Part shown: in pieces, positions 1 through 64,000 of the stretch
How positions within the stretch are numbered: the first letter of the stretch is position 1
How the letters are laid out: each line of letters opens with the position of its first letter
Source: Streptomyces sp. AC555_RSS877
Lineage (GTDB): Bacteria; Actinomycetota; Actinomycetes; Streptomycetales; Streptomycetaceae
Length of the DNA: 64,000 nt
NCBI RefSeq assembly: GCF_019049245.1
Contig: NZ_JAGMUK010000052.1
Span: 29,185-93,184, forward strand
Reading direction: 5' to 3'
Program-made: the position numbers and the translations under genes
Notes under the pieces: model-generated
What the model was told of the DNA's origin: nothing
Seen by the model: the letters and a program-made list of their open reading frames with translations, nothing else
Databases searched by the model: none

Positions 1-1
1 A

Positions 2-82
2 GGCGTCGGCACCTGGGCGGCCACCTCGGGCGACCCCGGCACGCCCCAGGACGGCCGGAACTCGTCCCCGGCGACACCCTGA
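2..82 (+). CDS. C-terminal end of an upstream gene (partial)
   Basis: An open frame enters from the left edge and ends with TGA at 80-82, giving about 26 residues rich in Gly, Thr, Pro and Ser. In S. coelicolor, as I recall, serine/threonine protein kinase genes lie upstream of prfB, and a low-complexity tail would suit one. The fragment is too short to identify. The frame could also be non-coding. Confidence 0.35.
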   Translation, partial: GVGTWAATSGDPGTPQDGRNSSPATP

Positions 83-173
83 CGCCCAGGGGGCTCCGCC
101 TCCTGGACTCCCCGGCCCGGTCGGGGGCCCCCGGTCGACGCCCGCACCGGCGCCCCCCGCTTGGCGGAGCCGT

Positions 174-179
174 TAGGCT
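174..179 (+). promoter_or_regulatory. -10 box suggesting leaderless prfB transcript
   Basis: TAGGCT matches the actinobacterial -10 pattern TANNNT. Its last base lies 7 nt before the GTG start of prfB, so transcription should begin at or beside the start codon. No convincing -35 hexamer is visible. Confidence 0.4.
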
Positions 180-185
180 GGAGGC

Positions 186-1292
186 GTGGCAGTCGTCGAT
201 GTATCCGAAGAGCTCAAGTCCCTCTCCTCGACCATGGAGTCGATCGAGGCCGTTCTGGACCTCGACAAGCTGAGGGCAGACATCGCCGTGCTCGAGGAGC
301 AGGCGGCCGCGCCGTCCCTGTGGGACAACCCGGACGAGGCGCAGAAGGTCACCAGCAAGCTCTCCCACCTCCAGGCCGAGGTCAGGAAGGCGGAGACGCT
401 GCGCGGACGGATCGACGATCTCTCCGTGCTGTTCGAGATGGCCGAGGAGGAGGACGACCCGGACACCAAGGCCGAGGCCGAGTCCGAGCTCGTCGCCGTC
501 AAGAAGGCGCTGGACGAGATGGAGGTCCGCACGCTGCTCAGCGGTGAGTACGACGCGCGTGAGGCGCTCGTCAACATCCGCGCGGAAGCCGGTGGCGTCG
601 ACGCCGCCGACTTCGCCGAGAAGCTGCAGCGGATGTACCTGCGCTGGGCCGAGCAGCACGGCTACAAGACCGAGATCTACGAGACGTCGTACGCCGAAGA
701 GGCCGGCATCAAGTCGACCACCTTCGCCGTGCAGATCCCGTACGCCTACGGCACCCTCTCCGTCGAGCAGGGCACGCACCGGCTCGTGCGGATCTCGCCC
801 TTCGACAACCAGGGGCGGCGCCAGACCTCCTTCGCGGGCGTCGAGATCCTTCCCGTGGTCGAGCAGACCGACCACATCGAGATCGACGAGTCCGAGCTGC
901 GGGTGGACGTGTACCGGTCGTCCGGGCCGGGCGGCCAGGGCGTGAACACCACCGACTCCGCGGTGCGGCTCACCCACCTCCCCACCGGCATCGTCGTCTC
1001 CTGTCAGAACGAGCGGTCGCAGATCCAGAACAAGGCGACCGCGATGAACGTGCTCCAGGCCAAGCTCCTCGAGCGGCGCCGCCAGGAGGAGCAGGCCAAG
1101 ATGAACGCCCTCAAGGGCGACGGCGGCAACTCCTGGGGCAACCAGATGCGTTCGTACGTCCTGCACCCGTACCAGATGGTCAAGGATTTGCGCACGGAGT
1201 TCGAGGTCGGAAACCCCGAGGCCGTGTTCAACGGCGAGATCGACGGCTTCCTGGAGGCCGGAATTCGCTGGCGCAAGCAGCAGGAGAAGTAA
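186..1292 (+). CDS. prfB: Peptide chain release factor 2
   Basis: RF2 recognises UAA and UGA stop codons in the ribosomal A site and triggers hydrolysis of peptidyl-tRNA. The 368-residue protein has the SPF tripeptide that reads the stop codon (residues 204-206) and the GGQ motif that enters the peptidyl-transferase centre (249-251, in SGPGGQGVN). The GTG start at 186 has no properly spaced ribosome binding site but sits 7 nt after a -10 box. The frame is continuous, so the autoregulatory +1 frameshift of E. coli prfB is absent. The gene stands alone and is followed directly by a strong terminator. Confidence 0.97.
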
Positions 1293-1302
1293 GTTTGTCG
1301 AC

Positions 1303-1337
1303 AAGGCAACTGCCGCCCCTCCGGCGGCAGTTGCCTT
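1303..1337 (+). terminator. Intrinsic terminator of prfB
   Basis: A 15-bp perfect stem (1303-1317 with 1323-1337) with a 5-nt loop is followed by a short T run. It begins 10 nt after the prfB stop codon. Confidence 0.9.
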
Positions 1338-1339
1338 TT

Positions 1340-1597
1340 GTGTACCCGGATGTGTTCCCGATGTCTGGGTTTTACATCACACTCACACACTTCAATGCCC
1401 GGCATAGATCGCTTAGTTGGACATTGCGCGCGCAATGGCCTTGACGTTGCTTTGAAAAATGGGAAAGGTAAAGCGTGGCATGCGTATCTCTGGGGCGCAT
1501 GTGAACCGGGGGGCCTTCAAGCGCAGCTACCTCCTCCGTCGATCACGGCCCCCGAGCGCCGCCTCACTGACGATGAGCTACTGGGGGTAGCAACCAG
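1340..1597. promoter_or_regulatory. Upstream region of the sortase substrate with a 16-bp palindrome
   Basis: This gene-free stretch is less GC-rich than its surroundings. It contains a perfect 16-bp palindrome, CATTGCGCGCGCAATG (1422-1437), about 160 bp before the next start codon. The palindrome is a candidate operator. A GGGGGT ribosome binding site lies at 1583-1588. I see no confident promoter hexamers. Confidence 0.4.
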
Positions 1598-2266
1598 ATG
1601 ACCAAGAAGACGCGGATCCGGATCGCGCGGATAGCCGCTGGTGCCGTGATCGCGGCCGGTGCCTCGCTGACCGCCGCCGGCGCCGCTTCCGCGCTGGAGA
1701 TCGGCGTGACCGTGGACGAGAGCGGCGTCGGCGTGAACGTCGACCCCGGCCTCGGCGACGAAACGCCTCCGGCCCCGACGGACCCGGGCATCCCGACCGA
1801 GCCCAACCCGACGGACCCGGGCCTGCCGACGGACCCGACCATCCCGACCGACCCGGGCACTCCGACCGACCCGCCGACCGCGACGGACCCGACCGAGCCC
1901 ACCGACGAGCCCACCGAGCCCACCGAGGACCCGACCGACCCGGGCAACGGGAACGGCAACGGGAACGGCAACGGCAACGGCAACGGGAACGGAAACGGGA
2001 ACGGAAACGGCGGGGGCAACAGCAACACCGACCCCGACGGCGGTTCCGGCGACTCCGCCCAGGAGGAGGGCTCCTCGTCCCTCACCGACACCGGCACGGA
2101 CACCTCGACCGACACGTCGGCCCAGGGCAGCGGTGAGCAGCTCGCCGAGACCGGTGCCGCGCAGACCACCTTCCTGGTGATCGGCGCCGCCACGATGATC
2201 GCCGGCGGTGTCGGCTTCCGCATCCTGCCGCGCCTCATGAGCGGCCGGGGTGGCGCGGCCGCCTGA
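1598..2266 (+). CDS. Cell-wall-anchored repeat protein (LAETG sortase substrate)
   Basis: This 222-residue secreted protein has a basic N-terminus and an Ala-rich signal peptide (about 1-32). A Pro/Thr/Asp repeat region with recurring TDPG units follows (about 58-115), then a Gly-Asn repeat (about 117-145) and a Ser/Thr/Asp linker. The sorting signal is LAETG (182-186), then a hydrophobic helix and a basic tail. LAXTG is the motif used by class E sortases of Streptomyces, as in long chaplins. The repeats look like a flexible stalk, and no catalytic or binding domain is visible. The ATG start is set by the well-spaced GGGGGT. Confidence 0.85.
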   Translation: MTKKTRIRIARIAAGAVIAAGASLTAAGAASALEIGVTVDESGVGVNVDPGLGDETPPAPTDPGIPTEPNPTDPGLPTDPTIPTDPGTPTDPPTATDPTEPTDEPTEPTEDPTDPGNGNGNGNGNGNGNGNGNGNGNGGGNSNTDPDGGSGDSAQEEGSSSLTDTGTDTSTDTSAQGSGEQLAETGAAQTTFLVIGAATMIAGGVGFRILPRLMSGRGGAAA

Positions 2267-2307
2267 CGGTAGCCGTCTGCTGACAGACCGTGCGCACGCC
2301 GCACGGT

Positions 2308-2342
2308 GAAGGGCCCGGAGCGATCATCGCTCCGGGCCCTTC
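2308..2342. terminator. Bidirectional terminator
   Basis: A stem of at least 14 bp (GAAGGGCCCGGAGC pairing with GCTCCGGGCCCTTC) with a GATCATC loop lies between the convergent LAETG-protein and zinc-ribbon genes. Its symmetry suits termination in both directions. Confidence 0.85.
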
Positions 2343-2362
2343 GTATGTCCTGGGGGCGCGTC

Positions 2363-2554
2363 CTACGCGGTCTGGTGCGCCAGCAGCGCGACCGCCGCGA
2401 TCAGTACCGCCAGCAATGTGATGAGCGCCATGGGGTTCAGACCCGCGAAAAGGTTGTCCTGCTGCAGCCGCTCGCGGTTCGCGCGGCACACATGGCACCG
2501 GCCCTCGATCACGGGCGCCGCGCAGTTCGCGCACACCAGCCGGTCGTACGTCAT
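2363..2554 (-). CDS. Small zinc-ribbon membrane protein
   Basis: The 63-residue product has two CxxC knuckles near its N-terminus (Cys8/Cys11 and Cys20/Cys23), expected to bind one zinc. A single C-terminal membrane helix follows (about 42-60). The start is the ATG at 2554 because it is preceded by a strong AAGGAGGG; the open frame extends further upstream but without such a site. The family is conserved but uncharacterised in Streptomyces as far as I know. I cannot assign a function. It is transcribed convergently with the sortase substrate and divergently from ftsE. Confidence 0.75.
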
Positions 2555-2777
2555 GCGCTCGCCCTCCTTGCACCGGTTCCATGTACACAACGCCCGCGGG
2601 AACCCGAACGTTCCCCCTCCACTGTGCCAGGTTCCCCGCGATTCAGCGCGGGGTCCCGTGGGGCCGGGGCAGGCACAAAACGCACATCTGTCGCGCAACC
2701 CCAACCGGTGCCTGCGCTTGCGCACCGGGTTCGCGTATGGTCACGCTCATCTACCCCCGGCTACCCGTGGTGCATCC

Positions 2778-3467
2778 GTGATCCGATTCGACAACGTATC
2801 CAAGGTCTACCCCAAGCAGACCCGCCCCGCACTCAGGGATGTCTCCCTGGAAGTGGAGAAGGGCGAGTTCGTGTTCCTCGTGGGGTCCTCCGGCTCCGGA
2901 AAGTCCACCTTCCTGCGGCTGGTGCTCCGCGAGGAGCGGGCCAGCCACGGTCAGGTGCACGTCCTGGGCAAGGACCTCGCGCGCCTCACCAACTGGAAGG
3001 TGCCGCAGATGCGGCGACAGTTGGGGACGGTGTTCCAGGACTTCCGGCTCCTGCCGAACAAGACGGTCGCCGAGAACGTGGCCTTCGCGCAGGAGGTCAT
3101 CGGCAAGTCGAAGGGCGAGATCCGCAAGTCCGTGCCGCAGGTGCTCGACCTCGTCGGGCTCGGCGGCAAGGAGGACCGGATGCCCGGCGAGCTGTCCGGT
3201 GGTGAGCAGCAGCGGGTGGCCATCGCGAGAGCCTTCGTCAACCGTCCCAAGCTGCTCATCGCCGACGAGCCCACCGGCAACCTCGACCCGCAGACCTCCG
3301 TCGGCATCATGAAGCTGCTCGACCGGATCAACCGGACCGGCACGACCGTGCTGATGGCGACGCACGACCAGAACATCGTGGACCAGATGCGCAAGCGCGT
3401 CATCGAACTGGAGAAGGGCCGCCTCGTCCGCGACCAGGCACGCGGCGTCTACGGCTACCAGCACTGA
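2778..3467 (+). CDS. ftsE: Cell division ATP-binding protein FtsE
   Basis: FtsE is the ABC-type ATPase partner of FtsX. Together they regulate peptidoglycan hydrolases at division sites rather than transport a solute. The 229-residue product has Walker A GSSGSGKS (36-43), the signature LSGGEQQR, Walker B LLIADEP and the switch His in MATHD. The start is the GTG at 2778, giving [12 protein letters not shown] as in other FtsE proteins; longer in-frame starts upstream would add unrelated sequence. A -10-like TATGGT lies at 2736-2741. ftsX follows after 44 nt. Confidence 0.97.
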
Positions 3468-3511
3468 CCGCTGTCTGACGACTGTCCACGGAAAGGCCTG
3501 AAGAACACGCC

Positions 3512-4432
3512 ATGCGCGCCCAGTTCGTTCTGTCGGAGATCGGTGTCGGTCTCCGCCGCAACCTGACGATGACCTTCGCGGTCGTCGTCTCCGTCGCCCT
3601 GTCGCTCGCCCTGTTCGGCGGGTCGCTCCTGATGAGCGACCAGGTCAACACCATGAAGGGCTACTGGTACGACAAGGTCAACGTCTCGGTCTTCCTCTGC
3701 AACAAGAGCGACGCCGAGTCCGATCCGAACTGCGCCAAGGGCGCGGTCACCGAGGACCAGAAGAAGGCCATCCTCGCCGACCTCGACAAGATGACGTCGG
3801 TCGTGCAGAAGGTGACCTACGAGTCGCAGGACCAGGCGTACAAGCACTACAAGGAGCAGTTCGGCGACTCCCCGCTGGCCAGCTCCCTCACGCCGGACCA
3901 GATGCAGGAGTCGTACCGCATCAAGCTGAAGGACCCGGAGAAGTACCAGGTCATCGCGACCGCCTTCGACGGCCGTGACGGCGTGCAGTCGGTGCAGGAC
4001 CAGAAGGGGATCCTCGACAACCTCTTCGGGCTGCTGAACGGCATGAACTGGGCCGCGCGCGCGGTGATGGCCCTCATGCTGGTCGTCGCGCTGATGCTGA
4101 TCGTCAACACCGTGCGTGTCTCGGCGTTCAGCCGGCGGCGCGAGACCGGGATCATGCGCCTGGTCGGCGCCTCGGGCTTCTACATCCAGGCGCCGTTCAT
4201 CATGGAGGCCGCGGTAGCCGGACTCATCGGCGGCACGGTCGCGTGCGGCTTCCTGGTGGTCGCCCGGTACTTCCTCATCGACCACGGCCTCGCCCTGTCC
4301 GAGAAGCTGAACCTGATCAACTTCATCGGCTGGGACGCCGTGTTGACGAAGCTGCCGCTCATCCTGGCGACCAGTCTGCTGATGCCCGCGCTGGCCGCGT
4401 TCTTCGCGTTGCGCAAGTACCTGAAGGTGTGA
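3512..4432 (+). CDS. ftsX: Cell division membrane protein FtsX
   Basis: FtsX is the membrane partner of FtsE and passes ATPase-driven changes to cell-wall hydrolases outside the membrane. The 306-residue protein has the expected topology: one helix near residues 20-42, a large extracytoplasmic domain (about 43-175), then three C-terminal helices. The extracytoplasmic domain carries two cysteines within a short Asp/Ser-rich loop (FLCNKSDAE...NCAKG), which could form a disulfide outside the cell. It is cotranscribed with ftsE and ends just before a terminator. Confidence 0.96.
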   Translation: MRAQFVLSEIGVGLRRNLTMTFAVVVSVALSLALFGGSLLMSDQVNTMKGYWYDKVNVSVFLCNKSDAESDPNCAKGAVTEDQKKAILADLDKMTSVVQKVTYESQDQAYKHYKEQFGDSPLASSLTPDQMQESYRIKLKDPEKYQVIATAFDGRDGVQSVQDQKGILDNLFGLLNGMNWAARAVMALMLVVALMLIVNTVRVSAFSRRRETGIMRLVGASGFYIQAPFIMEAAVAGLIGGTVACGFLVVARYFLIDHGLALSEKLNLINFIGWDAVLTKLPLILATSLLMPALAAFFALRKYLKV

Positions 4433-4443
4433 CGCATGCCAAG

Positions 4444-4475
4444 AGGGCCGTACGGTCAACCGGCCGTGCGGCCCT
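4444..4475 (+). terminator. Intrinsic terminator after ftsEX
   Basis: A 12-bp stem (4444-4455 with 4464-4475, one G-U pair) with an 8-nt loop lies between ftsX and the S41 protease gene. Confidence 0.8.
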
Positions 4476-4499
4476 TCGCGTTGTCCTAGACTCACCCGC

Positions 4500-5672
4500 A
4501 TGTCAGGCCGAGACCTGTTCTGTCAGCCCCGTCGCATCGGCCGCGGGGCCGCCCTGACATTGGTCTTCACGAGCGTCCTCGTCGCCGGTGCCGCGACCGG
4601 CTCCCTTCCCGCAGCCGACGGCCGCGACCGGAAATCCCCCTCCGGCCCGACCATCGCGGCCGCCTCGGCGGGCCGCCACGAGGACGTGGAGAAGGCCGCC
4701 GAGGAGGCCATGGCCGACGGCGAGTCCCCCATGGAGGCCGCCGAACGCGCGGTCAGCCGCAGCGGGGACCGCTGGGGCGCCGTCTACTCCCAGGGTGAGT
4801 ACGAGGAGTTCGAGGAGGCTCTCGACGGCCGGTACACCGGCGTCGGCCTGTGGGCCCGGCGCGAGCGGGACGGCCGTATCGAGGTGACCAAGGTGCGGTC
4901 CGGGTCGCCCGCGGCCGCGGCCGGCATCCGCGAGGGCGACCGGCTGCACAGCGTCGACGGCAGGAAGGTCGACGGGCGGCCCGTCACCGAGGTCGTCTCG
5001 TTACTGCGCGGCGACGCCACGGACGCGGCCGCCGGTACGACCGTCCGCCTGGGCCTGGAGCGCGGCACGCGCGCGTGGAGCGAGACACTGCGCCGCGCCC
5101 GCCTCTCCACGGACGACGTGACCGTCCACACACCGGCGGACGGCATCACCGTGATCAGGATCGCCGCCTTCACCAAGGGAGCCGGCGACAGGGTCCGCAC
5201 CGCCGTACGGCGGGCCCCGGCCGGCGCCGGGATCGTCCTCGACCTGCGCGGCAACTCCGGCGGCCTGGTCACCGAGGCCGTCACCGCCGCCTCCGCCTTC
5301 CTCGACGGCGGCCTGGTCGCCACGTACGACGTCGAGGGCGAACAGCGAGCCCTGCACGCCGACTCAGGCGGCGACACCACCCGGCCCCTGGTCGCGCTCG
5401 TCGACGGCGGGACCATGAGCGCGGCCGAGCTGCTCACCGGAGCCCTGCAGGACCGCGGCCGCGCGGTCGTCGTGGGCTCCCGCACCTTCGGCAAGGGCTC
5501 GGTCCAGATGCCGAGCCGGCTGCCCGACGGCTCCGTCGCCGAGCTGACCGTCGGGCACTACCGCACCCCCTCCGGCCGCGGGGTCGACGGGCGCGGCATC
5601 ACGCCGGACCTGGAGGCGGACCGGCAGGTGCTGAAGCGGGCGGAGACCGTGCTGAGCGGCCTGGGCAGGTAG
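4500..5672 (+). CDS. S41-family C-terminal processing peptidase
   Basis: This is a secreted or membrane-tethered serine peptidase of the CtpA/Prc type. The 390-residue protein has an N-terminal signal/anchor (about 14-40), a PDZ domain (about 110-190) and a C-terminal S41 domain. The Ser-Lys dyad is Ser307 (in [10 protein letters not shown]) and Lys332 (in TFGKGSVQ). The gene appears leaderless: -10-like TAGACT at 4487-4492 is followed 7 nt later by ATG, with no Shine-Dalgarno. Codon 168 (5001-5003) is TTA, the rare leucine codon read by the bldA tRNA, so translation may be limited to later development. It sits between ftsEX and smpB as in S. coelicolor. Confidence 0.93.
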
Positions 5673-5725
5673 CCGTTAATCGGTTTCCCGCAGACCCCCT
5701 CGGTAGTGCGAAAATGGGCGGCACT

Positions 5726-6268
5726 ATGAGCAAGGGAATGTACGTACCGAAGGAATCCCAGCCCAAGCAGGGCGCAGGGCCCGCGAAGGTCAAGGACGGC
5801 AAGCGCAAGATCGTCGCCCAGAACAAGAAGGCGCGGCACGACTACGCGATCATCGACGTCTACGAGGCCGGGCTGGTGCTCAGCGGCACCGAGGTGAAGT
5901 CGCTGCGCCAGGGACGCGCCTCGCTGACCGACGGCTTCGTCCAGATCGACGGGAACGAGGCGTGGCTGCACAACGCCCACATCCCCGAGTACAGCCAGGG
6001 CACCTGGACCAACCACTCCGTGCGCCGCAAGCGCAAGCTGCTCCTGCACCGCGAGGAGATCGACAAGCTGGAGTCCAAGGCCCAGGAGACGGGGCACACG
6101 ATCGTGCCCCTCGCCCTGTATTTCAAGGACGGCCGGGCGAAGGCCGAGATCGCCCTCGCGCGAGGCAAGAAGGAGTACGACAAGCGCCAGACCCTGCGGG
6201 AGAAGCAGGACCGGCGGGAGTCGGACCGCGCGATCGCGGCGGCGAAGCGGAAGCAGCGGGCCCAGTAG
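5726..6268 (+). CDS. smpB: tmRNA-binding protein SmpB
   Basis: SmpB binds tmRNA and delivers it to stalled ribosomes in trans-translation. The C-terminal 160 residues hold the SmpB barrel, starting at [13 protein letters not shown], with the conserved [10 protein letters not shown] and NAHIPEY segments and the basic tail ([17 protein letters not shown]) that enters the decoding centre. Three in-frame ATGs (5714, 5726, 5738) compete. I chose 5726, with GGGCGG just before it, giving 180 residues; the extra N-terminus is poorly conserved either way. Its RNA partner ssrA follows about 110 bp downstream. Confidence 0.96.
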
Positions 6269-6313
6269 GGCGGGAGCGCCGGAATACGGTGGCCTCGTCC
6301 CGCGTTGGTCACG

Positions 6314-6319
6314 TACGAT
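6314..6319 (+). promoter_or_regulatory. Possible -10 box for ssrA
   Basis: TACGAT matches TANNNT and lies about 62 bp before the mature tmRNA 5' end, leaving a precursor leader with a GTCCCT/AGGGAC hairpin that would be removed by RNase P. No clear -35 is seen. Confidence 0.35.
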
Positions 6320-6380
6320 GGCACCTGCACCTCACAGCGGGTGCGCGTCCCTCACGAGGGACAGCTTGAAAAATCAACAT

Positions 6381-6783
6381 GGGGATGATCGGTTTCGACA
6401 GCGGATGTCGAAGCAGGGGAAGCGTGTCGAGGAAGCGGCCATGATCTCGTAAACCACAGGCCGAAAAAAATAATCGCCACTATCAAGAGCGATTCTCCCG
6501 TGCAGTCGCAGTACGCCATCGCTGCCTGATCTCAGGTAACTAGGCTACTGCTCCGCACGTAACGGAGTGTCAGCCCGGGGCTGTTCCCGACCCGGATCCT
6601 GGCATCAGCTAGGGGACTAAACCTTGATCCCGGTCACGGGGTGAAGAGGGAAATCAAACAGTGACTGGGCCCGTCGGCGACTTGTTCGCGTGATCGCCGG
6701 GGCCGAGAAAATCACAGCGAACTGCGCACGGAGAAGCCCTGATTCTGCACCGTTGGACGCGGGTTCGATTCCCGCCATCTCCA
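6381..6783 (+). ncRNA. ssrA: Transfer-messenger RNA (tmRNA)
   Basis: tmRNA rescues stalled ribosomes and tags the nascent chain for proteolysis. The 5' end GGGGATGATCGGTTTCGAC pairs with the 3' end CATCTCC to form a 7-bp acceptor stem with the G3-U wobble needed for alanylation. The T arm is GCGGG-TTCGATT-CCCGC. CCA is not encoded. The resume codon GCC at 6476 follows TAATC, equivalent to the usual UAGUC. The tag frame runs 6476-6529 and reads ATIKSDSPVQSQYAIAA followed by TGA. It ends AIAA rather than the usual ALAA, and differs from the Streptomyces tag I remember. Confidence 0.96.
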
Positions 6784-6816
6784 CTCGCCCGCGCCTGAGC
6801 GGGTACCCCATGTGGG

Positions 6817-6852
6817 CACAGGCCCCGTCGCTTCCGAGCGGCGGGGCCTGTG
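6817..6852 (+). terminator. Terminator of ssrA
   Basis: A 16-bp stem (6817-6832 with 6837-6852, one G-U) closed by a TCCG tetraloop lies 33 nt after the tmRNA 3' end. Confidence 0.88.
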
Positions 6853-6960
6853 TCATGCCCGGACCGCGGCGAGGCCGTCGGGTCGTCATATGCATGCCGC
6901 GCCCGTTGTGGTGTGCCGCCCCATATCGAGGGGCTGTTCACGCTTCTACGGTCCCTCTCC

Positions 6961-7953
6961 ATGACACCCACCAGGACACACACCACAGCCCTAGGCCGTC
7001 CTCTCCTCCTCGCGACCCTCCTGGTCGCCCTCCTCGCCGCCTTCCTCACCCCGGGCCGGGCCGCGGCGGCCTCCCTTCAGGAGGTGACCGGGTTCGGCGC
7101 CAACCCCGGTGCCCTGCGGATGTTCCGGTACGTCCCCGACGGACTGCCCGCCGGCCGGCCTGTCGTCGTCGCGCTGCACGGGTGCACCCAGAACGCCTCC
7201 GGGTACGGCACCGGCAGCGGGTGGATCCAGCTCGCCGACCGCTGGGGGTTCTCCGTCGTGCTGCCGCAGCAGCAGACCGCCAACAACGCCTCATCCTGCT
7301 TCGACTGGTTCCAGAGCGGGGACATGCAGCGCGGGCAGGGCGAGGCCGCGTCGGTCGCGCAGATGGTCGACCGGCAGCTCGCCGACGTCACCGGCGACGC
7401 CTCGCGCGTCTACGTCACCGGCCTGTCCGCCGGGGGCGGCATGACCGCCGTGATGATGGCGGCGTACCCGGAGAAGTTCGCCGCCGGCGGGATCGTCGCC
7501 GGGCTGACGTACGGGTGCGCGCAGGCCGCGGGGTCGCCGTACGTCTGCATGTACGTCGGCGCCACCCAGACCCCGCAGCAGTGGGGTGACCGGGTGCGGG
7601 CCGCGGGGCCCGGGTACGCCGGACCCTGGCCGACGCTGATCGCCTTCCAGGGCACGGCCGACCACACCGTGAAGCCCGTCAACATGACGGACCTGGTCGA
7701 GCAGTGGACCGAGGTGCACGGGGCCGACCAGGCGGCCGACGTCAGCGACACGGTCGCCGGGTATCCGCACCGGGTGTTCCGGGACGCGGGCGGGAAGGCC
7801 GTCGTGGAGACCTACAGCCTCACGGGCATGGGGCACGGGCAGCCCGTCGATCCCGGCAGCGGGAGCGAGCAGTGCGGGACCGCCGGGGCGTACATCCTCG
7901 ACGTGAACCTGTGTGCCGCCTACCGGCTCGGGCGGGCCTGGGGTCTCGGCTGA
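6961..7953 (+). CDS. Secreted PHB-depolymerase/feruloyl-type esterase
   Basis: This is a 330-residue alpha/beta hydrolase of the Esterase_PHB (LpqC/CE1-like) family. It has a signal peptide ending near AAAAS (about residue 37), so it acts outside the cell. The oxyanion motif is ALHGCTQN. The nucleophile is Ser156 in GLSAGGG, and the likely His lies in GMGHGQP near the C-terminus. Substrates in this family are polyhydroxyalkanoates or acetyl/feruloyl esters of plant polysaccharides, and the sequence does not decide between them. The nearby alpha-xylosidase operon makes a plant cell-wall role attractive. The ATG start has a weak ribosome binding site but gives a proper signal peptide. Confidence 0.85.
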   Translation: MTPTRTHTTALGRPLLLATLLVALLAAFLTPGRAAAASLQEVTGFGANPGALRMFRYVPDGLPAGRPVVVALHGCTQNASGYGTGSGWIQLADRWGFSVVLPQQQTANNASSCFDWFQSGDMQRGQGEAASVAQMVDRQLADVTGDASRVYVTGLSAGGGMTAVMMAAYPEKFAAGGIVAGLTYGCAQAAGSPYVCMYVGATQTPQQWGDRVRAAGPGYAGPWPTLIAFQGTADHTVKPVNMTDLVEQWTEVHGADQAADVSDTVAGYPHRVFRDAGGKAVVETYSLTGMGHGQPVDPGSGSEQCGTAGAYILDVNLCAAYRLGRAWGLG

Positions 7954-7977
7954 CCCGCGGGACCTCCCCCTCGCAGG

Positions 7978-8985
7978 TCACGCCGTACGCCGTCCCGTGC
8001 TCGCCCGTTCCGTCAGCCGCGGTGGCAGCAGGGTGGCCTCCGGAACGGCCGTGCCGCCCATCTTCTCCATCAGGAGCTCCACCGCCCGGGTGCCGACCTC
8101 GGCGGACGGCAGGGCGACGGAGGTCACCGGGACGCGCACGGACTCGGCGAGTTCGTCGGGGCAGATGGCCGTGACGGAGAGGTCGCCGGGGACGCGCAGG
8201 CCGAGCTGCTCGAAGGCGTCGATCAGCGGCTCCAGCAAGGGCTCGTTGTGGACGACGACACCCGTCAACGCGGGCTGGTCGCGCAGGAGCCGCTCGGCGA
8301 CCGTACGGGCGGCTCCGGACGCGGCCTCGCAGGGGTGGACGGAGGAGGCGAGGCCGTGCCGGTCGGCGGCGGCCGTGAAGCCCTGGACCACGCGCTGGGC
8401 GAACGCGGTCTGGCGGACGTACACCTCCGGCGGCGACCCGACCAGGGCCACGACCCGATGTCCCAGTCCGGCCAGATGGTCCACGCACGCCTCCCCGGCG
8501 GCCCTGAAGTCGAGGTCGATGCAGGTCAGGCCCTCCGAGGAGGCGGGGAAGCCGATCATCACCGACGGTCGTTCCAGGGTCCGCAGCAGCGGCAGCCGGG
8601 GGTCGTGCAGCTGTACGTCCATGAGGATCAGCGCGTCCACCAGCGCCGTGTCGGCGACCCGGCGCAGGCCGTCCTCGCCCTCCTCCTGGGTGAGGAGCAG
8701 GACGTCGTGGTCGTGGCGCCGGGCCGTGGTGACCACCGACACCGCGAACTGCATGACCACCGGGACGTGGATGCCGGCCCGCAGCGGCACCACCAGCGCC
8801 AGCACGTTCGACTTGCTGCTGGCCAGCGCCCGGGCGCCGGCGTGCGGGCGGTAGCCCAGCTCGCGGATGGCCTCCTCCACCCGGCGCTTGGTCTCCTCGG
8901 AGATGGGCCGCTTGCCGCTGAGGGCGTAGGAGACCGTGCTGGGAGAGACCCCGGCATGCCGAGCCACGTCCGTGATCTTCACCAT
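7978..8985 (-). CDS. LacI-family repressor of the xylosidase operon
   Basis: The 335-residue regulator has an N-terminal helix-turn-helix (VKITDVARHAGVSPSTVSYA), a hinge helix and a periplasmic-binding-protein-like effector domain. The ATG at 8985 overlaps the TGA of the preceding xylosidase gene (TGATG), with GGAG about 8 nt upstream, so translation is coupled; a GTG three codons earlier is possible. It is the last gene of the five-gene operon. The likely target is the 18-bp palindrome at 14396-14413 in the operon promoter. The inducer is probably a xylose-containing oligosaccharide (inference). Confidence 0.92.
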   Translation of the reverse strand: MVKITDVARHAGVSPSTVSYALSGKRPISEETKRRVEEAIRELGYRPHAGARALASSKSNVLALVVPLRAGIHVPVVMQFAVSVVTTARRHDHDVLLLTQEEGEDGLRRVADTALVDALILMDVQLHDPRLPLLRTLERPSVMIGFPASSEGLTCIDLDFRAAGEACVDHLAGLGHRVVALVGSPPEVYVRQTAFAQRVVQGFTAAADRHGLASSVHPCEAASGAARTVAERLLRDQPALTGVVVHNEPLLEPLIDAFEQLGLRVPGDLSVTAICPDELAESVRVPVTSVALPSAEVGTRAVELLMEKMGGTAVPEATLLPPRLTERASTGRRTA

Positions 8986-11231
8986 CAGGCCCACTCCACC
9001 GTCAGGAACCCGGTCCCGGCCCGGGCCCGCACCTCGCGCTCGCCCACGGCAAGCCCCCAGGGCGCGGCGGGGTCATCGCACGACGCCCGCAGCAGATCCC
9101 CTTCGCGTACGACGGTGAAGGTCACGTCCCCGACCTCTACCGTCACCTGGTCGCCCCGCTCCAGGCTGTACGCCCGCAGCGTGACCCCGTCGGCATGGTC
9201 GTAGTCGGGCCGGTCGGCCACCGCGCCCACCGGGATCACCGCGCCGGGCCGCACGAGGAGCGGCACGCTGGAGAAGTCGTGGCGCTCGCGCACCCAGCGC
9301 GGCCCCGTCACCGTCTCCCCGGTCACGAAGTGGGTCCAGGTGCCCTCGGGGACGTAGTAGGAGACGTCCCCCTCGTCGGAGAACACAGGCGCGACCAGCA
9401 GGTCCGGGCCGAGCATGTACTGCCGTTCCAGATGCGCGCACCCCGGGTCGTCCGGGAACTCCAGGACCATCGCGCGCATCACCGGCAGGCCCTCGGTGTG
9501 GGCGGTGCGCGCGGCCTCGTACAGGTACGGCATGAGCCGCAGCTTCAGCCGGGTGAAGTGCCGCAGGACGTCGACCGACTCCTCGTCGAACAGCCACGGC
9601 ACCCGGTAGGAGGAGCTGCCGTGCAGGCGGCTGTGGGAGGACAGCAGCCCGAAGGCCAGCCAGCGTTTGAAGAGCGCCGGGGTCGGCGTGCCCTCGAAGC
9701 CGCCGATGTCGTGGCTCCAGAAGCCGAAGCCGGACAGCCCCAGGGACAGGCCTCCGCGCAACGATTCCGCCATCGACTCGTACGTCGACTCGCAGTCGCC
9801 GCCCCAGTGGACCGGGAACTTCTGGCTGCCCGCCGTCGCCGAGCGGGCGAAGACGACCGCCTCCTCCTCGCCCCGGTGCTTGCGCAGCACGTCGAAGACA
9901 GTGCGGTTGTAGAGGTAGGTGTAGTAGTTGTGCATCCGCTCCGGGTCGGAGCCGTCGGACCAGGCCACGTCGAGGGGCACCCGCTCGCCGAAGTCGGTCT
10001 TGAAGCAGTCGACGCCCTGGGCGAGCAGCGCCTCCAGCTTGGAGGCGTACCACTCGCGGGCCGCCGGGCTGGTGAAGTCGACCAGTGCCATGCCGGGCTG
10101 CCACAGGTCCCACTGCCACACGCTGCCGTCCGGCCGCTTCAGCAGGTGTCCCAGTGCCTTGCCCTCCGCGAACAGGGGGGAGCGCTGGGCGATGTACGGG
10201 TTGATCCACGCGGACACCCGCAGGCCCCGCGCGTGCAGCCGCGCCAGCATTCCCTCCGGGTCGGGGAACACCCGCGGGTCCCACTGGAAGTCGCACCAGT
10301 TGAACTCGCGCATCCAGAAGCAGTCGAAGTGGAAGACGGACAGCGGCAGTTCGCGCTCGCGCATGCCCTCGATGAAGGAGGTGACGGTCTCCTCGTCGTA
10401 CGACGTGGTGAACGAGGTCGACAGCCACAGGCCGAAGGACCAGGGCGGCGGGAGGGCCGGGCGGCCGGTGAGAGCGGTGTACTTGCGCAGGATGTCCTTC
10501 GGGGTCGGCCCGTAGATGACGTAGTACGTCAACTGCTGGGTCTCGGCGCTGAACTGCACCCGCGAGACGACCTCCGAGCCGACTTCGAAGGCCACCTTGC
10601 CCGGGTGGTCGACGAAGACGCCGTAGCCCGCGTCCGTCAGGTAGAAGGGCACGTTCTTGTACGCCTGCTCGGTCGCCGTGCCGCCGTCGGCGTTCCAGAT
10701 GTCGACGACCTGGCCGTTCTTCACCAGGGGGCCGAAGCGTTCACCTAGGCCGTAGACCGAGGTCCCCACACGGAGGTTGAGCTGTTCGCGCAGGTAGTGC
10801 CCCGAGGCGTCCCGCATGATGCCCATGCCCTTGGTGGCGCTGGAGGTGAGGACGCGGCCGTGGGCGAGGAAGTCGACGTGCCAGGAGCCGGTGCGGGCCA
10901 CCCGGACCGAGAGCGCGCCGGAGGTCAGGGTCGCGTGCTCGTCGTCGTACGCCACCTGCGGCGGGACGTCCTCGGTGGCGACCTCGAACTCCGGTCCGTG
11001 CGGCTGCTCGCCGTCGAAGTGGGTGAAGGTGACGCCGATGACGTCGGGCATCGGCGCGTGGGCGCTGATCGTCACGACCGGTCCCTTCAGCAGGTCGCCG
11101 CGGTGGCGGATGGGCTGGGTCGGCGCGTGGATCTCCAGCGTGCCGTCCTGCGCGGTGACGTCGAGCACCTCGACCGGATAGGCCGCGGTGACACCCTCGC
11201 GCAGCAGCCAGTAGCCGTCGGTGAACTTCAT
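8985..11231 (-). CDS. GH31 alpha-xylosidase (YicI type)
   Basis: This retaining glycosidase removes alpha-linked xylose, for example from xyloglucan oligosaccharides. The 748-residue protein starts MKFTDGYWLLREG, typical of YicI/XylS. It has the nucleophile motif FKTDFGERVP and the acid/base motif HWGGDCEST. No signal peptide is present, so it acts in the cytoplasm on imported sugar. The start is the ATG at 11231, preceded by AAGGAA; the reading frame is open far upstream but that part overlaps the permease gene in another frame. It lies 11 nt after the second permease gene, and its stop overlaps the LacI start. Confidence 0.93.
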   Translation of the reverse strand: MKFTDGYWLLREGVTAAYPVEVLDVTAQDGTLEIHAPTQPIRHRGDLLKGPVVTISAHAPMPDVIGVTFTHFDGEQPHGPEFEVATEDVPPQVAYDDEHATLTSGALSVRVARTGSWHVDFLAHGRVLTSSATKGMGIMRDASGHYLREQLNLRVGTSVYGLGERFGPLVKNGQVVDIWNADGGTATEQAYKNVPFYLTDAGYGVFVDHPGKVAFEVGSEVVSRVQFSAETQQLTYYVIYGPTPKDILRKYTALTGRPALPPPWSFGLWLSTSFTTSYDEETVTSFIEGMRERELPLSVFHFDCFWMREFNWCDFQWDPRVFPDPEGMLARLHARGLRVSAWINPYIAQRSPLFAEGKALGHLLKRPDGSVWQWDLWQPGMALVDFTSPAAREWYASKLEALLAQGVDCFKTDFGERVPLDVAWSDGSDPERMHNYYTYLYNRTVFDVLRKHRGEEEAVVFARSATAGSQKFPVHWGGDCESTYESMAESLRGGLSLGLSGFGFWSHDIGGFEGTPTPALFKRWLAFGLLSSHSRLHGSSSYRVPWLFDEESVDVLRHFTRLKLRLMPYLYEAARTAHTEGLPVMRAMVLEFPDDPGCAHLERQYMLGPDLLVAPVFSDEGDVSYYVPEGTWTHFVTGETVTGPRWVRERHDFSSVPLLVRPGAVIPVGAVADRPDYDHADGVTLRAYSLERGDQVTVEVGDVTFTVVREGDLLRASCDDPAAPWGLAVGEREVRARAGTGFLTVEWA

Positions 11232-11242
11232 GTGGGGGTTCC

Positions 11243-12067
11243 TTACTTCACGGCACCGACGGCGATGCCGCGGGTGAGGGTTCGCTGGAAGACGAGGAAG
11301 AAGACCAGGGCGGGCAGGACGCCGAGGAGGGCGGCGGCGTTGGTCATCGTGGCGTCCATCAGGCGCTGGCCCTGGAGGACGCCGAGGGCCACCGACACGG
11401 TCTGGTTGTCGTTGGAGATCAGCATGACCAGGGGGAGCAGGAACTCGTTCCAGGTCCAGATGAAGAAGAAGACCAGGAGCACGCCGATGGTCGGACGGCT
11501 GACCGGGACGACGATCCGCCACAGCACCTGCCACTTGTTCGCGCCGTCGATGCGGGCGGCCTCGATGATCTCGCGGGGGAACTGGCCGAGGACCGAGGAG
11601 AGCAGATACGTGCCGAAGGCCGCCTGGATCACCGTGAACACGATGATCACGCTCAGCCTGGTGTCGTAGAGGCCGGCCTCCTTGCTGAGGTAGTAGACCG
11701 GGTAGACCAGCGCCTCCTGCGGCAGCATGTTCGCGAGGACGAAGAAGGCGAGCACCCAGGTGCGGCCCTTGATGCGGCCGATGCCGATCGCGTACGCGTT
11801 CAGGACGGACAGGACGACCGCCAGGACCGCCACCGATCCGCTGATCAGCACCGAGTTGACCAGCTTCTGGCCGAAGTCCACGCGCTCCCAGAAGTCCTTG
11901 ACGCCGTCGACGTAGAGGCCCTCGGGGAGGCTGAGGGGGCCGTTCTGGGCGTACTCCGCAGGGGACTTGAACGCGTTGATCGTGACGATCGCGAACGGGA
12001 CCACCATGAACAGGGCCGCTATGCACAGGGCCACGAGCACCGGGTAGCGGCGGAACGCGGTCGTCAT
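11243..12067 (-). CDS. Sugar ABC transporter permease (MalG type)
   Basis: This 274-residue inner-membrane permease is of the MalG family, with about six helices and the EAA loop EAARIDGANKWQVLWRIVVP that contacts the ATPase. It pairs with the upstream MalF-type permease, whose stop codon it overlaps (ATGA), and with the binding protein. No ATPase gene is in the operon. In Streptomyces the shared ATPase MsiK usually serves such systems (family knowledge). Confidence 0.93.
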   Translation of the reverse strand: MTTAFRRYPVLVALCIAALFMVVPFAIVTINAFKSPAEYAQNGPLSLPEGLYVDGVKDFWERVDFGQKLVNSVLISGSVAVLAVVLSVLNAYAIGIGRIKGRTWVLAFFVLANMLPQEALVYPVYYLSKEAGLYDTRLSVIIVFTVIQAAFGTYLLSSVLGQFPREIIEAARIDGANKWQVLWRIVVPVSRPTIGVLLVFFFIWTWNEFLLPLVMLISNDNQTVSVALGVLQGQRLMDATMTNAAALLGVLPALVFFLVFQRTLTRGIAVGAVK

Positions 12068-13032
12068 GCGCGAATCCCCTCCTCTTCGTCCTCGGCGCGG
12101 GTCTGGAGCTTCAGGCCGATCAGGGAGAGGGCGAGGATGATCACGGTGAGCACGGTGGAGATCGCGGCGCCGTAGCCGACCTGCGTCTTCTCGAAGAACG
12201 TGGTGAAGGAGAAGTAGGAGGGGACGTTCGTCGCGCCGCCCGGGCCGCCCTTCGTCAGGACGTACACCGCGCCGAACACCTTGAGCGCGGCGATCGAGCA
12301 CCAGGTGAGGACGACGTAGATCTCCGGGCGGATCTGCGGCAGCGTGATGTGCCAGAAGCGGCGCCACCAGCCGGCGCCGTCCAGCTCGGCCGCCTCGTAC
12401 AGCTGGGGGTCGACGCGTTGCAGGCCCGCCATGAAGACGACCAGGGGGAAGCCGAGCTGGACCCAGACCATCACGCCCATGACGCTGTAGAGCGCGAGGT
12501 CCGGGTCGCCGAGCCAGTCCTGCTGCCAGGACGACAGGCCTACGGCTGCGAGGAGTTCGTTGAGGGTGCCGTTGTCCGGCGCGAGGATCCAGCTCCAGAC
12601 GATGCCGGCGACCGCGATCGGCAGCACCTGGGGGAGGTAGAAGCAGGCCCGGAGGACCGCCGTGATCCTGCTGCCGAAGTGCTTGCCGACGTAGTCGAAC
12701 AGGGCGGCGGCGAGGACGAGCCCGATCACCGTCGGGGCGGCCGCCATCGCGACGACCATGAACAGGCTGTGCCGGAAGGACGCCCAGAACTCGGAGTCGT
12801 CCAGCAGCTCGCGGTAGTTGGCGAGCCCGGTCCAGTCGGGGGAGCCCACGCCCTCCCAGTCGGTGAAGCTCACGCCCGTGTTCATCAGGAACGGGACGAC
12901 GATGACGGCCAGGAAGGCGAGGGCGCCGGGGAGCAGGAACAGGGCGTACGAGTCGCGGGGGCGGCGGTTCGGGTGGCCGGTGCGGTCCTGCTTGCCGGTC
13001 ACCCGCTCGCCGCGTTCGACGGTGACCGTCAT
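12064..13032 (-). CDS. Sugar ABC transporter permease (MalF type)
   Basis: This 322-residue permease has an N-terminal cytoplasmic segment, six or so membrane helices and the EAA loop EAAELDGAGWWRRFWHITLP. It is the first of the two permeases and overlaps the binding-protein gene by ATGA. By context it imports xylosylated oligosaccharides for the GH31 enzyme. Confidence 0.93.
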   Translation of the reverse strand: MTVTVERGERVTGKQDRTGHPNRRPRDSYALFLLPGALAFLAVIVVPFLMNTGVSFTDWEGVGSPDWTGLANYRELLDDSEFWASFRHSLFMVVAMAAAPTVIGLVLAAALFDYVGKHFGSRITAVLRACFYLPQVLPIAVAGIVWSWILAPDNGTLNELLAAVGLSSWQQDWLGDPDLALYSVMGVMVWVQLGFPLVVFMAGLQRVDPQLYEAAELDGAGWWRRFWHITLPQIRPEIYVVLTWCSIAALKVFGAVYVLTKGGPGGATNVPSYFSFTTFFEKTQVGYGAAISTVLTVIILALSLIGLKLQTRAEDEEEGIRA

Positions 13033-14324
13033 TGCTTCGGCGCGTCCTTGTCGTACGCCTTCTGCAACGCGTCCAGGTAGTCGTCCGGTGTCGCGCTGCC
13101 CGTCATCAGCTTCTGTGTCTCGGAGACGAGGACGTCGTAGAACCCGGCGACCGGCCAGTCGGGGTAGAAGGCGAGGCCGTCGCGCTCGGAGAGGGTGTTG
13201 AAGTTGCCGATGAGGGTCTTGGACTGGGGGTCGGTGATGGCGCTCGCGTCCGCCGCGACCGGGACGCCGCCCTTGTTGCCGAGCAGGTTCTGGATCTTCT
13301 TCGACATGGTGATGTCGATGAAGTCGTAGGCGAGGTCCTTGTTCTCGGCGCCCTTGGGGACGACCCAGAGGTTGCCGCCGGAGCCGAGGGTGAGGTTCGA
13401 GCCGGGCCACAGGAACGTGCCCCAGTCGAACGTCGCCTCGTCCTGGAAGCGGCCGTACCACCAGCTGCCGGAGAACAGGATCGGCGACTTGCCCTGGAGG
13501 AAGGAGACGCCGGTCTGCTCCGCGTTCGCGCCGGTGGACGACTTGCCGACGTAGCCCTTCTTCACCCAGTCGGCGAAGGTCTCGGCGGCGTACGTCCAGG
13601 CGGCGTCGTGGAAGTCGACCTTGCCCTTGTACAGCTCGAAGGCGTCCACCCAGGCGCGGTCCGCCTTCGACAGGGCCAGCTGGTAGACGTACTGGTGGGC
13701 CGGATACTCGGCGCCGCCGTTGGCGAGGGGGGTGATGCCCTCGGCGGTGAACTTGTCCATCGCGGCGGTCAGTTCGTCGAACGTCTTCGGCTCGGCGATC
13801 CCGTGCTCGGCGAAGAGGTCCTTGTTGTAGAAGACCATCGTGTACTCGGCGTAGTTGGGCACGCCGTACCACTTGCCGGAGCCCATCACGCCGTTCGGGT
13901 CGTAGAGGCTGGTGGTACGGACGCCCGGGCCGATCTTCTTGTCCCAGCCGCGCTTCGTCGCCTCGGCGGTGAGGTCCGTCAGGAGTCCCTGCCGGGAGAG
14001 CAGACCCGCCGTCGCGTTGCCCTTGTTGTACTCCATGAGGTCGGGCGCGTCCGAGGAGTTGAGGACCATCTGCGCGGTCTTCTGCATCTGGGCGAAGCTC
14101 TTCTCCTCGTACTCCACCTGCACGCCCGGGTGCTTGGCCTCGAACTCCTCGACCGCCTCCGCCCAGGCCTGGCCCATCGCGCTGTTCGGGGCCTCGTAGT
14201 GCCAGAGCTTGAGCGTCTTCCCGTCGGAGGAGCCACTGTCCGAGCCTCCGCAGGAGGTCAGGAGCAGGGCTCCGCTCAGGGCCGCCGCGGCCAGGGCGGT
14301 CACACGCCTTCGTGCCGTCAACAT
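13029..14324 (-). CDS. Sugar-binding lipoprotein of the xylosidase ABC system
   Basis: This is a 431-residue extracellular solute-binding protein (family 1). The signal peptide ends in the lipobox LLTSC, so it is anchored as a lipoprotein. It is the first gene of the operon and captures the sugar for the two permeases. The protein includes the conserved LWHYE start of the first lobe. Transcription starts from a promoter covered by the LacI-type operator about 70-90 bp upstream. Confidence 0.92.
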   Translation of the reverse strand: MLTARRRVTALAAAALSGALLLTSCGGSDSGSSDGKTLKLWHYEAPNSAMGQAWAEAVEEFEAKHPGVQVEYEEKSFAQMQKTAQMVLNSSDAPDLMEYNKGNATAGLLSRQGLLTDLTAEATKRGWDKKIGPGVRTTSLYDPNGVMGSGKWYGVPNYAEYTMVFYNKDLFAEHGIAEPKTFDELTAAMDKFTAEGITPLANGGAEYPAHQYVYQLALSKADRAWVDAFELYKGKVDFHDAAWTYAAETFADWVKKGYVGKSSTGANAEQTGVSFLQGKSPILFSGSWWYGRFQDEATFDWGTFLWPGSNLTLGSGGNLWVVPKGAENKDLAYDFIDITMSKKIQNLLGNKGGVPVAADASAITDPQSKTLIGNFNTLSERDGLAFYPDWPVAGFYDVLVSETQKLMTGSATPDDYLDALQKAYDKDAPKQ

Positions 14325-14395
14325 CCAGTGCCTCCCAGGGAGTCGGCTGGGTATCCGGCGTCACGCTGTGTTCATCGATTCGATTCGATGCGTGA

Positions 14396-14447
14396 CGTCG
14401 AAGCGCTTCGACGGGCGAAGGTATGTTGGCGACTGCGAGAGCGTCAA
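14396..14447 (-). promoter_or_regulatory. Promoter and LacI operator of the xylosidase operon
   Basis: Read on the minus strand: TTGACG (14447-14442), 18-bp spacer, TACCTT (14423-14418). A perfect 18-bp palindrome CGTCGAAGCGCTTCGACG (14413-14396) covers the expected start point. The central GAAGCGCTTC is typical of LacI-family operators. The -35 overlaps the stop codon of the upstream MFS gene. A weaker CATCGA/TCGATG repeat lies further downstream toward the binding-protein gene. Confidence 0.8.
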
Positions 14448-15748
14448 TGGGTTGCGCGGGATCGGCGGAAGCGATTCGACGGATCGACCGAGAAGAGGGT
14501 GATCATCAGCGCCACCGCCGCCGCCGCGACCGGCACCCCGAACCCCGCCGGGGCCGAGGCGTGTTCCGCCAGCCAGCCGCCGAGGGCGCTGCCGGCGGCG
14601 ATCCCGCCGAGCAGGCCGGTCACCGCGAGGGTCATGCCCTCGTTGATCCGGCCCTCCGGTGTCCGTTCCTGGATCAGGGTCATGCCGGTGACCATCGTGG
14701 GGGCCGTCGCCATCCCGGCGCCCAGCAGCGCGCCCGCCAGGGCGAGGAGCGAGCCGGTCAGGGCAGCGGCGAGCAGGGGCAGCGTGAGCAGCGCGGTCAT
14801 GACGGCGACGCACCACGGGTAGCGGTTCGCCGCGGGCCCGGCCGGCTTCACCGCCCCGTACAGCAGGCCCGCCGCGCACGAACCGGCCGCCTGGAGGGCG
14901 AGTACCGCGCCGGCCGCCGAGCGGTGCCCCTGTGCGTCCGCGTAGGCGATCGTGACGACCTCCATCGCCCCGAACACCACGCCCATGGCGAGACACACGG
15001 ACAGCAGCGGGGGCATGCCGGGCGCGCGGAACAGCGCCGTGGCCCTCGTCGGCGCCCGCTGCGTCACCGGCGGCTCCGTGGAGCGCTGCGCGGCGAACAG
15101 CAGCATGCCCGTCACCAGCAGCACCACACCCGCCAGCGTGCCCGCCTCCGGGAAGAGCGTCCCGCACAGGAAGGCCGCGAGCACCGGGCCCAGCATGAAA
15201 CACAGCTCGTCCACGGCCTGCTCGAAGGAGTTCGCGGTGTGCAGCGCCCCGTGGTCGCCCTTCAGCAGGTGGGCCCAGCGGGCGCGGGACATGCCGCCGA
15301 GGTTGGGGGTCGTGGCGGTGGCGGCGTAGGAGGCGAAGAGGGTCCAGGCGGGGGCCCCGTGCCGTACGCACAGCAGTAGCGAGAGCGAGCCCAGGGCGGC
15401 GAGCAGGGTGGCGGGTACGGCGATCCGCGCCTGCCCGTACCGGTCGACGAGCCGCGCGGTCCACGGGGCGACCACCGCGGTCGCGGCGAGTCCGGTGGCG
15501 ACGACGGCTCCGGCGAGGGCGTACGAGCCCCGCGCACCGGCGATCATGAGGACCGCGCTCACGCCGAACATGCCCATCGGGACGCGGGCCAGCAGGTTCC
15601 CGACGGTGAAGGCGCGGGTGCCGGGGACGGTGAACAGGCGTCGGTAGGGGCCGGGGTCCTTGGTGGTACGGGGGCTGAAGTCGACGGCGACGAGGGTGTC
15701 GGCGGTGACGGTGTAGAGGGGCGTGTTCCTCGGGGTCGGTTGCGGCAT
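14444..15748 (-). CDS. MFS transporter
   Basis: This 434-residue major facilitator protein has about 12 hydrophobic segments and the loop motif VDRYGQAR between helices 2 and 3. It is probably an exporter, but the substrate cannot be read from the sequence. It is divergent from a LysR gene with a T-N11-A inverted repeat between them, which suggests direct control by that regulator. The ATG at 15748 is the best-supported start, with GGTGA upstream. Its 3' end carries the -35 of the next operon. Confidence 0.85.
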   Translation of the reverse strand: MPQPTPRNTPLYTVTADTLVAVDFSPRTTKDPGPYRRLFTVPGTRAFTVGNLLARVPMGMFGVSAVLMIAGARGSYALAGAVVATGLAATAVVAPWTARLVDRYGQARIAVPATLLAALGSLSLLLCVRHGAPAWTLFASYAATATTPNLGGMSRARWAHLLKGDHGALHTANSFEQAVDELCFMLGPVLAAFLCGTLFPEAGTLAGVVLLVTGMLLFAAQRSTEPPVTQRAPTRATALFRAPGMPPLLSVCLAMGVVFGAMEVVTIAYADAQGHRSAAGAVLALQAAGSCAAGLLYGAVKPAGPAANRYPWCVAVMTALLTLPLLAAALTGSLLALAGALLGAGMATAPTMVTGMTLIQERTPEGRINEGMTLAVTGLLGGIAAGSALGGWLAEHASAPAGFGVPVAAAAVALMITLFSVDPSNRFRRSRATH

Positions 15749-15818
15749 GGGTTCACCGTCGCCCGCGGCCGATCAAGGGGTCCAACACCTTCTCCGCACC
15801 CATTGACGCACCCGTGTT

Positions 15819-15841
15819 GTGAATACGCCGTACCGATTCAC
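15819..15841. promoter_or_regulatory. LysR-type T-N11-A operator
   Basis: GTGAAT-N11-ATTCAC is a perfect inverted repeat with the T-N11-A core of LysR regulators, placed between the divergent MFS and LysR genes. A -10-like TAGGTT at 15854-15859 precedes the LysR ATG by 6 nt, so that mRNA may be leaderless. Confidence 0.65.
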
Positions 15842-15865
15842 GCACCCCGGTTGTAGGTTCCGCCC

Positions 15866-16840
15866 ATGTCCGCCACCGGCCACCACCTCGACCCCCGTCT
15901 CCTCCGCGCCTTCCTCACGGTCGCCGAGGAGCTGCACTTCACACGCGCCGCGGCCCGGCTCTACGTCGCCCAGCAGGCGCTCAGCCGGGACGTACGGCGC
16001 CTGGAGCGGGACCTCGGGGCCGAGCTGTTCGTCCGGACCACCCGGCAGGTGACCCTGACGGCCGACGGCGAGCGACTGGTGCCGTACGCCCGCCGGGCGC
16101 TCCAGGCGCAGGACGAGCTGCTGGCCGCCTTCGGGCAGGCCCGGCCCCTGCTCGTGGATCTGAACTCGCCGGGTCTGGCCACCGGCCGCCGGGTCCTGCA
16201 CCGGGCCCGGGAACTCGCCCCCGAGCTGGAGCTGATGGCCCGCTACGAGAGCGGTCTGACCCATGCCGCGGGCGAGCTGCTGGCGGGGCGGCTGGACGCC
16301 TCCTTCGGGCGGTTCGCCGGCCTCGACCCGGCGCTGCGGTCGGGCCTCGCCCACCAGCCCGTGCGCTACGAGCCGATGGCGGTCCTCCTGCCCGAGGACC
16401 ACCCGCTGGCGGCGCTGGAGGCGGTGCCGCTCGACGCGCTCGCCGGGGAGTGCGTGTACGCGGGCGCCGGCAACCCGCGTACGCCGGAGTGGACGGACCT
16501 CGCGCGCCGGCTCTTCGCGGGGCGCGGCATCGAGGTCGCACCTCCCGTGCCGCTCGCCGTCGGGGACGAGGAGTTCCAGCGGATCATGGCGAAGACGCGG
16601 AACCCGATCCTCGTTGTGGTGGATTTTCCGGCCATGCCGGTGACTGTTTTGCGTCCCTTGGTTGATCCCATTCCTTTGTCAGCCGTGTCGTTGGTGTGGC
16701 GAAAGGGGCTGGTGCACCCGGGATTTGACGCTCTGCGCCGGTCTGTGGTCGAACTCTCTGTCGAGCTGGGATGGCTGCGGCGACCTGCGGAGGGATGGAT
16801 TCCAGCCAGTGACGTGCACCTGATGAGTGTCAACAATTGA
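15866..16840 (+). CDS. LysR-family transcriptional regulator
   Basis: The 324-residue regulator has an N-terminal winged helix (LRAFLTVAEELHFTRAAARL then QQALSRDVRRLE) and a C-terminal effector-binding domain. It probably controls itself and the divergent MFS transporter through the T-N11-A box at 15819-15841. The effector is unknown. Downstream is the matAB locus, but a 150-bp gap separates them. Confidence 0.92.
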   Translation: MSATGHHLDPRLLRAFLTVAEELHFTRAAARLYVAQQALSRDVRRLERDLGAELFVRTTRQVTLTADGERLVPYARRALQAQDELLAAFGQARPLLVDLNSPGLATGRRVLHRARELAPELELMARYESGLTHAAGELLAGRLDASFGRFAGLDPALRSGLAHQPVRYEPMAVLLPEDHPLAALEAVPLDALAGECVYAGAGNPRTPEWTDLARRLFAGRGIEVAPPVPLAVGDEEFQRIMAKTRNPILVVVDFPAMPVTVLRPLVDPIPLSAVSLVWRKGLVHPGFDALRRSVVELSVELGWLRRPAEGWIPASDVHLMSVNN

Positions 16841-16992
16841 GCACCTGGCAAGCACGAAACCTCCTTGTGCGCTACATTCTTGCCCTGAGCACAGTGTGAT
16901 AAAGGGGGCGCTCGGACCGGGTGGGGGCTCGGTTCCGACGACGGGTGCTCGGGTCGTACTCGCACCCGGAACTGTCCCGTGGGGGGATGTGC

Positions 16993-18111
16993 GTGCACGT
17001 GAAGAAGTGGCGGGAAGACGCCCAACCGGAATGGCCCGAGGTCACCTCGGCCGGAGACCCTTCGGTTGCGGGGGAAGGCGCTCAGGCGTTCCCGGAGACC
17101 ATCGGAGCCGGATTCCCGAGAGGAACCGGAATCCCGGCCGGGGCCGACCGTGCCCCCGTCGGAGCCGACGCGACCGCGAAACCGGGCAGAGCCGGAGGGC
17201 CGCTCCCGGATGGCGTCCGGGCCGACGGAACCGACGCCACGCCGTCGACGGCCGAGATCTGGAGCCGTCCGGAGGCAGCCGTCCGGACCACCGCCGTCCG
17301 TGACCCGTGGGAAGAGGCCGGCGCGTCGGGTTTTGGCCAAGAGCCGGGCGACGGCAGCGATCCTGCTCACGACCCGCACGAGGTGACCGTCCAACTCGAC
17401 GGCATAGGGCAGCAGTTGGAAGACCTGCTGGTACGGCAGGCCAAGGGCGGCGATCCCGGTGCCGACCCGGCCGCAGGGGACGGCTCCGACGGGCCGGTGT
17501 TCGTCGACGAGTCGGGCCGCCGCAGCCGCCGCTACCGCCGCATCGGCATCGCCGCCGGCACGGCCTGCGCGGTCTACGCCGTCGTCATCGTCGCCACGCT
17601 GCTGTCCGGCAACTCCAACGCACCCTGGCTGCCCGTCCCGGGCCAGCAGGAGGGCCAGCCGGCCGGCAAGATCGACACCTCGCCGCTGCCCGCCGAGTCG
17701 GCGCCGCCCTCCGGCAGGGCCGGCGTCTCGCCGGGACCCGTTCCGACGGTCGGCAACGGCACGGCCCCGGCCCCGGGCGCCAGTGCCACCGCACCGGGGG
17801 CCACCGGCCGCCCCGGCGCGTCCGCCGACGCCTCGCCGAGCCCGACGGCCACCGCCCCGGGCCCGGGCACCGGGTCGACCCCGGCCAATCCGACGCCGAC
17901 GACGGATGCGCCGGTCACCACCCCGCCGCCCGACCCGACACCGACGGACCCCGGCCCCACGGCCACCCCGACCGAGACCACGGGCGCCGGCGACACCGGC
18001 GGTCCCGGCACCGGCACGGTGGCCGACGGACCGAGCGATCCCACCCCGATCGCCACGGAGCCGAACGGCACCGAGCCCGCACCCTCCCCGTCGGCGCAGG
18101 CCGTTCTCTGA
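16993..18111 (+). CDS. matA: MatA-like membrane protein of the exopolysaccharide locus
   Basis: Position directly upstream of a deacetylase-glycosyltransferase fusion matches matA of the S. coelicolor/lividans mycelial aggregation locus (established for matAB). The product is about 372 residues: a long polar N-terminus (about 1-190), one membrane helix (about 200-222, IGIAAGTACAVYAVVIVATL), then an extracytoplasmic Pro/Thr/Ala-rich region. No enzyme motif is visible, so a structural or assembly role is likely (inference). Starts at ATG 16987, GTG 16993 or GTG 16999 are possible; 16993 is best spaced from GGGGGG at 16981-16986. Confidence 0.78.
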   Translation: MHVKKWREDAQPEWPEVTSAGDPSVAGEGAQAFPETIGAGFPRGTGIPAGADRAPVGADATAKPGRAGGPLPDGVRADGTDATPSTAEIWSRPEAAVRTTAVRDPWEEAGASGFGQEPGDGSDPAHDPHEVTVQLDGIGQQLEDLLVRQAKGGDPGADPAAGDGSDGPVFVDESGRRSRRYRRIGIAAGTACAVYAVVIVATLLSGNSNAPWLPVPGQQEGQPAGKIDTSPLPAESAPPSGRAGVSPGPVPTVGNGTAPAPGASATAPGATGRPGASADASPSPTATAPGPGTGSTPANPTPTTDAPVTTPPPDPTPTDPGPTATPTETTGAGDTGGPGTGTVADGPSDPTPIATEPNGTEPAPSPSAQAVL

Positions 18112-18125
18112 GGGGCGGCGCCGGG

Positions 18126-18220
18126 AGGTCCTCCTCGCGAGGACCTGTCGGCGCGCCCCGTCTCCCGGCGCACACCCCGCTCGTGTGCGCCTCCTCCTGA
18201 TGCACTTCCTCCTGATGCAC
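18126..18220 (+). promoter_or_regulatory. matA-matB intergenic hairpin and direct repeat
   Basis: The 149-bp gap holds an 8-bp hairpin (18126-18133 with 18139-18146, loop CTCGC) and then a tandem direct repeat TCCTCCTGATGCAC (18192-18205 and 18207-18220). The hairpin lacks a T run. The layout suggests that matB is partly uncoupled from matA. Confidence 0.4.
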
Positions 18221-18260
18221 ATCCACCGATGGCATCCCCGTCCCCGGAGCACAACCACTG

Positions 18261-20441
18261 ATGGCAACCCGCACCCGCCGTCCCGGGGCCGCCGACGGCT
18301 CCCGGCGTCGCCGCCTGCCCATGCGCCTGCTGCTGCCCGTGCTGTTCCTCGCCGCCCTGATGGCGATGCTGATGCTGCGCGGCTACGTACACAGCGAGAT
18401 CCTCGCGGACCACCGCATCCAGGCCGAGGCATCCGCCGACAAGGTGCCCCAGGAGATCAAAGACGGCGGCCCGGTCATCGACACCCGCACCGGCCGCAGC
18501 ACCAGCCTCAAGGTGCCCGACCACCACATGGTCCTCACCTTCGACGACGGGCCGGACCCGATCTGGACCCCCAAGGTCCTCGACGTCCTCGAGAAACACG
18601 ACGCGCACGCCGTCTTCTTCGTCACCGGCACGATGGCCTCGCGCTATCCGGACCTGGTCAGGCGCATCGTCGCCGAGGGCCACGAGGTCGGTCTGCACAC
18701 CTTCAACCACCCCGACCTCTCCCTCCAGTCGAAGAAGCGCATCGACTGGGAGCTGTCCCAGAACCAGCTCGCGATCACCGGCGCCGCCGGCATCCGCACC
18801 TCGCTCTTCCGGCCGCCCTACTCCTCGTACGCCGCGTCCATGGACAACAAGACCTGGCCCGTGACCCAGTACATCGGCACCCGCGGCTACATCACCGTCG
18901 TCACCAGCGTCGACAGCGAGGACTGGCGCAAGCCGGGCCCCGAGCGGATCATCCGCAACGTCACGCCCAAGGGCGGCACGGGCGCCGTCGTCCTGATGCA
19001 CGACTCCGGCGGCGACCGCCACCAGACGGTCGAGGCGCTGGACCGGTTCCTGCCGCAGATGAAGGCCAAGGGCTACACGTTCGACAACCTCACCGAGGCA
19101 CTGGACGCCCCCAGCGCGCACACGCCGGCCACCGGCATCGACCTGTGGAAGGGCAAGGCCTGGGTGTTCCTGGTACAGGCCTCGGACCACATCACAGCCG
19201 TCCTGGTGGTCTGCCTCGCCATCATCGGCTTCCTGGTCATCGCCCGTTTCGGTCTGATGCTGCTGCTCTCGGCCCTCCACGCCCGCCGGGTGCGCCGCCG
19301 CGACTTCCGCTGGGGGCCGCCGATCACCGAACCGGTGTCGGTGCTGGTCCCGGCGTACAACGAGGCCAAGTGCATCGAGAACACCGTCCGCTCCCTGATG
19401 GAGAGCGACCACCCCGTCGAGATCATCGTCATCGACGACGGCTCCAGCGACGGCACGGCACGCATCGTGGAGAACCTGAACCTGCCGGGCGTCCGCGTGG
19501 TCCGTCAGCTCAACGCGGGCAAGCCCGCCGCCCTCAACCGGGGCGTGGCGAACGCCCGGCACGACCTCGTCGTGATGATGGACGGCGACACCGTCTTCGA
19601 ACCGTCCACCGTCCGCGAACTCGTCCAGCCCTTCGGCGACCCCCGCGTCGGCGCGGTCGCCGGCAACGCGAAGGTCGGCAACAAGGACACCCTGATCGGT
19701 GCCTGGCAGCACATCGAGTACGTGATGGGCTTCAACCTCGACCGCCGTATGTACGACGTCCTGCGGTGCATGCCCACCATCCCGGGCGCGGTCGGAGCCT
19801 TCCGCCGCACGGCCCTGGAACGCGTCGGCGGCATGAGCGACGACACGCTCGCCGAGGACACCGACATCACCATGGCCATCCACCGCGACGGCTGGAAGGT
19901 CGTCTACGCGGAGAACGCCCGCGCCTGGACCGAGGCCCCGGAGTCCGTCCAGCAGCTGTGGTCCCAGCGCTACCGGTGGTCGTACGGCACCATGCAGGCG
20001 ATCTGGAAGCACCGCCGTGCCGTCTTCGACTCTGGCCCCTCGGGCCGCTTCGGCCGGGTCGGGCTCCCGCTCGTGTCCCTGTTCATGGTCCTGGCCCCGC
20101 TGCTGGCCCCGCTGATCGACGTGTTCCTCGTCTACGGCCTGGTCTTCGGACCCACCGGGAAGACGATCCTGGCCTGGTTCGGCGTCCTGGCCATCCAGCT
20201 GGCCTGCGCGACCTACGCCTTCGTCCTCGACCGCGAGCGCCTGACCCCGCTGATCTCGCTGCCGTTGCAGCAGATCCTCTACCGCCAGCTGATGTACGTC
20301 GTCCTGCTGCAGTCCTGGATCACCGCCCTCACCGGCGGCCGGCTGCGCTGGCAGAAGCTGCGGCGCAAGGGCGGGGTGTCGGCCCCGCCGAACGTGCCCT
20401 CGCAGGGCAGGCAGGTCGCCGAAGGACGGCCGGTCGGATGA
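18261..20441 (+). CDS. matB: MatB: polysaccharide deacetylase - glycosyltransferase fusion
   Basis: This bifunctional membrane enzyme is implicated in making an extracellular beta-1,6-GlcNAc-type polymer that glues hyphae into pellets (known for MatB). The 726-residue protein has an N-terminal helix (about 18-38), a NodB deacetylase domain with TFDDGPDP (Asp95/Asp96) and HTFNHPDLS, then membrane helices. A processive GT2 domain follows, with VPAYNE, DDGSSDGT (about 391), DGDTVFE, AEDTD and the QRYRW motif (about 568-573), and then C-terminal helices. It thus combines PgaB/IcaB-like and PgaC/IcaA-like activities. The acyltransferase gene overlaps its stop codon. Confidence 0.92.
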   Translation: MATRTRRPGAADGSRRRRLPMRLLLPVLFLAALMAMLMLRGYVHSEILADHRIQAEASADKVPQEIKDGGPVIDTRTGRSTSLKVPDHHMVLTFDDGPDPIWTPKVLDVLEKHDAHAVFFVTGTMASRYPDLVRRIVAEGHEVGLHTFNHPDLSLQSKKRIDWELSQNQLAITGAAGIRTSLFRPPYSSYAASMDNKTWPVTQYIGTRGYITVVTSVDSEDWRKPGPERIIRNVTPKGGTGAVVLMHDSGGDRHQTVEALDRFLPQMKAKGYTFDNLTEALDAPSAHTPATGIDLWKGKAWVFLVQASDHITAVLVVCLAIIGFLVIARFGLMLLLSALHARRVRRRDFRWGPPITEPVSVLVPAYNEAKCIENTVRSLMESDHPVEIIVIDDGSSDGTARIVENLNLPGVRVVRQLNAGKPAALNRGVANARHDLVVMMDGDTVFEPSTVRELVQPFGDPRVGAVAGNAKVGNKDTLIGAWQHIEYVMGFNLDRRMYDVLRCMPTIPGAVGAFRRTALERVGGMSDDTLAEDTDITMAIHRDGWKVVYAENARAWTEAPESVQQLWSQRYRWSYGTMQAIWKHRRAVFDSGPSGRFGRVGLPLVSLFMVLAPLLAPLIDVFLVYGLVFGPTGKTILAWFGVLAIQLACATYAFVLDRERLTPLISLPLQQILYRQLMYVVLLQSWITALTGGRLRWQKLRRKGGVSAPPNVPSQGRQVAEGRPVG

Positions 20442-21679
20442 GCGCCATACCTGGGGGGACGAGCACGGAAGCCGGAGAGATGAGCACCGCAGTCACGCAG
20501 CACGAGGCCGGGTCGGGGCTGCCCGGGCAGCAGACCCGCAGGGCGGCCCCCGTCCGCGACCGCTACTTCGACCTCCTGAGGGCCCTCGCCCTCTTCCGGG
20601 TCGTCCTCTACCACCTCATGGGCTGGGCCTGGCTCCCGCTCGTGTTCCCGTCGATGGGTGTGATGTTCGCGCTCGCCGGCAACCTCATGGCCCGCTCCCT
20701 GGGGAGCCGCCCCGCCCTCCAGGTCGTGCGCGGCCGGATGCGCCGCCTGCTGCCCCCGCTGTGGCTGCTCGGCGCGATCGGCGTGACGGGCATGCTCGCG
20801 CAGGGCTGGGGCCCGGACGACGACGGGCACCCGGGCTGGTGGTGGCTCCACCTCACCTACTGGATCCTGCCGCTGAGCGACCCGCCCTTCGCCGAGGGCC
20901 TGTCCGGGGTCCACGGCGTCCTGGGCGAGGACTGGGCGGAGCAACTGGCCGGGCCCCTCTGGTACATCCGCGCCTACCTGTGGTTCGTCCTGCTGTCCCC
21001 CTTCCTGCTGAAGGCCCTGCGCGCGCTGCCCCTGGTGACGATCGTGTCGCCGATCGCCCTGGCGGCGGCCTTCGAGTTCGGCTACCTCACGCTGCCAGGC
21101 GAGCGGTTCCCCTCGGCGCTCACCGACTTCAGCACGTTCGGCGCCTGCTGGATCCTCGGCATGGCCCGCCAGGAGGGCATCCTGCGGCGGATCCCCCGCT
21201 ACGTCGTCCCCTCCGTCGCGCCGGCCATCGCCTGCCTGGGCCTGTGGTACGCCATGACCCACGGCTTCGGGGAGGGCCACGACCTCGACGACATCCCCTT
21301 CGCCCAGTCCCTGTGGTCCTTCGCCACGGTGATGCTGCTCCTGCACATCAGCCCGTCCTGGTCCCAGTGGCCCGGCGGGCTGCGGCGCTGGGCACGGCCG
21401 ATCACCCTGCTCAACTCCCGCGCGGTGACGATCTACCTCTGGCACAACACGTGCATCCTGATCGCCGCGACCCTCTGGGACCACCTGTGGAGCGTCGACA
21501 CCCTGTCGGAGGACTACTCCTGGCTCCTGGAGAGCTCCTGGCCGGTCCTGGCCCTCGTCTGGCTCCTCATCGGCGCCTGTGTGCTCGCCTTCGGCTGGGT
21601 GGAGGACATGGCGGCCAAACGCCGGCCCGTGCTGTGGCCGGACGGCGCGCAGCGGGGCCGTGACGCCAAGCACCGGTGA
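20438..21679 (+). CDS. Membrane acyltransferase-3 family protein of the mat locus
   Basis: This 413-residue integral membrane protein has the acyltransferase-3 pattern: RYFDLLRALALFRVVLYH near the start, about ten helices, and TIYLWHN in a later helix. Its ATG overlaps the matB stop (ATGA), so it is made with MatB. In staphylococcal ica loci the IcaC protein of this type modifies or helps export the polymer. By analogy this protein may O-acylate or help translocate the Mat polysaccharide (inference). Confidence 0.82.
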   Translation: MSAIPGGTSTEAGEMSTAVTQHEAGSGLPGQQTRRAAPVRDRYFDLLRALALFRVVLYHLMGWAWLPLVFPSMGVMFALAGNLMARSLGSRPALQVVRGRMRRLLPPLWLLGAIGVTGMLAQGWGPDDDGHPGWWWLHLTYWILPLSDPPFAEGLSGVHGVLGEDWAEQLAGPLWYIRAYLWFVLLSPFLLKALRALPLVTIVSPIALAAAFEFGYLTLPGERFPSALTDFSTFGACWILGMARQEGILRRIPRYVVPSVAPAIACLGLWYAMTHGFGEGHDLDDIPFAQSLWSFATVMLLLHISPSWSQWPGGLRRWARPITLLNSRAVTIYLWHNTCILIAATLWDHLWSVDTLSEDYSWLLESSWPVLALVWLLIGACVLAFGWVEDMAAKRRPVLWPDGAQRGRDAKHR

Positions 21680-21881
21680 GGGCTCCCGGCCTGCCCGTGT
21701 TCGCTCACATATGAACCGGGTCACATGAGGTTCCGAAACCTCTCATCCCCCCTCCACTCTTGGTGAGAGCAAAGTTCCCTTCCGGTCACCCAGTGCCACA
21801 GACCGGAAACGCGCCCTCCCTACCGTCGGGACTCAGCCACTCCCTCGAACCACCCGAGCCCCGGTACACCGTGGAGGCGTC

Positions 21882-23267
21882 ATGACAGCCCCTAGCACAG
21901 CCCCCGCACCCCCCAGCAGGGGCGGCCGCTGGATCCAGCAGTGGGATCCGGAGGACGAGACCTTCTGGAAGGAGACCGGAGAGAAGGTCGCCCGCCGCAA
22001 CCTCTTCTTCTCCGTCCTCTCCGAGCACATCGGGTTCTCGATCTGGACGATGTGGTCCGTGCTGGTGCTCTTCATGGGCCCGGAGTACGGGCTCACGCCG
22101 GCGGACAAGTTCCTGCTCACCTCGGTGGTGACGCTGGTCGGAGCCGTGGTCCGCGTCCCCTACACCTTCGCCGTCGCGATCTTCGGCGGACGGAACTGGA
22201 CGATCGTCTCGGCCGCCCTCCTCCTCGTCCCCACCGTCGCCGCCTTCACGGTGATGGAACCGGGAACCTCCTTCAACACGTTCCTGCTGGTCGGCCTGCT
22301 GGCCGGTATCGGCGGTGGCAACTTCGCCTCCTCGATGACCAACATCAACGCCTTCTTCCCCCTGCGGAAGAAGGGCTGGGCCCTCGGCCTCAACGCGGGC
22401 GGCGGCAACATCGGTGTCCCGGTCATCCAGCTGGTCGCGCTCGCCATCATCGGTGCCAGCGGCGGTCCGCGGGTGCTGCTGGGGATCTACATCCCGTTCA
22501 TCGTCGTCGCGGCCGTCCTCGCCGCGCTCTTCATGGACAACATCGAGAACGTGAAGAACGACACCGGCGCTGCCAAGGACTCCGCCAGGGACGCGCACAC
22601 CTGGATCATGTCCTTCCTCTACATCGGCACCTTCGGCTCCTTCATCGGATACAGCTTCGCCTTCGGGCAGGTGCTGACCAACCAGTTCGGCCGGACCCCG
22701 CTGGAGGCGGCGTACGTCACCTTCATCGGCCCGCTGCTCGGCTCCCTGATCCGCCCCCTGGGCGGGTGGCTGGCCGACAAGTACGGCGGCGCGAAGATCA
22801 CGCTCTACAACTACGTCGGCATGGGCGTGGCGACCTCGGTCCTCATCGCCGCCAGCATGGAGAAGTCGCTGGCCCTGTTCACCGTGGCCTTCGTGGTGCT
22901 GTTCGTCCTCACCGGCCTCGGCAACGGCTCGACGTTCAAGATGATCCCCGGCATCTTCCAGGCGAAGGCCCTGGCCAAGGGACTCGAGGGTGAAGCGGCC
23001 GCCGCCTACGGGCGTCGTCTCTCCGGTGCCTCCATGGGCCTGATCGGCGCGGTCGGCGCGCTCGGCGGCGTCGGCATCAACCTCGCCTTCCGCCAGTCCT
23101 TCCTCTCCTACGGCTCCGGCACCGGCGCGTTCGTGGCCTTCCTGGCCTTCTACGCCGCCTGCTTCGTGGTCACCTGGGCCGTATACCTTCGCCGCTCCGC
23201 GGCCCGCACCCAGGCCACGACGACCACCTCGGAGGCGAAGCCCGAGCTCAGCTACGCGAAGGTGTGA
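21882..23267 (+). CDS. narK: Nitrate/nitrite transporter NarK
   Basis: This 461-residue MFS transporter of the NarK/NNP family has about 12 helices and the nitrate signature GGGNFASSMTNINAFFP. It imports nitrate for assimilation or exchanges nitrate and nitrite. GGAGG lies 7 nt before the ATG. The neighbour downstream is the nitrate-assimilation regulator NnaR. The ~200-bp upstream region holds a GAGGTT-CCGA-AACCTC inverted repeat (about 21727-21742), a candidate operator. Confidence 0.93.
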   Translation: MTAPSTAPAPPSRGGRWIQQWDPEDETFWKETGEKVARRNLFFSVLSEHIGFSIWTMWSVLVLFMGPEYGLTPADKFLLTSVVTLVGAVVRVPYTFAVAIFGGRNWTIVSAALLLVPTVAAFTVMEPGTSFNTFLLVGLLAGIGGGNFASSMTNINAFFPLRKKGWALGLNAGGGNIGVPVIQLVALAIIGASGGPRVLLGIYIPFIVVAAVLAALFMDNIENVKNDTGAAKDSARDAHTWIMSFLYIGTFGSFIGYSFAFGQVLTNQFGRTPLEAAYVTFIGPLLGSLIRPLGGWLADKYGGAKITLYNYVGMGVATSVLIAASMEKSLALFTVAFVVLFVLTGLGNGSTFKMIPGIFQAKALAKGLEGEAAAAYGRRLSGASMGLIGAVGALGGVGINLAFRQSFLSYGSGTGAFVAFLAFYAACFVVTWAVYLRRSAARTQATTTTSEAKPELSYAKV

Positions 23268-23292
23268 CGTAACACCAGCGACATGAAGCCGA

Positions 23293-23326
23293 ACCGAGCC
23301 TGTCACGAGCCGTTGACAGGCTCGGT
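23293..23326 (+). terminator. Terminator of narK
   Basis: A 13-bp perfect stem (23293-23305 with 23314-23326) with an 8-nt loop begins 26 nt after the narK stop. Confidence 0.85.
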
Positions 23327-23387
23327 CGGCATGCGGGTGCCATCACCTGGTGGTAGATGCAACGACTCGAGTGCGGGAACGAGAGTT

Positions 23388-24539
23388 ATGTACGAGGTAC
23401 AGCAGCGACCTGACCATGGACCCCTCGCCGGGTTCACCGTGGGAGTGACGGCCGCGCGCCGGGCCGACGAGCTGGGCGCGCTCCTGCAACGGCGCGGAGC
23501 CGCCGTTCTGCACGCCCCTGCCCTGCGGATCGTGCCGCTCGCGGACGACAGCGAACTGCTGGCGGCGACCAAGGAGATCATCGAGCAGAGCCCGGACATC
23601 GTGATCGCCACGACCGCGATCGGCTTCCGGGGCTGGATCGAGGCCGCCGACGGCTGGGGCCTGGGCGAGACCCTGCTCGACGGGCTGCGCGAGGTGGAGA
23701 TCCTCGCGCGCGGCCCGAAGGTCAAGGGCGCGATCCGTGCGGCCGGCCTCACCGAGGAGTGGTCGCCGTCGTCGGAGTCCATGGCCGAGGTGCTGGACCG
23801 GCTCCTGGAGGAGGGCGTCGAGGGCCGCCGTATCGCCATTCAGCTGCACGGCGAACCCCTGCCCGGCTTCGTGGAGTCGCTGCGGGCCGGGGGAGCCGAG
23901 GTCCTGGGCATCCCCGTCTACCGGTGGATGCCGCCGGAGGACATCGCGCCGGTGGACCGGCTGCTGGACGCGGCGGTCTCGCGCGGCCTGGACGCGCTCA
24001 CCTTCACCAGCGCACCGGCCGCCGCCTCCCTGCTGTCCCGTGCCGAGGACCGCCGTCTGCTGCCCGAACTGCTCGCCGCCCTCAACCACGACGTCCTGCC
24101 CGCCTGCGTCGGCCCGGTCACCGCGCTGCCGCTGCAGGCCCAGGGCATCGACACGGTCCAGCCGGAGCGTTTCCGGCTCGGCCCCCTCGTCCAGCTCCTC
24201 TGCCAGGAACTGCCCGGCCGGGCGCGCTCCCTGCCGATCGCCGGGCACCGGGTGGAGATCCGCGGCCACGCGGTCCTCGTCGACGGCGAACTCAAGCCCG
24301 TACCGCCGGCCGGCATGTCCCTGATGCGGGCCCTGGCCCGACGCCCGGGCTGGGTGGTGGCCCGCTCCGACCTGCTGCGGGCCCTGCCGGGTGCCGGACG
24401 TGACGAGCACGCGGTGGAGACCGCGATGGCCCGGCTTCGTACGGCACTGGGGGCGCCGAAGCTGATCCAGACCGTGGTGAAGCGGGGTTACCGGCTGGCA
24501 CTGGACCCGGCTGCGGACACGAAGTACGCCGGCGTGTGA
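23388..24539 (+). CDS. nnaR: NnaR: HemD-like nitrate assimilation regulator
   Basis: The 383-residue protein joins a uroporphyrinogen-III-synthase-like domain (about 15-265) to a C-terminal OmpR-type winged helix (about 290-375, ending in TVVKRGYRLAL). In S. coelicolor the equivalent gene next to narK is nnaR, which acts with GlnR on nitrite reductase and other nitrate-assimilation genes. The HemD part most likely senses a ligand rather than making tetrapyrrole (family knowledge). The start is the ATG at 23388, with GAGAG just upstream. Confidence 0.9.
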   Translation: MYEVQQRPDHGPLAGFTVGVTAARRADELGALLQRRGAAVLHAPALRIVPLADDSELLAATKEIIEQSPDIVIATTAIGFRGWIEAADGWGLGETLLDGLREVEILARGPKVKGAIRAAGLTEEWSPSSESMAEVLDRLLEEGVEGRRIAIQLHGEPLPGFVESLRAGGAEVLGIPVYRWMPPEDIAPVDRLLDAAVSRGLDALTFTSAPAAASLLSRAEDRRLLPELLAALNHDVLPACVGPVTALPLQAQGIDTVQPERFRLGPLVQLLCQELPGRARSLPIAGHRVEIRGHAVLVDGELKPVPPAGMSLMRALARRPGWVVARSDLLRALPGAGRDEHAVETAMARLRTALGAPKLIQTVVKRGYRLALDPAADTKYAGV

Positions 24540-24692
24540 CCCGGCGGCGCCGAGCGCCCCGAGGCCGCGTGGGGGGACGTCACACTCCGCTCACCGCCGG
24601 TACGAGGGGTTCCGGCCGCACGAGCGGGCAGGCACTGTAAGAGGGAACGGAACGGTTCCTCACCGGTGTGACTGCTAGGCGGTGACAGGCAC

Positions 24693-25286
24693 ATGGCACT
24701 GGGTACGGCCACGGCCGCGTACGAGCTGCGGTTCGATGCCGGGCGGATCTGTCTGGATCTCCTCGCGACCACCCACCCCGACGAACGCCTCGACTCCGTA
24801 GAGGTGCTGCGCGCCTGGATCACCGGTTCGGGACTCGTCCCGGCGGGCACCGGGCTCGCGCACGCCGACGCCTCCTGGCTCGACGGCTTCCGCGAACTGC
24901 GCGACCGCACAGGGCAGTTGGTGCCCGGAGGACTCGCGCCCGAGGGGCGGCCGTACGATCTCGCGCTCGCCCACGTCAATGAGATCGCCCGCGCGGCCCC
25001 TCCCGCTCCACGCGCCGTGACCTGCGAAGACGGCACCCTCGTCCGGGAGTTGGACGGGCCGCCCGAGTGCGCGGCACTGCTCGGCGCCGTCGCACGGGAC
25101 GTCGTGGAACTCCTCACGGATCCGGTCGCGCGGGCGGGCCTGCGGCAGTGCGAAGGGGACAACTGCCCGATCGTCTATCTCGACACATCACGGGGGCGCA
25201 GGAGGCGTTGGTGCTCCAGCGAGGTGTGCGGGAACCGCGAAAGGGTGGCCCGGCACCGTCGTCGGGCGGCGCTCACCCGCGCCTGA
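24693..25286 (+). CDS. CGNR zinc-finger (ABATE domain) protein
   Basis: The 197-residue protein has an N-terminal ABATE domain and a C-terminal CGNR zinc finger with the pattern CEGDNC...WCSSEVCGNRERVARHRRR, giving the four Cys ligands and a basic DNA-binding tail. The family is thought to act as stress-linked transcription regulators. No target is indicated here. Just upstream is a GGAACGGTTCC near-palindrome (about 24648-24658) that could be an operator. Confidence 0.88.
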   Translation: MALGTATAAYELRFDAGRICLDLLATTHPDERLDSVEVLRAWITGSGLVPAGTGLAHADASWLDGFRELRDRTGQLVPGGLAPEGRPYDLALAHVNEIARAAPPAPRAVTCEDGTLVRELDGPPECAALLGAVARDVVELLTDPVARAGLRQCEGDNCPIVYLDTSRGRRRRWCSSEVCGNRERVARHRRRAALTRA

Positions 25287-25551
25287 GTGCCCGTTATGTT
25301 GCTTCTGTGGAACGGCTGTCGAAGTGATTTCGATTACATGCCGTTTACCTTCGGCGGCCCGAGGGCAGCTGACGTGATCTTGTCGCTGTGGCGGAAATGT
25401 AAAGATCGCGCGGTGGGAATGTGCACCCATGTCCCGCCTCGTCACGTCACTCACAAGAAAACTGTCGCCTCCCTTTGAACATCCAACTCTCCGCGCCCGT
25501 ACCCGTGGACGAGCGACCGACTGGGGGAACCCCCGGACATCGGAGGTGGGC

Positions 25552-26127
25552 GTGCGCAAGGATTCCGTCGTGGCCAATGAACGTGGATCGAGGGCCCGAC
25601 ATCGCATGTCCCAGCCCTCGGAACCTGATGAGGAGCTCATGCGTGCGCTCTACAGAGAACACGCCGGACCCCTGCTCGCGTATGTCCTCCGCCTTGTCGC
25701 GGGAGACCGGCAACGTGCCGAGGACGTCGTGCAGGAGACGCTCATCCGTGCCTGGAAGAACGCCGGCCAGCTCAATCGAGCGACCGGATCGGTACGCCCC
25801 TGGCTGGTGACGGTCGCCCGGCGCATCGTCATCGACGGCCACCGCAGCCGGCAGGCCCGGCCGCAGGAGGTCGATCCGTCGCCGCTGGAGGTCATCCCCG
25901 CGGAGGACGAGATCGACAAGGCGCTGTGGCTGATGACGTTGTCCGACGCGCTCGACGACCTGACCCCGGCTCACCGGGAGGTGCTCGTTGAGACGTACTT
26001 CAAGGGGCGTACGGTCAACGAGGCCGCCGAGACGCTCGGCATACCCAGCGGCACCGTGCGCTCAAGAGTCTTCTACGCACTGCGGTCGATGAAGCTGGCA
26101 CTGGAGGAGCGGGGGGTGACGGCGTGA
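25552..26127 (+). CDS. sigU: ECF sigma factor (SigU)
   Basis: This RNA polymerase sigma factor of the ECF type has region 2 (about residues 25-95, including DRQRAEDVVQETLIRAWKN) and region 4 (about 125-185, including NEAAETLGIPSGTVRSRVFY). The following gene encodes its zinc anti-sigma factor, and the pair matches sigU-rsuA of S. coelicolor by order. I chose the GTG at 25552 because GGAGGT lies just upstream. In-frame starts at 25429 and 25606 are alternatives. Its stop overlaps the rsuA start. Confidence 0.88.
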   Translation: MRKDSVVANERGSRARHRMSQPSEPDEELMRALYREHAGPLLAYVLRLVAGDRQRAEDVVQETLIRAWKNAGQLNRATGSVRPWLVTVARRIVIDGHRSRQARPQEVDPSPLEVIPAEDEIDKALWLMTLSDALDDLTPAHREVLVETYFKGRTVNEAAETLGIPSGTVRSRVFYALRSMKLALEERGVTA

Positions 26128-26960
26128 TGAGTGTGTACGGGGGAAACCAGGGATTCGGTACGGGTGGTGCGGGTATGTCTGGCCCCATGATGGGATCTCC
26201 GGGTCCGAACGAGCACGAGACCGTCGGCGCCTACGCTCTCGGCATCCTCGACGACGCCGAAGCAACCGCTTTCGAAGGCCATCTCGCCACCTGCGAATGG
26301 TGCGCCCAGCAGCTCGACGAGCTCGCCGGGATGGAGCCGATGCTGGCCGCGCTCGCGGACCTGCCGGGCTCCGGCACCCCCGCCATCGGCGAGTCGCTGT
26401 CCGCCAAGCCCAGCCCGCGCGTGGTGAACAGGCTCGTCGACGAGGTCGCCGAGCGACGTGCCCAGAAGCGCCGCCGCGGTTTCTACATGGTGGCGGCCGC
26501 GGCCGCGCTGATCATCGGCGGCCCGATCGTCGCGACGGCAACGGCCGGCGGCGACTCGAGCGGTGGCGGCGCCAAGGAGGGTGTGACCCTCTCGGCCACC
26601 CCGGCCAAGGACCTGTTCGACGGCATCGGCGAGAAGGTCACGGCGACGGACCCGTCGACGGGCGTGAGCGCCACCGTGGCCCTCGCGAAGAAGGACTGGG
26701 GCACCGAGACGGTCCTGGAGCTCAAGGGCGTCAAGGGCCCGCTCAAGTGCTCCCTGATCTTCATCGGCGACAACGGCGAGCGGGTGACGGCGGCAAACTG
26801 GTCCGTCCCGGCCTGGGGCTACGGCCTCCCGGACGGCAAGACCGAGAAGTCCAAGAACCCGCTCTACGTCGTCGGCGGCGCGTCCTTCACCCCGGACCAG
26901 ATGAAGGGGTTCGAGGTCATGACACTCGACGGCGACGTCATCGCCAAGGGCAACGTGTGA
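26124..26960 (+). CDS. rsuA: Anti-sigma factor RsuA (zinc ZAS family)
   Basis: This membrane-anchored anti-sigma factor should sequester SigU. The cytoplasmic part has the ZAS motif His31 and HLATCEWC (His53, Cys57, Cys60), which binds zinc and may sense redox state. One membrane helix (about 116-138) leads to a 140-residue extracytoplasmic domain resembling anti-sigma-K C-terminal regions. The GTG at 26124 overlaps the sigma stop (GTGA); an ATG one codon later is equally possible. Release of SigU would need proteolysis or a conformational signal. Confidence 0.9.
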   Translation: MMSVYGGNQGFGTGGAGMSGPMMGSPGPNEHETVGAYALGILDDAEATAFEGHLATCEWCAQQLDELAGMEPMLAALADLPGSGTPAIGESLSAKPSPRVVNRLVDEVAERRAQKRRRGFYMVAAAAALIIGGPIVATATAGGDSSGGGAKEGVTLSATPAKDLFDGIGEKVTATDPSTGVSATVALAKKDWGTETVLELKGVKGPLKCSLIFIGDNGERVTAANWSVPAWGYGLPDGKTEKSKNPLYVVGGASFTPDQMKGFEVMTLDGDVIAKGNV

Positions 26961-27040
26961 TCGACTGGGCGCGCACATAGCTTCTCGGGGCCCCCTTCGC
27001 GTACGGTTGACGGCTGCCCAGCACGTCAGAAGGGGGCCCG

Positions 27041-29431
27041 GTGGCCGCTCAGGCTCAGCAGGAAATCGCGGTCGACTCGGTTCAGCATTCCGCGCACGAT
27101 TCCGTGCGTGACCGAGAGATCAGCGTCGAACAGGAACACCTCGACCGGGTGTACCAGCGCCTCGAGGAGAAGATCCACGAGGCCGAGTTCCTCATGAACG
27201 ACGCGGCCAAGCGTGGCCAGGTCGGAACCCCCGGCGCGCTCGCCGAGCGCGACGCCCAGGTCTTCCGGGCAGGCATCCACCTGAACCGGTTGAACAACGA
27301 GTTCGAGGACTTCCTCTTCGGCCGTATCGACCTGCTCCTCGGCAAGGACGGCAAGAAGGGGCCGGACGGCGCCTACACCGCGGTGGAACCGGCGGAGGGC
27401 GCGGTCCGGCCGGACAACACCGCCGACATCGCCGAGACCCTGCACATCGGCCGCATCGGCGTCCTCGACCAGGACTACGCCCCTCTGGTCATCGACTGGC
27501 GGGCGCCCGCCGCCGCCCCGTTCTACCGCTCCACCCCGGTCGACCCGGGGCGGGTCGTCCGTCGCCGTGTCATCCGCTCCAAGGGGCGCAAGGTGCTCGG
27601 CGTCGAGGACGACCTGATGCGCCCCGAGCTGAAGGCCCGCCTCGGCGGCCGGGACCTGGCCGTGATCGGCGACGGCGCCCTGATGGCCGCACTCGGCCAG
27701 GCCCGCACCCACACCATGCGGGACATCGTGGCGTCCATCCAGGCCGAGCAGGACCTGGTGATCCGCGCTCCCGCCGCCTCCGTGACGTACGTCGAGGGCG
27801 GCCCGGGCACGGGCAAGACGGCCGTCGCCCTGCACCGGGCGGCCTATCTGCTCTACCAGGACCGGCGGCGGTACGCGGGCGGCATCCTCATCGTCTCCCC
27901 GACCCCGCTGCTCGTGGCGTACACCGAAGGCGTCCTCCCGTCCCTCGGCGAGGAGGGCCAGGTCGCCATCCGGGCGATCGGCTCGCTCGTCGACGGGGCC
28001 GAGGCCACGCAGTACGACTCGCCGGCGGTGGCGCGGGCGAAGGGCTCGTACCGCATGCTCAAGGTCCTGCGAAAGGCGGCACGAGGCGCCCTGGAGGCCG
28101 GGCCGGGCAGCACCGCGCGCCCCGGCGGCCCCGCCGGACAGCTCGCCCTCGACGACCCCGAGCCGCAGCCGCAGGCCCCCGCAGGCCCGCCCACCCGGCT
28201 CCGCGTGGTCGCCTTCGGGCGCCGCCTGGAGCTGGAGGCCGCCGAGCTGGACCGCATCCGCAACAACGCGCTCAGCGGCACCGCCCCCGTGAACATGCTG
28301 CGCCCCCGCGCCCGCAAGCTGCTCCTGGACGCCCTGTGGTCGCGCTCCGGCGCGGCCGGCCGGCACACCGACCCGGAGCTGGCCGCCGAGCTGCGCTCCG
28401 GCTTCGACGAGGACGTCAGCTCCGAGGACAGCTTCATCGATTTCGTCGACGCCTGGTGGCCGGAGCTGACCCCCAGGGCGGTCCTCGACGCCATGGCCGA
28501 CGAGCGGCGCCTGGGCCGCTGGGCCCGGCGGATCCTCAACCCCGGTGAGGTACGCAGGGTCGCCCGCTCCCTGAGACGCGACGGCCTCTCCGTCCACGAC
28601 ATCGCGATGCTCGACGAACTCCAGTCCATCCTCGGCACCCCGGCCCGCCCCCGCCGCCGGCGCGAGGCCGACCCGCTCGACCAGCTCACCGGCCTGGAGG
28701 AGCTGATGCCGGTCCGCGAGGAGACTCAGCGCGAGCGGGCCGAGCGGCTGGCCCAGGAGCGCGTCGAGTACGCCCACGTCATCGTCGACGAGGCCCAGGA
28801 CCTCACGCCGATGCAGTGGCGCATGGTCGGCCGCCGGGGCCGGCACGCCACCTGGACGGTGGTCGGCGACCCCGCCCAGTCGTCCTGGTCCGACCCCGAC
28901 GAGGCGGCCCAGGCCCGTGACGAGGCCCTTGGCAGCCGCCCGCGCCGCCGCTTCCAGCTGACCGTGAACTACCGCAACCCGGCCGAGATCGCCGAGCTGG
29001 CCGCGAAGGTGCTGGCACTGGCGATGCCGGGCGCCGAGTCCCCGTCGGCGGTGCGCTCCACGGGCGTACAGCCGCGGTTCGGAGTCGTACGGGAATCCCT
29101 CGGCCAGGCCGTCCGGGTGGAGGCCGCCCGTCTCCTGGACCTCGTCGACGGCACCATCGGCGTCGTGGTCGCCATGAATCGCCGCGAAGAGGCCAGGCGC
29201 TGGCTCGCCGGGCTCGGCGACCGGGTCGTGGCGCTGGGCAGCCTGGAGGCGAAGGGCCTGGAGTACGACGCCACGGTCGTCGTCTCCCCGGCGGAGATCG
29301 CGGACGAGTCACCGGCCGGGCTGCGGGTGCTGTACGTGGCGCTGACCCGTGCGACGCAGCAGCTCACGGTGGTGTCGGCGGAGCGGGACGCGCCGGACGC
29401 CGACGGGGTGCCGGACCTGCTCAGAGATTGA
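27041..29431 (+). CDS. HelD-like superfamily 1 helicase
   Basis: The 796-residue protein has an N-terminal coiled-coil segment (about 20-100), Walker A EGGPGTGKT, Walker B VIVDEAQDL and a C-terminal motif LYVALTRATQQL. This is the architecture of HelD/HelR, which push into the RNA polymerase channels and release stalled enzyme; some actinobacterial members give rifamycin tolerance. The sequence cannot show whether this one does. GTG start with AAGGGGG upstream. A structured RNA locus lies directly downstream. Confidence 0.87.
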   Translation: MAAQAQQEIAVDSVQHSAHDSVRDREISVEQEHLDRVYQRLEEKIHEAEFLMNDAAKRGQVGTPGALAERDAQVFRAGIHLNRLNNEFEDFLFGRIDLLLGKDGKKGPDGAYTAVEPAEGAVRPDNTADIAETLHIGRIGVLDQDYAPLVIDWRAPAAAPFYRSTPVDPGRVVRRRVIRSKGRKVLGVEDDLMRPELKARLGGRDLAVIGDGALMAALGQARTHTMRDIVASIQAEQDLVIRAPAASVTYVEGGPGTGKTAVALHRAAYLLYQDRRRYAGGILIVSPTPLLVAYTEGVLPSLGEEGQVAIRAIGSLVDGAEATQYDSPAVARAKGSYRMLKVLRKAARGALEAGPGSTARPGGPAGQLALDDPEPQPQAPAGPPTRLRVVAFGRRLELEAAELDRIRNNALSGTAPVNMLRPRARKLLLDALWSRSGAAGRHTDPELAAELRSGFDEDVSSEDSFIDFVDAWWPELTPRAVLDAMADERRLGRWARRILNPGEVRRVARSLRRDGLSVHDIAMLDELQSILGTPARPRRRREADPLDQLTGLEELMPVREETQRERAERLAQERVEYAHVIVDEAQDLTPMQWRMVGRRGRHATWTVVGDPAQSSWSDPDEAAQARDEALGSRPRRRFQLTVNYRNPAEIAELAAKVLALAMPGAESPSAVRSTGVQPRFGVVRESLGQAVRVEAARLLDLVDGTIGVVVAMNRREEARRWLAGLGDRVVALGSLEAKGLEYDATVVVSPAEIADESPAGLRVLYVALTRATQQLTVVSAERDAPDADGVPDLLRD

Positions 29432-29487
29432 TCCGAGGAAGTCCCGGTACGGGAATGGCCTTACGGGATCCGTTTGTTAGCCTGGGT

Positions 29488-29622
29488 GTGGCACCGGCCC
29501 GATCCAAGCCCCCGGGCCCAACCTTCGTCGCTACGAGCGACCACTTGCCGCGAGGCGAGCATGGCGGGTCGGTGCCACTGAATGTCGAAGAGGCCCACGT
29601 CGATCGTGACGTGGGCCTCTTT
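29488..29622 (+). ncRNA. Candidate structured small RNA
   Basis: No protein frame is convincing here, but the sequence folds strongly. A 14-bp closing stem (29488-29501 with 29565-29578, one G-U) encloses internal hairpins, including GTCGCT-ACG-AGCGAC (29527-29541). It is followed by an intrinsic terminator (29588-29621). TAGCCT at 29478-29483 would place the start point at about 29489. I recall a small RNA reported at the equivalent S. coelicolor position (scr2952). Whether it is independent of the helicase mRNA is not shown by sequence. Confidence 0.55.
29588..29621 (+). terminator. Intrinsic terminator
   Basis: A 14-bp perfect stem (29588-29601 with 29608-29621), 6-nt loop and short T run end the candidate small RNA and/or the helicase transcript. 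Confidence 0.88.
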
Positions 29623-29636
29623 CGCTGCCCTTCCGC

Positions 29637-29687
29637 TGCGAACACAACGTTCGCAATCCCACCCGGCTACCGCCTACTCGGCGGTAG
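29637..29687 (+). promoter_or_regulatory. Two inverted repeats upstream of malic enzyme
   Basis: TGCGAAC-N5-GTTCGCA (29637-29655) and CTACCGCC-N5-GGCGGTAG (29667-29687) lie 50-100 bp before the start codon. The first looks like a dimer operator. The second could be an operator or an mRNA leader hairpin. Confidence 0.5.
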
Positions 29688-29740
29688 GTGCGACGATCGG
29701 ACGGCATCCAGCGCACAGGTGAAAGCAGAGGAAGTCGGCC

Positions 29741-31168
29741 ATGGCAACGGCGCCCAGCGTCTCCTACTCGATGACGGTCCGGCTGGAGGTGCCCGCGAGC
29801 GGAACCGCGGTCTCCCTGCTCACCGGAGCCGTCGAGTCCCACGGAGGCTCGGTCACCGGCCTCGACGTCACTGCTTCCGGGCACGAGAAGCTCCGGATCG
29901 ACGTCACCATCGCGGCCACCTCCACCGCGCACGCCGAGGAGATCGTCGAGCAGCTGCGCGGCATCGAGGGCGTCACGCTCGGCAAGGTCTCGGACCGTAC
30001 GTTCCTCATGCACCTCGGTGGCAAGATCGAGATGCAGTCCAAGCATCCGATCCGCAACCGTGACGACCTCTCGATGATCTACACGCCGGGTGTCGCCCGC
30101 GTCTGCATGGCCATCGCCGAGAACCCCGAGGACGCCCGCCGCCTCACCATCAAGCGCAACACCGTTGCGGTCGTGACGGACGGCTCGGCGGTCCTGGGCC
30201 TCGGCAACATCGGCCCGATGGCCGCCATGCCGGTCATGGAGGGCAAGGCGGCCCTCTTCAAGCGCTTCGCCGACATCGACGCCTGGCCGCTGTGCCTGGA
30301 CACCCAGGACACCGACGAGATCGTCGCGATCGTCAAGGCGATCGCCCCGGGCTTCGCCGGCATCAACCTCGAGGACATCTCCGCGCCGCGCTGCTTCGAG
30401 ATCGAGGCCCGCCTGCGTGAGGCCCTCGACATCCCCGTCTTCCACGACGACCAGCACGGCACGGCGATCGTGGTGCTGGCGGCGCTGACGAACGCACTGC
30501 GCGTGACCAGCAAGGCCATCGAGAACATCCGGGTCGTGATGTCCGGTGCCGGCGCGGCCGGTACGGCCATCCTCAAGCTGCTGATCGCCGCCGGCCTCAA
30601 GAACGCCGTCGTCGCCGACATCCACGGCGTCGTGCACGCGGGCCGTGAGGACCTTGTCGACGCCGCCCCGGGCTCGGCGCTGCGCTGGATCGCCGACAAC
30701 ACCAACCCCGAGGGCCTGACGGGCACGCTGAAGGAAGCCGTGCGCGGCGCGGACGTCTTCATCGGCGTGTCGGCGCCCAACGTGATCAACGGCGACGACG
30801 TGGCCGGCATGGCCGAGGGTGCGATCGTGTTCGCGCTGGCGAACCCCGACCCCGAGGTCGACCCGGCGGTCGCCCGCCAGACGGCCGCCGTCGTCGCCAC
30901 CGGCCGCTCCGACTTCCCGAACCAGATCAACAACGTGCTGGTCTTCCCGGGTGTCTTCCGCGGTCTGCTCGACGCGCAGTCCCGCACGGTGAACACCGAC
31001 ATGATGATCGCGGCGGCGAAGGCCCTCGCGGACGTGGTGACCGAGGACGAGCTGAACCCGAACTACATCGTCCCGAGCGTCTTCAACGACAAGGTCGCGG
31101 GCGCGGTCGCCGGGGCGGTGCGAGAGGCCGCGAAGGCGGCGGGCGCGGCGGCGGGCCCGGCCTCCTAG
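29741..31168 (+). CDS. NAD(P)-dependent malic enzyme with N-terminal ACT domain
   Basis: It catalyses oxidative decarboxylation of malate to pyruvate. The 475-residue protein has an ACT-like regulatory domain (about 8-85), then the compact bacterial malic enzyme core with IYTPGVARVC, the catalytic Lys region (EGKAALFKRF), metal-site NLEDI and HDDQHGTA, and a dinucleotide fold GAGAAGTA. The S. coelicolor protein at this position is, as I recall, the NAD-linked isoform. The ACT domain suggests allosteric control. Ribosome binding site GAGGAAG. Confidence 0.93.
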   Translation: MATAPSVSYSMTVRLEVPASGTAVSLLTGAVESHGGSVTGLDVTASGHEKLRIDVTIAATSTAHAEEIVEQLRGIEGVTLGKVSDRTFLMHLGGKIEMQSKHPIRNRDDLSMIYTPGVARVCMAIAENPEDARRLTIKRNTVAVVTDGSAVLGLGNIGPMAAMPVMEGKAALFKRFADIDAWPLCLDTQDTDEIVAIVKAIAPGFAGINLEDISAPRCFEIEARLREALDIPVFHDDQHGTAIVVLAALTNALRVTSKAIENIRVVMSGAGAAGTAILKLLIAAGLKNAVVADIHGVVHAGREDLVDAAPGSALRWIADNTNPEGLTGTLKEAVRGADVFIGVSAPNVINGDDVAGMAEGAIVFALANPDPEVDPAVARQTAAVVATGRSDFPNQINNVLVFPGVFRGLLDAQSRTVNTDMMIAAAKALADVVTEDELNPNYIVPSVFNDKVAGAVAGAVREAAKAAGAAAGPAS

Positions 31169-31513
31169 CCGCCCGGGCCCGCGAGGGCGGGGGCCGACTG
31201 TGAGGATTGCCACGGCAGGCCTGACACCGGCGCGTCGTGGAACCCGGCCCTCCTGGCCGACGTTTATCGTGTCGGCCAGGCTCAACCCTCTTTTCGTGTG
31301 ACTCCCAAGGGTGTTCTCACGACTCCTAGGGGTGCCGGATTGGCTTTCCCGCCGCAGGTAGGGGCAGGATGCGTCTCTGGGCGCGAGGGTCCGGCGACGG
31401 ACCCGGGTCCTGGGACTGTCCGAGGGCCCTGGCAGCATCGACTTCGCTGTGCCCAATATGCGGCTCCGCCGCGTGGCACGCCTCAACAGCAAGAAGAACA
31501 CGGGAGTAACAAC
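31169..31513 (+). promoter_or_regulatory. hupA upstream region: hairpin and phased direct repeats
   Basis: This 345-bp gap has no gene. A hairpin CCTGGCCGAC-N9-GTCGGCCAGG (31252-31280) follows the malic enzyme gene, without a T run. Two 14-bp direct repeats, GACTCCCAAGGGTG-like (31300-31313 and 31321-31334, two mismatches), are spaced 21 bp apart, two helical turns, and may bind a regulator of hupA. No promoter hexamers are certain. Confidence 0.45.
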
Positions 31514-31795
31514 ATGAACCGCAGTGAGCTGGTGGCCGCGCTGGCCGACCGCGCCGAGGTCACCCGCAAGGACGCGGACGCCGTTCTGGCCGCGTTCGCC
31601 GAGACCGTCGGCGAGATCGTCGCCAAGGGCGACGAGAAGGTCACCATCCCCGGCTTCCTGACCTTCGAGCGCACCCACCGTGCCGCTCGCACCGCGCGCA
31701 ACCCGCAGACCGGCGACCCGATCCAGATCCCGGCCGGCTACAGCGTGAAGGTCTCCGCTGGCAGCAAGCTCAAGGAAGCCGCCAAGGGCAAGTAA
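31514..31795 (+). CDS. hupA: DNA-binding protein HU
   Basis: This 93-residue histone-like HU protein binds and bends chromosomal DNA as a dimer. It starts MNRSELVAALADRAEVTRKDAD and has the beta-arm region with KVTIPGFLTFERTHRAARTARNPQTG. It lacks the Lys/Ala-rich C-terminal tail of the larger Streptomyces paralogue HupS. GGGAG lies 7 nt before the ATG. Order malic enzyme-hupA-murA is as in S. coelicolor. Confidence 0.96.
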   Translation: MNRSELVAALADRAEVTRKDADAVLAAFAETVGEIVAKGDEKVTIPGFLTFERTHRAARTARNPQTGDPIQIPAGYSVKVSAGSKLKEAAKGK

Positions 31796-31842
31796 GCCTT
31801 CGCGTACGCGACGGAACCTGCGTACGAGGCTCAGTAACGCGA

Positions 31843-31877
31843 ATGGGGCGGCCACCCGGTGAGGGTGGCCGCCCCAT
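31843..31877. terminator. Bidirectional terminator between hupA and murA
   Basis: A 15-bp perfect stem (31843-31857 with 31863-31877) with loop GGTGA lies between the convergent hupA and murA genes. Confidence 0.9.
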
Positions 31878-31994
31878 CGTCGTACAAACGCGTGTACGGG
31901 CGGTATGAGCGATGCTGTGTCTGCCCGGGGGCAACCCCCGGACCCCCGGCCGGGGCGGCGGTTGCCCCGGGCCGGAGTGGCGGATGAGCGACGG

Positions 31995-33341
31995 TCAGCC
32001 GAGTGCCTTGCCCGGCAGTTCGACCTTGGCGCCCAGCGCCACCAGCTTCTCCATGAAGTTCTCGTAGCCGCGGTTGATGAGGTCGATGCCGTGGACGCGG
32101 GAGGTTCCCTGGGCGGCCAGGGCGGCGATGAGGTAGGAGAAGCCGCCGCGGAGGTCGGGGATGACCAGGTCGGCGCCCTGGAGCCGGGTGGGGCCGGAGA
32201 CGACCGCCGAGTGCAGGAAGTTGCGCTGGCCGAAGCGGCAGTTGGAGCCGCCCAGGCACTCGCGGTACAGCTGGATGTGGGCACCCATCTGGTTCAGCGC
32301 GGAGGTGAAGCCGAGGCGGGACTCGTAGACCGTCTCGTGGATGATGGACAGGCCCGTGGCCTGCGTCAGGGCCACCACCAGCGGCTGCTGCCAGTCCGTC
32401 TGGAAGCCGGGGTGCACGTCCGTTTCGAGGGCGATGGACTTCAACTGGCCGCCCGGGTGCCAGAAGCGGATGCCCTCGTCGTCGATCTGGAAGGCGCCGC
32501 CCACCTTCCGGTAGGTGTTCAGGAACGTCATCATCGAGCGCTGCTGGGCGCCGTGGACGTAGATGTTGCCCTCGGTCGCGAGCGCCGCGGACGCCCAGGA
32601 GGCGGCCTCCAGGCGGTCCGGGAGGGCGCGGTGGTTGTAGCCGCCGAGCTGGTCCACACCGGTGACGCGGATGGTGCGGTCGGTGTCCATCGCGATGATG
32701 GCGCCCATTTTCTGCAGGACGCAGATGAGGTCCTCTATCTCCGGCTCCACGGCCGCGTTCGAGAGCTCGGTGACGCCCTCGGCGAGGACCGCGGTGAGCA
32801 GCACCTGCTCGGTCGCGCCGACGGACGGGTACGGCAGTGTGATCTTCGTGCCCCGAAGCCGCCGCGGCGCCTCCAGGAACTGCCCGTCCGCCCGCTTCTC
32901 GATCGTCGCCCCGAACTGCCGCAGCACCTCGAAGTGGAAGTCGATGGGCCGGCCGCCGATGTCGCAGCCGCCGAGGCCGGGGATGAAGGCGTGGCCCAGG
33001 CGGTGCAGCAGGGGACCGCACAGGAGGATCGGGATACGGCTCGAACCCGCGTGGGCGTCGATGTCGGCGACGTTCGCGCTCTCCACGTGGGTCGGGTCCA
33101 TCACCAGCTCGCCCGGTTCCTCACCCGGACGGACCGTCACGCCGTGCAGTTGCAGCAGACCGCGTACGACGCGCACGTCACGGATGTCCGGAACATTGCG
33201 CAGTCGACTCGGCTCACTGCCCAGCAGGGCGGCGACCATGGCCTTCGGTACGAGGTTCTTCGCACCACGGACACGGATCTCGCCCTCCAGCGGGGTTCCG
33301 CCGTGGACAAGCAGTACGTCGTCATTGCCGTTGACGGTCAT
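31995..33341 (-). CDS. murA: UDP-N-acetylglucosamine 1-carboxyvinyltransferase MurA
   Basis: MurA transfers enolpyruvate from PEP to UDP-GlcNAc, the first committed step of peptidoglycan synthesis, in the cytoplasm. The 448-residue protein begins after MTVNGNDDVLL with the substrate motif RGAKNLVPKAM. The catalytic loop contains Cys126 in GLGGCDIGGRP. Retention of this Cys implies the fosfomycin-sensitive type, unlike the mycobacterial Asp variant (family knowledge). The ATG at 33341 is chosen; the frame is open upstream but with no comparable homology. Confidence 0.97.
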   Translation of the reverse strand: MTVNGNDDVLLVHGGTPLEGEIRVRGAKNLVPKAMVAALLGSEPSRLRNVPDIRDVRVVRGLLQLHGVTVRPGEEPGELVMDPTHVESANVADIDAHAGSSRIPILLCGPLLHRLGHAFIPGLGGCDIGGRPIDFHFEVLRQFGATIEKRADGQFLEAPRRLRGTKITLPYPSVGATEQVLLTAVLAEGVTELSNAAVEPEIEDLICVLQKMGAIIAMDTDRTIRVTGVDQLGGYNHRALPDRLEAASWASAALATEGNIYVHGAQQRSMMTFLNTYRKVGGAFQIDDEGIRFWHPGGQLKSIALETDVHPGFQTDWQQPLVVALTQATGLSIIHETVYESRLGFTSALNQMGAHIQLYRECLGGSNCRFGQRNFLHSAVVSGPTRLQGADLVIPDLRGGFSYLIAALAAQGTSRVHGIDLINRGYENFMEKLVALGAKVELPGKALG

Positions 33342-33584
33342 GTATCTCGCGTTCCGATGAGTGGGGCAGGGACCAGAAGGGAAAGGGTAATCGCCGCCTA
33401 CCCCCCTTCTGTAAGCCCAAGGACCGCCCAGGTCCGTCATAGCTGTGTCACAACACGAACCGTTCCGCATCGGCCACATGGGGTCACCGGCGCGGGCGTG
33501 CGCTCGGGGCGCACCGTTGCGCCCTGAGCTGCATTCACTGCCGTAGGCGCATTGGCTCCCCGCTCAAGGGGAAGATGCGGGATC

Positions 33585-34166
33585 ATGTCTGGCATGACCG
33601 AGGTGTCCTCGCTCACAGGGCGGTTGCTCGTGGCAACGCCCGCCCTGGCGGACCCGAACTTCGACCGTGCGGTGGTGCTTCTCCTCGACCACGACGAGGA
33701 GGGCTCCCTCGGTGTCGTCCTCAACCGTCCCACCCCGGTGGACGTGGGCGACATCCTGGAGGGCTGGGCGGACCTCGCCGGGGAACCCGGTGTCGTCTTC
33801 CAGGGCGGCCCGGTCTCCCTGGACTCGGCCCTCGGGGTCGCCGTCATCCCGGGCGGCGCGTCCGTGAACGGAGCCCCGCTGGGCTGGCGCCGGGTGCACG
33901 GCGCGATCGGCCTGGTCGACCTGGAGGCCCCGCCGGAACTGCTCGCCTCGGCCCTGGGCAGCCTGCGGATCTTCGCCGGTTACGCCGGCTGGGGCCCCGG
34001 CCAGCTGGAGGACGAGCTGGGGGAGGGCGCCTGGTACGTCGTCGAGTCGGAACCGGGTGACGTGTCCTCGCCATGCCCGGAAAGGCTCTGGCGCGAGGTC
34101 CTGCGCCGTCAGCGCAACGAGCTGGCGATGGTGGCCACCTATCCGGACGACCCTTCGCTCAACTGA
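33585..34166 (+). CDS. YqgE/AlgH (UPF0301) family protein
   Basis: This protein of about 193 residues matches YqgE/AlgH: LTGRLLVATPALADPNFDR at the start, LLLDHDEEGSLGVVLNRP, VFQGGPV and FAGYAGWGPGQLEDEL. The biochemical role of the family is unresolved, with old links to alginate regulation. ATGs at 33585 and 33594 both fit; AAGGGGAAG lies about 10 nt before the first. It lies divergent from murA, with a 243-bp gap that shows nothing distinctive. Confidence 0.9.
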   Translation: MSGMTEVSSLTGRLLVATPALADPNFDRAVVLLLDHDEEGSLGVVLNRPTPVDVGDILEGWADLAGEPGVVFQGGPVSLDSALGVAVIPGGASVNGAPLGWRRVHGAIGLVDLEAPPELLASALGSLRIFAGYAGWGPGQLEDELGEGAWYVVESEPGDVSSPCPERLWREVLRRQRNELAMVATYPDDPSLN

Positions 34167-34196
34167 TGGGTGTGAGCTTCAGTACCCTTGGCTGTT

Positions 34197-34496
34197 ATGA
34201 GCACTCTTGAGCCTGAGACCCAGCCGCAGCGCGGGACTGGTACGGGGACCCTCGTAGAGCCGACGCCGCAGGTGTCCCGCGGCGACGGAGACCACGAGCG
34301 CTTCGCCCACTATGTCCAGAAGGACAAGATCATGGCGAGCGCCCTCGACGGCACTCCCGTCGTGGCGCTGTGCGGCAAGGTCTGGGTGCCGGGCCGCGAC
34401 CCGAAGAAGTACCCGGTGTGTCCCATGTGCAAGGAGATCTACGAGTCCATGGGCGCCGGTGGCGACGACAAGGGCAAGGGCGGCGGCGACAAGTAG
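34197..34496 (+). CDS. DUF3039 zinc-binding protein
   Basis: This 99-residue protein belongs to the actinobacterial DUF3039 family. The conserved core is HERFAHYVQKDKIMASALDG, then VVALCGKVWVP and YPVCPMCKEIYE, so a Cys cluster (ALCGK, CPMC) probably binds zinc. Function unknown. TACCCT at 34183-34188 lies 8 nt before the ATG, so the transcript may be leaderless. The gene follows yqgE by 30 bp and ends before a repeat and terminator. Confidence 0.88.
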   Translation: MSTLEPETQPQRGTGTGTLVEPTPQVSRGDGDHERFAHYVQKDKIMASALDGTPVVALCGKVWVPGRDPKKYPVCPMCKEIYESMGAGGDDKGKGGGDK

Positions 34497-34528
34497 TCCT
34501 TCCCGGCTGAGGAGGCCGGCTGAGGTCA

Positions 34529-34578
34529 GTCCGAGTCCGTCCGAGTCCGCCTGAGCCCGTCTGAGTCCGTCTGAGGTT
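34529..34578 (+). repeat. Degenerate 10-bp tandem repeat, five units
   Basis: Five successive 10-mers (GTCCGAGTCC twice, then GCCTGAGCCC, GTCTGAGTCC, GTCTGAGGTT) lie between the DUF3039 stop and its terminator. Confidence 0.75.
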
Positions 34579-34582
34579 CACG

Positions 34583-34619
34583 AGGCCCTCGGGGCGCGTT
34601 TTGCGCGCCCCGAGGGCCT
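34583..34619 (+). terminator. Terminator after DUF3039 gene
   Basis: A 16-bp stem (34583-34598 with 34604-34619), TTTTG loop and trailing TT. Confidence 0.9.
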
Positions 34620-34663
34620 TTGTCGTCCTTTGTCGTTGCAAGGGGTGCGTCGGCTGGTCACAG

Positions 34664-34708
34664 AGTGGTTGAGACCTCTTGTCGGCGCGTTCATGTAGTA
34701 CTTAGCCT
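34664..34708 (+). promoter_or_regulatory. DasR-like site and promoter of the hexosaminidase operon
   Basis: AGTGGTTGAGACCTCT (34664-34679) matches 13 of 16 positions of the DasR responsive element AGTGGTCTAGACCACT. It abuts a promoter TTGTCG (34679-34684), 18-bp spacer, TAGCCT (34703-34708). DasR is the GlcNAc-responsive GntR repressor of Streptomyces, and the operon content fits that regulon. A TTGCA-TATGC-TGCAA repeat (34738-34752) lies just before the ribosome binding site. Confidence 0.7.
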
Positions 34709-34770
34709 CCGTGGTGTTGTGCAGAGCGAAACCGTCATTGCATATGCTGCAACGCTCGGAGGAGTACTCC

Positions 34771-36066
34771 ATGAAGCTCGCCCCCCGACTCCCCGCCCTT
34801 CTTCTGGCCGCTCTCGTCATCACGGCCTGCGCCCCGCAGACGTCCGACAACGCCTCCTCCGACAAGGACGAGGAGACGGGCACCCTGCGCGTCTGGCTCT
34901 TCCAGGAGGTCGGCAACAAGCCGAAGGAAAAGGTCGTCGACTCCGTCGTCACGGCCTTCGAGAAGGCCCACAAGGGCACCGAGGTCGACGTCGAGTACAT
35001 CCCCGTCGAAACCCGCGCCCAGCGCGTCAAGGCCGCCTTCAACGACCCGAAGTCCGCTCCTGACGTCATGGAGTACGGCAACACCGACACGGCCGGCTAC
35101 GTGAAGGACGGCGGACTCCTCGACGTCACCAAGGAGTTCGGCGACTGGAACGAGGCCAAGGACACCGACCCCACCGCTAAACAGTCGGTCACCGTCGACG
35201 GCAAGCTCTACGGCGCGCCCTTCTACGTCGGTGTCCGCGCCCTGTACTACCGCACCGACGTCTTCGAGGACCTGGGACTGAAGCTCCCGAAGACCATGGC
35301 CGAACTGGCCTCCACGGCCCGCGAGATCCGCGCGGCCCGACCCGACCTGTACGGCCTCGTCGTCGGCGGCGCCTACATGTACGGCGCGATGCCCTTCGTC
35401 TGGGCCAACGGCGGCGAACTCGCCACCGGCAAGGGCGGGTCGTACGCCTCCGCCATCGACAGCGCCGCCGCGCAGAAGGGCATCAAGGCGTACACGTCCC
35501 TCTTCGGCGACGACAACTGTCCCGCCCCCAAGTGCGCGGGCATGGGCGGCAACGACACGATCACCGCGTTCGCCGCGGGCAAGGCGGCCATGGCGATCGG
35601 CGGCGACTTCAGCCACACCGCGGTCGAGGCGGGGAAGGTGAAGGGCAAGTACGAGGTGGTGCCGCTGCCCGGTGTCAGCCCGGGTTCGATCGCCCCGGCG
35701 TTCGCCGGCGGCAACAACATCGGCGTACTGCAGAGCACCTCGCACCGCACCCTCGCCGTCGACCTGATGGAACAGCTCGCCTCGAAGAAGACGCAGACCG
35801 AACTCTTCGACGCGATGGGCTTCCTGCCGACCTTCGGGGACGTCCGGCAGCAGGTCGCGGCGAAGGAGCCGTTCGTGAAGCCGTTCGTGCAGACCCTGTC
35901 CGCCGGCACCAAGTTCGTGCCCGCCTCGCCGGCCTGGTCGCAGATCGACTCCTCGCTGGTGCTGCCGACCATGTTCCAGGAGGTCATCAGCGGCAAGAAG
36001 GACGTGGCGGCGGCCTCGAAGGACGCGGCGACGAAGATGAACGACGCGTTCGGCTCCGCCGGGTGA
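34771..36066 (+). CDS. Amino-sugar ABC transporter binding lipoprotein
   Basis: This 431-residue solute-binding protein has signal peptide and lipobox (VITAC, Cys near residue 20), so it is membrane-anchored outside the cell. The family includes NgcE and DasA, which bind GlcNAc and chitobiose. The hexosaminidase downstream and the DasR-like site support an amino-sugar substrate (inference). The ATG is set by GGAGGAG about 6 nt upstream. The stop overlaps the first permease start. Confidence 0.9.
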   Translation: MKLAPRLPALLLAALVITACAPQTSDNASSDKDEETGTLRVWLFQEVGNKPKEKVVDSVVTAFEKAHKGTEVDVEYIPVETRAQRVKAAFNDPKSAPDVMEYGNTDTAGYVKDGGLLDVTKEFGDWNEAKDTDPTAKQSVTVDGKLYGAPFYVGVRALYYRTDVFEDLGLKLPKTMAELASTAREIRAARPDLYGLVVGGAYMYGAMPFVWANGGELATGKGGSYASAIDSAAAQKGIKAYTSLFGDDNCPAPKCAGMGGNDTITAFAAGKAAMAIGGDFSHTAVEAGKVKGKYEVVPLPGVSPGSIAPAFAGGNNIGVLQSTSHRTLAVDLMEQLASKKTQTELFDAMGFLPTFGDVRQQVAAKEPFVKPFVQTLSAGTKFVPASPAWSQIDSSLVLPTMFQEVISGKKDVAAASKDAATKMNDAFGSAG

Positions 36067-37052
36067 CGCGGGTGCCCGAGAGCGCGGGGGCTGCGGATCG
36101 TGTGCGGGTGCCGGCTGCCCGTGGCTGGTCGCGCCCACGCGGCGGTAGCCGCAAATCCAACACAGACCCGCGCCCCTGGGGGCGTAGCAACACCCCTTGG
36201 CTGTACCTCGCCCCATCTCTCGTCGTCCTCGGCGGGTTGCTCGTCTACCCCATCTACCAGCTCGGGCTGATCTCGTTCTTCCAGTACACGCAGGCCCAGG
36301 TCAGCGGTGGCGAACCGACCACCTTCAGGGGGCTCGGGAACTACACGGAGCTGTTTTCCGACAGCCAGTTCTGGCAGGTGCTGCTGGCGACGGTCCTCTT
36401 CGCGGCGGCCTGCGTGGCGTCGACGCTGGCGGTCGGCTGCGCGCTGGCAGTAACCCTCACGCGCGTACGCGCCCTGCCCCGGCTCGTCCTGATGATGGCC
36501 GCGCTGGGCGCCTGGGCGACCCCGGCCGTCACCGGCTCCACGGTGTGGCTGCTCCTGTTCGACCCGGACTTCGGGCCCGTGAACCGGGTCCTGGGGCTCG
36601 GCGACCACTCATGGACGTACGGCCGCTACAGCGCCTTCCTCCTCGTCCTGCTCGAAGTGGTGTGGTGCTCCTTCCCGTTCGTGATGGTCACGGTGTACGC
36701 CGGCATCCGCGCCGTCCCGGGCGAGGTGCTGGAGGCCGCCGCCCTGGACGGCGCCTCGCAGTGGCGGATCTGGCGGTCCGTCCTCACGCCGATGCTCCGG
36801 CCGATCCTGACCGTCGTCACCATCCAGTCGGTCATCTGGGACTTCAAGGTCTTCACCCAGATCTACGTCATGACGAACGGCGGCGGCATCGCCGGCCAGA
36901 ACCTCGTCCTGAACGTGTACGCCTACCAGCAGGCCTTCGCGTCCTCGCAGTACAGCCTCGGCTCCGCGATCGGCGTGGTGATGCTGCTGATCCTGCTCGC
37001 CGTCACGCTCGTGTACCTGCGGCTGCTGCGCCGCCAGGGAGAGGAACTGTGA
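36063..37052 (+). CDS. ABC transporter permease (MalF type)
   Basis: This 329-residue permease has about six helices and the EAA loop EAAALDGASQWRIWRSVLTP. The GTG at 36063 overlaps the binding-protein stop (GTGA). The N-terminal ~45 residues are Arg/Gly/Ser/Pro-rich and are encoded largely by a sequence resembling a dispersed Streptomyces intergenic repeat (36106-36186). No start codon follows the repeat before the first helix, so the repeat is probably translated. Confidence 0.9.
   Translation: MTRVPESAGAADRVRVPAARGWSRPRGGSRKSNTDPRPWGRSNTPWLYLAPSLVVLGGLLVYPIYQLGLISFFQYTQAQVSGGEPTTFRGLGNYTELFSDSQFWQVLLATVLFAAACVASTLAVGCALAVTLTRVRALPRLVLMMAALGAWATPAVTGSTVWLLLFDPDFGPVNRVLGLGDHSWTYGRYSAFLLVLLEVVWCSFPFVMVTVYAGIRAVPGEVLEAAALDGASQWRIWRSVLTPMLRPILTVVTIQSVIWDFKVFTQIYVMTNGGGIAGQNLVLNVYAYQQAFASSQYSLGSAIGVVMLLILLAVTLVYLRLLRRQGEEL
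36106..36186 (+). repeat. Streptomyces-type palindromic repeat inside a coding region
   Basis: GTCGCGCCCACGCGGCGG, a following AGCCGCA, and CGCGCCCCT-GGGGGCG are parts of a repeat I recognise from intergenic regions of many Streptomyces genomes. It contains GC-rich inverted repeats. Here it lies in frame in the 5' end of the permease gene. Confidence 0.5.
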
Positions 37053-37894
37053 ACCTTCTTCGTCTTCGGGTGCGGCGCCCGTGGCGGCTGGCCGCCGAGG
37101 CGTCGTCGCTGCTGATCGCGGTCGTCGTCGCCTTCCCCCTCTACTGGATGGTGCTCAGCGCCTTCAAACCGGCCGGGGAGATCGAGTCGACCGAGCCCAG
37201 GCCCTGGACGCTCGCGCCCTCCCTCGACTCCTTCCGGCGCGTCTTCGAACAGCAGGAATTCGGCCGTTACTTCCTCAACAGCCTGATCGTGGCGTGCGGT
37301 GTCGTGATCATCTCGGCACTGATCGCGTTTCTCGCGGCGACCGCCGTGACACGATTCCGCTTCCGCTTCCGGACCACCTTGCTGATCATGTTTCTGGTGG
37401 CCCAGATGGTGCCCGTGGAGGCCCTGACGATCCCCTTGTTCTTCCTCATGCGGGACTTCGGGCAGCTGAACACGCTGGGTTCGCTGATCCTGCCGCACAT
37501 CGCCTTCTCGCTGCCCTTCGCGATCTGGATGCTGCGCGGTTTCGTGAAAGCCGTACCGGAGGCGCTGGAGGAGGCCGCGTACATCGACGGGGCGAGCCGG
37601 GCGCGATTCCTGTGGCAGATCCTTTTCCCGCTGGTCTTCCCCGGTCTTGTGGCCACCAGCGTGTTTTCCTTCATCTCGGCCTGGAACGACTTCCTGTTCG
37701 CCAAGTCCTTCATCATCAGCGACACCTCGCAGTCGACCCTGCCGATGGCGTTGCTCGTCTTCTACAAGCCGGACGACCCCGACTGGGGTGGTGTGATGGC
37801 CGCCTCCACGGTGATGACCATTCCGGTACTGATCTTCTTCGTACTCGTACAGCGACGGCTGGTCTCCGGGCTGGGCGGAGCGGTTAAGGACTGA
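37049..37894 (+). CDS. ABC transporter permease (MalG type)
   Basis: This 281-residue second permease has about six helices and EAA loop EEAAYIDGASRARFLWQILFP. The GTG start overlaps the previous stop (GTGA). No ATPase gene is present; the shared MsiK ATPase is expected (family knowledge). It lies 4 nt before the hexosaminidase gene. Confidence 0.93.
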   Translation: MNLLRLRVRRPWRLAAEASSLLIAVVVAFPLYWMVLSAFKPAGEIESTEPRPWTLAPSLDSFRRVFEQQEFGRYFLNSLIVACGVVIISALIAFLAATAVTRFRFRFRTTLLIMFLVAQMVPVEALTIPLFFLMRDFGQLNTLGSLILPHIAFSLPFAIWMLRGFVKAVPEALEEAAYIDGASRARFLWQILFPLVFPGLVATSVFSFISAWNDFLFAKSFIISDTSQSTLPMALLVFYKPDDPDWGGVMAASTVMTIPVLIFFVLVQRRLVSGLGGAVKD

Positions 37895-37898
37895 CGAC

Positions 37899-39527
37899 AT
37901 GGGCTTCGAGGATCTGATTCCGGCTCCCGGCAAGGGCTGGTGGGTGCCGCCGACGCGGGGGGCGTTTCCCCTGGACGAGGAGACCGTGCTGCACGCGGAG
38001 CCCGGCACGGAGGGGGTCGCGCGCTGGCTGCGCGGCGCGCTGGGTGCCGCCACCGGCCTGCCGTTCGCCGAGGGCCGGGGCGACAACGGCATCGTGCTGC
38101 GCGTGGACCCGCAGCTGGCGGCGGAGGCGTACCGCGTCGTCATCGACGGCCACGCGATCCGCGTCGACGGCGGAAGCGCGGCCGGCGTCTTCTGGGGTGC
38201 GCAGACCTTCCGCCAGCTGATGGGCCCCGACGCCTACCGGCGGGCACCTGTCGACCCGGCCCGCCGGGAGTGGTTCGTGCCGGCGGTCGTGATCGAGGAC
38301 GCCCCCCGTTTCCGCTGGCGCGGCCTCATGCTCGACGTGGCCCGGCACTTCATGCCCAAGGACGGTGTCCTGCGCTACCTCGATCTGATGGCGGCACACA
38401 AACTCAACGTCTTCCACTTCCACCTGACGGACGACCAGGGATGGCGCGTCGAGATCAAGCGGTATCCGAAGCTGACCGAGACCGGATCCTGGCGGGCGCG
38501 CACGAAATTCGGTCACCGGGCCTCACCGCTGTGGGAGGAGAAGCCGCACGGCGGCTACTACACCCAGGACGACATCCGGGAGATCGTCGCCTACGCCGCC
38601 GAACGGCATATCTCCGTCGTCCCCGAAATCGACGTACCCGGCCACTCGCAGGCCGCCATCGCCGCGTACCCGGAACTCGGCAACACCGACGTCATCGACA
38701 CGACCTCCCTCACGGTCTGGGACAGTTGGGGCATCTCCGAGAACGTACTCGCCCCCACTGACAACACCCTGCGCTTCTACGAGGGGGTGTTCGAGGAACT
38801 CCTCGACCTCTTCCCGTCCGAGTTCGTCCACGTCGGCGGTGACGAATGCCTCAAGGACCAGTGGCGGCGCTCGCCCCTCGCGCAGGCCCGTATCGCGGAA
38901 CTCGGCCTCGCGGACGAGGACGGGTTGCAGTCCTGGTTCATCGGACACTTCGACACGTGGCTGTCCGCGCGCGGGCGCAGGCTCATCGGCTGGGACGAGA
39001 TCCTGGAGGGCGGGCTGGCCGAAGGGGCGGCGGTCTCGTCCTGGCGGGGCTACGAGGGCGGCATCGCGGCGGCCCGCGCGGGCCACGACGTCGTCATGTG
39101 CCCCGAGCAGCAGGTGTACCTGGACCACCGGCAGGACGCGGGTGCGGACGAGCCGGTCCCCATCGGCTACGTCCGCACTCTGGAGGACGTCTATCGGTTC
39201 GATCCCGTTCCACCGGAGTTGACGCCCGAGGAGGCCGGACACGTACTCGGCGCGCAGGCCAACGTGTGGACCGAGGTGATGGAGGACCATGCACGCGTGG
39301 ACTATCAGACGTTCCCCCGCCTCGCGGCCTTCGCCGAGGTGGCCTGGAGCTCCCTGCCCGCCCCGGCGGAACGGGACTTCGCCGACTTCGAGCGCCGGAT
39401 GGCCGTCCACTACCGGCGCCTCGACGCCCTGGGAGTCGCCTACCGGCCGCCGACCGGGCCCCTGCCGTGGCAGCGGCGGCCCGGGGTGCTCGGCCGGCCC
39501 ATCGAGGGGCCGCCTCCGAACAGGTAA
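37899..39527 (+). CDS. GH20 beta-N-acetylhexosaminidase
   Basis: This 542-residue GH20 enzyme releases terminal GlcNAc (or GalNAc) from oligosaccharides by substrate-assisted catalysis. It has an N-terminal GH20b domain, then the barrel with RGLMLDVARHF, NVFHFHLTDDQGWR and the catalytic Asp-Glu pair in HVGGDEC. No signal peptide is present, so it probably cleaves imported chito-oligosaccharides in the cytoplasm to feed GlcNAc metabolism. It is the last gene of the DasR-linked operon. Confidence 0.94.
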   Translation: MGFEDLIPAPGKGWWVPPTRGAFPLDEETVLHAEPGTEGVARWLRGALGAATGLPFAEGRGDNGIVLRVDPQLAAEAYRVVIDGHAIRVDGGSAAGVFWGAQTFRQLMGPDAYRRAPVDPARREWFVPAVVIEDAPRFRWRGLMLDVARHFMPKDGVLRYLDLMAAHKLNVFHFHLTDDQGWRVEIKRYPKLTETGSWRARTKFGHRASPLWEEKPHGGYYTQDDIREIVAYAAERHISVVPEIDVPGHSQAAIAAYPELGNTDVIDTTSLTVWDSWGISENVLAPTDNTLRFYEGVFEELLDLFPSEFVHVGGDECLKDQWRRSPLAQARIAELGLADEDGLQSWFIGHFDTWLSARGRRLIGWDEILEGGLAEGAAVSSWRGYEGGIAAARAGHDVVMCPEQQVYLDHRQDAGADEPVPIGYVRTLEDVYRFDPVPPELTPEEAGHVLGAQANVWTEVMEDHARVDYQTFPRLAAFAEVAWSSLPAPAERDFADFERRMAVHYRRLDALGVAYRPPTGPLPWQRRPGVLGRPIEGPPPNR

Positions 39528-39752
39528 GCGAGAAAACCCGCAAGAGTCACGGAAGAGTGTCAATCGGTACGCACCGGTGATGCCGTATGAAAACGGACCA
39601 TCTCCCTGGTGAGGAGGGCGAATGCCTCCTAGCGGACCCCCGCGTCCGGGTCCTGCGAAGATGTGCCAGAGTTGCCACGTCCGCCCTGTCAGCACGTACC
39701 GTACGGCAACACAGGTGGGACCAGGTGGGGCAGCGGGAAGGGGCAGCCGGTT

Positions 39753-40646
39753 TTGACCACGCACGCACCGCAGGCGGCGCAGGCCGTGACGCTGCCCACG
39801 ACGCTGGACGAGGCCGTGGCGGCCCTGGCCGCCATGCCCGCCGCCGTGCCCGTGGCCGGCGGCACCGACCTGATGGCCGCCGTCAACTCCGGGCAGCTCA
39901 GGCCCGCCGCTTTGGTGGGACTCGGCCGGATCAGCGAGATCCGTGGCTGGCAGTACCAGGACGGCCACGCCCTGCTCGGCGCCGGCCTCACGCACGCACG
40001 CATGGGCCGCCCCGACTTCGCCGCCCTCATCCCGGCGCTCGCGGCCTCCGCGCGTGCCGCCGGCCCGCCGCAGATCCGCAACGCGGGCACCCTGGGCGGC
40101 AACATCGCCTCGGCGTCCCCCACCGGGGACGCGCTTCCGGTGCTGGCCGCTCTGGAGGCGACGCTGATCATCGCGGGCCAGGGCGGAGCCCGCCGGGAGA
40201 TCCCGGTGTCGCACCTGCTGGCGGGCATGGAGATGCTGCGCGCCGGCGAACTCATCGGCTACGTGCGCGTGCCCTTGCTGCACGCCCCGCAGGTCTTCCT
40301 GAAGGCGACCGGCCGCACCGGCCCGGGCCGGGCCCTCGCGTCCGTCGCCCTGGTCCTCGACCCCGCCCGCCGCGGAGTCAGGTGCGCGGTGGGCGCCATA
40401 GCGCCGATGCCGCTCAGGCCCCTGGACGCCGAGCAGTGGGTCGCCCGGCTGATCGACTGGGACAACGGCCGCGCGATCGTCCCCGAGGCGCTCAGCGCCT
40501 TCGGCGAGTACGTCGCCGCGGCCTGCATCCCCGAGCCGGGCCCGGCCGAGGACGGCTCCGCACAACAGCTTCCGCCCGCCGTACGGCACCTGCGGCGCAC
40601 TGTCGCCGCGCTGGCCCGACGAGCACTGGGGAGGGCACTGTCGTGA
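39753..40646 (+). CDS. Molybdenum hydroxylase FAD-binding subunit
   Basis: This 297-residue medium subunit is of the CoxM/XdhB type. FAD motifs are PVAGGTDLMAAVNSG and IRNAGTLGGNIASASPTGDA. It passes electrons from the Fe-S subunit to the acceptor in xanthine dehydrogenase-like complexes. The start is a TTG at 39753 with GAAGGGG about 9 nt upstream. The next gene overlaps its stop (GTGA). The upstream gap holds a widely spaced GTTGCC/GGCAAC repeat (about 39670-39710) of unknown meaning. Confidence 0.9.
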   Translation: MTTHAPQAAQAVTLPTTLDEAVAALAAMPAAVPVAGGTDLMAAVNSGQLRPAALVGLGRISEIRGWQYQDGHALLGAGLTHARMGRPDFAALIPALAASARAAGPPQIRNAGTLGGNIASASPTGDALPVLAALEATLIIAGQGGARREIPVSHLLAGMEMLRAGELIGYVRVPLLHAPQVFLKATGRTGPGRALASVALVLDPARRGVRCAVGAIAPMPLRPLDAEQWVARLIDWDNGRAIVPEALSAFGEYVAAACIPEPGPAEDGSAQQLPPAVRHLRRTVAALARRALGRALS

Positions 40647-42241
40647 CTGACGACCAGCAGGGAGAGGGCATGTCCCGGGGCGCGGGCCGCTGGGACCCGC
40701 TGCCCCAGGGCGACTACGACGACGGCGCCACCGCCTTCGTGAAACTCCCCGAAGGCGGTGTCGACGCCCTCCTGGCCTCCGCCGACCCGCTTGCCGCACC
40801 CGGTCACGGCTATGTGCCGCCGCAGATAACGGTCACGCCGGCCACCACTGCCGGCACCGACCCGGCGTCGACGGGCTCGTGGGCGATGCCCGCCGAGGGG
40901 GTTCGGTGGCCGGACCCGAACGCGGTGCCCCAGGACGCCGGGAACGACCGGTTCACCTACGAGCCGGGCGCCACGGGACAGTGGAACTTCGACGAGACGG
41001 CGGCTCCGGCGTCCGGCCACGACGTGACCGGGCAGTGGTCGATCCCCGTCGCCGGCGGGGACATCCCGGACGAATCGGGCGAGTTCACCACGTCGTCCCT
41101 GGTCGAGCAGTGGGGCGGCGGTACGCCGCCGGCCACCCTGCCGGGCGGCGCGTCCGCCCCCTGGGCGACGGAGGCCGCGGGGCAGCCCTGGGACCAGCAG
41201 CCTGCCGAACCGCCGGCGGAGGCGGGGCACACGCGCGAGCAGCCCGCCGCGTACCCGTTGCCGCCTGCCGCCCACGCGCCCCGCGAAGGCGGCCGCGCGC
41301 CGGACGCGTACGCGCCGGAGGAGTTCGCACCGGACGCGCCGACCCCCGTCGAGTCCGGCCCGGCCGGACACGACCATGAGCAGCCCCGCTCACACGCGCC
41401 CGAACCGCCCGCCGAACCCGCCTCACAGCCCGCTCACGGTGACGGCGAGACCCAAGAAGCCGACGGGGCGCCCGAGGAGGCCCACGGGGCCGCCGAGGCC
41501 GTCGACGGGGCCACGGAGCCGCCCGCCGAGGCGGACGCCGGCGAGGACACCGCCGTAGCCGCGGAGACTCCCGACGGCGAGGCCGCACCCCCGCCGTCCG
41601 GCGAGGAACACCCCCTCGCCTCCTACGTCCTGCGCGTCAACGGCGTCGACCGCCCCGTCACCGACGCGTGGATCGGCGAATCCCTGCTCTACGTGCTGCG
41701 CGAGCGGCTCGGTCTCGCGGGCGCCAAGGACGGCTGCTCGCAGGGCGAGTGCGGCGCCTGCAACGTGCAGGTCGACGGCCGGCTCGTCGCCTCCTGCCTG
41801 GTGCCCGCCGTGACCGCGGCCGGCAGCGAGGTCCGTACCGTCGAGGGCCTGGCCGTCGACGGACAGCCCTCGGACGTGCAGCGGGCGCTCGCCAGGTGCG
41901 GAGCCGTGCAGTGCGGGTTCTGCGTGCCGGGCATGGCGATGACCCTGCACGACCTCCTGGAGGGCAACCCGGCGCCGAACGAGATGGAGACCCGCCAGGC
42001 GCTGTGCGGCAACCTGTGCCGGTGCTCCGGCTACCGGGGTGTCGTGGAGGCCGTCAAGGAGGTCGTCGCGGAACGCGAGTCGCATTCCGCGGCGGACACT
42101 GAGACGGACGCGGACGAAGCACGTATTCCGCACCAGGCGGGTCCGGGAGCGGGCGGGGTCCACCCGTCGGCGTTCGAACCGGCCGAACGGCATGACCATT
42201 CGTACGGCAACGGACAGGGACAGGACGGAGGCCAGGCGTGA
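40643..42241 (+). CDS. Molybdenum hydroxylase 2Fe-2S subunit with long disordered N-terminus
   Basis: The Fe-S part (about residues 327-490) is a normal CoxS-type subunit. It has plant-ferredoxin cluster CSQGECGACNVQ plus a distal Cys and a second cluster CGFCVPGM...CGNLCRCSGY. It is preceded by some 325 residues rich in Pro, Ala, Glu and Gly, with recurring TGQW/GSW motifs, and followed by a His-rich tail. Usual small subunits are about 160-180 residues. The extension is predicted disordered and has no known fold that I recognise. GTG start overlaps the FAD gene stop. Confidence 0.88.
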   Translation: MTDDQQGEGMSRGAGRWDPLPQGDYDDGATAFVKLPEGGVDALLASADPLAAPGHGYVPPQITVTPATTAGTDPASTGSWAMPAEGVRWPDPNAVPQDAGNDRFTYEPGATGQWNFDETAAPASGHDVTGQWSIPVAGGDIPDESGEFTTSSLVEQWGGGTPPATLPGGASAPWATEAAGQPWDQQPAEPPAEAGHTREQPAAYPLPPAAHAPREGGRAPDAYAPEEFAPDAPTPVESGPAGHDHEQPRSHAPEPPAEPASQPAHGDGETQEADGAPEEAHGAAEAVDGATEPPAEADAGEDTAVAAETPDGEAAPPPSGEEHPLASYVLRVNGVDRPVTDAWIGESLLYVLRERLGLAGAKDGCSQGECGACNVQVDGRLVASCLVPAVTAAGSEVRTVEGLAVDGQPSDVQRALARCGAVQCGFCVPGMAMTLHDLLEGNPAPNEMETRQALCGNLCRCSGYRGVVEAVKEVVAERESHSAADTETDADEARIPHQAGPGAGGVHPSAFEPAERHDHSYGNGQGQDGGQA

Positions 42242-44547
42242 GCAACGAAGCCGCCACCGCGACCACCGCCGCGGAGGCAGCCCCCGCCCCCGAACCGATT
42301 CCGCACGGCCTCGGAGCCGCACTGCCGGCCGCCGACGCCCGTGCGAAGACCGAGGGCACCTTCCCCTACGCGGCCGACCTGTGGGCCGAGGGCCTGCTGT
42401 GGGCGGCCGTCCTGCGCTCACCGCACCCGCACGCGCGCATCGTGTCCATCGACACCACCCACGCGCGCGAGATGCCCGGCGTGCGAGCCGTCGTCACCCA
42501 CGAGGACGTGCCCGGCAGCCCGGTCCACGGCCGCGGCAAGGCCGACCGCCCGGTGTTCGCCTCCGAGGTCGTACGCCACCACGGCGAGCCCATCGCCGCC
42601 GTCGCCGCCGACCACCCCGACACCGCGCGCATGGCGGCGGCCGCCGTCATCGTCGAGTACGAAGTCCTCGACCCGGTCACCGACCCCGAGCGGGCCTTCG
42701 AGGCCGAACCCCTGCACCCCGACGGCAACCTGATCCGGCACATCCCGCTGCGCCACGGCGACCCGGACGCGGCCGGCGACATCGTCGTGGAGGGCCTGTA
42801 CCGCATCGGCCGCCAGGACCCCGCCCCGATCGGTGCCGAGGCCGGCCTCGCCGTGCCGCGCCCCGACGGCGGCGTCGAGCTGTACGTCGCCTCCACCGAC
42901 CCGCACACCGACCGGGACACGGCCGCCGCCTGCTACGGCCTGGAGCCCGAGCGCGTGAAGGTCGTCGTCACCGGCGTGCCCGGCGCCACCGCCGACCGCG
43001 AGGACCAGGGTTTCCAACTGCCGCTCGGCCTCCTGGCGCTGAAGACCGGCTGCCCGGTGAAGCTGACCGCGACGCGCGAAGAGTCCTTCCTCGGGCACAT
43101 CCACCGCCACCCCACCCTGCTGAGATACCGCCACCACGCCGACGCCGAGGGCAGGCTGGTGAAGGTCGAGGCGCAGATCCTCCTGGACGCGGGCGCGTAC
43201 GCGGACACTTCGGCGGAGGTACTGGCCGCCGCCGTCTCGTTCGCCTGCGGGCCGTACGTCGTCCCGAACGCGTTCATCGAGGGCTGGGCCGTACGCACCA
43301 ACAACCCGCCCTCCGGCCACGTGCGCGGCGAGGGCGCCATGCAGGTGTGCGCGGCCTACGAGGCGCAGATGGACAAGCTGGCCAAGAAGCTGGGCATGGA
43401 CCCGGCGGAGCTGCGCCTGCAGAACGTGATGGCCACCGGAGACGTCCTTCCCACCGGCCAGACGGTGACCTGCCCGGCGCCGGTCGCCGAACTGCTGCAG
43501 GCCGTACGGGACTTCCCGCTGCCCACGCTCCCCAAGGACACCCCCGAGGACGAGTGGCTGCTGCCCGGTGGTTTTGAGGGCGCGGGCGAACCCGGCGCGG
43601 TGCGCCGCGGCGTCGGCTACGGCCTGGGCATGGTGCACATGCTGGGCGCGGAGGGCGCGGACGAGGTCTCCACGGCCACGGTCCGGGTCCAGGACGGCGT
43701 GGCGACGGTGCTGTGCGCGGCGGTCGAGACGGGGCAGGGCTTCACGACCCTGGCCCGGCAGATCGTCCAGGAGACCCTGGGCATCGACGAGGTCCACGTG
43801 GCCCCCGTCGACACCGACCAGCCGCCGGCCGGTCCGGGCTGCCGCGGCCGCCACACCTGGGTGTCGGGCGGCGCGGTGGAGCGGGCGGCGAAGATGGTCC
43901 GCACCCAGCTTCTGCAGCCCCTGGCGCACAAGTTCGGCATGTCCACCGAGCTGCTGCAGATTACCGACGGCAAGATCACGTCGTACGACGGCGTCCTGTC
44001 GACCACCGTCACCGAGGCGATGGACGGCAAGGAGCTGTGGGCGACCGCCCAGTGCCGCCCGCATCCGACCGAGCCGCTGGACGAGGCCGGCCAGGGCGAC
44101 GCCTTCGTGGGCCTCGCGTTCTGCGCGATCCGCGCGGTGGTGGACGTCGACATCGAACTCGGCTCGGTGCGGGTGGTGGAGCTGGCGCTCGCCCAGGACG
44201 TCGGCCGGATCCTGAACCCGACCCAGCTGGTGGCCCGGATCGAGGGGGGCGTCACACAGGGTGTGGGCATCGCCCTCACGGAGAACCTGCGCAGCGCGCG
44301 CGGGCTGATCCGACACCCCGACCTCACCGGGTACGCCCTGCCGACGGCCCTGGACGCGCCGGACATCCGGATCGTGAAGCTGGTCGAGGAACGTGACGTG
44401 GTCGCCCCCTTCGGGGCGAAGGCGGTCAGCGCGGTGCCGGTGGTGACGTCCCCCGCCGCGATCGCCTCCGCGGTCCGCGCCGCGACCGGCCGCCCGGTCA
44501 ACCGACTCCCGATCCGGCCGCAGGCCGCGGTGGTGACGGCGCAGTGA
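42238..44547 (+). CDS. Molybdenum hydroxylase large subunit (XDH/CoxL-like)
   Basis: This 769-residue molybdopterin-binding subunit of the xanthine dehydrogenase family would form a heterotrimer with the two preceding proteins. It retains the a/b hammerhead start (LPAADARAKTEGTFPYAADL), HVRGEGAMQ and ETGQGFTTLARQ. The C-terminal motif that normally reads GAKGVGE and supplies the catalytic Glu reads GAKAVSA (726-732), with Ala732 at the Glu position. Activity as a classical hydroxylase is therefore doubtful, or the substrate is unusual. GTG start overlaps the Fe-S gene. Confidence 0.9.
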   Translation: MSNEAATATTAAEAAPAPEPIPHGLGAALPAADARAKTEGTFPYAADLWAEGLLWAAVLRSPHPHARIVSIDTTHAREMPGVRAVVTHEDVPGSPVHGRGKADRPVFASEVVRHHGEPIAAVAADHPDTARMAAAAVIVEYEVLDPVTDPERAFEAEPLHPDGNLIRHIPLRHGDPDAAGDIVVEGLYRIGRQDPAPIGAEAGLAVPRPDGGVELYVASTDPHTDRDTAAACYGLEPERVKVVVTGVPGATADREDQGFQLPLGLLALKTGCPVKLTATREESFLGHIHRHPTLLRYRHHADAEGRLVKVEAQILLDAGAYADTSAEVLAAAVSFACGPYVVPNAFIEGWAVRTNNPPSGHVRGEGAMQVCAAYEAQMDKLAKKLGMDPAELRLQNVMATGDVLPTGQTVTCPAPVAELLQAVRDFPLPTLPKDTPEDEWLLPGGFEGAGEPGAVRRGVGYGLGMVHMLGAEGADEVSTATVRVQDGVATVLCAAVETGQGFTTLARQIVQETLGIDEVHVAPVDTDQPPAGPGCRGRHTWVSGGAVERAAKMVRTQLLQPLAHKFGMSTELLQITDGKITSYDGVLSTTVTEAMDGKELWATAQCRPHPTEPLDEAGQGDAFVGLAFCAIRAVVDVDIELGSVRVVELALAQDVGRILNPTQLVARIEGGVTQGVGIALTENLRSARGLIRHPDLTGYALPTALDAPDIRIVKLVEERDVVAPFGAKAVSAVPVVTSPAAIASAVRAATGRPVNRLPIRPQAAVVTAQ

Positions 44548-44681
44548 GCACGCCGCGGCCGGCGACCGGAGAGCAGCCGCGCTACGAACCGGCGCCGGGC
44601 GTGGGCAAGGTGGCGATGTGGGTCCTGCTGTTCCTGCTCGCGGCGATCGTCGTGGTGCTGGGCGGCGTCTACCTCGTGTGA
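44544..44681 (+). CDS. 45-residue membrane peptide coupled to the Mo-hydroxylase operon
   Basis: The GTG at 44544 overlaps the large-subunit stop (GTGA) and its TGA overlaps the ATG of the next gene (TGATG), so it is coupled on both sides. The product has a short polar N-terminus (MSTPRPATGEQPRYEPAPGV) and one membrane helix (about 24-44). It could anchor the hydroxylase at the membrane (inference). Confidence 0.7.
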   Translation: MSTPRPATGEQPRYEPAPGVGKVAMWVLLFLLAAIVVVLGGVYLV

Positions 44682-45208
44682 TGCACGGGGTCGTGCTGAT
44701 CACCGGGGTGATGGCGGCCGGGAAGTCGACGGTCGCCCAGGCACTGGCGGAGAGGCTGCCGAGAGCGGCGCATGTCCGTGGCGACCTGTTCCGGCGGATG
44801 ATCGTGTCCGGGCGTGCGGACTACGAGCCCGGCGACGACGGCGAGGGCGAGGACCAACTCCGGCTGCGGTACCGGCTGTCGGCGGCGACCGCGGACGCGT
44901 ACGCGGAAGCCGGGTTCACGGCGGTGGTCCAGGACGTGGTGCTGGGCGCGGGCCTCGCGGCGTACGTCCGGCTGGTGCGCACCCGCCCGCTGCACGTGAT
45001 CCTCCTGGCCCCCGACTCGGAGGCCGTCGCGGCGCGGGAGACGGGGCGGGTGAAGACGGGCTACGGAGCCTGGACGGTCGAGGAGCTGGACCGGGCCCTG
45101 CGGACACGGACGCCGCGCATCGGGCTGTGGGTGGACTCCTCGGGGCTGACGGTGAGGGAGACCGTGGAGGAGATCCTGGCCGGATGGGAACGGGCGAGGG
45201 TGGTCTGA
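44681..45208 (+). CDS. P-loop kinase-like protein
   Basis: This 175-residue AAA_33/zeta-type P-loop protein has Walker A GVMAAGKST and a likely lid/Arg region (RETGRVKTGYG). Such proteins phosphorylate small molecules or nucleotides. The overlap with the membrane peptide ties it to the hydroxylase operon, where it might act in substrate or cofactor handling (inference). The ATG at 44681 is chosen because of TGATG coupling. Confidence 0.8.
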   Translation: MHGVVLITGVMAAGKSTVAQALAERLPRAAHVRGDLFRRMIVSGRADYEPGDDGEGEDQLRLRYRLSAATADAYAEAGFTAVVQDVVLGAGLAAYVRLVRTRPLHVILLAPDSEAVAARETGRVKTGYGAWTVEELDRALRTRTPRIGLWVDSSGLTVRETVEEILAGWERARVV

Positions 45209-45361
45209 CGTCTCCTGGGGCGGGGGGCTTGGCCCGGGGGCGTTGTCAGTGGTGGCGCGTAGTGTTCTGAGCAGTGGGGGACGGCTGGGACGGCCACCGG
45301 AATCGGTCGGCTGTGCGTGCCCTGCACGGGGACCGTGAGAGAAGCACATGCGGGGGAACAC

Positions 45362-46528
45362 ATGAGCACGACCGACGCCGGCCCGGCGACGATCACGCTG
45401 ACCGAGGCCGAACTGGATCCGTACGTCACACACGCGTCGACGCGCCGTTGGCTGACGGGGCCGGGACTGCCGGGTGACAGCGGCCTGTTCACCTTCGCGG
45501 AACTGCGCCGGGAGGGGCTGCGGACGGTGGGGGACTCGACCGGCGACATGGACTGCCCGGCACCGGATCTGTGCGCCCAGCTGGTGATAGGCGGGCTCTT
45601 GGGGCCAGGCGGCCGGGAGACGGAGTCGGTCCTGCTGGACGGCGCGACCGGCGAGATCTCCACGACGCGCTACCTCCACGACCGCCCCGGCCTGATGGGC
45701 CGTCGCCCGCTCGCGCCCTCGCTGGAGAGGCTGGTGCGGTTCGCGACGGCGACGGACGAACTGGCCGCGCTGCGGGGACGGTTCGCGTCGTACGAGGGTC
45801 GCTTCGGGCCCAAGGCCGTGGCCGAGGCGTCGCGTCAGCTGCTGGCCGTGTTCAAGGAGGGGACGGGCGGCGAGGTGCCGCCGTTCTGGAAGATGGCCGC
45901 CCTGATCCGCCCCCTCTCCCTGGTCGCGGGACCGGGCACACCGGCCGGGCTCGCCCTGGACCTCCCGGCCCGCCTCCTCGACCAGGAGTTCGGCCGGGGC
46001 AAGGTCGCCCGCTTCGAGGACGTCGACTTCCCCGCGACCCTCACACACGAACCGACCCGCCGCTTCCTGCGCGAGACGGGCCTGCCCGAGGACGCCTTCC
46101 TCTTCCACCTCGACACGGACGTGCCGCTGGCGACACTGGCCGAATACTACGCCGAGGATCCGTCCGTGGAACTCCCGGACCGGGCCACCCACTTGATACG
46201 CCTGGGCGACCTGGTCGAGGACAACAGCCTCGTGATCGACGGCGAGACGGGCGCGGTCCTGAACTGGAGCGAGCCCGAGGCGGCCCTGTACCCCCTCAAC
46301 ACGGACGTCTCCACCCTGGGCTTCACCCTCTGGCTGCTCCACCGCGAGCGAGCCATCGACGAGGACCCGTCCAACGGCCTGACCGCGGAGACCCGCGACC
46401 AACTGGCCGCGATGATGATCCAGGTGCTGTCGACCGTCGACCCGACGGGTACGAGAACGCAGCCGGGGCGGCACTACTGGACGGAGTGGTTCCGGGGCGA
46501 GGCGGGCGGGGCGAGCGGGGCGCTGTGA
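45362..46528 (+). CDS. Tandem SUKH-4-like protein
   Basis: The 388-residue protein has two related halves. Each has a LPGDSGLF/LPEDAFLF strand, a hydrophobic LLGPGG/LGDLVED block, a D(G)xTGE/DGETG turn and a following conserved W/L helix. These are SUKH-4 (SMI1/KNR4) domain features: first domain about 15-125, second about 235-375. SUKH proteins commonly act as immunity proteins against nuclease toxins, but no toxin is adjacent. ATG at 45362 after GGGGGAACAC. A -10-like TAGTGT lies at about 45261. Confidence 0.75.
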   Translation: MSTTDAGPATITLTEAELDPYVTHASTRRWLTGPGLPGDSGLFTFAELRREGLRTVGDSTGDMDCPAPDLCAQLVIGGLLGPGGRETESVLLDGATGEISTTRYLHDRPGLMGRRPLAPSLERLVRFATATDELAALRGRFASYEGRFGPKAVAEASRQLLAVFKEGTGGEVPPFWKMAALIRPLSLVAGPGTPAGLALDLPARLLDQEFGRGKVARFEDVDFPATLTHEPTRRFLRETGLPEDAFLFHLDTDVPLATLAEYYAEDPSVELPDRATHLIRLGDLVEDNSLVIDGETGAVLNWSEPEAALYPLNTDVSTLGFTLWLLHRERAIDEDPSNGLTAETRDQLAAMMIQVLSTVDPTGTRTQPGRHYWTEWFRGEAGGASGAL

Positions 46529-46663
46529 CCGACCGCTTGGGCGCCCCTGTGTCGAACAAAGAGTCGACCGTGATGCGGTGACTGCTCCAGATGCTTCCCC
46601 GTCTCGCTTGAGTGACAATCGGTACAGATGCACGGCTTCTCTAGTGTGAAATGAGGGAAGACG

Positions 46664-46918
46664 GTGGACCTCAACACTGACTTGACCGACGTGCAGATGA
46701 AGGCGCTCGAGGAGAACGCGGACGATCTGGAAAAGCTGCAACCCCAGCTGGACGAGGTACACGAAAAGGTGCTGCATCGCCTGGAGAGAGCGGGGCTGGG
46801 GGATGGCACGGACATACTGAACTGCCTGGCCTGCATTGCGTGCGAGGGATGGACCCGTGGCAGTAACGGCAGGTGCGGCAGCTGCTCCCACGGCTGGTTC
46901 TCTCACAACGTGATATAG
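46664..46918 (+). CDS. Small acidic protein with Cys-rich C-terminus
   Basis: This 84-residue product has an acidic helical N-terminal half (about 1-50) and a C-terminal segment with five Cys (CLACIAC then CGSC), Trp and His. GAGGGAAG precedes the GTG start. The Cys pattern could bind zinc. The leader-plus-Cys-rich-tail layout also recalls a modified-peptide precursor, but no maturation gene is nearby. Not recognised. Confidence 0.6.
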   Translation: MDLNTDLTDVQMKALEENADDLEKLQPQLDEVHEKVLHRLERAGLGDGTDILNCLACIACEGWTRGSNGRCGSCSHGWFSHNVI

Positions 46919-46948
46919 CCGACCGGGGCGGAAACCGAGACGGAAGAC

Positions 46949-46986
46949 CAAAAGGGCGGTCCCCTCTCGGGGATGCCGCCCTTTTG
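46949..46986. terminator. Terminator
   Basis: An 11-bp outer stem (CAAAAGGGCGG, 46949-46959, with 46976-46986) encloses a CCCC/GGGG inner stem, with T run on the plus strand. It ends the small Cys-rich gene and may also end the minus-strand tRNA. Confidence 0.88.
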
Positions 46987-47018
46987 CTTTTCCTGGTGAA
47001 GCCGCGTGAAGCCGTCAG

Positions 47019-47060
47019 AGGCCGTAGCGGGATTCGAACCCACGTAACTCGCTTTGCAGG
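47019..47060 (-). tRNA. 3' half of tRNA-Cys(GCA), left attachment site (attL)
   Basis: On the minus strand the sequence gives anticodon loop CTGCAAA, 3' anticodon strand GCGAG, variable TTAC, T arm GTGGG-TTCGAAT-CCCGC, acceptor 3' strand TACGGCC and discriminator T, all fitting tRNA-Cys with U73. The 5' half does not follow: beyond the anticodon loop the sequence no longer pairs. This is the chromosomal remnant left by integration, with crossover in the anticodon loop. The functional tRNA should be rebuilt at the other end of the element, outside the window. Confidence 0.75.
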
Positions 47061-47196
47061 TTTGTCGGCGCTGATCAGAGCGTGATCCGGCCTGGTTCGC
47101 GCGAGTTCAAGGTCGTTCAGGCGTTGAGCGGAGCGGTGCATGTGGACGGCTTCGGACGCCCGCGTACGGCGATGAACGAGACGGAAACTGAGACGG
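47051..47196. repeat. att-like repeat, copy 1
   Basis: This ~146-bp segment starts GCTTTGCAGGTTTGTC and ends GAGACGGAAACTGAGACGG. It recurs imperfectly at 48114-48261. The first 40 and last 45 bp are well conserved. It holds the tRNA crossover core, an inverted repeat around AGCG, and paired GAGACGG motifs that resemble arm-type integrase sites. Confidence 0.75.
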
Positions 47197-47247
47197 TGAC
47201 GCCTCACTGCGGGGGGTTCCCATAGGGGAGGCCTCGCCGCGTGATGG

Positions 47248-48015
47248 TTAGGCTGAGTCGGGCTGCTCGAGCGGCCGCCGCCACCACTCCGTGGATTTGA
47301 AGCAGCCCATCAGCCAGTGTGCTTCCGCGATGTCGAGGATGACTTGGCCGACCGACGGGATCGGCCGGAAGCGGAGCATTCCCTCTTGGATGGGCACTGG
47401 CTCCCAGTCAAGATCGTGGTGGAGCAGGACCGCGTAAGGCTGGCCGCGGCGCTGCCAGAAGACCATGGGTTCGTAGACCTCGTTCTCGAAGGGTTTGACG
47501 ATGTCGTCCGGGGCGAATTCGACATCGGCCATGTCTGCCCACCTTCCGACTCCCTCGCGTTCCCGAGCCAGGTAGTGCCGCATGTCCTGCACGAACGCGT
47601 TGAGGCTCGCGTCGTTTAGTACTGACTCCCGGGATACGACGATGGACTTCGCCGTTTTGCGTAGCGCCCTGGCTCGACGAAGTTGACGGGTCGCATTGGC
47701 CCAGAAGAGGCCGCCCCGCTCAGCATCGTGGACTACGCACAGCACGGGCAGGCTGCCATCGCGCCAGTTGTCGCCGTGATCGCCGACTGGGACGCGGTGC
47801 CCGCGCCTGGTCCGGGTCGAAACCCCGCCCTTAACTTGCATGGCTACGGAATCCTCTGTCCGCTGCCCGTTCTGGACGAAGGTGACGTGCAGATCCTCGC
47901 CGTGGTCGTTACCACCATCGATCTCCTGCACGATGTGGCCGTGCCGCTCCAGCAGAGCACGCAGCTCATTCACCGCCATGCGTCCAATACGCCGGCTTTC
48001 GGGCACCCTCGGCAT
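47248..48015 (-). CDS. DUF4365 predicted PD-(D/E)xK nuclease-like protein
   Basis: The 255-residue protein resembles the DUF4365 family: RIGRMAVNELRALLERHGH, then GGNDHGEDLHV and VAMQVKGG. Asp41 and Gln60-x-Lys62 fit a PD-(D/E)xK-type active site. Members occur in defence and mobile contexts. Its role is unproven. ATG at 48015 with GAGGGGG upstream. It is the only gene between the two att-like repeats, which suggests that it arrived as a separate cargo unit. Confidence 0.72.
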   Translation of the reverse strand: MPRVPESRRIGRMAVNELRALLERHGHIVQEIDGGNDHGEDLHVTFVQNGQRTEDSVAMQVKGGVSTRTRRGHRVPVGDHGDNWRDGSLPVLCVVHDAERGGLFWANATRQLRRARALRKTAKSIVVSRESVLNDASLNAFVQDMRHYLAREREGVGRWADMADVEFAPDDIVKPFENEVYEPMVFWQRRGQPYAVLLHHDLDWEPVPIQEGMLRFRPIPSVGQVILDIAEAHWLMGCFKSTEWWRRPLEQPDSA

Positions 48016-48113
48016 CGATCCCCCTCAAGTTGTATGGGGATCAGGTTACGGCCAGCTTCTGACACGCAGACTGCCTTCGGAGACCGTGGAGTGCATCGAA
48101 CCTTGAGTCCCTG

Positions 48114-48261
48114 GCTTTGCAGGTTTGTCCGCTCTGGTCGGAGCGTGATCCGGATGCGTTCAGCAGGGTTTCATTCGCGTACGGCCCTTCCACCGGCCGC
48201 GACTAGGCGAACGGTCCTGGACGCTTGCGCACGGCGATCAACGAGACGGAACCTGAGACGG
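48114..48261. repeat. att-like repeat, copy 2 with decayed tRNA 3' half
   Basis: It matches copy 1 (same GCTTTGCAGGTTTGTC core, AGCGTGATCCGG block, and final GAGACGGAACCTGAGACGG). The flank on the left (about 48085-48113) reads on the minus strand as a degenerate tRNA-Cys 3' half with GGTTCGAT. It is probably an older attachment site from an earlier integration. Confidence 0.65.
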
Positions 48262-48305
48262 TCTGCGGGCCCCGGGGTGTGCGCCATCCCTGGAGGGGGC
48301 GAACG

Positions 48306-49550
48306 GTGATGCCAGAGCGGTCGTTGTCAGTGCCGTTGCGTACGCTCTGGGAAACGCCAACCAGACGGGGGTACAGGTTGAAGATCCAAGACCTTACGGA
48401 TGCTGGAGCCGTTGCCAAGGCCGTCGCCGAGTTCGACGACCTTGGCGGACTCGCGTTTCGCAAGCGGTACAACTTCGGTCCGTCCACTCAGTACTACCTC
48501 AGCCACGACGGCCGGCTCTATGACGCGAAGGCCATTGCCGGCGTGGCATACGGCTACCAGCACCCCGCCACGGGAGCGCTCACCAACAAGCAGTTCGACG
48601 GCGGCGAGGCGGCAACGAACAAGGTGCTACGCCGCCTTGGATTCACCATCGTCGACAGCCACTCCAAGTCCGTGGAAGAAGAGCGCAGTTGGCGACTCCT
48701 GGTCTGGGGGGACCTCGTCAACCGTCGGAACGAGGCCGGTCTCGTGACTCCCGATGCCGTACGGTCCGTCGGAGCGTACGGAAACTTCCGCGGCATCTGG
48801 GTTGACTCCGCTCGCACGAAGAAGGTCCATCCCGCTGGCGTCGCGGTCGGTCTTAAACACACGGGGCAGCACTACCCAGACGATTTCAGCGACACGGGCG
48901 TGCTCTACCACTACCCCGTCACGGGACGCCCTGGTCATGACCTCGCCGAGGTCAACGCGACCAAGGTGGCCGCCGAACTCAAGATTCCCGTCTTCGTCAT
49001 CAGCGAGGTTGGCGACTACCGCGGCGTACAGCTCGCTTGGGTCGAGGGGTGGGAAGACGAGAGTCACCTGTTCCTCGTCCGGTTCGGCGAGGCTCCGCCC
49101 GAGCGCATCATCGACCGGGACCGATCTGAAGAAGAGCCGTTCGTGTTGGAGGGCAACCGCAGGCGGAAGCGGCGAGGTGCGGTGACGGTCCGCCCGGATC
49201 AAGCGCGCTTCAAGATCGAGGTGTTCCGTCGGTACGGGCCTCACTGTCCCCTGTCGGGCATTGCCGTTCCCGAGATGATCGAAGCTGCCCACCTGCGGGG
49301 GGATGCCGACGGTGGTAGCTCGGATGCCCGGAACGGCCTGCCCATGAACGCGGCCCTTCACCGTGCGTTTGACGCCCACTTGTTCGCCATCAACCCGGAC
49401 ACATTGACGGCAGAAGTGCGCCCGGAGGGCCCGACGTTGGATGAGCTCGGAATCGTTCACCCCAAGCTCGCCTTGCCTCGTCTTCCCCACCGCGACGCCT
49501 TGGCATGGCGCTACGCCGAATGGTTGCGGCGCATCGGTCACACGGCCTGA
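48306..49550 (+). CDS. ScoMcrA-like HNH restriction endonuclease
   Basis: The protein of about 414 residues has an N-terminal head-type domain (FGPSTQYYLSHDGRLYDAKA, then GGEAATNKVLRRLGF) as in ScoMcrA. A central SRA-like region follows (GVLYHYPVTGRPGHD...), then a C-terminal HNH nuclease: CPLSGI, His329 in AAHL, Asn343 in RNGL, His352 in LHRAFD. ScoMcrA is a type IV enzyme that cuts modified DNA (methylated or phosphorothioated), so this one probably restricts modified incoming DNA (inference). GTG at 48306 has GGAGGGGG upstream; TTG 48378 is an alternative that starts at the conserved domain. Confidence 0.75.
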   Translation: MMPERSLSVPLRTLWETPTRRGYRLKIQDLTDAGAVAKAVAEFDDLGGLAFRKRYNFGPSTQYYLSHDGRLYDAKAIAGVAYGYQHPATGALTNKQFDGGEAATNKVLRRLGFTIVDSHSKSVEEERSWRLLVWGDLVNRRNEAGLVTPDAVRSVGAYGNFRGIWVDSARTKKVHPAGVAVGLKHTGQHYPDDFSDTGVLYHYPVTGRPGHDLAEVNATKVAAELKIPVFVISEVGDYRGVQLAWVEGWEDESHLFLVRFGEAPPERIIDRDRSEEEPFVLEGNRRRKRRGAVTVRPDQARFKIEVFRRYGPHCPLSGIAVPEMIEAAHLRGDADGGSSDARNGLPMNAALHRAFDAHLFAINPDTLTAEVRPEGPTLDELGIVHPKLALPRLPHRDALAWRYAEWLRRIGHTA

Positions 49551-49572
49551 TACCGAGAGGCAAAGACGTGCC

Positions 49573-49607
49573 GAAGCCCCCGACCGCTGAAGCGGTTCGG
49601 GGGCTTC
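49573..49607 (+). terminator. Terminator of the HNH gene
   Basis: A stem of 15 bp with one bulged T (49573-49587 with 49592-49607) and a TGAA loop lies 23 nt after the HNH stop. The next 285 bp to the protease gene contain only a -10-like TATTGT at about 49852 and AGGGGGG before the start. Confidence 0.8.
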
Positions 49608-49892
49608 AGGCGTCTGCGCCCCAACACGCTTTCCAACTGTCCGCATGGCCGTACGGGGGCGTTCGCAGGAGTTCACGGGCCAGGTCAGAGGGGGTGCGCG
49701 TACGGTGCTGAACGGTGAGGACCGTCGGCGTACAGGACAAAGACCAGGACAACGAGCGGGGTCTGAACCGAGGTCACAACTCAGACGCGAGGAGCCACGC
49801 CGCGAATGTGTAACCACGCCGCAACAACGGTGTGCCGTGGTCCGGCGTCGGATATTGTGCTGAAACAGTCTGCACCTAGGGGGGCGCACGAC

Positions 49893-50546
49893 ATGCTTTG
49901 GCACGGCCAGTTGGTTGTATCACTCGCTAGAGTCGAGGGTGGGACTGGGACCCTTCTAGGGTCATGCTTTCCGGTCACATCGAACTATCTTGCCACCGCA
50001 TTCCATGTGGTTCGAGGTAGTGACAGGAACCTAGTTGCTTCGCTTCCTGCGATGTCGGACGTCTCGGAGTATCAAGATACGACCGTAAATCACTTCAACG
50101 CGCATACGGTGAAGATTGTTGCAGTGGATCCAATGAGGGATCTATGCCTCCTTGAACTTCCTAAAAGCTGGACGGCGAGCGTGCCGTATCAAATCGGTGG
50201 GACCGATATGTTGCAGCCTGGCGCAGAAGTTAATGTGTACGGATATCCGCATATGGAATTCGGGCGCCGGGTGATTACGGTACAGCGGTCTCATGTCGGG
50301 GCTAAAGTCCTACTCTCGAACCAGGGAGTTAAGAGTAAGCATATTGTGGTGAATGCTCACCTTCGCCCTGGGCAGTCAGGCGGTCCCATCTTCGATGCCA
50401 AGACTGGGACGCTTTGTGCAGTCTCTATCGGGAGTTACTCCCCGGCTTCGAGTGCCACGGTCGTCGTTGGTGGAGTGGACCCAACGACACTCCACCAAAC
50501 TGGACATGCGGTAAGCGCTGAGTACCTGAAAGGAATGATCCCGTGA
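49893..50546 (+). CDS. Trypsin-like serine protease (intracellular, cargo)
   Basis: This 217-residue chymotrypsin-fold protease has triad His38 (ATAFHVV), Asp83 (MRDLCLLEL) and Ser162 (RPGQSGGPIF). No signal peptide, PDZ or lipobox is visible, so it is probably cytoplasmic. Codon use is less GC-biased than in neighbours, which points to recent transfer. The downstream gene overlaps its stop (GTGA). Similar trypsin-like proteases occur in predicted bacterial conflict systems where cleavage activates a partner effector (inference). ATG at 49893 follows AGGGGGG by 8 nt. Confidence 0.8.
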   Translation: MLWHGQLVVSLARVEGGTGTLLGSCFPVTSNYLATAFHVVRGSDRNLVASLPAMSDVSEYQDTTVNHFNAHTVKIVAVDPMRDLCLLELPKSWTASVPYQIGGTDMLQPGAEVNVYGYPHMEFGRRVITVQRSHVGAKVLLSNQGVKSKHIVVNAHLRPGQSGGPIFDAKTGTLCAVSIGSYSPASSATVVVGGVDPTTLHQTGHAVSAEYLKGMIP

Positions 50547-51052
50547 CCGGTTTGGGCATTCTCATCTCTGGAGAGCAAGATTTCTGGCTTGCAGATCTTC
50601 CGGGCTATCAGCGGCAGACTGTAGCTGACATGCTGGCAAGTGGAAAGACGCCGGAGCAGGTCGCTGCAGCATGGCTCAACGGTGGCGTTGCCGAACAGAC
50701 AGCTCCCTTTGGGGCGGGGGCGGGTGTCAACCTTTATCTTGAGAAAGTCGTTGACGAGCTGCACGACTTCCTATGCGTTGGGAACACTTACGAGCAAGAG
50801 CGCGCGCAAATTGCCAACGGCTTCAAAACGGGCCAGACTGGCCTAGTCGCTACCATTACTGCATTCATTGCGCCACAGCTTGACTCGGCCCCGTCGTTTC
50901 TTGCTCCAGCGATTGCCGTACTTCTGTGCGCCATCTCTAAAATTGGACTAGGCGCATGGTGTCGAGTGCAAACGGAGCGGAGAGCGCAGAATGCTGAGCA
51001 GCAGTTGAACGTTACGGGTGAAACGCCGCCTACCGGAGAAGCAGGCAGATGA
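50543..51052 (+). CDS. Membrane partner of the protease
   Basis: The 169-residue protein has an N-terminal soluble region (about 1-75, with LPGYQRQTVADMLASGKTPEQVAAAWL), a helical middle and two likely membrane helices (about 98-140), then a polar tail. It is translated by coupling to the protease gene (GTGA) and shares its lower GC. No family recognised. By analogy with protease-activated systems it may be the effector or the substrate (inference). Confidence 0.7.
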   Translation: MTGLGILISGEQDFWLADLPGYQRQTVADMLASGKTPEQVAAAWLNGGVAEQTAPFGAGAGVNLYLEKVVDELHDFLCVGNTYEQERAQIANGFKTGQTGLVATITAFIAPQLDSAPSFLAPAIAVLLCAISKIGLGAWCRVQTERRAQNAEQQLNVTGETPPTGEAGR

Positions 51053-51138
51053 TACCGCCGAGTGAAGCGATGGGTCTGCTATCTCAAGCCTGACACTGTC
51101 GGGTACATGGAACAACTGGGAGGGCATGGAACTGAGAC

Positions 51139-51167
51139 GGGCGGGGCCTCAGTGCGAGGCCCCGCCC
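51139..51167. terminator. Terminator between the protease pair and the XRE gene
   Basis: A 12-bp perfect stem (51139-51150 with 51156-51167) and loop AGTGC lies between convergent units. A single GGAACTGAGACGG, like the end of the att-like repeats, lies directly at its left side (51128-51140). Confidence 0.85.
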
Positions 51168-51183
51168 GCCTCAGTTTCTGTCG

Positions 51184-52431
51184 TCAGGAGGGCAGGAACC
51201 CAGGCTTCTCCCTGCCTAGATCTTGCAGGTGGTTCAAGTAGTCCTGTGCTGCCGGTTCGGTGCTGTAGCGCTGTCTCATGACGGCCGCGAGTTCTCGACT
51301 GGTCATGATCAGGGACGGGACAGACTGCCGGTCTCCCTGTAGGGCCCGCTCGCCATGGATGAGTGCCTGTTCGAGGTCGCCCTCTCGCGCTGCGGTGACC
51401 CCCAGGGTTACCCGCGCTTCGGCGTTCCGCATGGGTGAGCGCTCCGTGCCGTCGAAGTCAGTTCCGGCGCGCAGAACCTCATCCGCGAGTGTCCGTGCAA
51501 GTCGGTCTTCCCCGACCAGCCGGTAGCAGTCCATCGCGTAAAAATCGAACTTGGCGGGGTCGACAACAAAGTGGTTGTCCAGGTTCTCGGGATACGGCAT
51601 CCCCTCTAGCAGCCGGCGCCCCTTGTCGAGGGCCACCTCAACCTGCCGACGGTCCCCGAGCCGCGCCCATGCCTTGGCCTCCTGGCCGGCGAGCTGCACG
51701 GCGACGCCATGGTGTGCTGCGGTCTCTGCCCCAGCCTGCGCTGCCGCGATGACCCCGCGGTAGTCGCCGGTCGTGAGGGCGAACCACGCCCGCATCTCGT
51801 GTGCCCACCCCGCCACCTCGGGGTGGTCGGACTCGGTCGCGAGCGAGAGAGCGGCACGCCGCGTTGACTCGGCTGCGTGGCGGTCGCCCGTGTCGTACTC
51901 GACACAGCCGACCAGCAAGGCGAGCCAACCCGACAGTGCGAGCACCTCGCGATGCTGGGCAAGTGTGAGGCTCTTCGTGTGCAGGTCAACAACGCGGCGA
52001 AGCCACTGCCGACCCTCGATAAGAAGCTGACCACTCGGCATGAACGGGTATTCGGAGCAGAGGCGGTCCGTGGTGATCCGGAGCGCATCGAGCGTCGCGC
52101 TATCGACGTCGGACCGGTTCAGGCGACTCACGATCTCCAGAGTCTCCATTCCGCTCGCTGCCAAGATCTCCTTGTCTCCGTCTCGGCGAGACGGAGCAGG
52201 GAAGAGCGCGTGCGTCACCGTGCCGAACACGGCAGCGATGATCGGTTGATAGAAGTCGTTCGGTGCCTGGCCGGACTCCCAGCGCTTCCACTGGCGAATC
52301 ATGCTGTCGTCTGCTGGCAGCTCCGTGGGGGCATGCGCACGCAGGGCCCTGACCGCGTCACGCTGTGACCAGTCGCGCGCCTGTCGTTCGGCAGCGATGC
52401 GTCGCGCCCATGCGGGCCTGTCGTCAGTCAT
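51184..52431 (-). CDS. XRE-family regulator with TPR region
   Basis: The 415-residue regulator has an N-terminal helix-turn-helix (about 8-65, WARRIAAERQARDWSQRDAV) and a long TPR-like helical C-terminus. This kind is common in AICEs and Streptomyces plasmids and often responds to peptides or developmental signals. It may control excision or transfer. ATG at 52431 with GGAGGG upstream. Confidence 0.85.
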   Translation of the reverse strand: MTDDRPAWARRIAAERQARDWSQRDAVRALRAHAPTELPADDSMIRQWKRWESGQAPNDFYQPIIAAVFGTVTHALFPAPSRRDGDKEILAASGMETLEIVSRLNRSDVDSATLDALRITTDRLCSEYPFMPSGQLLIEGRQWLRRVVDLHTKSLTLAQHREVLALSGWLALLVGCVEYDTGDRHAAESTRRAALSLATESDHPEVAGWAHEMRAWFALTTGDYRGVIAAAQAGAETAAHHGVAVQLAGQEAKAWARLGDRRQVEVALDKGRRLLEGMPYPENLDNHFVVDPAKFDFYAMDCYRLVGEDRLARTLADEVLRAGTDFDGTERSPMRNAEARVTLGVTAAREGDLEQALIHGERALQGDRQSVPSLIMTSRELAAVMRQRYSTEPAAQDYLNHLQDLGREKPGFLPS

Positions 52432-52589
52432 GCGCCCTCCTCCGAGTGCCTACTCCGAGTCTCGCGCGCGGGCAGGGGGGACAGGGAAGGGGACAGAGGG
52501 GTGTCACTGGACATGTCCCCACCCCCCTTTCGCCGTCCCCTTGCTGTCACTTACCTCACACACTCCGTTACTCCCATGCTGGTTGCAGA

Positions 52590-52925
52590 TCAAGCGCCAC
52601 CCGGTACGGAGCGGCTTTCCAGCGCTTCGAGCCGTTCGGTCAACGCCTTGAGTTGGGAGCGGATTTCCTTGATGTCATCGCGTACGTCGTCACCCGGGGC
52701 AGACCCGTCGCTGACGAAGTTGCCCAGGTTCCCCGCTGACACGATCAGTCCTTCGGACCGGAGTGCAGCTAGCCCGTTCTGGATGGTCTGGCTCGCATAT
52801 CCGAAGCGGTCCATCAACTCTCGCTGAGACGGGAGTTTCTCCCCCGGCTTCATCTTCTTGATGTCGTCGCGGAGAGCGTCCGCGACCTGCACCGCCTTCG
52901 GCTTGGGCCCTCCTGTGACAGTCAT
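52590..52925 (-). CDS. Short GntR-type regulator (KorSA-like role)
   Basis: This 111-residue protein has a GntR winged helix (about 10-75, KLPSQRELMDRFGYASQTIQNGLAAL) followed only by a coiled-coil tail (about 80-105), without an effector domain. In pSAM2-type elements a GntR protein represses transfer genes; here the dimer may do likewise. The CTAG-containing palindromes at 52947-52960, 52991-53008 and 55187-55210 are the likely binding sites. A minus-strand -10-like TAGGGT lies at 52964-52969. Confidence 0.82.
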   Translation of the reverse strand: MTVTGGPKPKAVQVADALRDDIKKMKPGEKLPSQRELMDRFGYASQTIQNGLAALRSEGLIVSAGNLGNFVSDGSAPGDDVRDDIKEIRSQLKALTERLEALESRSVPGGA

Positions 52926-52946
52926 GACTTGAGGGTACCCACCACA

Positions 52947-53008
52947 GCGAACTAGTTCGCATCACCCTACGAGGGTTGTGCACCACAGCAGACTAGTGCA
53001 AGCTAGTC
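52947..53008. promoter_or_regulatory. Two CTAG-type operators between GntR gene and transfer operon
   Basis: GCGAACTAGTTCGC (52947-52960) is a perfect 14-bp palindrome. GACTAG-N6-CTAGTC (52991-53008) is a spaced one. CTAG is rare in Streptomyces DNA. On the plus strand TTGTGC (52976-52981), 17-bp spacer and CAAGCT form a possible promoter overlapped by the second site. Confidence 0.6.
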
Positions 53009-53273
53009 AGTAAGAGGTCGCCCCGACTCAAAGGGGAAACCGCTTGACCTGCACAGACAGCGTCCGGAGGAAAGCCCGAGGGGGTGAGTACGAAGGAAGC
53101 GCCGGTTCCTTGAGAACTCAACAGAGTGCTTTGAGATCGACGGGGCTTGCCCCTGTCCCCGTGACGGCCGGGTGAGGACCGTCGGCCCCGGTATCCAGCC
53201 GTGAGGGCGCGGAATCGACTTCCGCCCGGGGCCACTTGGGGTCCGCCGCGACGTGCGGCGTTGGCCCTCACCT
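53009..53273 (+). promoter_or_regulatory. Long leader of the transfer operon with rRNA-like box
   Basis: The gene-free leader contains TTGAGAACTCAACAG (53110-53124), the same as a sequence I know from Streptomyces 16S-23S spacers and rRNA leaders. It could serve as an antitermination signal (inference). GC-rich hairpin sequences follow before the RNA element at 53274. Confidence 0.45.
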
Positions 53274-53349
53274 CCGACGCGGCGGCACTCCCGGACAGGA
53301 CAGCCCGCCGCGTCGGATCTCCCATTCCCGACGTTCCAAGGAGAGATCC
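53274..53349 (+). promoter_or_regulatory. Repeated RNA element, copy 1 (transfer module)
   Basis: A 12-bp perfect stem CCGACGCGGCGG/CCGCCGCGTCGG (53274-53285 with 53305-53316) carries the 19-nt loop CACTCCCGGACAGGACAGC. A second stem GGATCTC/GAGATCC (53315-53321 with 53343-53349) covers the AAGGAGAG ribosome binding site of the next gene. The two stems share bases 53315-53316, so they may be mutually exclusive at their edge. Confidence 0.7.
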
Positions 53350-53352
53350 ACC

Positions 53353-53649
53353 ATGCGTATGCGCACCTTCGTCGCCGGCCAGGAAGCGCACGGTGACATC
53401 GAGTTCGCGGAACTGGCGCTCGGTATCGACGTCGACCTGTTCCGGGGCCCGTTGGAGTTCGAGACGGACGGCGAGCGTGCCGCCCGCGAGGACGCGGCCC
53501 GTGACATCCTCGCCGACCTGCGTGCGGAGGCGGAGGCCGGTGACGAGATCGCCGGTTGGGACGCCCTGTACGCCGACGCGCTGACCCGTACGGTGCCGTT
53601 CCTGCGCTCCGCTCGCGGCTACCGGTCGGGGACGGGGGAAGCGGCATGA
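53353..53649 (+). CDS. Small acidic AICE protein
   Basis: The 98-residue product is rich in Asp, Glu and Ala and largely helical, with no motif that I recognise. It is the first gene of the transfer block and stands directly behind RNA element copy 1. The next gene overlaps its stop (ATGA). Confidence 0.65.
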   Translation: MRMRTFVAGQEAHGDIEFAELALGIDVDLFRGPLEFETDGERAAREDAARDILADLRAEAEAGDEIAGWDALYADALTRTVPFLRSARGYRSGTGEAA

Positions 53650-54767
53650 ACGAGACCCGCAAGCCTCTGACGAAAGTTCAGATCGGCGTTCTGACGGCTG
53701 CGTTCGTGCCGATGCTCGCCACGGGCGTGGTCGGCGGGATCGGCACGTACAGCAACATCGGGCACGCCTACGGCACGGGGACCGCGCTCGGTGCCCTCGG
53801 TGCCGGTGAGGGCGCCACGGCCGTTCTCGCCCTGGTTCTGCTGGGACTGACCATGCTGGGCCAGTCCTCGCCGCGCGTCGTACGGATCGGGTTGTGGGCG
53901 CTGCCGGCCGCCGCCGCCGTCATGGGTGCCATGGCCGCGCCGGACCCGGGGCGGACCGTGATCTACGCCCTGACCCCGATGGGCATGTCCGTGTCGGCGG
54001 AGGGCATGGCGTTCCTCGCCCGCCGGATCGTCGTTCACACCGACGGCCGGGACGCGGAGAACGAGCGGCGCACCGCCGAGATCGTGCAGGCCCTCGCCTA
54101 CCACCGGGCGCGTGCCGCACACCACCCGGTCGACCGGGTGCGGAAGCGGTCGGATCGGGCGTCGTGGCGTCTGGCGCGCAAGGTCGGGGTCGGGGATGCC
54201 GCGCTCGGGTCGAGGCTGCTGGATGTCCAGCGCGACCGGATCGCGGACGGTGCGGATGCCGCGCTCGGGTCGATGTTCGGCGGCACGGCCCCCGCCCTCG
54301 CGCCGGTTCCCGACGTGGACGCGAATGCGGAGGAATCTACCGAGACCATGAGGAATCGGTCTATGGCTGACCTGCGGGAATCGACCCCGGCGCCGTCGGT
54401 GGTGCTGACCCGCTTGCCCGCACCCGATCCGGTGCCGGTCGACTTCATGAAGCCGACTCTTCCCTTCAAGCCTGCCCCGGCGCTCGCCTCGCCGGTCGAC
54501 TCGGCCGGGCGGCGGGCGGTGGCGGTCGACTCCCCCCGATCCCGTCGGGCGACCGGCCGGGTTCCCGACGTGGCCCGGTCGTCCCGACCGAAGCGCACGG
54601 CGGATCAGTTGCTCACTGAGGCCCGCACCGCGACCGCCGATTGGCCGGACAGCCGGATCACGGCGGAGGGCATCCGCCGGGAACTCCGTACCTCGCCGGC
54701 GAACGCGCGGACGCTGCGGGACACGATCCTCGCCGAACGTGCCGCCGACGGCGGTAAGGCCGCGTGA
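53646..54767 (+). CDS. AICE membrane protein (DUF2637/Spd-like)
   Basis: The 373-residue protein has about four N-terminal helices (residues 14-125), a long polar linker and a C-terminal helical domain (about 325-365, ITAEGIRRELRTSPANARTLR) that looks like a small DNA-binding or winged-helix segment. Such proteins sit beside traB in AICEs and are thought to help intramycelial spread or the transfer pore (inference). ATGA overlap with the gene before and GTGA with the one after. Confidence 0.65.
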   Translation: MNETRKPLTKVQIGVLTAAFVPMLATGVVGGIGTYSNIGHAYGTGTALGALGAGEGATAVLALVLLGLTMLGQSSPRVVRIGLWALPAAAAVMGAMAAPDPGRTVIYALTPMGMSVSAEGMAFLARRIVVHTDGRDAENERRTAEIVQALAYHRARAAHHPVDRVRKRSDRASWRLARKVGVGDAALGSRLLDVQRDRIADGADAALGSMFGGTAPALAPVPDVDANAEESTETMRNRSMADLRESTPAPSVVLTRLPAPDPVPVDFMKPTLPFKPAPALASPVDSAGRRAVAVDSPRSRRATGRVPDVARSSRPKRTADQLLTEARTATADWPDSRITAEGIRRELRTSPANARTLRDTILAERAADGGKAA

Positions 54768-55147
54768 AGCGGCTGACCCTCGCCGACTGCTTCGACCCGG
54801 ACGGCGAGCGCTTCGGCATCCCCACCTACCCGTGGCGATACGCCCCCGACGACCTGGCCACCCGCCGCCAACTCCGCACACGTGGACTGCGCCCGGGTGG
54901 TCAGGACATCGCGGCACAGATCCTCCGGCCGCGCCGTCGGCGCGAACCGTTGACGGCATACCTGTACCGGGTCGACCTCGCCCGGCCGGTGAGGCCGATG
55001 ACCCCGGCGAGGTGGGCGGCGCTCGCCAAGGCCAATGCCGCCCGCCGCCGTTGCCCCGAGTGCGGCCGGGACGCCGGATACGTGATCCCTTCCTCGCTCG
55101 GGTCCTGTGTGACCTGCGCCTTTCCCGAAGACCAGCGCGCTGCCTGA
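54764..55147 (+). CDS. RRQRL-motif zinc-binding protein
   Basis: This 127-residue protein is of a type common in AICEs, with TRRQLRTRGLRPGGQ and a C-terminal zinc ribbon (CPECGR, then CVTCAF). Function unknown. GTG start overlaps the previous stop. Transcription may end here, since a new operator and the traB gene follow after 160 bp. Confidence 0.72.
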   Translation: MKRLTLADCFDPDGERFGIPTYPWRYAPDDLATRRQLRTRGLRPGGQDIAAQILRPRRRREPLTAYLYRVDLARPVRPMTPARWAALAKANAARRRCPECGRDAGYVIPSSLGSCVTCAFPEDQRAA

Positions 55148-55186
55148 GTACCACCAACGAACACACAGAGTGAAGCTAAGGCTCAG

Positions 55187-55210
55187 AACTAGCCCAAACC
55201 CAGGCTAGTT
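55187..55210. promoter_or_regulatory. CTAG-type operator upstream of traB
   Basis: AACTAGCC-N8-GGCTAGTT is a perfect inverted repeat about 100 bp before traB. It shares the ACTAG half-site with the operators beside the GntR gene. Confidence 0.6.
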
Positions 55211-55310
55211 ACGGCCCTTCCACGGCTTCACGATCGTTCCTGGGTCCGGCCGCCCGACCTTCCACAGCAAGCCAGCCGGACCCTTCGACTCCCGAAGGAG
55301 TGCGTACATC

Positions 55311-57539
55311 GTGACGGAAACCACCGCCTTCCCGCCCTCGGAGGACCCGGAGGGCTCCGAACAGCCGACGGCCGACATCGTGCCGTTCCCGCTGAAGAAG
55401 AAGACCGACCCCGACCCGACCGCTCCGAGCGAGGGTGTCGTGAAGCCGGGGGAGTGGGAGGCCGAACTCCCCGACACCGACGACCCGGAGGCCGACGGCC
55501 TGAGCGAGGGCGCGCCGGTCGACCCGCCGCGCGAGGTCTACCCGCCCTCGGTCGCGGAATGGATGGAGGCCAAGGACAAGGCCCGTCTGCCGGTGCTGCC
55601 GGACTGGGTGAAGCTGCCTGACCAGCGCACGGCGGTCCGCAAGTGGGCCGTGCGGCACTACTCCGCCGTGGTCGGCTACCACGTGGTCCGGCTCCCGCTG
55701 GTCTACACGCCGAAGATCTGCATGTACTCGCCGCGCGGCGCGTGGCGGTGGTCGACCGCGATCGGCCGATGGGTGTTCGACGCGGAGGGCAAGGGCTTGC
55801 GGCTCGCCTCCGTGGCCAACGAGGACGCGGCGGAGTACCTGAAGCTGTCCCGGCAGCGCAACGACCGCGTACGGCTGCGGGGGATCGTCGCGACGGTCGT
55901 CGGGTTCGTCGGTCTGGCCGCCGCGCTGACCCTGTACGTCATGGCGCCGTCGTGGCTGCTCATGCTGGCCATGGCGACGCTGGCCACCACCCTGGGTGTG
56001 GTCGGTGCGCCGGCGGACCGGCCGCTCATCGACATGGCCAAGGTGACGTTCCGCAAGCGCAAGCTGTCCTCGGACATCGTCATCCGCGCACACGAGGCGG
56101 CCGGGCTGACGACCAAGGATCAGACGATTGCCTTCCCGCGGCCGATCGGGCGGGACGGGGACGGGTGGCGCGTGATCGTGGATCTGCCGTACGGCAAGAC
56201 GTTCGAGGACGCGATGAAGGCTCACGCCCGTCTCGCCTCCGGTATGGACATCGCCCCCACTCAGCTCTTCCTCGACAAGGACGAGACGAGCGGGCGGCGG
56301 GTGTCGTACTGGATTGCCGACCGTGACCCGCTCGCCGTGCCGTCGGGCAAGTCGCCGCTGCTGGGGGCGACGCGGGTGGACTTCTGGAAGCCGTTCCCGT
56401 GGGGTGTCGACGAGCGGGGCAACCCGGTCATGGCCACGATGCTGTGGCTGTCGCTGCTGGTAGGCGCCGTGCCGCGGCAGGGCAAGACGTTCTCAGCGCG
56501 CACGATCGCGCTCGCCGCTGCGCTGGATCCGTACGTGCGCCTGTACGTGTTCGACGGGAAGGCGTCGCCGGACTGGCGCAAGTTCGCGTTGGTCGCGCAC
56601 CGCATCGGCTTCGGCATCGTCCCGAAGAACGGGGTCGACCCGGTGGGGCATCTCCTGACCTCCCTGCGGGAGTTGAAGGCGGATGTGGAGGACCGGTACC
56701 ACCGGCTCTCGGAACTGCCTCTGCACGTCTGCCCGGAGGGCAAGCTGACCCCGGAGATCAGCCGGGACAAGAAGCTGAACATGCCCCTGACCCTGTTCGT
56801 GGTGGATGAGGTGCAGGAGTACCTGACCCACCCCGAGCACGGCAAGGAAATCCTGTCCCTGATGGTCTACCTCGCCCGCGTCGCCCCGGCCGTCGGCGTC
56901 TCCGTGATGACGGCGACGCAGAAGCCGGACGACAAGGCGTGCCCGTCAGAGCTGCGTGACCAGCATCAGGCCCGGTTCGCCCTGCGGGTAGGCGCCTACC
57001 AGGTGTCGGACACGATCCTCGGTGCGGGGTCGTACTCGGAGGGGTTGGACGCGTCCAAGCTGCTGAAGTCCCACAAGGGCGTCGGTCTGCTCAAGGGCAT
57101 GTCCGACGACTCCGGGATCGTGCGCACCTACCTCGCCGACGGCCGCGACGCCGAACGTGTCCTGACCCGTGCCGCCGCGTTGCGCGAGGCGGAGGGGACC
57201 CTGTCGGGTGACGCGGTCGGCGAGGTCCCGGCGGCGGAGACGTCCGCGACGATCCTTGACGACGTCGCGGCCGTGCTCGGCAAGGGCGAGGCCAAGGTGT
57301 GGTCGGAAACGGTCGTGGACCGGCTTGCCGACCTGCGCCCGGACGTCTACGGCCCGTGGGCGGAGTTGGAGCCCAAGCCCAAGGCGGAAGCGCTCACCGC
57401 CGCGCTCAAGCCGTACGGCATCGGCACGATGCAGATCAGCCGGCGCATCGACGGCGAACAGGTCAACAAGCGCGGCATCAAGCGCGACGACATCGCCACC
57501 GCGATTACGCAGCGCAACCAGAAGCGGGACGCCGGATAG
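55311..57539 (+). CDS. traB: FtsK/SpoIIIE-type conjugative translocase (TraB)
   Basis: This 742-residue DNA pump moves double-stranded element DNA between hyphae in Streptomyces conjugation. It has an acidic N-terminus, membrane helices (about 185-230), Walker A GAVPRQGKT (385-393), Walker B LFVVDEVQEY (about 495-504) and a C-terminal region (about 650-742) that would hold the winged helix for recognition of clt repeats. AAGGAG precedes the GTG start. A CTAG operator upstream suggests control by the GntR protein, expected because unregulated tra genes are lethal in related plasmids (Kil phenotype). Confidence 0.9.
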   Translation: MTETTAFPPSEDPEGSEQPTADIVPFPLKKKTDPDPTAPSEGVVKPGEWEAELPDTDDPEADGLSEGAPVDPPREVYPPSVAEWMEAKDKARLPVLPDWVKLPDQRTAVRKWAVRHYSAVVGYHVVRLPLVYTPKICMYSPRGAWRWSTAIGRWVFDAEGKGLRLASVANEDAAEYLKLSRQRNDRVRLRGIVATVVGFVGLAAALTLYVMAPSWLLMLAMATLATTLGVVGAPADRPLIDMAKVTFRKRKLSSDIVIRAHEAAGLTTKDQTIAFPRPIGRDGDGWRVIVDLPYGKTFEDAMKAHARLASGMDIAPTQLFLDKDETSGRRVSYWIADRDPLAVPSGKSPLLGATRVDFWKPFPWGVDERGNPVMATMLWLSLLVGAVPRQGKTFSARTIALAAALDPYVRLYVFDGKASPDWRKFALVAHRIGFGIVPKNGVDPVGHLLTSLRELKADVEDRYHRLSELPLHVCPEGKLTPEISRDKKLNMPLTLFVVDEVQEYLTHPEHGKEILSLMVYLARVAPAVGVSVMTATQKPDDKACPSELRDQHQARFALRVGAYQVSDTILGAGSYSEGLDASKLLKSHKGVGLLKGMSDDSGIVRTYLADGRDAERVLTRAAALREAEGTLSGDAVGEVPAAETSATILDDVAAVLGKGEAKVWSETVVDRLADLRPDVYGPWAELEPKPKAEALTAALKPYGIGTMQISRRIDGEQVNKRGIKRDDIATAITQRNQKRDAG

Positions 57540-57551
57540 GTCTCACAGCCT

Positions 57552-57639
57552 GCTACCGGTAGCGGCAGACGTCGCTACCGGTAGCAACCCTGCTAGCGAC
57601 CCAAACCGCCCCTGATCAGGCCGCTAGCACATAGCGGCC
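57552..57639. repeat. Cluster of palindromes after traB (possible clt locus)
   Basis: Two copies of GCTACCGGTAGC (57552-57563, 57574-57585) are followed by TGCTAGCG (57591-57598) and CGCTAGCA (57622-57629) as an inverted pair, and a hairpin GGCCGCTA-GCACA-TAGCGGCC (57619-57639). Position next to traB suits a transfer locus or a regulatory site. No T run marks a terminator. Confidence 0.5.
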
Positions 57640-57680
57640 GACCTGCGGAAACCCCCTCCAACCCCTCTGGGAGGCCCCTG

Positions 57681-57932
57681 ATGAGCCTTGCAGTGCTGGC
57701 TACCGCATTCCTACTGACCGTCACCCTCGGTTACGTCGTCAAGTGCTGGCTGAGCCCGTTCGGGGACTGCCGCAAGTGCGACGGCATGGGCCACGGCTTC
57801 AAGACCGACCGCAAGGGCAAGACCAAGCGCGGCCGTGACTGCCGCCGCTGCGACGCCACCGGCAAGCGCATACGCGTCGGCCGCTGGATCTACAACCGCG
57901 CCGCGCGCACCTACCGCGCCGGCACCCGCTGA
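57681..57932 (+). CDS. Small membrane protein with DnaJ-like Cys pairs
   Basis: The 83-residue protein has an N-terminal helix (about 3-24), then CRKCDGMGHG and CRRCDATGK, which look like one zinc-binding unit of a DnaJ-type finger, and a basic tail. It is frequent in AICE spread clusters. Function unknown. Confidence 0.7.
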   Translation: MSLAVLATAFLLTVTLGYVVKCWLSPFGDCRKCDGMGHGFKTDRKGKTKRGRDCRRCDATGKRIRVGRWIYNRAARTYRAGTR

Positions 57933-57949
57933 CCCCGTCCGGAGGCCCC

Positions 57950-58144
57950 GTGGACATCACCATCTCGCTCGTTCTGTTGCTCGCCGTCGGCGTCGCGCTG
58001 CTGTTGCGCTTCAAGGCCGTCGGTGCCGGTGCGGCCGTCGTCATCGCGCTCTTCGGCTTCTACCTCGCCGGCACCGACCCGAGCGACACCGTCAACCAGC
58101 TCGTCACCGCCGTCACCGGCGCCCTCGCCGACGCTGGCCGCTAG
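57950..58144 (+). CDS. Small two-helix membrane protein (Spd-like)
   Basis: The 64-residue, mostly hydrophobic product has two probable helices (about 3-20 and 26-42). GGAGG sits close to the GTG start. Small membrane proteins like this follow traB in Streptomyces plasmids and assist spread (family analogy). Confidence 0.65.
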   Translation: MDITISLVLLLAVGVALLLRFKAVGAGAAVVIALFGFYLAGTDPSDTVNQLVTAVTGALADAGR

Positions 58145-58160
58145 AAGGGAGACCAGCACC

Positions 58161-58628
58161 GTGAACGAACCCACCGCGTACGGCCGCCCGGCCCGACACG
58201 AGACGGCGGCTGTCGGAGTCCACACCCCCACCCCGATCGTCCCCGCCCACACCGCCCCGCTCATGCCCGTGCAGCCGGGCACCATCCCGGCCGTGACGAG
58301 CATCGTCCTCCCCGACGGCCGCGTCGTCACCGGCTACGCCATCGAGCCCGCCAAGCCCGAACCGGTCGCGCACAAGCCGGCCGTCTCCCGTGCGGCGGTG
58401 AACATCGCGCTCGGCGGCGTGGGGTTCCTCGCCGTGTGCGGCGGACTGCTCATGCTCACCGCATTCATCACCGCCCTGACTGCCCTGGTCACCCAGCTCG
58501 TCATCCTCGCCGCCGTCATCTTCGGCGGCTGGATCGCCGTGCAGATGTTCAGCGCGAGCGGCCACGGCGGCGGGACGACGGTGAACATCCGCAAGGCCGT
58601 GATCAAGCGGAACAAGTTCTACGGCTGA
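58161..58628 (+). CDS. Spread-type membrane protein (SpdB-like)
   Basis: The 155-residue product has a Pro-rich cytoplasmic N-terminus (1-75), two adjacent membrane helices (about 85-130) and a short basic tail. It fits SpdB-type proteins that extend plasmid spread from the first contact site. GAAGGGAG lies before the GTG start. Confidence 0.65.
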   Translation: MNEPTAYGRPARHETAAVGVHTPTPIVPAHTAPLMPVQPGTIPAVTSIVLPDGRVVTGYAIEPAKPEPVAHKPAVSRAAVNIALGGVGFLAVCGGLLMLTAFITALTALVTQLVILAAVIFGGWIAVQMFSASGHGGGTTVNIRKAVIKRNKFYG

Positions 58629-58645
58629 GAAGGAGATCGACACCT

Positions 58646-58930
58646 GTGATCCGACTGCGTATCCAGCGCACCGCGCTGCCTCGCAACGCCGTGATCCTGA
58701 CGGACACGCCTCGCCCCGACTGTCGTGACTGCGACGGTGTGGGCGGCATCCCGCACGACCACGGCGACCACACCGGCGAGTACGCCGGCACCGAGTGGGA
58801 GCCCTGCCCCTGTTGGACGGAGTGGCGCATGGGCCTGATGCCGCTCCCGCGCCTGCCCCGGTGGCTGCGCCGTCGTGACAACGGTCGCGACCCGTGGGGG
58901 CCCGGCTACAGCAACGAACCGCCCTTCTGA
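58646..58930 (+). CDS. Small zinc-ribbon-like AICE protein
   Basis: The 94-residue product has CRDCDGVGG, a His-rich loop (HDHGDHTG) and CPCW, a likely metal site, then a basic PRLPRWLRRR tail. AAGGAG precedes the GTG. Function unknown. The Cys pattern resembles that of the 57681-57932 product, so the two may be related. Confidence 0.6.
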   Translation: MIRLRIQRTALPRNAVILTDTPRPDCRDCDGVGGIPHDHGDHTGEYAGTEWEPCPCWTEWRMGLMPLPRLPRWLRRRDNGRDPWGPGYSNEPPF

Positions 58931-58945
58931 TCCGACGGGAGTCTC

Positions 58946-59176
58946 ATGACCGACCGCAACAACGACCCCATCTCTGACGGCCCGCTCGACAGCGCCCCGT
59001 TCGGCTTCTCGCCCGAGCCTTTGCAGCGTGAGGCCCTGTTCGCCGAACTCGACAACGCGGGCGTCGAACTGGGCACGTACGACCGGCTGATCGTCGACTG
59101 GATCGCCCGGTGGGACTACCCCACCGTGGCAACCATCGCGAGTCTGATCCGCCGCGCGGGTGGCACCACGAAGTAG
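58946..59176 (+). CDS. Small AICE protein of unknown function
   Basis: The 76-residue product ends in a conserved-looking helical half (LGTYDRLIVDWIARWDYPTV then ATIASLIRRAG) that resembles a small helix-turn-helix. GGGAG lies before the ATG. It is the last gene before RNA element copy 2. Confidence 0.6.
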   Translation: MTDRNNDPISDGPLDSAPFGFSPEPLQREALFAELDNAGVELGTYDRLIVDWIARWDYPTVATIASLIRRAGGTTK

Positions 59177-59182
59177 CTACGC

Positions 59183-59261
59183 CCGTGGGCGGCGGTCACT
59201 CCCGGACAGGACAGCCCGCCGCTCACGGTCTCCCAATCCCGACGTAGCAGAACAGGAGACC
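59183..59261 (+). promoter_or_regulatory. Repeated RNA element, copy 2 (replication module)
   Basis: A 13-bp stem (59183-59195 with 59216-59228, one G-U) carries the loop T + CACTCCCGGACAGGACAGC. The outer pairs CCGTG/CACGG differ from copy 1 (CCGAC/GTCGG) but still pair. A second stem GGTCTCC/GGAGACC (59227-59233 with 59255-59261) covers the AGGAGA ribosome binding site. Confidence 0.7.
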
Positions 59262-59267
59262 TTCAGC

Positions 59268-59381
59268 ATGACCCAACCGCGCGTTTTCGGCGAGGGCCCT
59301 TCGGCCCCTGCCACCCGATCGGGGCGAGTGCCCCGGCCGCGCCTACCTCGCTGCCACCGGACATTGAGGGCGGCGGCATGA
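59268..59381 (+). CDS. 37-residue peptide leading the replication module
   Basis: ATG at 59268 lies 7 nt after AGGAGACC and the frame ends overlapping the next ATG (ATGA). The product is basic, Pro/Arg-rich and short. It may be a leader peptide that couples RNA element copy 2 to translation of the primase gene (inference). Confidence 0.55.
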   Translation: MTQPRVFGEGPSAPATRSGRVPRPRLPRCHRTLRAAA

Positions 59382-60253
59382 GCGCGACGCCCGAACCTCT
59401 GCGGGTTGCCCTCGCCCTCGCGGCGGCCGGTGTCCCGGTCCTGCCGCTGCGGGGCAAGGTCCCGTTCGGCAACTGCCGTTCCTGCAAGGACGGCGCTTGC
59501 GGCGGTCGACCCAATATGAAGGCGGCGGGCCCCTGCCTATGTCCCGCGCCGTGTCACGCGTGGGCCGCCGCGACCACCGACGCGCACGCCCTCACCTCGC
59601 CCGTGTGGGCGCCGGTGTGGCGTGAGGCGGTGGCTGTCGCCTACCACCCCGGCGGGGCCGGGCTGACGGTCGTCGACCTGGACAACGCGGCGGCCGTCGC
59701 ATGGGCCCGCGAGACCCTGCCCGCCACCCGCACCGTGCCGACGACGCGCGGTGAGCACTGGCTCTACCGGGGCGCCATGGCGTCGTCCAACGCGGTCCGG
59801 CCGGGGGTCGACATCAAGTCCCTTACGCAGTATGCCCGTTGGCTGGGAGCCGGGACGGGCGGTATGGCCGTTCTCCCGGCGGCCGTGCGCGCCATGGTGG
59901 TGAAGGAAGAGACCACCCCCGCGCCCGGGGAGGTGGCATCTTCCCTTCCCGCCCGCGCCACGTGGGACCGGTCGGTGGCCACCGGGTGCCGCCACACCGA
60001 GCGCTACGTCCGCACTGGCCTGGAACGCGGCCTCGCCCTCGTGCGGGCCCGGACCGAATCCGGCGCCGGTTCGCAGGCTTTCGGGGTCGCGAGGTTCCTC
60101 GCCGCCCAGCACACCGGGTGCCCGGGGCCGTGCGGACTGGCCGTACTCGGGGACGCCATCGTCGCCGTCGCCGTCTCCGTGGGCGTCCCGGAGACCTACG
60201 CCCGCCGCGCGGTCGCCAACGGCCTTGAGGCGGCTGTGGAGCGTGCGGCATGA
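59378..60253 (+). CDS. Bifunctional DNA primase/polymerase (Prim-Pol)
   Basis: This 291-residue protein of the AICE/plasmid Prim-Pol family begins LALAAAGVPVLPLRGKVPF and has a Cys-rich zinc segment (CRSCKDGACGG, CLCPAPCHAW). The metal-binding VVDLD, the TTRGEHWLYR strand and a further Cys pair near the C-terminus follow. It should prime and extend DNA during autonomous replication of the excised element. It overlaps both neighbours (ATGA). Confidence 0.85.
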   Translation: MSATPEPLRVALALAAAGVPVLPLRGKVPFGNCRSCKDGACGGRPNMKAAGPCLCPAPCHAWAAATTDAHALTSPVWAPVWREAVAVAYHPGGAGLTVVDLDNAAAVAWARETLPATRTVPTTRGEHWLYRGAMASSNAVRPGVDIKSLTQYARWLGAGTGGMAVLPAAVRAMVVKEETTPAPGEVASSLPARATWDRSVATGCRHTERYVRTGLERGLALVRARTESGAGSQAFGVARFLAAQHTGCPGPCGLAVLGDAIVAVAVSVGVPETYARRAVANGLEAAVERAA

Positions 60254-60573
60254 ACAAAGCATCCCGAACCCCCTCGAACGGCCCTCAGGGCGCCGTACGG
60301 CGCCTGCCACGGCCGTCGGTGGGCGAACCGAAGGTCGCCGCCCGCAAGGGCGTCCTTTCTGTCCTTGGTTCTGACCCGCAGACGGTCACCGTCACCGGCA
60401 TCACCCCGGGGCTTCAGATCCAGTGCGAGGGCGTACCGGTCGCGGACTCGCTGTGTGCCTGCGGGCATCACGAACGCGCCCGGGGGCGTGCCGCCGTCAT
60501 CAGGCTCACCGTCCGCCTCCGCGTCGGCGCCTGCCCGCACACCGCCACCGCCGAAGGGAGGGCGGCCTCATGA
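60250..60573 (+). CDS. Small protein between the replication genes
   Basis: This 107-residue basic product has a possible beta-strand middle (VTVTGITPGLQIQCEGVPV) and Cys/His residues (CACGHHER, ACPH) that may bind metal. It overlaps the primase and helicase genes (ATGA on both sides), so it probably works in replication. Not recognised. Confidence 0.6.
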   Translation: MNKASRTPSNGPQGAVRRLPRPSVGEPKVAARKGVLSVLGSDPQTVTVTGITPGLQIQCEGVPVADSLCACGHHERARGRAAVIRLTVRLRVGACPHTATAEGRAAS

Positions 60574-62132
60574 CTCCACAGCCTGTGGACAGCCCCGACC
60601 TGTGGGTCGGACTGCCCACCCTGGAAGACCCGCCCGGCGAGGACGACACGGCCCCCGACGTGTGGGAGGACCCCATTCCCCTCACCGGCCGCCGTGAGCG
60701 TCCGCCGTTCCCCGCCCAGGTGTTCCCCACCTGGCTGGGGGAGTTCGTGGTGGCCGTCGCGGAGGAGACGCAGACCCCGGTGGACCTTGCAGGTTCGGTC
60801 GCCCTCGCCGTGCTCGCCACGGCGGCCGGTGGTCGGTCGGTGGTCCACGTGCGCGGGAACTGGCGTGAGCCGACCAACCTCTTCACGGTGGTCGCGCTCC
60901 CGCCCGCCAACCGCAAGTCCGCCGTCTTCTCGCTGTTGGCCAACCCCCTCTATGAGGCTGAGAAACAGCTCAAGACCGCGATGCAGCCCGTCATCGTCGA
61001 AGCGGAGCTGACAGCGCGGTTGGCCAAGGAAGCGGCGGACAAAGCCGCCGCCAAGGCCGCGTCCGCCGACGGCGACAAGCGGCAAGAGATGGTGGCCACG
61101 GCCGTCGGCCTCGCGCAGACGGCCGACACGCTCACCATCCCCGCTGAACCCGTGCTGTTGGCGGACGACTCGACACCCGAGACGGTCACCTCGCTCATGG
61201 CCGAACAGGGCGGCCGGCTGTCGGTGATGAGCGCCGAGGGCGGCATCTTCGACATCATCGCCGGCCGCTACTCCGGCGCCCCCAACATGGAAGTCTTCCT
61301 CAAAGGCCATGCCGGGGACCGGTTGCGGGTCAACCGGCAGACCCGCCGCGAGTACATTGACGCCCCCGCCCTCACCATCGGCCTCGCCGTACAGCCGGAT
61401 GTGCTGCGCGACATCGGCAAGGTGAAGGGGTTCGAGGGACGCGGACTGCTGGCCCGCTTCCTGTACTCCCTCCCGGTGTCCACGGTCGGCGAACGCGAGA
61501 TCATCACCGACCCGGTCCCCGAGCAGACGGCCGCCACCTACACCGCGAAGGTCATCGACCTCACCCTGTCCCTGGCGGAGTGGACCGACCCGGCCGTCAT
61601 CCAGCTCACCTCAGAAGCCGACGCGGCCCTGATCACGTATCAGAAGCGCATCGAACCGCAGCTCAAGGCACGTGGCGGCAAGCTGGGTCACATCTCCAAC
61701 TGGGCCGGAAAACTAGCCGGAGCGACCGCCCGCATGGCCGCGCTGCTGCACCTCGCCGAACATGGCGGCAACGGCTACGCCCACCCGGTCACCGCCGCCA
61801 CCATGGATGCGGCGATTGAGCTGGGGGAGTACTACACCGCTCACGCCCTCGCCGTGTTCGACGTCATGGGCGCCGACCCCGTCCTGTCCCGCGCCCGCAG
61901 CGTCCTGGAAGCGCTGAGGGACAACGGATGGGAGGACGTCAGCCGACGGGATGTGTTCACCGTCCTGTCCCGCAGCGAGGTCCCCACCGTCGCGGATCTC
62001 GAACCGGCCCTCGCGTTGCTGGAAGACCACGGCTATCTGCGGTCCTACCAGCCGGAGCGCACCGGCAAGCGCGGACGCCCGCCGGCCCCCCGCCTCGCCG
62101 CCCACCCGTCCCTGCGCCACGGCGGCCGGTGA
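60570..62132 (+). CDS. DUF3987 (YfjI-type) replicative helicase-like protein
   Basis: This 520-residue DUF3987 protein has a degenerate P-loop (ALPPANRKSAVF) after AGSVALAVLATAAGG, then LLADDSTPETV and a conserved FEGRGLLARFLYS arginine region, with a C-terminal winged helix (about 425-500). In AICEs it acts with the Prim-Pol as the replication initiator. The two functions are separate genes here. Confidence 0.82.
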   Translation: MTPQPVDSPDLWVGLPTLEDPPGEDDTAPDVWEDPIPLTGRRERPPFPAQVFPTWLGEFVVAVAEETQTPVDLAGSVALAVLATAAGGRSVVHVRGNWREPTNLFTVVALPPANRKSAVFSLLANPLYEAEKQLKTAMQPVIVEAELTARLAKEAADKAAAKAASADGDKRQEMVATAVGLAQTADTLTIPAEPVLLADDSTPETVTSLMAEQGGRLSVMSAEGGIFDIIAGRYSGAPNMEVFLKGHAGDRLRVNRQTRREYIDAPALTIGLAVQPDVLRDIGKVKGFEGRGLLARFLYSLPVSTVGEREIITDPVPEQTAATYTAKVIDLTLSLAEWTDPAVIQLTSEADAALITYQKRIEPQLKARGGKLGHISNWAGKLAGATARMAALLHLAEHGGNGYAHPVTAATMDAAIELGEYYTAHALAVFDVMGADPVLSRARSVLEALRDNGWEDVSRRDVFTVLSRSEVPTVADLEPALALLEDHGYLRSYQPERTGKRGRPPAPRLAAHPSLRHGGR

Positions 62133-62470
62133 CCCCTACCCGCCCAGACCCCTCCCGCACAAACCGCGAAATCCGCAATAACCCTGGACGCCCCCGCTGA
62201 CCTGCGACGCGGCCCCCGCCCCATCCCGGCCGGGGCCCGTCGCACAATCCCGCGATATTCCGCAAAAAAACCGAGCACCACCCCACCCACCGGGGCCGGT
62301 CACTGGCCGCCCCTGATTTTTGCGGAATATCGCGGGTTTCTGCGGAGCACTGTCCACCACCGCCCGCACATCACATCACCTCAGGTCAGCACCCATCCCC
62401 GGCTTTTCTGCGGATTTTGCGGTTTGTGCGGCGGCATCTGCCCGTGAAATCAGCCTCATCGGAGTGAGCC
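62133..62470. other. Origin-like region between rep and xis
   Basis: This 338-bp gene-free region has a perfect 20-bp inverted repeat (62249-62268 with 62317-62336, half-site CCCGCGATATTCCGCAAAAA) around a 48-bp spacer. Several TGCGG/CCGCA iteron-like copies with A/T runs occur on both sides (for example TTCTGCGGA at about 62338 and 62405, TTTTGCGGT at about 62413). AT-rich tracts are unusual here. It is a good candidate for the replication origin bound by the DUF3987/Prim-Pol proteins. Confidence 0.6.
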
Positions 62471-62698
62471 TTGGACGAACACGGCACCCTCGCGACCCCC
62501 GCAGACGACGACGCCACGTTGGTTCTCCTCAAGGTTGAAGAGGCCGCCCGTCGACTCCGCATCGGCCGGACCACATGCTTCGCGCTCATCCGCACCGGCG
62601 AACTGGAGTCCGTCATGGTCGGCGGTCTCCGCCGCGTCCCCGCCGACGCGCCGGCCGCGTATGTCACCCGTCTCCGCACCGCCCACCAAGCCGCTTGA
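62471..62698 (+). CDS. xis: Excisionase (Xis)
   Basis: This 75-residue MerR/HTH_17-type protein, LLKVEEAARRLRIGRTTCFALIRTGELESVMVG with RRVP, is the usual AICE excisionase that directs integrase towards excision. Start TTG at 62471 with GGAG 6 nt upstream. It lies directly before int, separated by RNA element copy 3. Confidence 0.88.
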   Translation: MDEHGTLATPADDDATLVLLKVEEAARRLRIGRTTCFALIRTGELESVMVGGLRRVPADAPAAYVTRLRTAHQAA

Positions 62699-62704
62699 CG
62701 ACGC

Positions 62705-62747
62705 CCGGGGCGGCGGCACTCCCGGACAGGACAGCCCGCCGCTCCGG
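62705..62747 (+). promoter_or_regulatory. Repeated RNA element, copy 3 (integrase)
   Basis: A 12-bp stem (62705-62716 with 62736-62747, one G-U) carries the same 19-nt loop CACTCCCGGACAGGACAGC. The outer pairs are CCGG/CCGG, again different from the other copies. The conserved TCCCGAC follows, and AGGAG (62771-62775) before int. A second stem over the ribosome binding site is weaker here. Confidence 0.7.
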
Positions 62748-62782
62748 TCTCTATCCCGACACCGAGAATCAGGAGTCTGCCC

Positions 62783-64000
62783 GTGGCAGAGGAACAGAAG
62801 CGCACTCGACAGCCCAACGGCCGTAGCTCGATCTACTTGGGCAAAGACGGTAAGTGGCACGGCCGCGTCACCGTCGGCATCCGAGACGACGGCACCCCGG
62901 ACCGCCGCCACGTGGAACGCAAGACCCGCGCCGAAGTGACGGGCGCCGTACGCGAGTTGGAGAATCAACGCGACGCCAAGACCGTGAAGAAGCCCGGCAA
63001 GGCGTGGACGGTCAAGGCCTGGCTGACGCACTGGATTGAGAACGTCGCGCCCCTCGCCGTCAACGACAACACGATGGTCGGGTACGGCGTCGCCGTGCGA
63101 AAGCACCTCATCCCCGGCTTGGGTGCTCACCGTCTCGACAGGCTCAAGCCTGAGCACATCGAGGCGTTCTACGCCAAGATGCAGGCCAACGGCAGTAAGC
63201 CCGCGACCGCTCACCAGGTGCACCGAACCTTCCGCACCGCCCTCAACGAAGCCGTACGGCGCGGGCATCTCGGCAAGAACCCCGTCCAGTTGGCCAAGGC
63301 ACCGAAAACGGGGGAACACGAGGTAGAGCCCTACAACGTCCAAGAGGTACAGCGGTTGCTCAAAACTGCTGACCAGCAGCGCAACTCAGCTCGCTGGGCC
63401 ATCGCCCTCGCGCTCGGACTGCGACAAGGGGAAGTGCTTGGTCTGAGGTGGGACGACGTGGACCTTGACGGTGGATTCCTCGTGGTCCGCCGTAGTCGTC
63501 ACCGGCCGCAGTACACCCACGGGTGCGCGGACCCCTGCGGTCGCAAGGCCGCCGGATACTGCCCGCAGAGGCGTCGCACGAACCCGGAGTTGGCCACCAC
63601 CAAGTCGCGCGCCGGCCGCCGCGCCGTCGGTCTTCCCGAGCAACTCGTCGACCTACTCCGTGCCCACCTCAAGGCGCAGGAAGGGGAGCGGGCGACGGCC
63701 GGGAATCGCTGGGAGGAGAACCAACTGGTCTTCCCGGATGAACACGGCCGTAGTCCGTCCCACCGTCGGGACTGGGCCGAGTGGAAGGCACTCCTCACGG
63801 AGGCGAACGTCCGAGACGGACGCCTTCACGACGCGCGCCACACGGCAGCGACGGTCTTGCTCATCCTCGGTGTCCCCGAGCGTGCCGTCATGGGCCTCAT
63901 GGGGTGGTCGACCACCGCCATGGCCGCTCGATATCAGCACATGGTGGATGCCGTGCGGGCCGACGTCGCGAGGCAAGTGGACGGCCTCATCTGGAAGTCC
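62783..64000 (+). CDS. int: Tyrosine integrase, C-terminus cut by window edge
   Basis: The 406 codons visible encode an AICE site-specific recombinase: an N-terminal arm-binding domain, a core-binding domain (about 75-170) and the catalytic domain with Arg214, Lys274, His349, Arg352, Trp375 (in place of the usual His) and Tyr384. A Cys-containing insertion (HGCADPCGRKAAGYC) lies in the catalytic domain. It should recombine attP with the tRNA-Cys anticodon loop. GTG at 62783 with AGGAG 7 nt upstream. No stop codon is reached. Confidence 0.93.
   Translation, partial: MAEEQKRTRQPNGRSSIYLGKDGKWHGRVTVGIRDDGTPDRRHVERKTRAEVTGAVRELENQRDAKTVKKPGKAWTVKAWLTHWIENVAPLAVNDNTMVGYGVAVRKHLIPGLGAHRLDRLKPEHIEAFYAKMQANGSKPATAHQVHRTFRTALNEAVRRGHLGKNPVQLAKAPKTGEHEVEPYNVQEVQRLLKTADQQRNSARWAIALALGLRQGEVLGLRWDDVDLDGGFLVVRRSRHRPQYTHGCADPCGRKAAGYCPQRRRTNPELATTKSRAGRRAVGLPEQLVDLLRAHLKAQEGERATAGNRWEENQLVFPDEHGRSPSHRRDWAEWKALLTEANVRDGRLHDARHTAATVLLILGVPERAVMGLMGWSTTAMAARYQHMVDAVRADVARQVDGLIWKS

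Follow-up and report, generated by a model that had tools for sequence, protein, structure and literature searches.

Gene content of the element and its hairpins

The window, that is the whole 64,000-nt stretch of Streptomyces sp. AC555_RSS877 DNA analysed here, carries an integrase, an FtsK-like Tra protein and Rep/Prim-Pol genes in one element, which by this gene content is an AICE (Table 1). Three hairpins stand ahead of its transfer, replication and integration genes. They share, as had been described in an earlier note made from the sequence, one exact loop and the inner stem GCGGCGG/CCGCCGC, while the outer pairs vary in a compensatory way. TCCCGAC likewise occurs 3' of every copy, and each copy is followed by a gene start, namely that of the 98-aa ORF, a 37-codon ORF and the integrase.

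Table 1. Hairpins, associated signals and genes of the element, with coordinates in the window
Feature	Position	Strand	Details
Copy 1 hairpin, ahead of transfer block	53273-53317	+	13-bp stem 53273-53285/53305-53317, 19-nt loop 53286-53304; folded
Copy 1 linker with SD GGAGAG (53340-53345)	53318-53352	+	Predicted pairing of SD with GGATCTC
TCCCGAC downstream of copy 1	53326-53332	+	Sequence; motif tally
98-aa ORF, MRMR family, first gene of transfer block	53353-53649	+	Without Pfam, PHROG or NCBIfam match
TraB-like DNA translocase	55311-57539	+	FtsK/SpoIIIE-like, PHROG 1358 (E 1.3e-29); without Pfam FtsK match
Copy 2 hairpin	59183-59228	+	13 pairs 59183-59195/59216-59228, bulged T 59196, loop 59197-59215; folded
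Copy 2 second hairpin	59227-59261	+	GGTCTCC 59227-59233 pairs SD stretch GGAGACC 59255-59261
TCCCGAC downstream of copy 2	59237-59243	+	Sequence
37-codon ORF, apparent N-terminal DNA methyltransferase remnant	59268-59381	+	TGA overlaps Prim-Pol ATG
Prim-Pol	59378-60253	+	PF09250
DUF3987 helicase-like replication protein	60570-62132	+	PF13148; PHROG 2373; scanned from upstream GTG 60423
Small HTH_17 protein, excisionase-like by position	62471-62698	+	Ends 6 nt ahead of copy 3
Copy 3 hairpin	62705-62747	+	12 bp 62705-62716/62736-62747, loop 62717-62735; folded
TCCCGAC downstream of copy 3	62754-62760	+	Sequence
Tyrosine integrase	62783-64000	+	PF00589; gene end about 45 bases past window edge

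The window has three exact occurrences of the 19-nt loop, CACTCCCGGACAGGACAGC, all on the forward strand, and no further place at up to three mismatches (shuffled sequence average, 0.08). Genome-wide, the 17-nt core of the loop is exact at these three places only, all inside this element, which is not the distribution of a REP-like dispersed palindrome; six other places carry two mismatches. The copy 2 hairpin starts 6 nt past the stop codon at 59174-59176, and the gene immediately following it is the 37-codon ORF, whose stop overlaps the Prim-Pol start. Over its first 26 or so residues this ORF matches the N-terminus of a DNA methyltransferase (PHROG 363, E 2.4e-32) that stands after the corresponding copy in the related element L050, so that the ORF looks like a remnant. 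By its looks, copy 1 is probably an MTER-type hairpin now placed ahead of an MRMR gene. TCCCGAC resembles the TCCCGGAC of the loop and was considered as a possible second binding site; in L099 and L102 it seemed to vary along with the loop, in other divergent subtypes it did not.

A hairpin family in Streptomyces mobile elements

In the sequences searched, the hairpin family comprises 169 non-redundant copies, found in Streptomyces mobile elements only. In many integrative conjugative elements its members stand ahead of the leading gene of the transfer, replication and integration modules alike. Fifty-two of the 79 stretches found by pattern were searched, those apparently on contigs already represented among the loci being omitted. 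The model gave 86 matches, of which all except the weakest (L159 7856, E 0.0036) were carried on, and 172 matches became 169 once identical sequences had been removed. Two of the 79 stretches bore non-Streptomyces titles (L156, L176) and neither was matched by the model at E 0.02; a weak order-level match was seen in another genus (G407, E 9e-4). Covariance-model searches with Rfam 15 matched no family to the hairpins of the window and of seven divergent loci. Near-matches of the form CAC[C/G]CCCGGACAGGACCGC, which many genomes carry in pairs spaced by about 5 kb, were set aside, as they code for LFGTPGQDRFWFMWDDL in the five loci inspected, a product we take to be GTPase-like.

An SD and an ORF start follow 166 of the 169 copies, against 33% of random places; with a stricter start rule the figures are 159 of 169 and 8.6%, and the opposite strand gives 19 of 169. 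The distance from stem end to start codon has a median of 36 nt (range 29-66, n=166). Copies of the integrase and replication classes start 4-7 nt past the upstream stop in 66 of the 68 cases with a detected stop, which suggests that they lie in intercistronic mRNA.

In the fold of the copies, a 12-13-bp stem carries an internal loop, above which a 2-3-bp inner helix is closed by an apical loop of 6-7 nt; RNAfold predicted the main stem and inner mini-helix for the window copies and most of 34 diverse hairpins. The loop letters are the best conserved part of the hairpin. Homologues with unpaired stems, which the earlier note had named as grounds for refutation, were not what the family presented: 95.4% of stem cells in alignment A1 are paired, and 37 cells show two-sided changes versus 8.7 in shuffles (0 of 500 as high, kinship ignored). 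In alignment A4, built from divergent subtypes, 11 of the 12 stem pairs show changes on both sides (0 of 500 shuffles, kinship ignored). Stem covariation was strong in three alignments (A3 had been fitted to the model; one family alignment consisted of the best 150 of 165 copies) and fell apart when the register was slid. G.U pairs outnumber A.C mismatches in the stem on the sense strand, 46 versus 22 (P 0.005). Together with the recurring place of 169 copies before module-first genes, measured against control places, the stem covariation supports the proposal of a functional RNA.

Pairing that covers the SD beats swapped controls in 38 of 39 replication-class copies. Copies of the other classes did no better than these controls (integrase, 20 better and 14 worse of 39; MRMR, 7 better and 32 worse of 39; MTER, 3 better and 8 worse of 19), and SD occlusion is therefore not general. 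In copy 2, the second hairpin has its first GG in common with the main stem.

Concordance of the loop letter within elements

At one letter of the loop, most elements have G and seven have A or T. Among the 45 multi-copy elements none is mixed for this letter, whereas permutations within gene class give a mean of 17 (test sets of 152 and 151 of the 169 copies, those fitting the loop pattern). A neighbouring A-insertion, which tracks gene class, served as a control; it is mixed in 29 of the 45, somewhat less than the permutation expectation of 37.6. Because the loop letter matches across the copies of an element while the adjacent indel is so often mixed, one shared partner per element is indicated. 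The host SA15 carries two elements with different loop types.

This concordance lends indirect support to the single RNA-binding protein suggested in the earlier note, but a partner co-segregating with loop type was not found: none of the shared protein families follows it, no single residue in 12 families is significantly associated with it (best, 7 of 100 permutations), and 14-mers and 16-mers separate the types by the hairpin itself only. In the gene content of 26 elements, an ORF family present in four non-G elements and no others proved to be the reverse strand of a GntR-containing region that also occurs in G-type loci. The stand-alone RapZ C-terminal domain (PF22740) was dismissed as binder, being present in few loci. 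The antisense RNA offered as an alternative partner found no support: across 17 loci no conserved loop complement lies outside the elements, and complements of 11-12 nt were located there at unconserved places only (L039, L093, L097). The loop complements of L048 and L087 belong to the antisense strand of the element itself.

Interpretation and comparison with known systems

Taking together the fold, the place and direction of the copies, their number and the loop match across each element, the reading we favour, at a probability of roughly 0.6, is that the hairpins are copies of one cis-acting RNA operator, which recurs in intercistronic leaders along a single conjugative-element operon and controls translation of each module. 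A hairpin some 36 nt ahead of the start codon of each module's first gene would be bound, in every copy, by one trans-acting factor per element, and through this factor translation (or stability) would be set jointly for the modules of transfer, replication and integration. At the replication genes, a second hairpin would cover the SD. Two of its bases also belong to the main stem, so that a factor bound to the main hairpin could either release the SD or keep it closed. The trans-acting factor, translation as the level of control, the sign of that control and the switch are parts that we infer.

Alternatively, an RNase might cut or protect the intercistronic hairpin, making each module a separate mRNA with its own stability. 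The location directly past a stop codon and the long, GC-rich stem with its internal loop would suit such a processing site; an invariant loop would not be needed, however, and here the loop is the best conserved part and matches across an element's copies, while the constant spacing to the start codon points to a role connected with the ribosome. We regard this explanation as unlikely. Gene conversion could also homogenise the copies of an element, leaving the loop match neutral: copies do appear to recombine, as the MTER-like copy 1 before an MRMR gene would imply, and the A-insertion is likewise somewhat clustered by element. Yet stems remain gene-class-specific, an A-insertion a few bases away is mixed where the non-G letter never is, no element combining G and non-G copies was seen among the 45, and the MTER copies of L054 and L092 reached non-G through T rather than A. 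Concerted evolution without a partner thus seems improbable as well.

Still less probable is control of transcription elongation, in which the copies would act within one long operon as sites of pausing, termination or antitermination and might be linked to a boxA-like leader at 53110. The operon start does carry a sequence that recurs unchanged next to a 16S rRNA gene, and antitermination is reported for Firmicutes conjugation operons (PMC8955417). Against this, none of the seven terminator-like sites in 52900-63000 (scan of loops 3-8) lies at a copy, the stems of the window copies have no T run behind them as an intrinsic terminator would, and the position of the copies follows start codons, not the operon start. 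The boxA-like sequence was present in 7 of 18 loci (L039-L056), in five of which it was an unrelated coding match only. Very unlikely indeed is a DNA-level site, such as a protein-binding palindrome or a transfer or recombination site, with the hairpin as by-product: an inverted repeat is present in elements both conjugative and integrative, but its orientation to the next gene is constant and its distance to the start nearly so, G.U exceeds A.C on the sense strand, and the conserved loop is asymmetric.

The repeated RNA operator, our preferred reading, leads to a tentative extension, in which the loop would be an element-specific RNA address: the factor of each element would read the loop type of that element on every module and ignore the loops of a co-resident rival. 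If so, this would be RNA-level self-recognition of a whole regulon. The natural loop variants, matching across an element's copies, are ready-made for swap experiments, while the hairpins themselves offer short, portable parts with which to control expression in Streptomyces.

What is known of how actinomycete conjugative elements are controlled concerns mainly promoters (KorSA/Pra type). An RNA operator recurring ahead of the transfer, replication and integration genes would place post-transcriptional regulation on top of this, with all modules on one signal. Translational operators bound by phage or ribosomal proteins, such as the MS2 coat operator, also consist of a short hairpin with a conserved loop close to the SD and start codon; the present operons differ in having three to five hairpin copies, one per module, in a conjugative element, with a putative binder. 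CsrA/RsmA-type leaders likewise present GGA within a hairpin loop close to the SD and have several sites per regulon, but the CsrA consensus lacks the covaried 12-13-bp stem and long conserved loop found here. The gntR-DTE RNA (Rfam RF02989), a Streptomyces RNA upstream of two element-bearing operons (L233, L244), differs in structure and place and matches neither the hairpins nor the window. SLP1-type AICEs, which carry Prim-Pol plus RepPP, resemble the present element in their integrase, FtsK-like Tra and Prim-Pol modules, whereas the available portion of their description mentions no RNA element, stem-loop or hairpin (PMC3218068). Conjugation operons with antitermination would share with the present one the control of a long operon at the RNA level, from which the copies described here are set apart by being tied to start codons and not terminator-like (PMC8955417, PMC11658703).

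A single mobile element and the spread of its hairpin

All three hairpin copies of the window are carried by one mobile element. They have one exact loop, as the earlier note had claimed: this 19-nt sequence is present at three places of the window, each on the forward strand, and its core has no other exact match in the genome. The gene set of this element (listed below; the FtsK/SpoIIIE-like protein had no Pfam FtsK match) fits the Prim-Pol class of actinomycete integrative conjugative elements (AICEs) described in PMC3218068. Between copy 2 and the Prim-Pol gene lies an apparent N-terminal remnant of a DNA methyltransferase gene, with intact relatives in other elements. Copy 1 displays the stem type usually found before MTER, one of the first-gene families by label, yet is followed by a gene of the MRMR family (the 98-aa ORF that comes first in the transfer block), suggesting a past deletion between two hairpin copies.

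Coordinates and family assignments of the features discussed (L numbers are loci from other genomes)
Feature	Location	Strand	Family
Hairpin copy 1	window 53273-53317	+	
Hairpin copy 2	window 59183-59228	+	
Hairpin copy 3	window 62705-62747	+	
Operon-start stretch TTGAGAACTCAACAGAGTGC	window 53110-53129		
Apparent DNA methyltransferase remnant	window 59268-59381		
FtsK/SpoIIIE-like protein	window		PHROG 1358
Prim-Pol	window		PF09250
DUF3987 helicase-like protein	window		PF13148; PHROG 2373
Tyrosine integrase	window		PF00589
gntR-DTE RNA	L244:2640-2765		RF02989
gntR-DTE RNA	L233:12214-12367		RF02989
Stand-alone RapZ C-terminal domain	L111:3051-3437		PF22740

A loop scan allowing two mismatches matched 157 of 392 genomes of the genus, many matches being due to chance or to an unrelated coding motif, and a covariance model was built on 25 true-looking copies from twelve loci. 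This search, of the kind proposed in the earlier note, did yield relatives: at the order level (E 0.001), 31 of 293 genomes matched, weak matches counted, all from the same genus as the window with the exception of one weak match, and at the class level 5 of 296, all of that genus. With a second model, matches came from 29 of 199 genomes within the genus and, at the class level, from 6 of 246, again all congeneric. Of the 79 stretches that a gapped exact pattern picked out among 84,980 named species, 77 bore a Streptomyces title and two, with other titles, had no match to the covariance model. No hairpin was found in the viral contigs searched, tblastn of the 98-aa protein (the sole query run against phages) gave no match in plasmids or phages, and the window region had two partial matches in plasmids. 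Coding sequence for LFGTPGQDRFWFMWDDL comes within two mismatches of the loop; it is present twice, some 5 kb apart, in L040, L041, L055 and L056 and three times in L042, and these look-alikes were ruled out as an unrelated coding motif.

Position relative to start codons

A total of 169 non-redundant copies (matches with an E of at most 0.02, in 29 and 52 loci) was compared with random places in the same loci, using a rule that requires a Shine-Dalgarno (SD) stretch, a start codon and an ORF of at least 25 aa. The claim that the hairpin stands directly before genes was upheld, with 166/169 copies satisfying this rule vs 33% of random places (1123/3380), and 159/169 satisfying a stricter version vs 8.6% at random and 19/169 on the opposite strand; by eye, the three exceptions have an ATG or GTG behind a GGGG-type SD. 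Based on automatic labels, the next gene was an integrase (39), MRMR (39), a methyltransferase-type leader (22), MTER (19), Prim-Pol (17), HAAT, another first-gene family (5), other (25) or none (3), the 'other' category including, by eye, variants of Prim-Pol, methyltransferase and MRMR, a gene for a RapZ C-terminal domain and a long ORF resembling TraB. Between the end of the stem and the start codon lay a median of 36 nt (range 29-66, n=166).

Among copies with a detected upstream stop, the hairpin began 4-6 nt past it in 30/30 integrase copies (39 in total, with or without such a stop), 6-7 nt in 22/22 methyltransferase-type copies, and 5-6 nt in 14/16 Prim-Pol copies, the remaining two being at 146 and 184; MTER and HAAT copies were mostly farther from any upstream gene. 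Starting a few nucleotides after an upstream stop, the integrase and replication copies (the latter preceding a methyltransferase-type leader or Prim-Pol) would thus sit within a polycistronic mRNA, barring a promoter hidden in the upstream gene; a scan of 52900-63000, which covers Streptomyces promoters poorly, detected no sigma-70-like promoter.

In the replication class, the stretch following the stem paired with the SD better than stretches swapped in from other classes (22/22 and 16/17). No such trend occurred in integrase copies (20 better, 14 worse of 39) or MTER copies (3 better, 8 worse of 19), and pairing was worse in 32/39 MRMR copies. SD covering is thus a predicted feature of the replication class, not of the core element. 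In copy 2, this second hairpin has two G in common with the main stem.

The operon-start stretch resembles the rRNA-leader/boxA region of Streptomyces. It recurs at three other places in the genome, one on a contig with 16S rRNA and two without Rfam match, and similar sequences occur in seven of the loci scanned. In two related operons, a gntR-DTE RNA, absent from the window, lies upstream of the first hairpin.

Stem pairing and the matched loop

The compensatory stem changes reported earlier were recovered in alignments whose tests do not correct for phylogeny. In the first (25 copies, MAFFT), 95.4% of stem cells were paired, two-sided changes affected 8/13 pairs (37 cells vs 8.7 after shuffling), and pairing collapsed at every slide of 1-3 columns. 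Another, in which 150 copies were fitted to the model, had 94.7% of stem cells paired and 223 two-sided cells vs 60.7, the number of pairs with such changes not exceeding shuffles (8 vs 7.6); 22 diverse copies (MAFFT) had two-sided changes at 11/12 pairs. In the RNAfold predictions for the window copies and most of 34 diverse hairpins, an internal loop is topped by an inner helix of 2-3 bp (UCC/GGA in the window) that ends in an apical loop of 6-7 nt; exceptions include L099, L230a, L231b and two hairpins with a single inner pair. Leader z-scores for copies 1-3 were -4.1, -2.1 and -1.4; for copy 3, thermodynamic stability by itself is therefore modest.

Divergent loops, including UCUCGCCAAAGA, UCCCCAGCAAGG and CCCGGCCAAGGA, occur within this architecture and precede genes of TraB-like, Prim-Pol, MRMR-like and other types, some listed matches being chance or lacking a following gene (e.g. 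L231 8449, L233 6536, L249 15043). In the L099 and L102 leaders, a single-stranded motif downstream of the hairpin (UCCC[G/A]ACCA and UCCCUGCC, respectively) resembles the element's own loop, as if the same binder might touch both sites; this likeness is absent from the other subtypes examined.

The base following GGACA in the loop is G in most copies, and A or T in every copy of seven multi-copy elements (20 copies) and in one single-copy contig. It was mixed in 0/45 multi-copy elements vs 17 on average when letters were permuted within classes (never fewer than 11), and non-G letters occur in all four main classes (integrase 6/36, MRMR 6/42, replication 7/44, MTER 2/17). Two elements combine a T in the MTER copy with an A in the remaining copies. 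An A-insertion a few bases away goes with class (integrase 5/36, replication 38/44) and is mixed in 29/45 elements, permutations giving more (37.6). The seven non-G elements do not cluster by protein (best match within the group: integrase 0/4, Prim-Pol 0/5, TraB 3/7); strain SA15 has both loop types, on two contigs, as S. graminilatus also appears to.

A proposed repeated operator and its alternatives

The concordant loop letter is best explained by a partner shared by every copy of an element, and the single binder suggested in the earlier note thus gains indirect support from sequence comparison. Hairpin aside, no 14-mer or 16-mer in the ca. 25-30 kb around the seven non-G elements separates them from 18 others; the partner's determinant therefore lies outside this region, is not a simple shared sequence, or is absent. 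The RapZ C-terminal domain, an RNA-binding domain, occurs alone as cargo of a few elements (L111, L089, L145, L132, L240), and its gene is preceded by a hairpin copy in two of them, L111 and L132.

We favour the view that the hairpins are a repeated RNA operator, with one factor per element and translation as the target. This factor would read all copies, and its binding would act on translation of the downstream gene; the level of this control, as well as its sign, we infer. Processing of the RNA at the hairpins or control of elongation are rival roles; a position tied to the start codon, and not to the operon start, argues for a translational operator, as does the loop being the best conserved part. 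A site acting at the DNA level is another rival, against which count 108 distinct hairpins in which G.U pairs outnumber A.C mismatches (46 vs 22, P 0.005), as expected for RNA of the sense strand. Neutral homogenisation of the copies, a further rival, bears on the loop match alone, so that the confidences in the operator and its rivals, which are rough, overlap.

Regarding known systems, the hairpins match no Rfam 15 family and are not described in the available portions of the literature on AICEs, conjugation control and Streptomyces structured RNA (including PMC3218068, PMC2864571 and PMC11109978). PMC11109978 covers 107 protein-binding and 250 mobile or repeat candidates, with S. avermitilis included, and the hairpin is possibly an unnamed entry among them.
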